Shown: positions 1-33,874 of the stretch, one piece after another
Numbering within the stretch: the first letter of the stretch is position 1
Layout of the letters: each line of letters starts with the position of its first letter
Assembly (NCBI GenBank): GCA_945907335.1
Contig: CAMDSU010000001.1
Location: forward strand, 1 to 33,874
Source: Bordetella parapertussis
Lineage (GTDB): Bacteria > Pseudomonadota > Gammaproteobacteria > Burkholderiales > Burkholderiaceae_C
Length of the DNA: 33,874 nt
Reading direction: 5' to 3'
Notes under the pieces: model-generated
Databases searched by the model: none
What the model was told of the DNA's origin: nothing
Seen by the model: only the letters and a program-made list of their open reading frames with translations
Program-made: the position numbers and the translations under genes

Positions 1-139
1 GCAATTGGCGCATAGCGGGGACGCGGTGCTGTTGTCGCCCGCTTGCGCCAGTTTGGACATGTACACCAACTATGTCGCCAGGGGACAAGAATTCAGCGAT
101 GCTGTGCAGCAGTTGGCCATGCTCGAGGGTCAGCCATGA
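1..139 (+). CDS. murD: UDP-N-acetylmuramoyl-L-alanine--D-glutamate ligase, 3' end only
   Basis: These are the last 45 codons of MurD, the cytoplasmic ligase that adds D-glutamate to UDP-MurNAc-L-Ala; the rest lies before the window. The reading frame begins at base 2. The segment [19 protein letters not shown] matches the conserved C-terminal MurD motif (LSPACASFDMF...RG). The TGA stop at 137-139 overlaps the ATG of ftsW in an ATGA, as expected in a dcw cluster. Identification rests on this short motif plus position directly before ftsW. Confidence 0.85.
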
Positions 140-1404
140 GCACTGAAAGTCTCAGCATGAGCGAGCGCATCGGACGCTGGTTTGGCAATCCGCCCAGAGA
201 AGGTGTGGATGCTTTACCCGTGCGGGTTCATGGCCGTGAATTTGCAAGAACCGGTGCAGCCCCCGGCAGTATCAAAGGATTCGATCAACCTTTGATATGG
301 GCCATCGCAGGCTTGCTGATGTGGGGCTTGGTCATGGTGTATTCGGCATCGATTGCATTGAACGACAACGCCCCCACCAGCCATGTGTGGCATGCCCAGT
401 ATTTAGCCCGTCACGCCTTGTCGGTGTGCATTGGTTTTGTGGTGGCGTTGTTGGTGTTTCAAGTGCCGATGGAGCGTTGGGAAAAAGCCGCGCCATGGGT
501 TTTCATTGTGTCCATCGTGTTGTTGATTGCAGTGCTGTTGCCATTCATTGGCAAAAGCGTCAACGGGGCTCGCCGTTGGATAAGTTTTGGTTTCATCAAT
601 TTTCAACCCTCTGAATTGGCCAAACTGGGCACGCTCTTGTATGCAGCCAATTACATGGTGCGCAAGATGGATGTGAAGGAAAAGTTTTTCGCGGCGGTCA
701 CGCCCATGGCGGTGGCGATTGCCATCGTCGGCTCCTTGCTATTGGCAGAACCTGACATGGGTGCGTTCTTGGTGATTGCAGTCATCGCCATGGGCATCTT
801 GTTTTTAGGGGGTGTCAATGCCCGCATGTTTATTTTGATCACAGGTATTTTGTTGACTGCCTTTGCCTTGATGATTGCTTTGTCGCCATGGCGGCGCGAG
901 CGAATTTTTGCTTACCTCGACCCCTTTGGCGCAGAACATGCATTGGGCAAAGGGTTTCAGTTGTCACATTCATTGATCGCCTTTGGGCGAGGTGAAATCT
1001 TCGGCGTCGGACTCGGTGGCAGCGTTGAAAAACTGCATTGGTTGCCCGAGGCGCACACCGATTTTTTACTTGCTGTGTTGGGCGAGGAATTCGGCCTGGT
1101 AGGTGTGGTCATCGTGATCGGTGTGTTCATGTGGCTGACACGCCGCATCATGTTCATCGGTCGCCAAGCGATCGCCATGGACCGCGTGTTCTCCGGCTTG
1201 GTGGCCCAAGGCGTAGGTGTGTGGATCGGCTTTCAGGCATTCATCAACATGGGCGTGAACCTCGGCGCCTTGCCCACCAAAGGGCTGACCTTGCCGCTGA
1301 TGAGTTTTGGCGGTTCAGCCATTTTGATGAATCTGGTGGCATTGGCCATTGTTTTTCGGGTGGATTATGAAAACCGTCTCATGATGCATGGGGGACGCGT
1401 ATGA
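136..1404 (+). CDS. ftsW: Septal peptidoglycan polymerase FtsW (SEDS family)
   Basis: FtsW is the inner-membrane SEDS glycosyltransferase that polymerises lipid II at the division septum with its partner PBP3. The 422-residue product has about nine or ten hydrophobic segments. The large periplasmic loop carries the PEAHTDF motif followed by GEEFGLVG; D309 corresponds to the catalytic aspartate of the SEDS family. The C-terminal segment [10 protein letters not shown] is also typical. The frame is open upstream to base 43, but I chose ATG 136 because it overlaps the murD stop as ATGA and has GAGGG seven bases before it. It is the second gene of the visible dcw run. A second SEDS protein, RodA, is encoded at 13562; position inside the dcw cluster makes this copy FtsW. 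Confidence 0.96.
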
Positions 1405-2468
1405 ACAAGCGCACAGCATTGGTCATGGCCGGCGGCACAGGGGGTCATATCTTCCCGGGCTTGGCCGTGGCCGAGCTGTTGCGTGACCGTGGCTGGCGAG
1501 TGCATTGGCTGGGCGCGCCTGCCCCCAGCATGGAAAGCGAATTAGTGCCACCCAAAGGCTTTGTCTTTGAACCGGTCAGCTTCGGCGGTGTGCGCGGCAA
1601 AGGCGTGGTCACGCTGGCTTTGTTGCCGATGCGGTTGTTGCATGCGTTTTGGCAAAGCTGGAGAGTGGTGCGGCGCTTGAAACCCGATGTATTGATTGGT
1701 CTGGGTGGCTACATCAGTTTTCCTGGCGGCATGATGGGTGTGTTGAGTGGCAAGCCGCTGGTGCTGCATGAGCAAAACGCTGTCGCGGGTTTGGCCAATA
1801 AAGTCATGGTCCATGTGGCTGACCGTGTGCTGTCCACATTCCCCGATGTATTGCCCCGCAGCCAATGGGTTGGCAATCCGTTGCGCCAGGCATTCACAGC
1901 GCAGGCTGCCCCTGACGAACGGTTTTCTCAGCGACAAGGGCCATTGCGCGTGCTAGTTGTGGGTGGCAGTTTGGGCGCGCAATATTTAAACAGCGTGGTG
2001 CCGCAAGCCTTGGCATTGATTCCTGCGCAGCATCGGCCCCATGTGATTCACCAAGGCGGCAGTAAACATGTGGCGCAACTGCAAACCAATTACCAGCAGG
2101 CAGGCGTCGAGGCTGAATTGGTGGCGTTCATCGATGACACGGCGACGGCATTTGCCCAAGCTGATTTGGTGATTTGTCGCGCCGGTGCGAGCACGGTCAG
2201 TGAAATCGCTGCTGTTGGAGCCGCGGCATTGTTTGTGCCATTTGCCCATGCCGTCGATGACCACCAAACCGTCAATGCACAATTTTTAGTGCAACACCAG
2301 GCTGCGTGGCTGAAGCAACAAACCGATATGAGTGCACGCACCTTGGCTGACTTTCTGCAAAGCATTGACCGTGCGCAGTTGCTGGAAATGGCGATGCGTG
2401 CCCATGGTTTGCGCAAAACCACCGCCACTCAGGAAGTGGTCGATGCATGCGAAGAGGTGACCGCATGA
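1401..2468 (+). CDS. murG: Lipid II synthase MurG (undecaprenyl-PP-MurNAc-pentapeptide GlcNAc transferase)
   Basis: MurG is a GT28 glycosyltransferase on the inner face of the plasma membrane that transfers GlcNAc from UDP-GlcNAc to lipid I, giving lipid II for FtsW and RodA. The 355-residue length is normal. The N-terminal glycine loop [10 protein letters not shown] (residues 11-20) and the [12 protein letters not shown] segment define the first Rossmann domain; the second holds VVGGSLGAQ and the UDP-GlcNAc-binding region around [22 protein letters not shown]. The ATG overlaps the ftsW stop (ATGA, 1401-1404) and its own stop overlaps murC, so translation is probably coupled along the operon. 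Confidence 0.97.
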
Positions 2469-3898
2469 AACACGCCATTCGCCATGTGCATTTTGTGGGC
2501 ATCGGTGGCTCGGGGATGAGCGGCATTGCAGAAATTTTGCACAACCTTGGCTATACCGTCAGCGGCACGGACATCGCCGACAGTCCGGTGTTGCGTCGGT
2601 TGCAAGCCATGGGCATTCAAACGCGCGTCGGCCATGACGAACAACATATCAGTGGCGCAGATGCGGTCGTGACTTCTACAGCGGTACACGCCGACAACCC
2701 AGAGGTGGTGGCGGCGCATCGCAAATGGATTCCCGTGGTGCCGCGCGCAGTCATGCTGGCCGAACTCATGCGCTTAAAACAAGGCATTGCGATTGCAGGA
2801 ACCCACGGCAAAACCACCACCACCAGTTTGGTCGCCAGCGTGTTGGCCCAAGCTGGCCTAGACCCTACCTTCGTGATTGGCGGACGTTTGATCAGCGCGG
2901 GGGCAAATGCCAAACTCGGCTCCGGTGAATACATCGTGGTGGAGGCCGACGAATCAGATGCGTCCTTTTTGAACCTGAATCCCATCATGTCGGTGGTCAC
3001 CAATATTGATGCAGACCACATGGAAACCTATGGCCATGACTTTGGCCGTTTGAAGCAGGCGTTCATCGAGTTTTTGCACCGCATGCCGTTTTATGGCGCG
3101 GCAGTCTTGTGTGCCGACGACCCGGTGTTGCAAAGTATTTTTCCCGAGGTGTCGCGCCCCATCACCAGTTACGGTTTGTCAGAAAACGCCCAGGTGCGTG
3201 CACACGAGGTACGGGCCGACGGATCACGCATGCGCTTTCATGTCACTCGCAGCAATGGCATCACCTTGCCGGATTTGGACATTGTGTTGAACCTGCCAGG
3301 CGTGCATAACGTGCGCAATGCCTTGGCCGCCATCTCCATTGCCGTGGAATTGAATTTGCCCGACGAGGCGGTGATCAAGGCATTGGCCGATTTCAAAGGG
3401 GTGGGTCGTCGGTTTCAAAACCATGGCGAAATGCCTGCCCTTGGTGGCGGTCATTACACCTTGATAGAAGACTATGGCCACCATCCTGTAGAGCTTGCGG
3501 CCACGATCGAAGCCGCACGAGGTGCATTTCCAGGCCGCAGATTGGTGCTGGCGTTTCAACCACATCGTTACACCCGCACCCGCGATTGTTTTGAAGATTT
3601 TGTGCAAGTACTGCGCCTGGCCGATGTGGTCTGGTTGACCGAGGTCTACGCCGCCGGTGAAGCGCCCATTGCGGCGGCCGATGGCCGTGCCTTGGCGCAT
3701 GCATTGCGTGTCGCGGGACAACAGGCCTTGGTGTTTGCGCAAGATGTGTCGCAATTGGAGTCGCTGGTGCAAGCGCAGGCACAAGATGGCGATGTGGTGA
3801 TGTGCATGGGTGCAGGATCTATCGGTCAGTTACCCGTGCGTTTGGTGGCCCAGGCCAGTGGCAACGATAAGCCGGGTTTGAGGGTGGTGAGGACATGA
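2465..3898 (+). CDS. murC: UDP-N-acetylmuramate--L-alanine ligase
   Basis: MurC is the cytoplasmic ATP-dependent ligase that adds L-alanine to UDP-MurNAc, the first step of stem peptide assembly. The 477-residue protein has the N-terminal UDP-binding GIGGSGMSG loop (residues 12-20) and the Mur ligase ATP loop GTHGKTTT (112-119). Further on are [22 protein letters not shown] and the C-terminal domain entry EDYGHHPVE, all MurC hallmarks. The frame extends back to 2447, but ATG 2465 overlaps the murG stop as ATGA and gives the family-typical N terminus. It lies between murG and ddl. Mpl (18561-19967) is the recycling paralogue. Confidence 0.97.
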
Positions 3899-4869
3899 TG
3901 GGATTTGACACACACAAAGCACGGGTCGCGGTATTGATGGGTGGGCATTCCGCTGAGCGCGAAGTATCTTTGATGTCTGGCAACGGTGTGTTGCAGGCGT
4001 TGTTGTCAAAAGGCATAGATGCCGTGGCATTTGACCCAGCGCACACACCATGGATGGCTTTGCGCGAGCAAGGCATCACCCATGCATTCATTGCATTGCA
4101 CGGTAGACACGGTGAAGACGGCACTGTGCAGGGCGCGCTGGAATTGATGGGCATTCCCTACACCGGCTCTGGGGTCATGGCGTCTGCGATCGCCATAGAC
4201 AAACACATGACCAAACGCATTTGGCTAGCCGAAGGCCTGTCAACGCCTGCCAGCATTTGGTTGACACCTGCAGAACAAACCCCAGAAGCCTTGGCAGCCA
4301 TTCCTGAAAAACTGGGTTTGCCCCTGATCGTTAAACCACCGCATGAGGGATCGTCTATTGGTGTGAGCAAGGTCAGCCACAGCGATCAATTGTTGGCAGC
4401 CATCGCATTGGCCAAGCAATCAGACCCTTATGTGATGTGTGAAGCGTTTATTCAGGGCGAAGAAGTCACCTGTCCCGTGTTGGGCGATGCTGACCATGCG
4501 TTTGCATTGCCGGTGGTCAGAATCGCAGCGCCGGATGGTGCATACGATTACCAGAACAAATACTTCACAGACGCTGTCACCTACCACTGCCCGAGCGGAT
4601 TGCCCAAAGAAGAAGAGCAAGCCATTCAAGCCATGAGCGTGGCTGCGTACCGCGCACTCGGATGTCGTGGTTGGGGCCGTGCAGATGTGATGATCCGCGC
4701 CAGCGACCGCCAAGCCTTTCTGCTGGAAATGAACACCAGCCCCGGCATGACCAGCCACTCCTTGGTGCCCATGTCTGCCAAGGCGGCTGGTATGGATTAC
4801 GCTGATTTGTGTGTTCGCTTGCTAAAAGATGCACGGCTTGATTCATCCATGGGGGCATCCCACGCATGA
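3895..4869 (+). CDS. ddl: D-alanine--D-alanine ligase
   Basis: Ddl makes the D-Ala-D-Ala dipeptide that MurF later adds to the UDP-MurNAc tripeptide; it is a cytoplasmic ATP-grasp enzyme. The 324-residue protein begins with the [15 protein letters not shown] motif (residues 16-30), has [12 protein letters not shown] and the conserved IPYTGSGV, and ends with [15 protein letters not shown], the metal and substrate site. Two ATG codons in tandem (3895 and 3898) could start it; 3895 gives the usual ATGA overlap with murC. Its place between murC and ftsQ is the standard dcw position (often called ddlB). Confidence 0.96.
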
Positions 4870-5678
4870 GAGCACGCGACGCCATGTACATGAACCGCGA
4901 TGCGGCGCCAGAGTTGGCGCTGGACGTGCGATTGATGAACATCACCAGCCGATGGATGCTGTGCTTGGCGGGCGTGTTGTTTATCAGCATGCTTGTCATG
5001 TGGATTGCTCGCCACCCGGTATTCACCATCACCGCCATGCATGTGATGGGCGAAGTGCGTCATAACAATGAAGTCACATTGCGTGCCAATGTGGTGCCGC
5101 GTTTGCAGGGCAGTTTTTTCACCGTCGATTTGTTGCGTGCCAAAGCAAGCTTTGAAAACGTGCCATGGGTCAGACAAGCGGTGGTGCAACGCGAATTTCC
5201 CAACCGCTTGCGCGTCGAAATTCTCGAACACGAACCGGTGGCTTATTGGGGGCCAGAAGCGGATTCACGGCTTTTGAACAAACAAGGCCAAGTGTTCAGC
5301 GCCAACTTTGGTGAGTTGGACAACGAAAACTTACCGCACTTATCAGGACCAGACAGCGAATCAGTTCGCGTGTTGCAAATGTTCAATGCCTTGGGGCCTG
5401 TGTTCACCCAGATGCAATTGAACATGGGTGCGCTGGAATTGACAGCCAGAGGCAGTTGGAGAGCGCGTTTTAAAAATGGAGCGCAGATTGAATTGGGCAG
5501 AGGCAGTGAACAAGAAGTGATGGCGCGTGTCCAGCGTCTGACGCAAACACTGGCGCAAGTCAGCCAGCGTTATGGCCGTCAGACACAGTCGTTGGAGTCA
5601 GCAGATTTGCGTTATGTGAATGGCTATGCGTTGCGCTTGCGCGGCGTCAGCACATTGGATTCAACAGCAACAAGGTAA
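4866..5678 (+). CDS. ftsQ: Cell division protein FtsQ
   Basis: FtsQ is a single-pass inner-membrane protein that joins the cytoplasmic Z-ring side of the divisome with the periplasmic FtsB-FtsL complex. The 270-residue product has a short cytoplasmic tail, one hydrophobic segment at about residues 36-52 ([18 protein letters not shown]) and then a POTRA domain beginning [12 protein letters not shown], followed by the FtsQ beta domain with [18 protein letters not shown]. The start at 4866 overlaps the ddl stop (ATGA); in-frame ATGs at 4884 and 4890 are possible alternatives. FtsQ is poorly conserved in sequence, but the POTRA motif and the place between ddl and ftsA make the call safe. Confidence 0.94.
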
Positions 5679-5694
5679 GTGAAAAGAGGTTGGC

Positions 5695-6924
5695 ATGGCT
5701 AAAGAATACAAAGACTTGGTCGTAGGTTTGGACATCGGAACCAGCAAAGTGATGGTGGTGGTGGCCGAGGTATTGCCCGGTGCCGAACTCAAGCTCGCTG
5801 GTTTTGGCATTGCCCCAAGCAGCGGACTCAAGCGCGGTGTCGTGGTCAATATCGACGCGACCGTGCAAAGCATACAAATGGCTTTGAAAGAAGCGGAATT
5901 GATGGCGGACTGCAAGATCACGCGTGTTTACACCGGTATCACGGGCAGCCACATACGCGGCATGAATTCGCATGGCATGGTGGCGGTCAAAGACCGTGAG
6001 GTCACCGCTGCCGACGTGGCCCGTGTGGTCGAAACCGCCAAAGCCGTCAATATTTCGAATGACCAGCGTTTGCTGCTGGTCGAACCGCAGGAATTCATCA
6101 TTGACGGTCAAGACGTCAAGGAACCGATTGGCATGAGCGGCATCCGTTTGGAAGCCAAAGTGCATATCGTCACCGGCGCGCAAAGCGCCGCTGAAAACAT
6201 CATCAAGTGCGTGCGCAGATGTGGCTTGGATGTCGAGCAACTCATGCTCAATCCCTTGGCCTCCAGTTATTCAGTGTTGACTGCCGATGAAAAAGAACTC
6301 GGTGTCGCGCTGGTGGACATTGGCGCGGGCAGTACGGACATCGCCATTTTTACGGGTGGCGCCATCAGACACACGGCGGTCATTCCGATCGCTGGCGACT
6401 TGATCACCAGCGATATTGCCATGGCGTTGCGCACACCGACCAAGGATGCAGAAGAAATCAAAGTCGAATCCGGTTATGCCAAACAGTTGTTGGCGGACCC
6501 CAATATCCAAGTGGAAGTGCCGGGTCTGGGCGACCGCGGCCCGCGCATGTTGAGCCGTCAGGCGTTGGCAGGTGTGATCGAGCCGCGTGTCGAAGAAATA
6601 TACGCACTGGTGCAACAGGTGCTGCGCGAATCCGGATTTGAAGAAGTGTTGTCCTCTGGCATTGTGCTGACCGGCGGCAGCGCCATGATGCCCGGCATGA
6701 TTGAACTGGGAGAAGATATTTTTCTCAAAGCCGTGCGCCGTGGTGTGCCGCGCTACAGCAGTGCGCTGTCCGACATGGTGTCGCATCCACGTGCTGCCAC
6801 CGTCATGGGTTTGCTGGAAGAAGCTCGGCTTGCACGGTTGCGCGGTTTTCGCGTGGCGCAGAAAAACGGTTCGGTCAAGACCGCCATGGGGCGTGTCAAA
6901 GACTGGTTGGTGGGAACTTTCTGA
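5695..6924 (+). CDS. ftsA: Cell division protein FtsA (actin-like Z-ring tether)
   Basis: FtsA is an actin-fold ATPase that anchors FtsZ filaments to the inner membrane and recruits later divisome proteins. The 409-residue protein opens with GLDIGTSKV (residues 11-19, phosphate-1 loop) and carries VDIGAGSTDIAIF (phosphate-2) and GIVLTGGSAMMPG (adenosine loop). It ends in a short amphipathic helix with RVKDWLVGTF, the membrane-targeting sequence. A 16-base gap follows ftsQ, with AGAGG at 5685-5689 as ribosome binding site, so unlike the genes before it, it is not stop-start coupled. Confidence 0.97.
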   Translation: MAKEYKDLVVGLDIGTSKVMVVVAEVLPGAELKLAGFGIAPSSGLKRGVVVNIDATVQSIQMALKEAELMADCKITRVYTGITGSHIRGMNSHGMVAVKDREVTAADVARVVETAKAVNISNDQRLLLVEPQEFIIDGQDVKEPIGMSGIRLEAKVHIVTGAQSAAENIIKCVRRCGLDVEQLMLNPLASSYSVLTADEKELGVALVDIGAGSTDIAIFTGGAIRHTAVIPIAGDLITSDIAMALRTPTKDAEEIKVESGYAKQLLADPNIQVEVPGLGDRGPRMLSRQALAGVIEPRVEEIYALVQQVLRESGFEEVLSSGIVLTGGSAMMPGMIELGEDIFLKAVRRGVPRYSSALSDMVSHPRAATVMGLLEEARLARLRGFRVAQKNGSVKTAMGRVKDWLVGTF

Positions 6925-7085
6925 CCATGAACAACAACTATTTCACGGTATCTTTTTCATCACATCGCAGCAAATGCCGGCGATGGCGACCTTGTTCACG
7001 GGGGGCGCCACCCAGTTGAAACACCACAAAAAATTTAAAAAACACACCTATTCAAAGCAACTGCAAAACACATTCGGAGAGAACA
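6925..7085 (+). other. ftsA-ftsZ intergenic region
   Basis: This 161-base spacer is the largest gap in the cell-division operon. It holds an A-rich tract near 7023-7043 and a good ribosome binding site for ftsZ (GGAGAG, about 7075-7080). I could not pick a convincing -35/-10 pair, although an ftsZ promoter here would be usual. A 30-codon ORF (6927-7019) has no recognisable features or ribosome binding site and is probably chance. Confidence 0.5.
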
Positions 7086-8333
7086 ATGAAAATTGAAATG
7101 ATGGAATCCAGCGAATTCAACCCAGAGACGCAAATTCGTGTCATTGGTGTCGGCGGCGGCGGCGGAAACGCGGTCGAACACATGATCAACAGCGGTGTGC
7201 GTGGCGTCGAATTCATTTGCGCCAACACAGATGCGCAAGCCTTGAAAGTCAGTTCTGCACACCGCGTCATTCAATTGGGTGACAACGGCTTGGGCGCGGG
7301 CAGCAAACCCGAGCGTGGTCAGGCCGCCGCAGAAGCTGCCATCGACAATATTCGCGAAGTCTTGCAAGGTGCCAATATGGTGTTCATCACCGCAGGTATG
7401 GGCGGCGGCACCGGCACCGGGGCAGCGCCTGTGGTGGCGCGGGTGGCTCGCGAAATGGGCATTCTTACCGTGGGAGTGGTGACCAAGCCGTTTGACTGGG
7501 AAGGCGGACGGCGCATGACCAATGCCGAAGCCGGTTTGGCCGAACTCGAGGCCAATGTGGATTCACTGATTGTGGTTCTGAACGAAAAACTACAAGAAGT
7601 ACTTGGCGATGATGTCAGCCAAGACCAAGCGTTTGCATTCGCCAACGATGTGCTGAAAAACTCGGTTGGTGGCATTGCTGAAATCATCAATGTAGAAGCC
7701 TTGGTGAACGTGGACTTTGAAGACGTGCGCACCGTCATGAGCGAGCAAGGCAAAGCGATGATGGGCACGGCCACGGCCAGCGGCCCAGACCGTGCGCGTA
7801 TTGCTGCCGAACAAGCGGTGGCTTGCCCGTTGCTCGAGGGCGTGGACATGACCGGTGCAAAAGGTGTGTTGGTATTGATCACAGCCGCCAAAGGCGCGTT
7901 GAAATTGGCCGAATCCCGCGAAGCCATGAACACCATTCGTGCCTTTGCCTCACCCGAAGCACATGTGATTTACGGCACGGCTTATGACGAAACATTGGGC
8001 GACCAGATCCGTGTGACGGTGGTTGCCACCGGATTGGCGCAACCTGGCCGTCGTATGGCGCCGCCTTTGTCTGTGATTCGAACAGGCACTGATAACGCGG
8101 TGTATGCCAACCCAGCCGATGTCATGCCAGTGGCCATATCCCCTGTCGCGCATGCGGGCAGCGATGGCATCAACCGCGCCTCACTGGCACAAACCAGCAA
8201 CGATGTGAATGTCAATGTGCCCAGTGTGTGGCGTACCAATCGCACGCAAGCAGCGGCAAAGGTAGACGCGTTGTCATCGGGTGGCATGGACAATTACGAA
8301 ATCCCTGCGTTCTTGAGAAAACAGGCCGATTAA
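7086..8333 (+). CDS. ftsZ: Cell division GTPase FtsZ
   Basis: FtsZ is the tubulin-like GTPase that polymerises into the cytokinetic Z-ring. The 415-residue protein has the glycine-rich start [13 protein letters not shown], the tubulin signature GGGTGTG at residues 106-112, and the T7-loop region around [12 protein letters not shown] variable linker follows from about residue 320. The last residues contain EIPAFLRKQ (405-413), the conserved C-terminal peptide that binds FtsA and other partners. The ATG at 7086 has GGAGAG a few bases upstream. lpxC follows only nine bases after the stop, as is common in proteobacteria. Confidence 0.98.
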
Positions 8334-8336
8334 AAT
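8331..8336 (+). promoter_or_regulatory. Possible -10 element for a leaderless lpxC transcript
   Basis: TAAAAT overlaps the ftsZ stop codon and lies exactly six bases before the GTG start of lpxC, which would place the transcription start at the start codon. There is no Shine-Dalgarno sequence before that GTG and no clear -35. One of eight similar cases in the window; translational coupling to ftsZ is the alternative. Confidence 0.3.
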
Positions 8337-8342
8337 TTACCT

Positions 8343-9266
8343 GTGCTGAAACAACGAACCCTACAAACCATGACCCGCGCCGTCGGCGTGGGGCTGCACA
8401 GCGGGCAACGTGTCGAGTTGACCTTGCGCCCTGCCGCGCCTGACACGGGTATTGTGTTCAGGCGTATTGATCTTGCGCATCCGGTCGACATACCTGTTGG
8501 GGCCTTGTCAGTCACCGACACACGACTGGCTTCAACCATCGAAGCACAAGGCGCCAAGGTGCATACGGTGGAGCATTTGATGTCTGCTTGCAGCGGTTTG
8601 GGTTTGGACAATTTGTACATTGACATCACTGCCGAGGAGGTGCCTATTCTTGACGGATCGGCATCTTCGTTTGTGTTCTTGTTGCAATCTGCAGGCATTG
8701 AATTGCAAAACGCGCCCAAGCGTTTCTTGCGCATCTTGCAAGAAGTCACCGTCAGCCAAGGTGAAGGCGATCAAAAAAAATGGGCCAGCCTCTATCCGCA
8801 CCACGGATTTAAGCTGAGTTTTGAAATCGATTTCAAACACCCTGCGGTTGATACCACGGGCCAATCGGTTACCTTTGACATGGACACGGGGCATTACAGC
8901 CGTGACATTGCCAGAGCACGTACGTTTGGATTTACCCGCGACGTGGAGCACATGCGATCACACGGATTGGCCTTGGGTGGTGGGTTGGATAACGCCATCG
9001 TCATGGACGACTACAAGGTGCTCAATAGCGATGGTCTTCGCTATGACGACGAATTTGTCAAACACAAAATTCTGGATGCCATGGGCGACTTGTACTTGCT
9101 CGGCAAACCCATGCTGGGTCATTACCGCGCCTTTCGATCGGGACACGCATTGAACAACTTGCTATTGCGCGAACTCCTAAGCCGTTCCTATGCTTATGAA
9201 TGGGTCAGCTTTGACGACGAACGTTTAGCCCCTAAGGGCTTGGCGCAACTCTCTCCCGCTTGGTAA
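8343..9266 (+). CDS. lpxC: UDP-3-O-acyl-N-acetylglucosamine deacetylase
   Basis: LpxC is the zinc-dependent deacetylase that commits UDP-3-O-acyl-GlcNAc to lipid A synthesis in the cytoplasm. The 307-residue length and the N terminus MLKQRTLQ match the family. Zinc ligands and catalytic residues are all present: E77-H78 in the VEHLMSA motif, H241 and D245 in HKILDAMGD, and H268 in GHALNN. The start codon is GTG, supported by the fit of the N terminus, with no visible ribosome binding site. It is the last gene of the + strand cluster and ends against the convergent ruvC. Abundance of LpxC is usually controlled by proteolysis; nothing here speaks to that. Confidence 0.97.
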
Positions 9267-9276
9267 TAAAGCGGGA
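9254..9276. terminator. Inverted repeat between convergent lpxC and ruvC
   Basis: TCCCGCTT (9254-9261) and AAGCGGGA (9269-9276) form a perfect 8-bp stem with a 7-base loop. It overlaps the lpxC stop codon and sits next to the ruvC stop on the other strand, so it could serve both. No strong T-run follows on either side, so an intrinsic terminator is only a moderate call. Confidence 0.4.
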
Positions 9277-9825
9277 TTAACCGCCCCGACCGCCGCGCAA
9301 CATGCCACTGGCTTTGGCGCGGCCCATGCCAGCTTGGGCCATCAGCGCCATGCCGCGCGATGCATGCGCATGGGTGATGGCAAGCCCCAAGGCATCTGCG
9401 GCATCAGCACCAGGCAGTGAAGGCAAAAGCAACAAGCGCTTGACCATTTCTTGTACCTGCGCTTTGGCAGCCTTGCCGTGGCCGGCGACAGCTTTTTTCA
9501 TTTGCAATGCGGTGTATTCGGCCACTGGCAGCGACATATGCGCGAGTGCCGCCAAACAAGCCCCACGCGCCTGTCCAAGCAACAAAGTTGACTGCGGGTT
9601 CACGTTGACAAACACGATTTCAATGGCAGCAGTTTGTGGTTGGTAACGTTTAGTCACTTCGCAAATGCCTTCAAACAGCACACCAATGCGGGCGGTCAAA
9701 TCGGTGCGTGGCAAATGTGTGGTGGTGATGGTGCCGCTGGCGACATAGTGCAATTTCCCGTTTGCCCAATGCACCACGCCAAAGCCAGTGGTTTGCAAGC
9801 CAGGGTCAATCCCCAAAATATTCAT
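9277..9825 (-). CDS. ruvC: Crossover junction endodeoxyribonuclease RuvC
   Basis: RuvC is the Holliday junction resolvase that cuts recombination intermediates, normally loaded by RuvAB. The 182-residue product begins [18 protein letters not shown] and has the four acidic active-site residues D7, E69 (AAIEIVF), D141 and D144 ([11 protein letters not shown]), plus the GQARGA motif. The frame is open far upstream, but ATG at 9825 gives the family-exact N terminus and overlaps the mtgA stop (ATGA on the - strand). It is the last gene of a - strand unit with mtgA, a TonB-like gene and an RNase II-family gene; ruvA and ruvB are not nearby, which is less usual. Confidence 0.96.
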
Positions 9826-10568
9826 GGCAACACCGCAGAAGCCATGCGAGCTTGAATGACTTGGGCGCGTTCTGCCAAATAAGGCGATTGCGGCAACTTT
9901 TCGAAATACTTGGGTCGCGGCAGCATCACCGCTAAGCGCGCCGATTCCCAGGCATTGAGTTGGGACGCAGGTTTTGAAAAATAATGCTGTGCAGCCGCTT
10001 GCGCACCAAACACACCTCTGCCCCATTCCACATGGTTGAGGTAAATCTCAAGGATGCGTTGTTTGCTGAGAAAAGTCTCCAACGCCAAAGTGATCAACAA
10101 CTCTTGGCCTTTGCGCAAAAAATTGCGTTCCCCAGAGAGAAACAGGTTTTTCGCCAGTTGTTGGGTGATCGTCGAGCCACCCACTACCTTGGGGGTTTTG
10201 CCTTTGCTGATCGAGCGGATTTGTGCTTTTTCGTTGCGCGTCCATGCCCTTTCGATGGCTTGCCATTGCACACCGTCATGGCTGGAAAATAAGTCATCCT
10301 CGGAGGCAATCACGGCACGGCCCAACGAAGAATGGATACGAGAAGCGGGAACCCATTGCTGACGCCAGCGAAAGCGTTGGTCAGTCTTGAGTATTTGCAC
10401 GATTTGTGAACGTTCAAAGGCCGAAGAATGGGGATCGACAAAACGCATCATGGCCACACGGGCCACAAAATACAGTTGCAGCCCAAGGACTGACACCACC
10501 ACGAATAGCAGCCAGCGGCGAAACAACTGGCCTGGGCTAACCCGTGTTCTGGTCGAGGTATTGTTCAT
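9822..10568 (-). CDS. mtgA: Monofunctional biosynthetic peptidoglycan transglycosylase
   Basis: MtgA polymerises lipid II into glycan strands without a transpeptidase domain. The 248-residue protein has one N-terminal hydrophobic anchor at about residues 18-36 and a GT51 domain facing the periplasm. Motif 1 is [10 protein letters not shown] (residues 90-99, E90 being the catalytic glutamate); motif 2 is [16 protein letters not shown]; then [13 protein letters not shown] and [17 protein letters not shown] follow in the standard order. The start overlaps the stop of the TonB-like gene and its stop overlaps the ruvC start. In related genomes aroE often sits just before mtgA, from memory; here a TonB-like gene abuts it directly. 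Confidence 0.96.
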
Positions 10569-11419
10569 GGCTCGGAGGACTCCGCTTGCACCGTTTGGTT
10601 GGTTTTGAAGGTGTAGCGCGAGACCATGGCCAATTGGTCAAATTCTTTTTTCATGGCGCTGGTAAACACCCCAAATGGCCCGGCAGCTGCAGCGATGTCT
10701 AACGCGGCGCGGTCAAGCGCTGTTATGCCGGAGCTTTTTAGGATTTGTGTGGTCAACACGCGCCCTTGGGCATTGACGGTCAGCACCATGGTGAGGCTGC
10801 CATAGAGTTTTTCGCCATTGGCTTGCGGGAAAAAGCGCGTGCCGCGTTCTTCAATCAGACGGCGCATGTGGTTTTGGTACACCGCAAAACTCACTTCACG
10901 GGTCGCAGGACTGACATAACGCGTGCGGGGTCTGGCGTTTTGTTCTGCAATGCGGCGTTCAATTTCAGCCAACCTATCCAGCAACTGACGCTGTTGTTGT
11001 GTCTGCTCAGCGGCTTGCGAAGACGTCTGGGGTTGAACGGCTGAATTGACCGCGATACGTTGTTTGATGCTTGCCAAAAGCGCGGTTTGTTGATGCTTCA
11101 TTTGCTGTAACTTGGCGTGATTGGCATCATCTGCCAGTCCGACCTGCGATTTTTCCGACAAGGGCAAGGGTGATTGGGCACGGCCGCGTGCGGCCTCACC
11201 ACCGCCTTGTAAATTGGCTTGCGCCAAGGCTTGCGGTTTAACCGTAGGCGGGCCTTCGCTGCGGCCATTCACCAAAATAATGTCTAGGGGACTTTGCGTC
11301 ATCAACCGGTCAAAGCCCGGCGGATCTGCGAATTTGAAGACCAGCAAGCCGACATGCAAACCCACCGACAAAGTGATGGCGATTTGCATGGGTGTGATCT
11401 GCAACGGCACAGGGATCAC
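10565..11419 (-). CDS. TonB-family energy transducer-like protein
   Basis: The 284-residue product has a short N-terminal cytoplasmic piece, one membrane segment at about residues 12-30, a Pro/Gln/Ala-rich periplasmic linker with a coiled-coil-like stretch (QQQRQLLDRLAEIERRIAEQ), and a TonB-type C-terminal domain at about residues 185-275 (YGSLTMVLTVNAQGRVLTTQILKSSG, then LDRAALDIAAAAGPFG). Such proteins carry proton-motive energy to outer-membrane receptors or work in envelope integrity. There are no exbB or exbD genes or receptors nearby, so the partner is unknown. I chose the GTG at 11419 because it overlaps the stop of the upstream RNase gene (GTGA); ATG at 11389 is an alternative that would shorten the cytoplasmic part. 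Confidence 0.8.
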   Translation of the reverse strand: MIPVPLQITPMQIAITLSVGLHVGLLVFKFADPPGFDRLMTQSPLDIILVNGRSEGPPTVKPQALAQANLQGGGEAARGRAQSPLPLSEKSQVGLADDANHAKLQQMKHQQTALLASIKQRIAVNSAVQPQTSSQAAEQTQQQRQLLDRLAEIERRIAEQNARPRTRYVSPATREVSFAVYQNHMRRLIEERGTRFFPQANGEKLYGSLTMVLTVNAQGRVLTTQILKSSGITALDRAALDIAAAAGPFGVFTSAMKKEFDQLAMVSRYTFKTNQTVQAESSEP

Positions 11420-13494
11420 ATGCTTGCGTTGGGGGCAGTTTCGCCCGGGGTGCTGGCATCGCTGGCGGCGTCTTCCATGTCCAAGGCAATGGCGATCGGG
11501 CCGACTGCATCATCGTCTTCCGCGTTGTCTTCTTCGGGGGCAGACACGGTGTCCAGCAGGCTGATAAATGTGGCTTTGACATCCAATGCCATGGTGTCAA
11601 CCTGACCGAGTTTCACACGAACCAAAGCGCCGCGTTCGAGCGCAGGTGCACCAACCACACTCAGCACCAAAGGTAAATTGACCGCTCTCACCACAGGGGG
11701 TTCACCCGCAAATGCTTTGATCACTGAAGCGTCAATTTCTTCCAATTGGTGCTGTTGTAAATACTTGAGTGTCCAGTACCGCTCCATGGTGGCTTGGTGC
11801 GTGTTGTAGGCGCTGTAAGCATCTTCAAACGCTGACACGATAGACATCAGATTGGCATCTTTCGGTTTGAACGAAGCCACCAGAGCCGCTGTGTTGCCAT
11901 GTTGAACGCAGGCCACCAGTTGCCATTGGTTGACCAGATCGGTGTAGCGGCGCAGTGGTGACGTGCTCCATGCATAACACGGCACACCAATACCTGCATG
12001 CGGAAGCGCACGCGTGCCCATGCGTACTTTTACACCAGGCGCCATGCTGGCCTGACTGCGGTACAGGCCCGGCACGCCCAAGTCGGCCAGCCACTGCCCC
12101 CATGTGCTGTTGGCCAAAATCATGGCCTCTGCAACGATCAGGTCAAGGGCAGCCCCTCGGGGGCGAATGCTCAGATTCACCGTTTCTTCGCCAGCGGGGC
12201 CATGTGCAGGCACCTCGTCGAGTTTGAAATTGAAATCCGGCCGGTTGAACTGCTCAGGTTTGCCGCGTACTTGTTCCCGCTGGGTTTTGAGCTGCTTGGC
12301 CAGTCTGTGCATGAAGGACAACGCGGTACGGGGCAGACCATGGTCCAGCAGTGGGTCCGGGTGCTGAAAGTCTGCATCGGTGAGCCATTGCTCGGTGACC
12401 ACATGGTCGAGTTTGTCGTGCCGCAAATTTGCCTGGATAGGAACTTTTTCTAGCCGGGTGGTGGTGTGTTCAATGGCCAGGGTATCTTCGTTGAAACTGA
12501 CATACAGAGAAAGTGCCGGACAAGCCCGCCCCTCGTCCAAGGTGTAGGTTTGCACGACGCTGTCTGGCAACATAGTGATTTTGTGGCCCGGCATATAGAC
12601 CGTTGACAAACGTTGACGTGCCACTTGGTCCAATGCATCGCCAGGTTGCAGCGCCAGTGCAGGTGCGGCAATGTGTATGCCCAGCACCACAGTGCCAGTG
12701 CCCAAGCCTTGTACGGATAACGCGTCATCGATTTCGGTGGTTTGTGAATCATCAATCGAATAGGCCGCCACATCGGCGAGAGGCAAGTCTTGCGGCAAGG
12801 CGGGTGCTTGCAATGCGGGGGGGAATCCGGTGCCCTTGGGGAAATGGTCAAACAAAAACCGTTGCCAATGAAAGTCATAGGCACTTTTGACGGCGCCAGC
12901 TTTTTGCAGCAAAGTCAGGGGCGCTTGCTGACTTTGCTTGGCAGCCAACACCACGGCTTTGTATTCGGGTGAATTTTTGTCCGGCTTGAACAAAATTTTG
13001 TAGAGCTGTGTTTGTATCGGCGCAGGGCAATGGCTTTGGGTCAATTGCTGTGCCCAGGATTCAATGAGTTCTTGCAGCGCTTTTTTCTTTTCAATCGCGG
13101 CCAATGCTTGCGCAATGATGTCTGCCGAGGCTTTTTTGAAATGCCCTTTGCCAGCTCGGCGGAAATAGTGCGGTGCCTCGGTCAGTTTGAGCAAACAGGC
13201 GACTTGCTCAGCCAAACTGGCTTTGTCGCTGAAATATTCACGGGCAAGGTCGGCGAATGAAAATTCATCTGGCGGCGCAAATTCCCAGGCCAGCTCTAAT
13301 TCAATACCGTCGGCAGTGACAGCCGCCTCGCGCAACAAATCAGCTGGCGCGGGTTTTTCAAACCGCAACAATACTTGGGCCGCTTTGACCTTGACGCGCT
13401 TGCCGGATTCAAGCTCTATTTGGGCGGATGTGTCGGCCTCGGACAGCACGCGACCGCTGTGGAGTTTGCCGGCTTCTTCGAACAATGCATACAT
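11416..13494 (-). CDS. Exoribonuclease II / RNase R-family (RNB domain) protein
   Basis: This 692-residue protein belongs to the RNB family of processive 3'-5' exoribonucleases that degrade RNA in the cytoplasm. The catalytic core motif is YSIDDSQTTEIDDALSV near residue 265, followed by LGIHIAAPAL and, later, the conserved substrate-channel region (LYRSQA; CYAWSTSPLRRYTDLVNQWQL). At the position equivalent to D207 of E. coli RNase II there is a glutamate (TEIDDA), a variant I recall from the plant/cyanobacterial RNB branch. The frame is open to 13563, but ATG at 13494 gives a sensible N terminus (MYALFEEAGKLHSGRV). It heads the - strand unit with the TonB-like gene, mtgA and ruvC and is divergent from rodA. 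Confidence 0.9.
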   Translation of the reverse strand: MYALFEEAGKLHSGRVLSEADTSAQIELESGKRVKVKAAQVLLRFEKPAPADLLREAAVTADGIELELAWEFAPPDEFSFADLAREYFSDKASLAEQVACLLKLTEAPHYFRRAGKGHFKKASADIIAQALAAIEKKKALQELIESWAQQLTQSHCPAPIQTQLYKILFKPDKNSPEYKAVVLAAKQSQQAPLTLLQKAGAVKSAYDFHWQRFLFDHFPKGTGFPPALQAPALPQDLPLADVAAYSIDDSQTTEIDDALSVQGLGTGTVVLGIHIAAPALALQPGDALDQVARQRLSTVYMPGHKITMLPDSVVQTYTLDEGRACPALSLYVSFNEDTLAIEHTTTRLEKVPIQANLRHDKLDHVVTEQWLTDADFQHPDPLLDHGLPRTALSFMHRLAKQLKTQREQVRGKPEQFNRPDFNFKLDEVPAHGPAGEETVNLSIRPRGAALDLIVAEAMILANSTWGQWLADLGVPGLYRSQASMAPGVKVRMGTRALPHAGIGVPCYAWSTSPLRRYTDLVNQWQLVACVQHGNTAALVASFKPKDANLMSIVSAFEDAYSAYNTHQATMERYWTLKYLQQHQLEEIDASVIKAFAGEPPVVRAVNLPLVLSVVGAPALERGALVRVKLGQVDTMALDVKATFISLLDTVSAPEEDNAEDDDAVGPIAIALDMEDAASDASTPGETAPNASM

Positions 13495-13501
13495 GGCTGC
13501 A

Positions 13502-13507
13502 ATTGTC
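13502..13507 (-). promoter_or_regulatory. Possible -10 element for the RNB-ruvC unit
   Basis: On the - strand GACAAT lies seven bases before the ATG at 13494, with TTGGTG 18 bases further upstream as a possible -35. This would give a leaderless transcript. There is no Shine-Dalgarno sequence before the start. Confidence 0.35.
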
Positions 13508-13549
13508 ACATGCGGGGCGAGCAGGCACCAAGGTGAGGCGGAATAGGTT

Positions 13550-13555
13550 GATAAT
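13550..13555 (+). promoter_or_regulatory. Possible -10 element for a leaderless rodA transcript
   Basis: GATAAT lies exactly six bases before the ATG at 13562. No good -35 and no close Shine-Dalgarno sequence are visible. The 67-base gap with the RNase gene would then hold two back-to-back promoters. Confidence 0.3.
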
Positions 13556-13561
13556 TCCGGC

Positions 13562-14716
13562 ATGGCTATGAGTTTTGAAAAACCCTATGTATGGCGACAA
13601 TTCACGCATGTATTGCGTGGCTTTGATGGACAGTTGACGCTGGCGGTTGCTTTGTTGGCTGCTGCTGGTTTGATCACCATGTTTGGCTCAGGTTATGCAA
13701 GCGGCATACGCTTTTGGGACCATGCCAGAAATCTTGCGCTGGCCTTTTGCATCATGTTTGTGGTGGCCCAAATTCCACCGCAGCGTTTGATGACCTTGGC
13801 GGTTCCCATCTACACCATTGGCTTGGCCTTGCTGGTCGGTGTGGCGTTATTCGGTTTGACGAAAAACGGTGCGCGCCGCTGGTTGAATGTTGGGATCGTG
13901 ATTCAGCCCAGTGAAATCATGAAAATCGGTATGCCCTTGATGCTGGCTTGGTGGTTTCAAAAACGAGAGGGACAGTTGCGGCCGTTGGATTTTTTGGTGG
14001 CGACTGTTTTGTTGGTCATGCCAGTGGCATTGATTGCCAAGCAACCCGACATGGGCACGGCGATTTTGGTGATGGCCGCCGGTGTGTATGTGTTGTATTT
14101 CGCCGGATTGGGCTGGAAATGGATCATCCCGCCTATCGTCATCGGGTTGATTGCCATTGGTTTTTTAGTTGTATTTGAGCCCATGCTTTGCGCCGATGAA
14201 GTCAAATGGCCAATGTTCAGAGAATACCAACGGCAGCGTGTGTGCACCTTGCTTGACCCTTGGCGCGACCCGTTGGGCAAAGGCTTTCACATCATCCAAG
14301 GCATGATTGCTATTGGTTCTGGTGGTTTCTTTGGCAAAGGCTTTATGCAGGGCACGCAAACCCACTTGGACTTCATCCCAGAGCGCACCACCGATTTTAT
14401 TTTTGCGGCTTACGGGGAAGAATTCGGTTTGCTGGGCAATTTGTGTTTGATCGCCGGCTTTGTGTTTTTGGTGTTCCGTGGCTTGTCCATTGCACTTGAA
14501 GGCCCCACATTATTTGCCCGCTTATTGGCAGGCAGTGTGACCTTGATTTTCTTCACCTACGCATTCGTCAACATGGGCATGGTCAGCGGCATACTTCCCG
14601 TCGTGGGCGTGCCTTTGCCTTTCATCAGTTATGGCGGGACAGCCATGGTCACGCTGGGTTTGGGCATGGGTATTTTGCTGTCCATTGCCAAAGCCAAACA
14701 GTTGGTGCAATCATGA
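13562..14716 (+). CDS. rodA: Rod-shape peptidoglycan polymerase RodA (SEDS family)
   Basis: RodA polymerises glycan strands for side-wall growth with PBP2 and the MreB elongasome in the inner membrane. The 384-residue protein has about ten hydrophobic segments, the KNGARRWLNVG and QPSEIMKIGMPL motifs, DPLGKGFHIIQG, and PERTTDFIFAAYGEEFG, where D278 matches the catalytic aspartate. It ends with LPFISYGGTAMVTLGLGMGIL. The RodA assignment over FtsW rests on the PSEIMKI and LPFISYGG variants and on the presence of ftsW in the dcw cluster. Start 13562 or ATG 13568 are both possible. No mreBCD or PBP2 gene is adjacent. The stop overlaps the next start (ATGA). Confidence 0.94.
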   Translation: MAMSFEKPYVWRQFTHVLRGFDGQLTLAVALLAAAGLITMFGSGYASGIRFWDHARNLALAFCIMFVVAQIPPQRLMTLAVPIYTIGLALLVGVALFGLTKNGARRWLNVGIVIQPSEIMKIGMPLMLAWWFQKREGQLRPLDFLVATVLLVMPVALIAKQPDMGTAILVMAAGVYVLYFAGLGWKWIIPPIVIGLIAIGFLVVFEPMLCADEVKWPMFREYQRQRVCTLLDPWRDPLGKGFHIIQGMIAIGSGGFFGKGFMQGTQTHLDFIPERTTDFIFAAYGEEFGLLGNLCLIAGFVFLVFRGLSIALEGPTLFARLLAGSVTLIFFTYAFVNMGMVSGILPVVGVPLPFISYGGTAMVTLGLGMGILLSIAKAKQLVQS

Positions 14717-15597
14717 GTAAAAAAATAGGCATAGTCGGTACGGGAAATATGGGTGGCGGAATGGCCAAACGTTTATTGGATCTGGGTTGGCTGGTATTTG
14801 TGCATGACCTAGACACCACCAAGCAATCCGCCTTGCAAGCCGCTGGTGCCCAAGCTTGCGCGCATGCGGCAGCGCTGGCGCAAGCCGCTGAGGTGGTGAT
14901 TGTGTGTGTGATTGATGCGTCGCAGGTGCAACAAGTGTTTGACGGGCCACACGGGTTGCTGGCCGGTTTGACTGCCGGTCAAACCGTGGTCATGTGTCCC
15001 ACTATTGCGCCCGCAGACACAGAACACTTCGCCCGACAGCTGCAGGCCATCGGTGTGCACATGGTGGATGCGCCGATGTCGGGCGGGCCCATCAGAGCCG
15101 CCAACGGCAGCATGAGCCTGATGTTGGCAGCGCCCGAGGCTGTATTGGCCGCCCAAGACGATTTATTGCAAGCTTTGTCCAACCAATGTGTGTTGATCAG
15201 TCACCGGGTCGGCGACGGCGCCCGCGTCAAATTGGTCAATAACCTGTTGGCCGGTATCAATTTGGTAGGCGCTTGCGAGGCCATGGTGTTGGCTGAAAAA
15301 ATGGGCTTGGCCAAAGAAACCGCGTTGTCGTTGATTGAGCGCTCCAGCGGACAAAGTTGGATCGCCAGTGACCGATTGAGACGCGTATTTGCCAACGACA
15401 CATCCATCGGTTCACACATGCGTTTATTGGCCAAAGACACCCGCTTGGCCATGGCCTCTGCGCAACAGGTGGGCTATGCAGGCTGGTTGGGCGAATCTGC
15501 AGCCAAAGCCTTTGCCATGGCTTGCGAGCAAGGCATGACCGACATGGACGACAGCAATATGCTGGCATTTATTCGCCAAGCCGCCGACCGTTCCTAA
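14713..15597 (+). CDS. NAD(P)-dependent beta-hydroxyacid dehydrogenase (3-hydroxyisobutyrate dehydrogenase family)
   Basis: The 294-residue product is a member of the family that includes 3-hydroxyisobutyrate dehydrogenase and tartronate semialdehyde reductase, soluble enzymes that oxidise or reduce small 3-hydroxy acids. The N-terminal Rossmann loop is GIVGTGNMGGGMA (residues 6-18). The substrate signature is DAPMSGGPIRAANGSMSLML (119-138). The catalytic lysine is K173 with N177 in KLVNNLLAGIN, and the C-terminal KDTRLAMASAQQVG is standard. The actual substrate cannot be read from the sequence. The ATG overlaps the rodA stop, so it is co-transcribed with rodA, though no functional link is evident. 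Confidence 0.88.
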   Translation: MSKKIGIVGTGNMGGGMAKRLLDLGWLVFVHDLDTTKQSALQAAGAQACAHAAALAQAAEVVIVCVIDASQVQQVFDGPHGLLAGLTAGQTVVMCPTIAPADTEHFARQLQAIGVHMVDAPMSGGPIRAANGSMSLMLAAPEAVLAAQDDLLQALSNQCVLISHRVGDGARVKLVNNLLAGINLVGACEAMVLAEKMGLAKETALSLIERSSGQSWIASDRLRRVFANDTSIGSHMRLLAKDTRLAMASAQQVGYAGWLGESAAKAFAMACEQGMTDMDDSNMLAFIRQAADRS

Positions 15598-15644
15598 GGT
15601 GCAGCCAGCGGCAAGCCTTTCGGTTTCAGACTGTTCATGTCAAT

Positions 15645-15663
15645 AACCTGATGTGCTCAGGTT
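15645..15663. other. Small inverted repeat upstream of tldD
   Basis: AACCTGA (15645-15651) and TCAGGTT (15657-15663) form a perfect 7-bp stem with a 5-base loop in the 92-base gap after the dehydrogenase gene. No T-run follows, so it could be a weak terminator, an operator or chance. Confidence 0.3.
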
Positions 15664-15677
15664 CAAAGCGTGGCTTC

Positions 15678-15683
15678 TACAAT
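15678..15683 (+). promoter_or_regulatory. Possible -10 element for a leaderless tldD transcript
   Basis: TACAAT lies exactly six bases before the ATG chosen for tldD at 15690. The bases before the start show no Shine-Dalgarno sequence. No matching -35 is visible. Confidence 0.3.
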
Positions 15684-15689
15684 GGCCGA

Positions 15690-17150
15690 ATGATTGCATA
15701 CGAACCCACCCTAGAACGCCTCTCGATCGCCCACAACCTGTTGCTCAAACCTTATGGTTTGGACGAGAGCCATTTGTCGCAGGCTTTATCAGCGATTCGT
15801 GCGCACCGCATCGATGACGCAGATTTGTATTTTCAATACACCCGTTCTGAGGGCTGGAGTCTGGAAGAAGGCATCGTCAAAACTGGATCATTCAGTATTG
15901 ACCAAGGGGTAGGTGTGCGAGCCGTGAGCGGAGAAAAAACTGCTTTCGCATATTCAGACGATATTTCTATGGCCTCGTTGATGGATGCGGCGCACACGGT
16001 GCGCAGCATTGCCGCCAGTGGAAAAAATGCCCAGACCAAAGTGCCAGCAAGAAAAATCGCTGGTTCGCGCAGCCTCTACCGCGATGACGATCCGATCGCC
16101 AGCTTAGACAGCACCGCCAAAGTGAATCTGCTCGAACGCTTGGAACAACAAGCACGTGCCAAAGACCCGCGCGTGGTGCAAGTCATGGCCGGCTTGGCCA
16201 GCGAATACGACGTGGTGCTGGTCGCTCGTGCCGATGGCACTTTGGCTGCCGATGTGCGCCCCTTGGTGCGTTTGTCATTGAGTGTGATCGTGGAAGAAAA
16301 AGGCCGCCGTGAAAGCGGTTCGGCCGGCGGCGGTGGCCGCTTCGGCTTGGCGCATTTCGACGAAGCTTGTTTAACCCGTTACGTGGACGAAGCCGTGGGT
16401 GCTGCCTTGACCAATTTGCAGGCGCAAGCCGCGCCTGCGGGCGAAATGACCGTGGTGCTCGGTTCTGGCTGGCCCGGGATTTTGTTGCACGAAGCGATTG
16501 GCCACGGTTTGGAAGGCGATTTCAACCGCAAGGGTTCGAGCGCATTCAGCGGCATGATCGGCCAACGTGTCGCTGCCAAAGGTGTCACCGTGCTCGACGA
16601 CGGCACGATTGCTGATAGACGCGGTTCACTCAATGTGGACGATGAAGGCAACGCCAGCCAGCGCAATGTGCTGATTGAAGACGGCATATTGAAAGCCTAT
16701 ATCCAAGACAGCATGAATGCGCGCTTGATGGGCGTGGCGCCCACCGGCAACGGCAGACGCGAAAGCTACGCCCACGTCCCTATGCCGCGCATGACCAATA
16801 CCTATATGTTGAGCGGTGACAAGCACCCAGAAGAAATCGTCGCCAGTATCAAAAAAGGTTTGTACGCCACCAATTTCGGCGGCGGCCAGGTGGACATCAC
16901 ATCAGGCAAGTTTGTGTTTTCCGCCAGCCAGGCCTATTGGGTGGAGAATGGAAAAATCCAATACCCGGTCAAAGGTGCGACCTTGGTTGGCAACGGCCCG
17001 GACGCACTGACCCGTGTGAGCATGATTGGCAACGACATGGCCTTAGACCCCGGTGTCGGCACTTGCGGCAAGGAAGGCCAAAGCGTACCGGTGGGAGTGG
17101 GTCAGCCCACGCTGCGTATCGACGGTTTGACCGTGGGCGGAACCGCTTAA
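15690..17150 (+). CDS. tldD: Metalloprotease TldD
   Basis: TldD pairs with TldE (PmbA) in a cytoplasmic zinc metalloprotease known from microcin B17 maturation, CcdA degradation and cleavage of unfolded peptides. The 486-residue length fits (E. coli 481). The zinc-binding HEAIGHGLEGDF motif is at residues 267-278, and the conserved end with TCGKEGQSVPVGVGQP carries the third-ligand cysteine region. The frame stays open upstream into the previous gene; ATG 15690 gives the length closest to the family, with ATG 15651 as alternative. tldE is not in the window, which is normal as it is often unlinked. The gene ends just before the aroG leader. Confidence 0.93.
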   Translation: MIAYEPTLERLSIAHNLLLKPYGLDESHLSQALSAIRAHRIDDADLYFQYTRSEGWSLEEGIVKTGSFSIDQGVGVRAVSGEKTAFAYSDDISMASLMDAAHTVRSIAASGKNAQTKVPARKIAGSRSLYRDDDPIASLDSTAKVNLLERLEQQARAKDPRVVQVMAGLASEYDVVLVARADGTLAADVRPLVRLSLSVIVEEKGRRESGSAGGGGRFGLAHFDEACLTRYVDEAVGAALTNLQAQAAPAGEMTVVLGSGWPGILLHEAIGHGLEGDFNRKGSSAFSGMIGQRVAAKGVTVLDDGTIADRRGSLNVDDEGNASQRNVLIEDGILKAYIQDSMNARLMGVAPTGNGRRESYAHVPMPRMTNTYMLSGDKHPEEIVASIKKGLYATNFGGGQVDITSGKFVFSASQAYWVENGKIQYPVKGATLVGNGPDALTRVSMIGNDMALDPGVGTCGKEGQSVPVGVGQPTLRIDGLTVGGTA

Positions 17151-17168
17151 AGCCTTCCGCTGGGCCTG

Positions 17169-17177
17169 TGCTACATT
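17169..17177 (+). promoter_or_regulatory. Possible extended -10 promoter of the aroG leader
   Basis: TGC followed by TACATT (17172-17177) matches an extended -10 element. The leader ATG at 17185 is eight bases after its end, so transcription could begin at or right beside that ATG. No -35 is visible at 16-18 bases, which extended -10 promoters can do without. It lies only about 20 bases after the tldD stop. Confidence 0.4.
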
Positions 17178-17184
17178 TCACGCC

Positions 17185-17253
17185 ATGAATTCAGCGCCTT
17201 TTCACTTTGCTTATTTTTACGTCTCACGCCCCACCGGCGGTCGAGAGGTCTGA
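17185..17253 (+). CDS. Phe/Tyr-rich leader peptide of aroG (22 aa)
   Basis: A short ORF encodes MNSAPFHFAYFYVSRPTGG then REV and a TGA stop. Between codons 6 and 12 it has three Phe codons (17200, 17206, 17215) and two Tyr codons (17212, 17218), three of them in a row. It lies directly before an attenuator and the DAHP synthase gene of aromatic amino acid synthesis. This is the arrangement of the enterobacterial pheA and pheST leaders: low charged tRNA-Phe or tRNA-Tyr would stall the ribosome at the aromatic codons. The codons Thr-Gly-Gly near the end encode the antiterminator arm. No ribosome binding site is seen before the ATG, so translation may be leaderless. The coding call is inference from composition and placement. 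Confidence 0.75.
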   Translation: MNSAPFHFAYFYVSRPTGGREV

Positions 17254-17309
17254 ACGCAACAACGCTCTGAACTTCCCAACCTACCGCCGGATCCCGGCGG
17301 TTTTTTTTT
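17234..17309 (+). promoter_or_regulatory. Transcription attenuator of aroG (antiterminator/terminator switch)
   Basis: Segment A, CCGGCGGT (17234-17241), lies in the tail of the leader ORF. Segment B, ACCGCCGG (17283-17290), is its perfect complement. Segment C, CCGGCGGT (17294-17301), is identical to A, so B can pair with either. B:C makes an 8-bp hairpin with a 3-base loop followed by a run of T to 17309, an intrinsic terminator. A:B is the antiterminator. A begins 14 bases after the last aromatic codon, so a ribosome stalled there leaves A free, while one at the leader stop (17251) covers it. aroG starts 50 bases beyond the T-run. Confidence 0.8.
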
Positions 17310-17359
17310 GTTAACGAATTTGTGTCTCATAAACAGTTGCAGCCTTCCAGGAGTCTTTC

Positions 17360-18478
17360 ATGAAATCCCATCCCAAAGATGCTTATGCACCGATCGATGA
17401 CCAAACCAGCCAGACCGACGACCAACGCATCAAGGACATCACCGTGTTGCCGCCACCCGAACATTTGATCCGCTTTTTTCCGATTGCCGGCACCGCAGTT
17501 GAAAAACTCATCGCTCAGACACGCCAGCGTATTGCCAAAATCATGAGCGGTAAAGATGACCGTTTGCTGGTGGTGATGGGGCCTTGCTCTATCCACGACC
17601 CGGCAGCTGCATTGGACTATGCGCGTCGCTTGCAAGTTGAGCGCGAAAAATACAAAGACACCTTAGAAATTGTCATGCGCGTGTATTTTGAAAAACCGCG
17701 CACCACGGTCGGCTGGAAAGGCCTGATCAATGACCCGTACCTGGACGAGAGTTTCCGCATTGACGAAGGCCTGCGCATTGCGCGCCAATTGCTGATTGAA
17801 ATCAACCGCACCGGTGTGCCAGCCGGCAGCGAGTTTCTGGATGTGATCTCACCCCAATACATCGGTGACCTGATCAGTTGGGGCGCCATCGGCGCACGCA
17901 CCACCGAAAGCCAAGTGCACCGCGAATTGGCCTCCGGTTTGTCTGCCCCTATCGGCTTTAAAAATGGCACCGATGGCAACATCAAAATCGCAACAGACGC
18001 GATACAAGCGGCGGCACGCGGGCACCACTTTTTATCTGTGCATAAAAACGGCCAGGTGGCAATTGTCCAAACCCAAGGCAATCCTGATTGCCACGTCATT
18101 TTGCGCGGCGGCAAAGCCCCTAACTATGACGCAGAAAGTGTGGCCTCCGCCTGCAAGGAATTGGAAGCAGCCAAGTTACCCGCCAGTTTGATGGTCGATT
18201 GCAGCCATGCCAACAGCAGCAAACAACACGAGCGCCAGTTGGTCGTGGCCAAAGACATAGCCGGCCAAATTGCGGCTGGTTCGCACCAAGTGTTCGGTGT
18301 CATGATCGAAAGCCATTTGCAGCCCGGCGCACAAAAATTCACGCCCGGCAAGGACAAAGTTGAGGGTTTGGTTTATGGCCAAAGCATCACCGATGCCTGC
18401 CTGTCTTGGGATGACTCATTGCAAGCATTGCAAGCGCTGGATGTTGGTATCAAGGCGCGTCGCAAAGCCAAAAAATAA
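17360..18478 (+). CDS. aroG: 3-deoxy-7-phosphoheptulonate synthase (DAHP synthase, class I)
   Basis: DAHP synthase condenses phosphoenolpyruvate and erythrose 4-phosphate, the entry step of the shikimate pathway in the cytoplasm. The 372-residue protein matches the AroG/F/H family closely: VVMGPCSIHDP with the metal-ligand cysteine, VYFEKPRTTVGWKGLINDP, GARTTESQVHRELASGLS, GFKNGTDGNIK, the metal-ligand histidine in DCSHANSSKQ, glutamate in MIESHL and aspartate in SITDACLSWDD. ATG 17360 has AGGAG (17348-17352) at good spacing. Expression is probably controlled by the Phe/Tyr leader attenuator just upstream. Which amino acid inhibits the enzyme allosterically cannot be stated; the leader suggests Phe and Tyr. 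Confidence 0.96.
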   Translation: MKSHPKDAYAPIDDQTSQTDDQRIKDITVLPPPEHLIRFFPIAGTAVEKLIAQTRQRIAKIMSGKDDRLLVVMGPCSIHDPAAALDYARRLQVEREKYKDTLEIVMRVYFEKPRTTVGWKGLINDPYLDESFRIDEGLRIARQLLIEINRTGVPAGSEFLDVISPQYIGDLISWGAIGARTTESQVHRELASGLSAPIGFKNGTDGNIKIATDAIQAAARGHHFLSVHKNGQVAIVQTQGNPDCHVILRGGKAPNYDAESVASACKELEAAKLPASLMVDCSHANSSKQHERQLVVAKDIAGQIAAGSHQVFGVMIESHLQPGAQKFTPGKDKVEGLVYGQSITDACLSWDDSLQALQALDVGIKARRKAKK

Positions 18479-18502
18479 AAAACGTTTTTCGACCATGAAA
18501 AC

Positions 18503-18528
18503 CGGACTGCATGGCAGTCCGTTTTTTT
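18503..18528 (+). terminator. Intrinsic terminator after aroG (possibly bidirectional)
   Basis: CGGACTGC (18503-18510) and GCAGTCCG (18514-18521) form an 8-bp stem with a 3-base loop, followed by seven T on the + strand. On the - strand the hairpin is followed by four T, so it may also stop transcription of the convergent mpl. Confidence 0.88.
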
Positions 18529-18560
18529 ATCTGTTTAGTCTGTGAAGTTAAGCTTGGCAG

Positions 18561-19967
18561 TCAGGGCTTGAACGCGTCTAACAACTTTTGATGCACGCCG
18601 CCAAAGCCACCATTGCTCATGCACACAATCTGATCGCCGGGTCGTGCTGCGGCCTTGACCTGTGATACCAGTGCGTCGATGTTGTCTGCTACGCTGGCGC
18701 GTTTGCCCATGGGCGCGAGTGCTTCAGCCGCATTCCAATCCAAACCGGCGGTGTGGCAAAACGCCAGATCGGCCTGCTCCAGACTCCAAGGCAGTTGGGA
18801 TTTCATGGCACCCAGTTTCATGGTGTTGCTGCGCGGCTCGAACACCGCCAGTATGCGGGCCTGACCCACACTTCGCCTGAGGCCGTCCAAGGTGGTTCGA
18901 ATGGCGGTCGGGTGATGCGCGAAATCATCAAACACCTGAATCGCCTGCGCGCCGCTGCCTACGCTGCCGCGCAACTCCATGCGGCGGCGCACATTCTCAA
19001 ACTGCCCCAATGCTTGTGCAGCCTGCGCCGGTGCCACGCCGACATGCGCGGCTGCTGCGATGGCCGCCAAGGCATTCATTTGGTTGTGCACGCCGGTCAA
19101 TGACCAGTTCACTTGGGCCACAGCTTGTCCCTTATGCATGACTTGAAAGTCGTGCGGCTCACCCTGGGCCTGCCAGTTACCGCCTTGGCCGAAACTGGCC
19201 ACTGTGCTCCAGTGCCCCATGTCCAGCACGCGCTGCAAACTGTCTTGTTCAGCATTCACCACCAGACAGCCGCTGCCCGGCACGGTGCGCACCAAATGGT
19301 GAAACTGACGCTCGATCGCCGCCAAATCGTCAAAAATATCTGCGTGGTCGAACTCTAAATTATTCAGAACGGCGGTACGAGGGCGGTAATGCACAAACTT
19401 GCTGCGCTTGTCGAAAAACGCGGTGTCGTATTCGTCGGCTTCAATCACAAACAAGGCTCGGGTTTGTCCTGCAGCGACTTGCCCCAGTCGCGCCGACACG
19501 CCGAAATTCAGCGGCACGCCGCCGATCAAAAACCCCGGCGTCAAATCAGCTTGATCCAGTATCCAACTCAGCATGGCCGTGGTGGTGGTTTTGCCATGCG
19601 TACCGGCCACGGCCAGCACATGCCGGGTTTGGTCGGGCGCGTGCAGCACATGGTCGCTCAGCCATTGCGGGCCGCTGGTGTAGGGAAGACCGGCTTCCAA
19701 AATCGCTTCCATCAACGGGTAACGGGGTGAGCCGTCAGCGCTTCGGGCGCGTGACACCACATTGCCCACGACAAACATGTCGGGCTTCAAGCTCAACTGG
19801 TCGGCGCTGTAACCCTCGATCAATTCAATGCCCAAAGCGCGCAACTGGTCGCTCATCGGGGGGTAAACGCCGGTGTCGCATCCGGTGACCCGGTGTCCGG
19901 CTTCTCGGGCCAGGGCAGCCAGACCGCCCATGAAAGTGCCGCAAATGCCTAATATATGTATGTGCAT
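18561..19967 (-). CDS. mpl: UDP-MurNAc:L-Ala-gamma-D-Glu-meso-DAP ligase Mpl (murein recycling)
   Basis: Mpl reattaches the recovered tripeptide L-Ala-gamma-D-Glu-meso-DAP to UDP-MurNAc in the cytoplasm, bypassing MurC, MurD and MurE. The 468-residue protein starts MHIHILGICGTFMGG, which separates Mpl from MurC, and has GTHGKTTT at 122-129, VIEADEYDTAFFDKRSKF, NLEFDHADIF and FDDFAHHPTAI. The frame is open to 20219; ATG 19967 gives the family N terminus. The gene stands alone on the - strand, convergent with aroG and divergent from the hypothetical gene at 20059. AmpD, which releases peptides during recycling, is encoded at 30847-31434. Confidence 0.95.
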   Translation of the reverse strand: MHIHILGICGTFMGGLAALAREAGHRVTGCDTGVYPPMSDQLRALGIELIEGYSADQLSLKPDMFVVGNVVSRARSADGSPRYPLMEAILEAGLPYTSGPQWLSDHVLHAPDQTRHVLAVAGTHGKTTTTAMLSWILDQADLTPGFLIGGVPLNFGVSARLGQVAAGQTRALFVIEADEYDTAFFDKRSKFVHYRPRTAVLNNLEFDHADIFDDLAAIERQFHHLVRTVPGSGCLVVNAEQDSLQRVLDMGHWSTVASFGQGGNWQAQGEPHDFQVMHKGQAVAQVNWSLTGVHNQMNALAAIAAAAHVGVAPAQAAQALGQFENVRRRMELRGSVGSGAQAIQVFDDFAHHPTAIRTTLDGLRRSVGQARILAVFEPRSNTMKLGAMKSQLPWSLEQADLAFCHTAGLDWNAAEALAPMGKRASVADNIDALVSQVKAAARPGDQIVCMSNGGFGGVHQKLLDAFKP

Positions 19968-19975
19968 AGAAGAAC

Positions 19976-19981
19976 ATTGTA
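19976..19981 (-). promoter_or_regulatory. Possible -10 element for mpl
   Basis: On the - strand TACAAT ends eight bases before the mpl ATG at 19967. No Shine-Dalgarno sequence is present before that ATG, and no clear -35 is seen. Confidence 0.3.
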
Positions 19982-20045
19982 GAAGTGACCTGATCGCAAC
20001 CATGGCTTTCGAGCCTCTCGTTACCAATCCCTTGCGCTGCACGGT

Positions 20046-20051
20046 CACAAT
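20046..20051 (+). promoter_or_regulatory. Possible -10 element for the hypothetical-tlpA pair
   Basis: CACAAT ends seven bases before the ATG at 20059. TTACCA lies 19 bases further upstream, longer than the usual spacer. No Shine-Dalgarno sequence precedes the start. Confidence 0.25.
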
Positions 20052-20058
20052 CCGAGCC

Positions 20059-20652
20059 ATGTCTAGCGATATCAAATGGGAAATTGCCGCCACTGCCGCG
20101 CGCTTAGTGGTCGAAGAAGGCTTGGAGTTCGGCTCAGCCAAACACCGTGCGCTCAAAGAACTCGGCCTGTCCTCGCGCCAAGCGTTGCCAGACAACGAAC
20201 AGGTCGAAAGCGAGGTCATCGACTATTTGCAATTGTTTTGTGCCGAGACCCAACCTGCGGAATTATTGGCTTTGCGTCAGTTGGCCTTGGTCTGGATGGC
20301 GCGATTGGCGTCCTTTCGCCCGCATTTGGGCGGTGCGGTGTGGCGCGGCACGGCCACCCGTTTGTCTGATATCCATATTCAATTATTTTGCGATGACAGC
20401 AAACAGGCCGAAATCGAGTTGCTGGACCAAGGCGTGCGCTTTGAGGTTCGCGCAGTCAATGGATTTCGGGGTGAATCGGTCGATGCCCTTAGCATCCATT
20501 GCCATTGCGCTGTATTGAATGAAGACATTGGTGTGCATTTGATGGTCTATGACCATGACGATTTGCGCGGTGCTTTGCTTCCAGATAAAAAGGGCAGGAC
20601 TTGGCGAGGCGATATCGGCGCGGTCAGGCAATTGGTGGACAATGCCTTATGA
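20059..20652 (+). CDS. Conserved hypothetical protein with a nucleotidyltransferase-like segment
   Basis: I do not recognise a named family for this 197-residue protein. It is soluble-looking, with a helical N-terminal part (residues 5-90) and a mixed C-terminal part rich in acidic residues. Residues 91-110 read GGAVWRGTATRLSDIHIQLF, which resembles the minimal nucleotidyltransferase pattern of a glycine-rich turn then SDIDI, but the second aspartate is a histidine (SDIHI). Similar proteins next to mpl are, as I recall, sometimes labelled UDP-N-acetylmuramate--alanine ligase; nothing in the sequence supports that, since it has no Mur ATP loop. The start at 20059 fits the length; 20002 is an alternative. 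Its stop overlaps the tlpA-like start, and it diverges from mpl. Confidence 0.7.
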   Translation: MSSDIKWEIAATAARLVVEEGLEFGSAKHRALKELGLSSRQALPDNEQVESEVIDYLQLFCAETQPAELLALRQLALVWMARLASFRPHLGGAVWRGTATRLSDIHIQLFCDDSKQAEIELLDQGVRFEVRAVNGFRGESVDALSIHCHCAVLNEDIGVHLMVYDHDDLRGALLPDKKGRTWRGDIGAVRQLVDNAL

Positions 20653-21191
20653 GTAGCGCAGAAACACCTTCCTCATACATTGCCCGTAGCAAGCGGGTTT
20701 TTCTTTCGGTTGCCGCTGGCGCCTTGGCTGCTGGTCTTGGGGTGGCCTGGTGGCGCCAACGCAGCGTCGCATTGCCTGACACGGTGCTCGCATCGCTGTG
20801 GGCGGCTGAATTTGAGCAACCCGATGGCACCCCGCTGCCCTTGGCTCAGTTCAAAGGCCAGCCTTTGGTGGTCAATTTTTGGGCCACATGGTGCACCCCG
20901 TGTGTTGAGGAAATGCCTTTATTAAATGCCTTCTACCTGCAAAATAAACCTAAAAGCTGGCAAGTGCTTGGATTGGCGATTGATCAGCCAAGTGCCGTCA
21001 AGCGTTTTCTCAGCCAGTATCCGGTAGAATACCCCATCGGTTTGGCCGGACTCAATGGCACGGCACTCATGACCGCGCTCGGCAACTTGCAGGGCGGATT
21101 GCCATTCACCTTGGTGATAGATGCGCAGCAAGGTTTGCGCATGAAAAAGTTAGGCAAGTTGACAGAGGCGGACATCGGTTCTTGGGCTTGA
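20649..21191 (+). CDS. TlpA-like membrane-anchored thiol:disulfide oxidoreductase
   Basis: The 180-residue product has an N-terminal membrane anchor at about residues 17-35 and a periplasmic thioredoxin fold. The redox motif is WCTPC (C82, C85) within VVNFWATWCTPCVEEMPLL, and the cis-proline region GGLPFTLVIDAQQ follows at the usual distance. TlpA/ResA-type proteins reduce cysteines of apocytochromes or other exported proteins. The ATG overlaps the stop of the preceding hypothetical gene (ATGA), so the two are co-translated. accB starts 76 bases later behind its own promoter. The client is not evident from context. Confidence 0.88.
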   Translation: MSSAETPSSYIARSKRVFLSVAAGALAAGLGVAWWRQRSVALPDTVLASLWAAEFEQPDGTPLPLAQFKGQPLVVNFWATWCTPCVEEMPLLNAFYLQNKPKSWQVLGLAIDQPSAVKRFLSQYPVEYPIGLAGLNGTALMTALGNLQGGLPFTLVIDAQQGLRMKKLGKLTEADIGSWA

Positions 21192-21204
21192 ATCCTCCCT
21201 TACT

Positions 21205-21233
21205 TTGGCAAGCATTCCCAAATGGTGTAAATT
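21205..21233 (+). promoter_or_regulatory. Sigma-70-type promoter of accBC
   Basis: TTGGCA (21205-21210) and TAAATT (21228-21233) are separated by exactly 17 bases. The predicted start near 21240 leaves a leader of about 28 bases before the accB ATG. This is among the best -35/-10 pairs in the window. Confidence 0.6.
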
Positions 21234-21267
21234 AAAGCCTTGTTAACAGTAATTGACTGCAAGTTAT

Positions 21268-21720
21268 ATGGATTTAAGAAAACTTAAAACTTTGATTGAC
21301 TTGGTCTCCGAGTCCAATGTGTCTGAACTTGAGATCACCGAGGCCGAAGGCAAGGTTCGTATCGTCAAAGGGCCTGTCGGTGGGCCAGTTGCCGTAGCTG
21401 CCCCCGCTATGGTGGCCGCGCCCACTGCCACTGTATCCGCTGCCCCGATGGCTACTGCCGCCGCTGAAGTCCCCCCTCCGGCCAGCGGTCATATTGTCAA
21501 ATCCCCCATGGTCGGCACCCTCTACACCGCCTCCAGTCCAGAGGCTAAACCTTTTGTGCAGGTCGGCAGCGTGGTCAAAGAAGGCGACACTATTTGCATC
21601 ATCGAGGCCATGAAAATCCTCAATGAAATCGAAGCTGACAAGAGCGGTACGGTGACGCGCGTGATGGTAGACAACGGCCAGGCCGTTGAATACGGTCAAC
21701 CCCTGTTCATGATTGAGTGA
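21268..21720 (+). CDS. accB: Biotin carboxyl carrier protein of acetyl-CoA carboxylase
   Basis: AccB carries the biotin that AccC carboxylates and AccAD uses to make malonyl-CoA, the first step of fatty acid synthesis. The 150-residue protein begins [13 protein letters not shown], has an Ala/Pro-rich mobile linker at about residues 36-73 and a C-terminal biotinyl domain with [16 protein letters not shown]116 is the biotinylated lysine. The motif is AMKIL rather than the common AMKMM, a conservative change. ATG 21268 matches the family N terminus; a TTG five codons upstream is unlikely. accC follows after nine bases. Confidence 0.96.
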
Positions 21721-21729
21721 TTCCCGTAC

Positions 21730-23079
21730 ATGTTTAAAAAGATTCTGATCGCCAACCGGGGCGAAATTGCTCTGCGCATTCAACGGGCTTGCAAGGAACT
21801 CGGTGTAGAAGCGGTGGTGGTGTATTCCGAAGCCGACCGCGATGCCAAATACGTCAAATTGGCTGAAGAAGCCGTGTGCATTGGCCCCGCAGCGTCGGCG
21901 CAAAGCTACCTGAACATGCCCGCCATCATTTCAGCGGCAGAGGTCACTGACGCGCAGGCTATTCATCCGGGCTATGGGTTTTTGAGCGAAAACGCTGATT
22001 TTGCAGAACGGGTGGAGAAAAGCGGGTTTGTGTTCATCGGTCCCACACCCGATTCGATCCGCATGATGGGCGATAAGGTTTCCGCCAAGCAAGCCATGAT
22101 CAAAGCGGGCGTGCCCTGCGTGCCTGGTTCGGACGGCGAGTTGCCAGACGATCCGGCACAAATCCGGCGCATTGGCAAAGCGGTCGGTTATCCGGTCATC
22201 ATCAAAGCCGCCGGTGGCGGCGGTGGTCGCGGCATGCGGGTGGTGCACAACGAAGCAGCCCTCATCCATGCGGTACAAACCACCAAAGCCGAGGCCGGTG
22301 CGGCCTTTGGCAACCCTGCGGTGTACATGGAAAAATTCCTGCAAAACCCAAGGCACATTGAAATTCAAATCTTGGCGGACAACTTCAAAAACGCCATTTA
22401 CCTGGGTGAGCGTGATTGCTCCATGCAACGTCGCCACCAAAAGGTGATTGAAGAAGCGCCTGCGCCAGGCATTGCACGCAAATTGATTGAACGCATTGGC
22501 GAGCGCTGTGTCGCGGCCTGTAAAAAAATGGGTTATCGCGGCGCGGGCACGTTTGAGTTCTTGTATGAAAACGGCGAGTTTTATTTCATAGAAATGAACA
22601 CCCGTGTGCAGGTCGAGCACCCGGTGACCGAATTCATCACTGGGGTTGACATTGTCAAAACCCAAATCATGACGGCTTCAGGCATGAAGTTGCCGTACAC
22701 ACAACGTCAGATAGAAATCAAAGGCCATGCGATTGAATGCCGTGTGAACGCAGAAGACCCGTTTAAATTCACACCTTCGCCAGGCCGCATCACCATGTGG
22801 CATCCGCCCGGTGGGCCCGGTGTGCGGGTGGACTCACATGTGTACACCAATTATTTTGTCCCCTCAAACTACGATTCGATGATTGGAAAAATCATTGTGC
22901 ATGGAGACACACGCGAGCACGCATTAGCGCGTATGCGCACGGCCTTGGGCGAGACCGTGGTGGAAGGCATCAGCACCAACATCGCTTTGCACAAAGTGTT
23001 GATGGATGACCCGGGATTCATCGCTGGTGGCACCAACATTCATTACTTGGAAGAATGGTTGGCGGTTCGTCAAGCCTGA
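21730..23079 (+). CDS. accC: Biotin carboxylase subunit of acetyl-CoA carboxylase
   Basis: AccC is the ATP-grasp enzyme that carboxylates biotin on AccB using bicarbonate. The 449-residue length equals that of the E. coli enzyme and the numbering coincides: K116 in MGDKVSAK, K159 in [14 protein letters not shown] (glycine loop 162-169), then [11 protein letters not shown] and [13 protein letters not shown] at the active site. It begins [16 protein letters not shown]. The stop overlaps the start of prmA by one base (TGATG), so the three genes accB, accC and prmA probably form one message. Confidence 0.97.
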
Positions 23080-23963
23080 TGGTTGAACTGCATTTGCATT
23101 GCCCTCAGCATGAGGTGGAGACCATCAGCGATGCGTTGATGGCTTTGGATGCACTCAGTGTGTCGGTGCAAGATGCAGATGCCCACACCGACCAAGAACA
23201 AGCCCTGTTTGGAGAACCCGGTATGCCACCCCCGGCGGCTGGCTGGGCCCGATCCGAGGTTGTGGCCTTGTTTGCTGACGAAGTCGCTGCGGCAGATGCG
23301 GGCAAATTGCTCGTGCTTCAACCTTTTTTCAAGGAAGCTCAATTGCTCGGCATCCAACCATTGGAGGCACAAGACTGGGTGCGCTTGACCCAGTCGCAGT
23401 TTGAACCGGTTCCCATCACAGACACTTTTTGGGTGGTGCCCAGTTGGCATGAACCGCCAGCCCAAGCGCAGTGGGTATTGCGCTTAGACCCTGGCTTGGC
23501 TTTTGGCACAGGTACGCATCCCACCACACGCATGTGTTTGCGTTGGATTGCCATGCACCCGCCGCAGGGGCAACGCGTGCTCGACTATGGTTGCGGTTCA
23601 GGGATTTTGGCGATTGGCGCGGCGATGCTTGGTGCCGCGCAGGTGGATGCGGTTGACATTGATCCTGATGCGTTGGTGGCAACGCAGGCCAACGCCCATG
23701 ACAACCAAGTGCACATCAATACCGGCCCGTCATCGCTGGCCAATGGCAGTTACCCGCTGGTGGTGGCCAATATATTGGCTGCACCTTTGAAAGTGTTGGC
23801 ACCTTTGTTGTGTGCCCATGTGGCCTCTGGCGGCCAGTTGCTTTTGGCAGGAATTTTGACGCGCCAGACCGAAGAGATTCAAGCGGCCTACCAACCGTAC
23901 TTGGCTTTGCAAGTGGCAGATGAACAAGACGGTTGGGTGCTGATGCTTGGCCAGCGTGACTGA
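23079..23963 (+). CDS. prmA: Ribosomal protein L11 methyltransferase
   Basis: PrmA trimethylates ribosomal protein L11 using S-adenosylmethionine. The 294-residue protein has an N-terminal substrate-recognition domain and a class I methyltransferase domain with LDPGLAFGTGTHPTT (137-151) and the SAM loop LDYGCGSGILAIG (168-180), then VDIDPDA and the NILAAPL motif. The frame is open back to 23055 inside accC; ATG 23079, overlapping the accC stop by one base, gives the family start MVELHL. The accBC-prmA order is common in beta- and gammaproteobacteria. Confidence 0.96.
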   Translation: MVELHLHCPQHEVETISDALMALDALSVSVQDADAHTDQEQALFGEPGMPPPAAGWARSEVVALFADEVAAADAGKLLVLQPFFKEAQLLGIQPLEAQDWVRLTQSQFEPVPITDTFWVVPSWHEPPAQAQWVLRLDPGLAFGTGTHPTTRMCLRWIAMHPPQGQRVLDYGCGSGILAIGAAMLGAAQVDAVDIDPDALVATQANAHDNQVHINTGPSSLANGSYPLVVANILAAPLKVLAPLLCAHVASGGQLLLAGILTRQTEEIQAAYQPYLALQVADEQDGWVLMLGQRD

Positions 23964-23992
23964 CATTTCAATAGATTGACGGCTTCAAACCC

Positions 23993-24676
23993 ATGGCTTT
24001 TGTCACCCTTTGTCCCCAATGCCAAATCGGCTTTTCTGTGCAGCCAGAACATTTCCGAAACGCAGACGGCTGGGTCAGATGCGGCCAATGTGCCCATGTG
24101 TTCCAACTCGATCAGCATTTGTTTGAAATGGATGAACTCCGGCCTGCGCCAGAAATGGTGCAGCCTTTTTCACGCCCGGTTGTGTTGGCCGACAGTCAAC
24201 AACTGCCGCCTGAATCCAAACACGGGTGGGCGGCTTATGTGGTGGCGCTGATGGTTTTGGTTTTTGTCTTGCAGTCGGCGGTTCACCAACGCCATGCCAT
24301 AGCAGGCCGAGTGCCTGAATTGCATCCCTTCATGCAGTGGTTGTGCCAGCCGTTTTCTTGTGATGTGTATTTACCCATGGACCCAGAGCAAGTCTCGCTG
24401 GAGTCCAGTCGATTCAAACGCGTCGGACCAGATTCATTTGTGTTTGAAGGGGTCGTGAAAAACTTGGGCGATTCGTTGTTGTCGCCACCAGCTTTGGAGT
24501 TGACCTTGAACGCCGGGGGCAGCGATGTGGTGCGCAAAATCATCATGCCCACAGAACTGGGACTGACCGAGCCTTTGCGGCCGCGCGGCAGCCATGTCTT
24601 TTTCATCGGCTTTAGACTCGATCCGTCTTTGTCTCCGACAATCGACGGTTTCAAAGCATTGCTTTTTTACCCTTAA
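23993..24676 (+). CDS. Zinc-ribbon membrane protein with DUF3426-type domain
   Basis: The 227-residue product begins with an MJ0042-type zinc ribbon: C7-x2-C10 and C30-x2-C33 (CPQC and RCGQC). A hydrophobic segment at about residues 81-98 (AAYVVALMVLVFVLQSAV) anchors it in the inner membrane, and the remainder is a DUF3426-like extracytoplasmic domain with FVFEGVVKNLGDSLLSPPALELTL. The function of the family is unknown. A gene of this kind after prmA is, from memory, a regular feature in Burkholderiales. The start is 29 bases after prmA, with no good ribosome binding site. Confidence 0.82.
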   Translation: MAFVTLCPQCQIGFSVQPEHFRNADGWVRCGQCAHVFQLDQHLFEMDELRPAPEMVQPFSRPVVLADSQQLPPESKHGWAAYVVALMVLVFVLQSAVHQRHAIAGRVPELHPFMQWLCQPFSCDVYLPMDPEQVSLESSRFKRVGPDSFVFEGVVKNLGDSLLSPPALELTLNAGGSDVVRKIIMPTELGLTEPLRPRGSHVFFIGFRLDPSLSPTIDGFKALLFYP

Positions 24677-24698
24677 ATTTTTTGAATTGGATGTAGCC

Positions 24699-25583
24699 AT
24701 GGCAGTTGTGATTTGTGGATCGTTGGCCTTTGACACCATCATGCATTTTGAAGGTCGATTCAAAGAGCAAATATTGCCAGAGCAATTGCATATTTTGAAT
24801 GTGTCATTTTTGGTGCCGCGTCTGCAACGAGAGTTCGGAGGATGTGCAGGCAATATTGCCTATGGTTTGAAATTGCTCGGCGGGCAACCGCTGCCCATGG
24901 CTACGTTGGGTAACGACGGCGAAAGCTACTTCAACCGACTCAAGCACTTGGGTATCGCCACCGATTTCGTGAAAATGGTTGCTGATGATTACACTGCGCA
25001 GGCCATGATCATGACCGATTTGGACAATAACCAAATCACCGCGTTTCACCCGGGCGCCATGATGCAAGCGCACATCACGCAGGTGCAAAAGCGCGCCGAC
25101 ATCAGCTTGGGCATCGTCTCACCCGATGGCCGTGACGCCATGCTGCAGCATGCCGAGCAATTTGCGTCTGCAGGCATTCCCTTTGTATTTGACCCAGGAC
25201 AAGGCTTGCCTATGTTCGATGGCGAAACACTGCGCCACTTTATCGAGCTTTCGACCTGGGTGACTGTCAACGACTACGAAGGAAAAATGTTGTCTGACCG
25301 CACCGGTTGGGACAGCGCTGAAATTTCATCCAAGGTCAAAGGCTTGGTGGTGACCTTGGGCGCAAAAGGTTGCGAGGTCTGGCTGCAAGGCCATATGCAA
25401 TGGGTGCAACCCGTGAAAGCCGAGGCTGTGGTGGATCCTACCGGATGCGGAGACGCTTGGCGCAGTGCTTTGTTGTTTGGACTTGACCAGGGCTGGGACT
25501 TACTGCGTTGTGCCGAACTGGGTAACCGGGTCGGTGCCCGAAAAATTGCGACACGCGGGCCTCAAAATTACACGTTGACATAA
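24699..25583 (+). CDS. PfkB-family carbohydrate kinase, adenosine-kinase-like
   Basis: The 294-residue product is a ribokinase-like sugar/nucleoside kinase. The N-terminal part reads [20 protein letters not shown] and [15 protein letters not shown] then [16 protein letters not shown]; this resembles the mycobacterial adenosine kinase group, where GRF.EQ.LPE.LH...SFLV is also found. The anion hole and catalytic base are in DPTGCGDAW, equivalent to DTTGAGD, with the aspartate kept. Adenosine or a similar nucleoside is the best guess for substrate, but the branch also holds kinases of unclear specificity. ATG 24699 matches the family start. The TAA stop runs into the hairpin that terminates the convergent histone-like gene. 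Confidence 0.85.
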
Positions 25584-25612
25584 AAAAACCCGGTGCGATC
25601 AGACACCGGGTT
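25582..25612 (-). terminator. Intrinsic terminator of the histone H1-like gene
   Basis: AACCCGGTG (25587-25595) and CACCGGGTT (25604-25612) form a 9-bp stem with an 8-base loop. On the - strand the hairpin runs into a continuous T tract (A-run 25582-25588 on +), so it terminates the - strand gene. On the + strand no T-run follows, but it may slow transcripts from the convergent kinase gene. Confidence 0.85.
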
Positions 25613-25635
25613 GTAGGCAAACATCAAGCACCTTT

Positions 25636-26175
25636 TCAGGGCTTGGTGGCCGTAGGAAACGGCCAAGCTGCTTGCGGGTTTAAAGTGGTTTGTGCCACAT
25701 GTGCAACCGCTTGGGCTGCGGTGCTTGCTTGCGGTTTTTTGACCGCTGGCTTAGCCGCAGGTTTAGCGGCCGGCTTGGCTGCCGGCTTCTTGGCTGCTGG
25801 TTTGCTACTTGTTACTTTTTTTTTAGCCGCAGGTTTTTTGGCAGCAGGCTTTTTGGCTGCTGCTTTTTTAGCTGCAGGCTTTTTAGCGGCTGCTTTTTTA
25901 GCGGCTGGCTTTTTGGCTGCAGGCTTTTTCTTAGCTGCGGGCTTTTTGGCTGCTACTTTTTTAGCGGCTGGCTTTTTAGCTGCAGGCTTTTTCTTAGCTG
26001 CGGGCTTTTTAGCTGCTACTTTTTTAGCGACTGGCTTTTTGGCTGCAGGCTTTTTCTTAGCTGCGGGCTTTTTAGCTGCTACTTTTTTAGCGACAGGTTT
26101 CTTTGCGGCTGCTTTTTTAGCGGCCGGTTTTTTTGCTGCTGGTTTTTTTGCAGCGGATTTTTTTGCAGTTGCCAT
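25636..26175 (-). CDS. Histone H1-like Lys/Ala/Pro-rich DNA-binding protein
   Basis: The 179-residue product is almost wholly built from AAKKP and AAKK units, like the C-terminal tail of eukaryotic H1 and the bacterial proteins BpH1 of Bordetella and AlgP. Such proteins bind DNA non-specifically by charge and help compact the nucleoid. Residues 1-125 hold the repeats, 126-145 switch to KPAAKPAAK, and the last 30 residues ([20 protein letters not shown] then WPFPTATKP) are non-repetitive. The ATG has GGAGAG upstream (CTCTCC on +, 26182-26187). The DNA carries a 63-bp tandem repeat, so length may vary between strains. The large opposite-strand ORF here is a compositional shadow. Confidence 0.88.
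25922..26110. repeat. 63-bp tandem repeat, about three copies, inside the histone-like gene
   Basis: Copies lie at 25922-25984, 25985-26047 and 26048-26110. The first two differ at three positions. The third matches the second for about its first 47 bases and then diverges. Each copy encodes the 21-residue unit [21 protein letters not shown] or a near variant, itself made of 5-residue subunits. Confidence 0.9.
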
Positions 26176-26243
26176 TAGATACTCTCCTAGATCAAGATCT
26201 TAGATCGTTGGTTCAAAACACTTGGTCTTTGCAGCCCAAGTGA

Positions 26244-26277
26244 TTCATGGTGCTGAACCGTAGTTCAACACCATGAA
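26244..26277. repeat. Long inverted repeat upstream of the histone-like gene
   Basis: TTCATGGTGCTGAAC (26244-26258) and GTTCAACACCATGAA (26263-26277) pair over 15 bases with a single mismatch and a 4-base loop. It lies between the nrdB terminator and the histone-like start, about 70 bases before that ATG. No T-run follows on either strand, so it is more likely an operator or a 5' leader hairpin than a terminator. A nearby 8-bp palindrome AAGATCTT (26194-26201), flanked by two more GATC sites, lies closer to the gene. Confidence 0.6.
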
Positions 26278-26298
26278 CAGGGTGTGTTCCTGACCCAC

Positions 26299-26326
26299 AA
26301 AAAACATCTTTTCACTGCGAAAGATG
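26299..26326 (-). terminator. Intrinsic terminator of nrdB
   Basis: On the - strand CATCTTT and AAAGATG form a 7-bp stem with an 8-base loop (26305-26326 on +), followed by six T. It begins 37 bases after the nrdB stop codon. Confidence 0.75.
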
Positions 26327-26362
26327 CTGTGTGCAGGGGGAACAAAAAAGGTCATGTCAGTT

Positions 26363-27571
26363 TCAATCCCAAGACAGCGCGCCGCCGGTTTGGTACTCGA
26401 TCACGCGGGTCTCAAAAAAGTTACGTTCTTTTTTCAGATCGATCATTTCGCTCATCCACGGGAATGGATTTTCCTCGTGAGGGTACAACGCGTCCAAGCC
26501 GATTTGGGTGGCGCGACGGTTGGCGATATAGCGCAAGTAGCCTTTGAACATGGAAGCATTCATGCCGAGCACGCCGCGTGGCATGGTGTCTTCGGCATAG
26601 CGGTATTCCAACTCAACGGCTTTGTGAAAAAGTTCAATGATCTCGGCCTTGAATTCGGCCGTCCACAGGTGAGGATTTTCTAACTTGATCTGGTTGATCA
26701 GGTCGATGCCGAAGTTACAGTGCATGGATTCATCACGCAAGATGTACTGGTATTGTTCTGCAGCGCCCGTCATTTTGTTTTGACGACCCAATGCCAGGAT
26801 TTGGGTAAAGCCTACATAGAAGAACAAACCTTCCATGAGACAAGCAAACACGATCAAGGACTTCAGCAGCGTTTGGTCGGTTTCAGCCGTGCCAGTATGG
26901 AAGTGGGGGTCCATGATGGCTTCAATGAATGGAATCAGGAACTCATCTTTGTCGCGGATGGAAGTCACTTCTTGGTAAGCATTGAAGATTTCGCTTTCGT
27001 CCAGACCCAGCGATTCGACGATGTATTGGTAAGCGTGGGTGTGAATGGCTTCCTCGAAAGCCTGGCGCAGCAGGAATTGACGGCATTCTGGCGCGGTGAT
27101 GTGGCGGTAAGTGCCCAGCACGATATTGTTGGCGGCGAGTGAGTCGGCAGTGACAAAAAAACCTAGATTGCGCTTAATGATGCGGCGCTCGTCTTCTGTC
27201 AGACCGTTGGGATCTTTCCACAGTGCGATGTCGCGCGTCATGTTGACTTCTTGCGGCATCCAGTGGTTTGCACAAGTGGCTAAATATTTTTCCCAAGCCC
27301 ATTTGTATTTGAACGGCACCAATTGGTTGACATCGGTTTGTCCGTTGATGATGCGCTTGTCTGCGGCATTGACGCGGCGACCAGTCGGAGCAGGCGCAGA
27401 TGTGAAGGCGCGCGATGCAGAGGATGTGTCTGGAAGTACAGCGCCATCGTTGAGGATGCGAGAGGCGGGCACTGAAGTGGGGGAGGGTGACGCAGTCAGG
27501 TGACTGTTGAAGTCACCCATGGGGGCCGCGACGGGCGATGTGGGTTTGGCTTCTTCTTCCCAGGTCAACAT
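26363..27571 (-). CDS. nrdB: Ribonucleoside-diphosphate reductase, beta (radical) subunit
   Basis: NrdB holds the di-iron tyrosyl radical cofactor that starts catalysis in the class Ia reductase with NrdA, supplying dNDPs for DNA synthesis. In the 402-residue protein the full cofactor set is present: D143, E174 and H177 with the radical tyrosine Y181 in [10 protein letters not shown]247 in MEGLFF, and E281 and H284 in RDESMH. The first 65 or so residues are a Pro/Ala/Ser/Thr-rich extension of low complexity not present in the E. coli protein (376 aa). ATG 27571 is the first in frame; an internal start would remove the extension, but none has a better ribosome binding site. It lies 133 bases downstream of nrdA. 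Confidence 0.95.
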
Positions 27572-27670
27572 ATTGGTAATTCCATTCTTTGGATTATGGG
27601 TGCATGCTTGTGAAACGCAAAGGATTCATTCAAAACTGCAAGGAAATTTGTTGTTGAATTGCAATTGATG

Positions 27671-27698
27671 CGAGCGCTGACGATAAAAGCAGCGCTCG
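27671..27698 (-). other. Hairpin in the nrdA-nrdB intergenic region
   Basis: CGAGCGCTG (27671-27679) and CAGCGCTCG (27690-27698) form a perfect 9-bp stem with a 10-base loop, starting about seven bases after the nrdA stop on the - strand. There is no T-run, so it may be a processing or stabilising hairpin or a leaky terminator. Downstream, TTTGCG and CATAAT with a 17-base spacer could be a weak nrdB promoter, which I hold at low confidence. Confidence 0.5.
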
Positions 27699-27704
27699 AT
27701 CTCG

Positions 27705-30623
27705 TCACTGACATGCTTCACAGGTAGGGTCATCGACGCCGCAAAATTTGACATCAGTGGCCGGTGAAGCCGACAGAATTTGTGAACGCGCGGCAGCAGC
27801 TGCAAGTTCCATGGCACTCAAACCAGAGCCGCCACCGCCAGAGGAAACCGCGTTGTGCGAGCCTGCTTGTACGGTGGATTTTTCGATTTGCGTGGCGCTG
27901 GTGGTGCGCAGGTAATAGGTGGTTTTGAGGCCGCGCAGCCAAGCGAGTTTGTAAGTCTCGTCGAGTTTTTTGCCAGAGGCACCCGCCATGTAGATGTTGA
28001 GTGACTGCGCTTGGTCGATCCATTTTTGGCGGCGCGCAGCAGCCTCAACCAGCCACTGTGTTTCAACCTCGAATGCGGTGGCATACATGTCTTTGAGGTC
28101 TTGGGGCACGCGGTCAATCGGGCGCAATGAGCCGTCGAAATGCTTGAGGTCCATGACCATGACATCGTCCCACAGGCCCAGACGTTTGAGGTCGCGCACC
28201 AAGTAGGCATTGATGATGGTGAATTCCCCGGACAGGTTGGACTTCACCGACAGGTTGCCAAAGCATGGTTCGATGGATGCATCCACCCCCACGATATTGG
28301 AGATGGTTGCCGTGGGTGCAATCGCTACGCAATTGGAGTTGCGCATGCCGTCGGCGGCGATCTTGCTGCGCAAGGCATCCCAGTCCAGCGTGGCGCTACG
28401 GTCCACTTCGATGTAACCGCCACGTGATTTTTCCAGCAAATTCAGGGTATCCAAAGGCAGAATGCCTTGGTCCCACAACGAACCTTTGTAGGTGGAGTAA
28501 CGCCCACGTTCGCGAGCCAACTCGGTGGACGCCCAGTAAGCGTAGTAACAAATGGCTTCCATTGATTTGTCGGCAAATTCAACGGCAGCCTGTGAAGCGT
28601 ATGGAATATGTTGCTCGTACAAACTGTCTTGGAATGCCATGATGCCCAAACCCACAGGACGGTGACGCAGGTTGGAGTCGCGGGCTTTTTTGACAGCGTA
28701 ATAGTTGATGTCAATCACATTGTCGAGCATGCGCATCGCGGTGTTGATGGTTTTCTTGAGCTTGTCGTGGTCCAGCTCCTGGCCTTGTGGGCCTTGCTTG
28801 AGGTGACGCACCAAATTGACAGAACCCAAGTTGCACACCGCAGTTTCTGTGTCACTGGTGTTCAAGGTGATTTCGGTGCACAGATTGGAGGAATGCACCA
28901 CACCGCTGTGCTGCTGAGGTGAGCGCACATTGCAAGCGTCTTTGAAAGTGATCCATGGATGACCGGTTTCAAACAACATGGTCAGCATCTTGCGCCACAA
29001 GTCGGTGGCTTGCACGGTTTTGCTGGGTTTGATCAAGCCTTGGCGGGCTTGTGCTTCGTAAGCGGTGTAAGCCTTTTCGAAATCTGCGCCGAATTTGTCA
29101 TGCAAATCGGGCGTGTTGGAAGGTGAGAACAAAGTCCACTCGCCTTTTTCCATAACGCGACGCATGAACAAATCGGGAATCCAGTTGGCGGTGTTCATGT
29201 CGTGCGTGCGGCGGCGATCATCGCCAGTGTTTTTGCGCAATTCCAAAAACTCTTCAATGTCCAAATGCCATGTTTCGAGGTAGGTACACACCGCGCCTTT
29301 GCGCTTACCCCCCTGGTTGACGGCAACTGCGGTGTCGTTGACGACTTTGAGAAACGGCACCACGCCTTGTGATTCGCCGTTGGTGCCTTTGATGTGACTG
29401 CCCAAGGCGCGCACGCGGGTCCAGTCGTTGCCCAAGCCGCCAGCAAATTTGGAGAGCAGTGCGTTTTCTTTGATGGATTCGTAAATGCCGTCGAGATCGT
29501 CCGGCACGGTGGTCAGGTAGCAGCTAGAGAGTTGCGGACGGGTGGTGCCGCTGTTGAACAGCGTAGGGGTACTGGACATGAAATCAAACGACGAAAGAAT
29601 TTCGTAGAACTCGATCGCGCGCTCTTCGCGGTTGACTTCATTAAGTGACAAACCCATGGCGACACGCATGAAAAAGGACTGCGGCAATTCAATGCGTTGT
29701 TTACGGACGTGCAAAAAATAACGGTCGTACAAGGTTTGCAAGCCGAGGTAGTCGAACTGGAAGTCGCGCTCAGGCTTGAGGGCTTTTGCCAAACGGGGCA
29801 AGTCAAACTGCAACAAGCGCGCGTCGAGCAAATCGTTTTCCACACCTTTTTTCATGAAGTCAGCGAAAGTACGCTGGTAGTGCCCTGCCATTTCGGCATG
29901 GGTGGCTTCGTGGCCCAAAACTTCTTTGGTGATGGAATACATCAGCAAGCGGGCTGTGGCAAAGGTGTAGCCCGGTTCCTTTTCAATCATTGTTCTGGCT
30001 GCGAGTACCGAAGCTTTGTGCACCTCTTCCATCGGTATGCCGTCATACAGATTGCGCATGGTTTCGGTCAGGATAGGTGCAGCGGTGACATCTGCGCCCA
30101 GGTTTTCGCAGGCGGCTTCAATCAGTTGTTGCAAACGCTGGGTGTCAAGCACCACGCGTTCGCCGTCAACGATGGCATGCAATTGCGGACCGGTATTGAT
30201 GGTGGTTTCTTTGTGCGCGGCGCGTTCTTGGCTGCGGCGCTCGCGATAGAGCACATAAGAACGCGCCACTTCGTGGTGGCTGCCGCGCATCAAACCGAGT
30301 TCCACTTGGTCTTGCACATCTTCAATATGAAAGGTGCCGCCACCCGGGCGTGAACGCATCAGGGCGCGTGTCACCACTTGCGTCAATTGGTCAACGGTTT
30401 CGCGCACGCTGGAGGAGGCGGCGCCTTGGGTGCCGTGTACCGCCAAAAACGCCTTCATCATGGCAACCGCAATCTTGGCGGGTTCGAAGGGCACCACCGC
30501 GCCATTTCTGCGGATGATTTGGTACTGGCTTAATGAAGACATCAATGCTGACTGCGCAGCATCTGTGGTGTCTGTGGCTTTGACAAAGGGGTTGACATTC
30601 GTCGGGCTTGTTGCAATTTGCAT
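27705..30623 (-). CDS. nrdA: Ribonucleoside-diphosphate reductase, alpha (catalytic) subunit
   Basis: NrdA reduces ribonucleoside diphosphates and carries the allosteric sites. The 972-residue protein is longer than E. coli NrdA (761) because of an N-terminal extension and insertions. An ATP-cone lies at about residues 33-125 (IIRRNGAVVPFEPAKIAVAM). Active-site cysteines are in PQLSSCYLTT, in NLCTEITLN (with the conserved Asn and Glu), and in AVCNLGSVNL; the C-terminal shuttle pair is C968 and C971 in TCEACQ. The ATG at 30623 has AGGA upstream on the - strand. The promoter region carries two NrdR-type boxes. nrdB follows in the same direction. Confidence 0.96.
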   Translation of the reverse strand: MQIATSPTNVNPFVKATDTTDAAQSALMSSLSQYQIIRRNGAVVPFEPAKIAVAMMKAFLAVHGTQGAASSSVRETVDQLTQVVTRALMRSRPGGGTFHIEDVQDQVELGLMRGSHHEVARSYVLYRERRSQERAAHKETTINTGPQLHAIVDGERVVLDTQRLQQLIEAACENLGADVTAAPILTETMRNLYDGIPMEEVHKASVLAARTMIEKEPGYTFATARLLMYSITKEVLGHEATHAEMAGHYQRTFADFMKKGVENDLLDARLLQFDLPRLAKALKPERDFQFDYLGLQTLYDRYFLHVRKQRIELPQSFFMRVAMGLSLNEVNREERAIEFYEILSSFDFMSSTPTLFNSGTTRPQLSSCYLTTVPDDLDGIYESIKENALLSKFAGGLGNDWTRVRALGSHIKGTNGESQGVVPFLKVVNDTAVAVNQGGKRKGAVCTYLETWHLDIEEFLELRKNTGDDRRRTHDMNTANWIPDLFMRRVMEKGEWTLFSPSNTPDLHDKFGADFEKAYTAYEAQARQGLIKPSKTVQATDLWRKMLTMLFETGHPWITFKDACNVRSPQQHSGVVHSSNLCTEITLNTSDTETAVCNLGSVNLVRHLKQGPQGQELDHDKLKKTINTAMRMLDNVIDINYYAVKKARDSNLRHRPVGLGIMAFQDSLYEQHIPYASQAAVEFADKSMEAICYYAYWASTELARERGRYSTYKGSLWDQGILPLDTLNLLEKSRGGYIEVDRSATLDWDALRSKIAADGMRNSNCVAIAPTATISNIVGVDASIEPCFGNLSVKSNLSGEFTIINAYLVRDLKRLGLWDDVMVMDLKHFDGSLRPIDRVPQDLKDMYATAFEVETQWLVEAAARRQKWIDQAQSLNIYMAGASGKKLDETYKLAWLRGLKTTYYLRTTSATQIEKSTVQAGSHNAVSSGGGGSGLSAMELAAAAARSQILSASPATDVKFCGVDDPTCEACQ

Positions 30624-30716
30624 CTTTTTGTAATCCTGTGGGGCGTGAATGCTTTTGGTAACTTCTTATTTTTTGTGTGCGCAGGCATGGAGCGCCAGCG
30701 CAAATGTGCACAGCCC

Positions 30717-30732
30717 ACACTATATATGGGGT
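30717..30732. promoter_or_regulatory. NrdR box 1 upstream of nrdA
   Basis: ACACTATATATGGGGT agrees well with the 16-bp NrdR box (roughly acaCwAtATaTwGtgt). It contains the -10 hexamer of the nrdA promoter, so binding of the NrdR repressor at high dATP would block RNA polymerase. Confidence 0.75.
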
Positions 30733-30747
30733 GGCAACTCTTTTCAA
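30719..30747 (-). promoter_or_regulatory. Sigma-70-type promoter of nrdAB
   Basis: On the - strand TTGAAA (+ coordinates 30742-30747) and TATAGT (30719-30724) are separated by 17 bases. Transcription would start near 30712, leaving a leader of about 90 bases. The -10 lies within NrdR box 1 and the -35 abuts box 2. Confidence 0.7.
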
Positions 30748-30748
30748 C

Positions 30749-30764
30749 ACACTACACGTAGTGT
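30749..30764. promoter_or_regulatory. NrdR box 2 upstream of nrdA
   Basis: ACACTACACGTAGTGT is a perfect 16-bp palindrome with the ACAC...GTGT ends of an NrdR box. It starts 32 bases from box 1, about three helical turns, which is the spacing usual for paired NrdR boxes. Confidence 0.72.
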
Positions 30765-30846
30765 TTGACCCTTTTTTTAAAAATTTCTCGCGCAGTGATT
30801 CTTTTTATAGCAATTTGCTGTATTTAGATTTAACCTGAGTGCAAAT

Positions 30847-31434
30847 TTAGCGAATAGATTCTTCGCAGGCGCTGAAAAAATAGTTGGGCCAACCGAGACT
30901 TTGTTGCAAAAAACGCCAAGAAAATCCCTTGCCGGGATCTTTTTTTCTGTCTGGCGCAATGTGTTCGTGTCCTGCAATATGTTGAAGCGGGTATTGCTGA
31001 GCAATCATGGGCAGCAGTGCAATCAAACTTTCGTATTGTTCTTGTGTGAACACATCGCCTTCTAAGCCTTCGAGTTCAATGCCGATGGAGAAGTCGTTGC
31101 ATTGCGCGCGGCCAGCATGTGTGGATGTGCCGGCGTGCCATGCACGGTCATCGCAACTGACAAATTGCAGCAACTCGCCGCCTCGGCGAATGTAGAAATG
31201 CGATGACACTTTGACGTCTCGCAATGTTTCGAAATAAGGATGCTCAGAGGTTTGCAAACAGTTGGTGAACAATGCTTGCACTTGCTTGCCGCCGTAAATA
31301 CCCGGCGGCAGGCTGATGGAATGGATCACCACCAAATCGATGTTTGTGTTGACAGGGCGAGGTCCGAAATTTGGCGAAGCCAAGGCATGCGCAAATCGGT
31401 ACCAACCTTGCTGCCACACAGGCTGTTGGGTCAT
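30847..31434 (-). CDS. ampD: 1,6-anhydro-N-acetylmuramyl-L-alanine amidase AmpD
   Basis: AmpD is the cytoplasmic zinc amidase that cuts the peptide from anhydro-muropeptides during murein recycling and so lowers the inducer of AmpR-controlled beta-lactamase. In the 195-residue protein the zinc ligands are H38 (VVIHSIS), H156 and D166 (GHEHIAPDRKKDPG), with E120 and K164 as catalytic residues, equivalent to H34, H154, D164, E116 and K162 of the Citrobacter enzyme. The ATG overlaps the stop of the PP0621-family gene. The tripeptide it releases would feed Mpl, encoded at 18561-19967. No ampR or ampC gene is visible. Confidence 0.95.
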   Translation of the reverse strand: MTQQPVWQQGWYRFAHALASPNFGPRPVNTNIDLVVIHSISLPPGIYGGKQVQALFTNCLQTSEHPYFETLRDVKVSSHFYIRRGGELLQFVSCDDRAWHAGTSTHAGRAQCNDFSIGIELEGLEGDVFTQEQYESLIALLPMIAQQYPLQHIAGHEHIAPDRKKDPGKGFSWRFLQQSLGWPNYFFSACEESIR

Positions 31435-31658
31435 GCCTGAGGTTCTGCCAGTTGACGGTGCGCCTCACTGCAGTACTGCAGATCCCCTGAAATGACAGCT
31501 TCTTTTTGTGGCAGGTGCAAACCGCAATGCGCACAACGCACCATAGGCTGGGGTCCGTTGTCAGAACTGTCAGATGACGCGGGCGGTTTGGCGGGCCGAC
31601 TCAGTTTGATCCACCAAATCACACCGAACACGATGGCGAGCAATATCAGGTATTTCAT
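31431..31658 (-). CDS. PP0621-family small membrane protein with zinc-ribbon-like C terminus
   Basis: The 75-residue product has an N-terminal membrane segment (residues 3-18, YLILLAIVFGVIWWIK), a short Ser/Pro/Asp linker, and a C-terminal domain with C42-x2-C45 (RCAHCGLHLP) and C63-x3-H67 (YCSEAHRQL), which would bind one zinc ion. It fits the uncharacterised PP0621 family. The frame is open to 31811, but ATG 31658 overlaps the stop of the ccsA-like gene (ATGA) and gives the family start MKYL. Its own stop overlaps ampD. Function unknown. Confidence 0.85.
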   Translation of the reverse strand: MKYLILLAIVFGVIWWIKLSRPAKPPASSDSSDNGPQPMVRCAHCGLHLPQKEAVISGDLQYCSEAHRQLAEPQA

Positions 31659-32467
31659 ATGACGCGTCCCAAAAACACTTCGGTGACAAAACGCGAGCCG
31701 GCATATGACAAAAACAGCATCAGCGCGCCGGTGTAGAGCATGCGAACAGCCAAAGCGCCACGCCAGCCACGGTATTTGCGTCCCCACATCAGCACCAAGA
31801 ACACCAGCCACGCCAATAGCGCGAAAAGCGTTTTGTGGTCCAAGCGATAGGCTTTGTCAGGTTCGTTGAGTTGCTCGCCAAACAACCATCCGGCCAATAA
31901 AGTGGCGGTGAGTAAGGAAAAGCCGATGTTGACAAAGCGAAAAGTCAGGCGCTCGAGTGTCAGCAACGGCAACCCGGAGGGGTCAACCGCACCCAGACGT
32001 ATTTGCCGTTCTGCGCGGTTCATCAAGCTGGCATGCACGACTGCCGCCGCAAACAGCGCGTACGAAGCCATGCCAAGCATCCAGTGAAACGGCAGCCATG
32101 CCGATGATGTGCTGTGCAATGCATGGCCAGGAAACACCAAAGGCAATATGACTGCCACCATGCCCACGCCAGACATCAGCCAACGGGTTTGCATTTGTGG
32201 AAACCAATGGTGCTCTAAGGTGTAGACCAACAACACCAGCCAAGCGGTGGCTGACAAAGCCGGCGCAAAACCAAATCGCGCCAAGCCGTCCTCGGAGGGA
32301 ATCAAACTGGCAATGACACTCAAGCCGTGAACCAATGAAATCAGCCACAGGTAATTGCGGCTTTGCTGGGGAGACAAGCGCCCGCCAAAGAGAGCGCCGA
32401 GTGCGTAAGCCATGGCGGCGACCAGGCCCCAGACCAGGCTGAATTGGGATGCGCTCAATACAATCAT
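31655..32467 (-). CDS. CcsA/YpjD-like cytochrome c assembly family inner-membrane protein
   Basis: The 270-residue product has about eight hydrophobic segments and the C-terminal features of the YpjD/CcsA-related group, including HSTSSAWLPFHWMLGMASYALF and LDHKTLFALLAWLVFLVLMWGRKYRGWRG split by a short loop. These proteins belong to the cytochrome c assembly superfamily, but YpjD members lack the full haem-handling WWD motif and their role is uncertain. Placement beside ffh is common in proteobacteria, which favours YpjD over a true cytochrome c maturation factor. It is the first gene of an overlapping unit with the PP0621 gene and ampD and diverges from ffh. Confidence 0.85.
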   Translation of the reverse strand: MIVLSASQFSLVWGLVAAMAYALGALFGGRLSPQQSRNYLWLISLVHGLSVIASLIPSEDGLARFGFAPALSATAWLVLLVYTLEHHWFPQMQTRWLMSGVGMVAVILPLVFPGHALHSTSSAWLPFHWMLGMASYALFAAAVVHASLMNRAERQIRLGAVDPSGLPLLTLERLTFRFVNIGFSLLTATLLAGWLFGEQLNEPDKAYRLDHKTLFALLAWLVFLVLMWGRKYRGWRGALAVRMLYTGALMLFLSYAGSRFVTEVFLGRVI

Positions 32468-32473
32468 ATGAAC

Positions 32474-32479
32474 AGTTTA
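32474..32479 (-). promoter_or_regulatory. Possible -10 element for the ccsA-like unit
   Basis: On the - strand TAAACT ends exactly six bases before the ATG at 32467. No Shine-Dalgarno sequence precedes the start and no -35 is clear. Confidence 0.3.
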
Positions 32480-32497
32480 GCGGGTCATTGAGAACTT

Positions 32498-32523
32498 GTA
32501 GGATGACACGCTAGGCATCCTAC
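32498..32523. repeat. Inverted repeat in the ccsA-ffh divergent region
   Basis: GTAGGATG (32498-32505) and CATCCTAC (32516-32523) are perfect complements separated by ten bases. It fills the middle of the 73-base gap between the two divergent genes and may be an operator or a leader hairpin of ffh. TACTAT (32521-32526) could be an ffh -10, but a start of transcription there would lose the AAGG ribosome binding site at 32529-32532. Confidence 0.45.
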
Positions 32524-32540
32524 TATTTAAGGCATTGCAG

Positions 32541-33874
32541 ATGGCAAATACATTGAGCGAAAAATTGTCGCGCATGGTCCGGCAAATCAGCGGACAAGCG
32601 CGAATCACCGAATCCAATGTGGCGGACATGCTGCGCGAAGTGCGCATGGCGCTGCTCGAAGCCGACGTGGCGCTGCCGGTGGTGCGCGATTTCATTGCCC
32701 GCGTCAAAGAGCGGGCGCTGGGCCAAGAAGTGATTGGCTCTCTGACCCCGGGGCAGGTGCTGGTCAGTATCGTGCAACGCGAACTCAGCGCGACCATGGG
32801 CGAAGGTGTCAGCGATATCAATTTGGCGGCACAACCGCCAGCGGTGATATTGATGGCGGGTTTGCAAGGCGCGGGTAAAACCACCACCACGGCCAAACTC
32901 GCCAAACACCTGATCACCAAGCGCAAGAAAAAAGTGTTGACCGTGTCAGCTGACGTTTACCGCCCGGCCGCCATCGAGCAGTTGAAAAGCGTGACAGCAC
33001 AGGCAGGTGCGGAATGGTTTCCCAGTGACCCATCGCAAAAACCTGTAAACATTGTGTTGGCTGCGTTGGACTATGCACGCAAACATTATGTGGATGTGCT
33101 GCTGGTGGACACCGCCGGTCGCTTGGCCATTGATGAAGCATTGATGAACGAGATCAAGGCTTTGCATGCGGCGGTGAATCCGGTCGAGACTTTGTTTGTG
33201 GTTGACGCCATGCTCGGACAAGATGCCATCAACACCGCCAAGGCATTCAAAGACGCCTTGCCATTGACCGGCATCGTGCTGACCAAAACCGATGGCGATT
33301 CACGCGGCGGCGCGGCGCTGTCGGTGCGACAAATCACCGGCGCGCCGATTAAATTTGCTGGCACCAGCGAAAAAATTGACGGCCTCGAAGCCTTTGACGC
33401 CGAGCGTCACGCCGGGCGCATGCTCGGCATGGGTGACATCGTGGCGTTGGTCGAGCAAGTCACGGCCAATGTGGATATGGAAGCCGCGCAAAAAATGGCG
33501 GCCAAGTTGAAAAGCGGCGACGGTTTCGATCTGAATGATTTTTTGTCACAAATTCAGCAAATGAAACAAATGGGCGGCTTGTCCAGCCTGATGGACAAAA
33601 TGCCCGGGCAAATAGCGGCCAAAGCCAAGGACGTGGATATCAACCGCGCAGAAAAAGAAATGGTGAAAAAGCAAGGCATCATCCACAGCATGACGCCCCG
33701 CGAACGCGCCAAGCCCGACATCATCAAAGCCACGCGCAAGCGTCGCATCGCCACCGGTGCGGGTGTTCAGGTGCAAGACGTGAACCGCTTGCTTAACGAG
33801 TTCAGCCAGATGCAAGACATGATGAAAAAAATGCGCGGCGGTGGCTTGATGAAAATGATGAAAAAACTAGGCGG
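32541..33874 (+). CDS. ffh: Signal recognition particle protein Ffh, 3' end beyond the window
   Basis: Ffh binds 4.5S RNA and targets nascent inner-membrane proteins to FtsY and the translocon. The frame runs open from ATG 32541 (AAGG eight bases upstream) to the window edge, 444 codons, so only a few C-terminal residues are missing. The N domain starts MANTLSEKLSRMVRQISG; the G domain has GLQGAGKTTTTAKLA (about residues 108-122), DTAGR near 190 and TKTDGDSRGGAAL near 248; the methionine-rich M domain has GGLSSLMDKMPGQ and ends in MMKKMRGGGLMKMMKKLGG. The 4.5S RNA gene is not in this window. Confidence 0.96.
   Translation, partial: MANTLSEKLSRMVRQISGQARITESNVADMLREVRMALLEADVALPVVRDFIARVKERALGQEVIGSLTPGQVLVSIVQRELSATMGEGVSDINLAAQPPAVILMAGLQGAGKTTTTAKLAKHLITKRKKKVLTVSADVYRPAAIEQLKSVTAQAGAEWFPSDPSQKPVNIVLAALDYARKHYVDVLLVDTAGRLAIDEALMNEIKALHAAVNPVETLFVVDAMLGQDAINTAKAFKDALPLTGIVLTKTDGDSRGGAALSVRQITGAPIKFAGTSEKIDGLEAFDAERHAGRMLGMGDIVALVEQVTANVDMEAAQKMAAKLKSGDGFDLNDFLSQIQQMKQMGGLSSLMDKMPGQIAAKAKDVDINRAEKEMVKKQGIIHSMTPRERAKPDIIKATRKRRIATGAGVQVQDVNRLLNEFSQMQDMMKKMRGGGLMKMMKKLG

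Follow-up and report, generated by a model that had tools for sequence, protein, structure and literature searches.

What controls the expression of aroG in the window, that is, the whole analyzed stretch of 33,874 nucleotides, in which this shikimate entry gene is preceded by a short ORF rich in aromatic codons and by a hairpin followed by a T-run? The preliminary description of the locus, which had placed the ORF, its five aromatic codons, three segments named A, B, and C, the T-run and the aroG ribosome binding site, was right at every coordinate checked, and its reading of the leader as an attenuator is supported by the codons, spacing, and alternative pairings in relatives. We consider it highly likely, from sequence comparison, that the element controls aroG by ribosome-mediated transcription attenuation, in the manner of the trp and phe leaders, and has the following parts:

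17169..17177, + strand: extended -10 element TGcTACATT at a conserved position, with the predicted transcription start at or adjoining the leader ATG
17185..17253, + strand: leader ORF encoding MNSAPFHFAYFYVSRPTGGREV, without a Shine-Dalgarno sequence and predicted to be leaderless
17200..17220, + strand: sensor codons Phe-His-Phe-Ala-Tyr-Phe-Tyr, with aromatic positions kept in relatives
17222..17230, + strand: tentative segment 1 (TCTC and CGCC), which may pair with GGCG/GAGA over A as a pause or protector hairpin (window fold, weak swap test)
17234..17241, + strand: segment A (segment 2), CCGGCGGT, putative antiterminator 5' arm (spacing, covariation, folds, swap test)
17243..17249, + strand: GAGAGGT, 3' portion of segment 2, tentatively pairing within the antiterminator or with segment 1 (folds, weak swap test)
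17283..17290, + strand: segment B (segment 3), ACCGCCGG, putative partner of A in the antiterminator or of C in the terminator (terminator scan, covariation, folds)
17294..17309, + strand: segment C (segment 4), CCGGCGGT, with the T-run; predicted terminator 3' arm and release site (terminator scan, covariation)
17360..18478, + strand: aroG, class I DAHP synthase (TIGR00034 aroFGH; profile score)

The leader ORF extends from the ATG at 17185 to the TGA at 17253 and comprises 22 codons and the stop, including Phe codons at 17200-17202, 17206-17208, and 17215-17217 and Tyr codons at 17212-17214 and 17218-17220. Segment A, with its first base at 17234, lies within the ORF and has the same letters as C (17294-17301), after which the T-run reaches 17309 and counts nine T if the last base of C is included. 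A terminator scan of the window recovered the B/C hairpin (8 pairs, loop of 3; chance expectation 0.5 sites). The aroG gene has a ribosome binding site, GGAG, at 17350-17353, and its product scores 534.7 bits against the TIGR00034 profile (cut-off 173.2). An ORF with codons for the end-product amino acids and a terminator between this ORF and the gene, both belonging to the definition of a leader-peptide attenuator, are present; an antiterminator that could not coexist with the terminator, and whose 5' arm lies just past the sensor, is found as structure and spacing, with few independent changes of A and B. Among dinucleotide shuffles of the 230 bases upstream of aroG, at least five aromatic codons in 12 together with a terminator arose in 5 out of 3000, and the combination of ORF, terminator, and A repeat arose in none of a second set of 3000. 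The RNA fold of 17169-17315 is stabler than that of most shuffles (z of -2.17; equaled by 3 out of 200).

Occurrence of the leader among aroG loci and genomes

The preliminary description had predicted that an ORF rich in aromatic codons, with compensatory changes in the pairing segments, would be conserved upstream of aroG; the alignment of relatives was run, and its outcome was positive. Loci were collected by an AroG protein scan of named genome contigs, from which the best 80 of 594 confirmed places were taken without regard to the leader; together with the window they make 81 loci, and the exclusion of L014, the contig of which ends before the upstream region, leaves 80 testable ones. The leader ORF and the terminator were found in 72 out of these 80 loci, 65 of them by script and seven, including the window, by a relaxed pattern and reading; these positives include L074 with an interrupted T-run and the deviant L044. 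A typical relative encodes the leader peptide MTSRIAFYFYFWFSVPGGREASA. The leader and terminator are absent from eight loci, namely four Polynucleobacter loci, two Cupriavidus loci, L075, and L077; in the genomes of both of these Cupriavidus and of L075, the leader precedes another aroG copy. In set 1, 69 out of 71 upstream regions carry at least five aromatic codons in 12 and a terminator, compared with none out of 355 shuffles and none out of 71 reverse strands, the 71 regions being loci already parsed as leaders by that same finder. For the comparisons below, 219 AroG loci were parsed, of which 17 were dropped (including L047, which has the leader), and the removal of nine duplicates from the remaining 202 gave 193 distinct leaders.

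The tldD gene of the window ends at 17150 on the same strand, 133 nt ahead of the hairpin, as would be expected if the hairpin were an ordinary tldD terminator and the short ORF a product of chance. However, a tldD-like tail was recognized by a simple motif upstream in only 62 out of 202 leader loci, so the leader goes with aroG; four Polynucleobacter loci have a tldD tail immediately 5' of aroG and yet no leader between the two genes; and relatives conserve the aromatic ORF as well as the A repeat and the -10 element. We therefore regard a tldD terminator as a very improbable explanation and retain the attenuator of aroG.

Several loci deserve separate mention. The Polynucleobacter-named records are divided, since the metagenome-assembled loci L037 and L042 possess the leader and the strain loci L048, L050, L053, and L056 lack it, which reflects either a lineage-specific loss or mislabeled assemblies. 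Two Cupriavidus genomes (L059/L085 and L060/L083) have at least two aroG copies each, with the leader before one of the two that were read. Locus L030, from a record named Solimonas sp. SE-A11, encodes an AroG 81% identical to that of the window and has the leader, which points to either horizontal transfer or contamination.

The breadth of the family was surveyed with two covariance models. The first one, built from 71 leaders, matched 112 out of 399 genomes in the order survey (E ≤ 0.001), and AroG was detected at E ≤ 1e-60 in 301 of the same 399 genomes. With six weak matches excluded, 105 out of 109 examined order-survey matches (L093-L201) are located upstream of an AroG homolog on the same strand. 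Conversely, 40 regions upstream of AroG that had no model match beside them were picked among the AroG matches listed, and one of them has the leader; a few belong to second copies, in genomes that have the leader at the other copy. One of these regions, L233, has six aromatic codons in 12 within a GTG/TTG-started ORF but lacks a terminator of this kind, and was counted as negative. The second model, built from 100 diverse leaders, matched 17 out of 370 genomes in the class survey (seven places adjoin aroG and ten weak ones do not) and 55 out of 299 genomes in the phylum survey, where all 20 further places examined adjoin aroG. When the orders of two phylum-survey genomes were searched, 17 out of 150 and 25 out of 121 genomes matched, and all seven places read adjoin aroG. 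Matches away from aroG, which numbered 4 out of 109 in the order survey and 10 out of 17 in the class survey, were either weak or confined to the terminator and were treated as chance. The listed genomes, which are a part of each draw, are not shared among the draws of the three orders, and the element is thus apparently present in no fewer than three orders; that the other two are Pseudomonas-like and Xanthomonas-like is our guess. A search of plasmid records with the leader DNA gave no match, and the aromatic leader was not seen at eight named plasmid or chromid aroG copies (Cupriavidus, 1; Vibrio, 2; Aeromonas, 1; Salinivibrio, 1; Caballeronia, 2; Burkholderia arboris, 1), several of which may be second copies.

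Sensor codons, pairing segments, and predicted promoter

Phe codons are present in all 193 distinct leaders, Tyr codons in 184, Trp codons in 126, and codons for all three amino acids in 124. The initially proposed Phe/Tyr sensor fits the leader of the window, which has Phe and Tyr codons only, but not most of its relatives, which also read Trp; in set 1, Trp is encoded by 59 out of 71 leaders, and the window is among the 12 without it. Over the seven positions up to and including the last aromatic codon, every one is aromatic in at least 134 out of 187 leaders; the leader peptide is variable outside the aromatic run. At aromatic-residue sites, 906 out of 1777 differences exchange one aromatic residue for another, and hence what tends to be conserved is the class of the residue, not its exact identity. 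An argument from synonymous rates failed, as the changes (1903 at third, 1807 at second, and 936 at first codon positions) are not mainly synonymous, largely owing to interchange between Phe and Tyr. The ancestral sensor may have covered all three aromatic amino acids. An extended version of this proposal seems to us evenly balanced between true and false: in an old leader family of at least three orders, one leaderless mini-mRNA would read Phe, Tyr, and Trp together and convey the total aromatic supply to the shikimate entry enzyme, replacing promoter repression of the TyrR type, and the lineage of the window would have narrowed this sensor to Phe and Tyr. At the last aromatic position (17218-17220 in the window), Phe codons are TTC in 83 out of 140 cases, while elsewhere in the leaders they are TTT in 465 out of 666, a preference that suggests an RNA-level constraint at this position.

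All three codon phases are represented among the A segments (68, 11, and 108 out of 187 leaders), and the peptide therefore does not account for the conservation of A. The exact core GGCGG is found in 171 out of 187 leaders. The start of A follows the last aromatic codon by 8-12 nt in 155 out of 187 leaders; the spacing to the A core in the window is 15 nt and lies outside this common range. The usual ribosome footprint extends about 10 nt past the A-site codon, and by this measure a ribosome stalled at the sensor would end just short of A. The stop codon lies past the A core by a median of 19 nt in relatives and by 13 nt in the window, so in many relatives part of A would stay uncovered by a ribosome that has reached the stop. 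The terminator and the alternative pairing are compatible with any attenuator class, including a ligand-binding riboswitch or a T-box. The conserved feature, however, is a run of aromatic codons near an A segment used in three codon phases and not a compact aptamer, and Rfam yielded no match in the window at the gathering threshold and five matches in eight relatives at E values up to 1, all sub-threshold. We thus hold a riboswitch or T-box to be most unlikely and consider the pairing segments further as parts of a leader-peptide attenuator.

The terminator shows covariation: both sides have changed in 54 cells, compared with an average of 18.4 in shuffles, none of which reaches 54 out of 500 made, although 42 of these 54 doubly changed cells fall at one pair and the alignment was fitted to that structure. 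The pairing of A with B was not significant on the MAFFT alignment (50 out of 500 shuffles reached the percent paired and 53 out of 500 the covariation score), in part due to misalignment of those leaders in which A has a different codon phase, and was re-examined with anchored tables, the AroG tree, and swap tests. At the outer position, just beside the core, A/B/C read C/G/C in 61 out of 191 leaders and T/A/T in 57. On the AroG tree, B and C change jointly in six out of seven independent pairs, while for A and B there are four independent pairs, of which about three change the same way and none the opposite way, which is not significant. The outer base of A varies in 16 independent pairs, in 13 of which C is unchanged, and it is unable to pair with B in 41 out of 171 leaders with the GGCGG core. 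In the swap test, exchanging B for a swapped one weakened the pairing with A in 140 out of 187 leaders, compared with 70 out of 187 for control arms. When the RNA is folded with C omitted, B finds its partner within the leader ORF in 187 out of 193 cases, and 180 out of 193 folds are better than the average of their own shuffles. The full-length RNA fold of the window prefers the terminator, implying that antitermination must be kinetic, with timing deciding. These results agree with the initial proposal that A and C compete for B; a possible hairpin of segment 1 over A (17222-17230 with 17236-17246), by which A would be sequestered unless a ribosome stalls, had been overlooked and is weakly supported, its own pairing being better in 107 out of 187 leaders against 70 out of 187 for control arms. 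The own pairing of GAGAGGT was likewise better in 115 out of 187 leaders, a weak result.

The extended -10 element of the window is located seven bases 5' of the leader ATG. A generic scan of the window detected no sigma-70 promoter and a -35 box was not seen, so the predicted promoter rests on the extended -10 element and its conservation. The sequence TANNNT ends 6-8 nt 5' of the leader start 111 times over 193 leaders and at most five times at any other distance, and TGnTANNNT ends 5-9 nt 5' of the leader start in 93 out of 187 leaders, compared with 68 out of 9350 random positions. The leader start was taken to be ATG in 188 out of 193 leaders. A Shine-Dalgarno-like sequence precedes 10 out of 193 leader starts versus 161 out of 186 aroG starts. 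The conserved -10 position and the usual absence of a Shine-Dalgarno sequence back the earlier suggestion that the leader ORF is read from a leaderless transcript, and the leader RNA is probably leaderless; transcription starting at the ATG is a prediction that fits about half of the leaders, and the pattern is silent on the rest.

Predicted mechanism and relation to known attenuators

From the conserved codons, spacing, alternative pairings, terminator, promoter position, and aroG linkage that emerge from the comparison, we infer how leaderless initiation, stalling, termination, and read-through could respond to amino acid supply. RNA polymerase would start at or adjoining the leader ATG, and a ribosome would load on the 5' end of the leaderless RNA. 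With ample charged Phe- and Tyr-tRNA, the ribosome would pass over A to the stop codon, B and C would pair, and transcription would end near 17309. When charged Phe- or Tyr-tRNA is scarce, the ribosome would stall at 17200-17220 and, with the usual footprint, cover the RNA to about 17230, leaving A free to pair with B before C is made, and the polymerase would read on into aroG. If no ribosome has loaded, the hairpin over A may let the terminator form. The switch thus very probably turns aroG on when Phe or Tyr runs short, as judged from sequence.

Other systems are already known that share this class of mechanism, and even the same target enzyme. In E. coli, the pheL-pheA attenuator combines a Phe-rich leader with competing antiterminator and terminator structures, as in the element described here; it differs in the regulated gene and in the Shine-Dalgarno sequence that the pheL leader possesses. 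The corresponding Rfam family Phe_leader (RF01859) was not matched in the window, and its only match in eight relatives had 28.5 bits versus the 55-bit threshold. Pfam and NCBIfam contained no family matching six leaders.

The preliminary description had regarded attenuation of DAHP synthase as a different strategy, for which the aroR-aroF system of Corynebacterium glutamicum is a precedent: a leader peptide with Phe-Tyr-Phe precedes the DAHP synthase gene, and transcription is reported to increase under Phe limitation (PMC4046766; PMC11802643, citing Neshat 2014). As far as it can be likened by description, this system shares the aromatic leader peptide 5' of a DAHP synthase gene; it belongs to an Actinobacterium, and the passages available mention no Trp codon, which is common in the relatives studied here. 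In Acholeplasma, the uORFC-13-1 motif is described as a predicted Phe-coding upstream ORF and terminator before the DAHP synthase gene aroF, again similar to our leader; unlike it, the motif has a ribosome binding site, and its 24 representatives come from one genus and environmental sequences (PMC8632094, as far as the consulted part goes). For two Vibrio species, attenuators have been predicted before a DAHP synthase-tyrA operon (PMC1173090, Table 7); predicted attenuation is common to both cases, while that entry belongs to a list of predictions and, in the part consulted, concerns another paralog. Two Vibrio aroG copies that we read have no such leader.

A leaderless leader peptide in a proteobacterium is known from Sinorhizobium meliloti trpL-trpE(G), the attenuator RNA of which begins with the leader ATG (PMC7298713); according to the consulted part, that system differs in sensing Trp and in controlling trpE(G). 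Like S. meliloti rnTrpL, as described in the consulted part of the same report, the terminated RNA predicted here would constitute a small leaderless mRNA, and the leader peptide or this short RNA could, besides cis attenuation, also act in trans like peTrpL/rnTrpL. Given that the peptide is variable outside the aromatic run, we find such an additional role unlikely, and cis attenuation of aroG remains the preferred reading.

For the bacteria considered here, a full-text search of open-licence papers found no description of this element, and the main text of a premature-terminator survey (PMC2965389), so far as it was covered, makes no mention of aroG or DAHP synthase. No description was found of the family, its leaderless start, its breadth, or its three-amino-acid codon set, and by comparison of its members the element is a new and widespread family of a known kind of predicted attenuator. 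For large groups of environmental bacteria, it constitutes a concrete candidate regulator of entry into the shikimate pathway. A leaderless start, if true, could allow the ribosome to load as soon as the RNA emerges, and one leader reading three amino acids, if true, would be a compact sensor of total aromatics. The covariance models from this analysis can be used for annotation, since Rfam, Pfam, and NCBIfam lack this family.

At the other end of the gene, a second inverted repeat followed by a T-run is present at 18503-18528, 3' of aroG and ahead of the converging mpl gene, and is probably aroG's own terminator.
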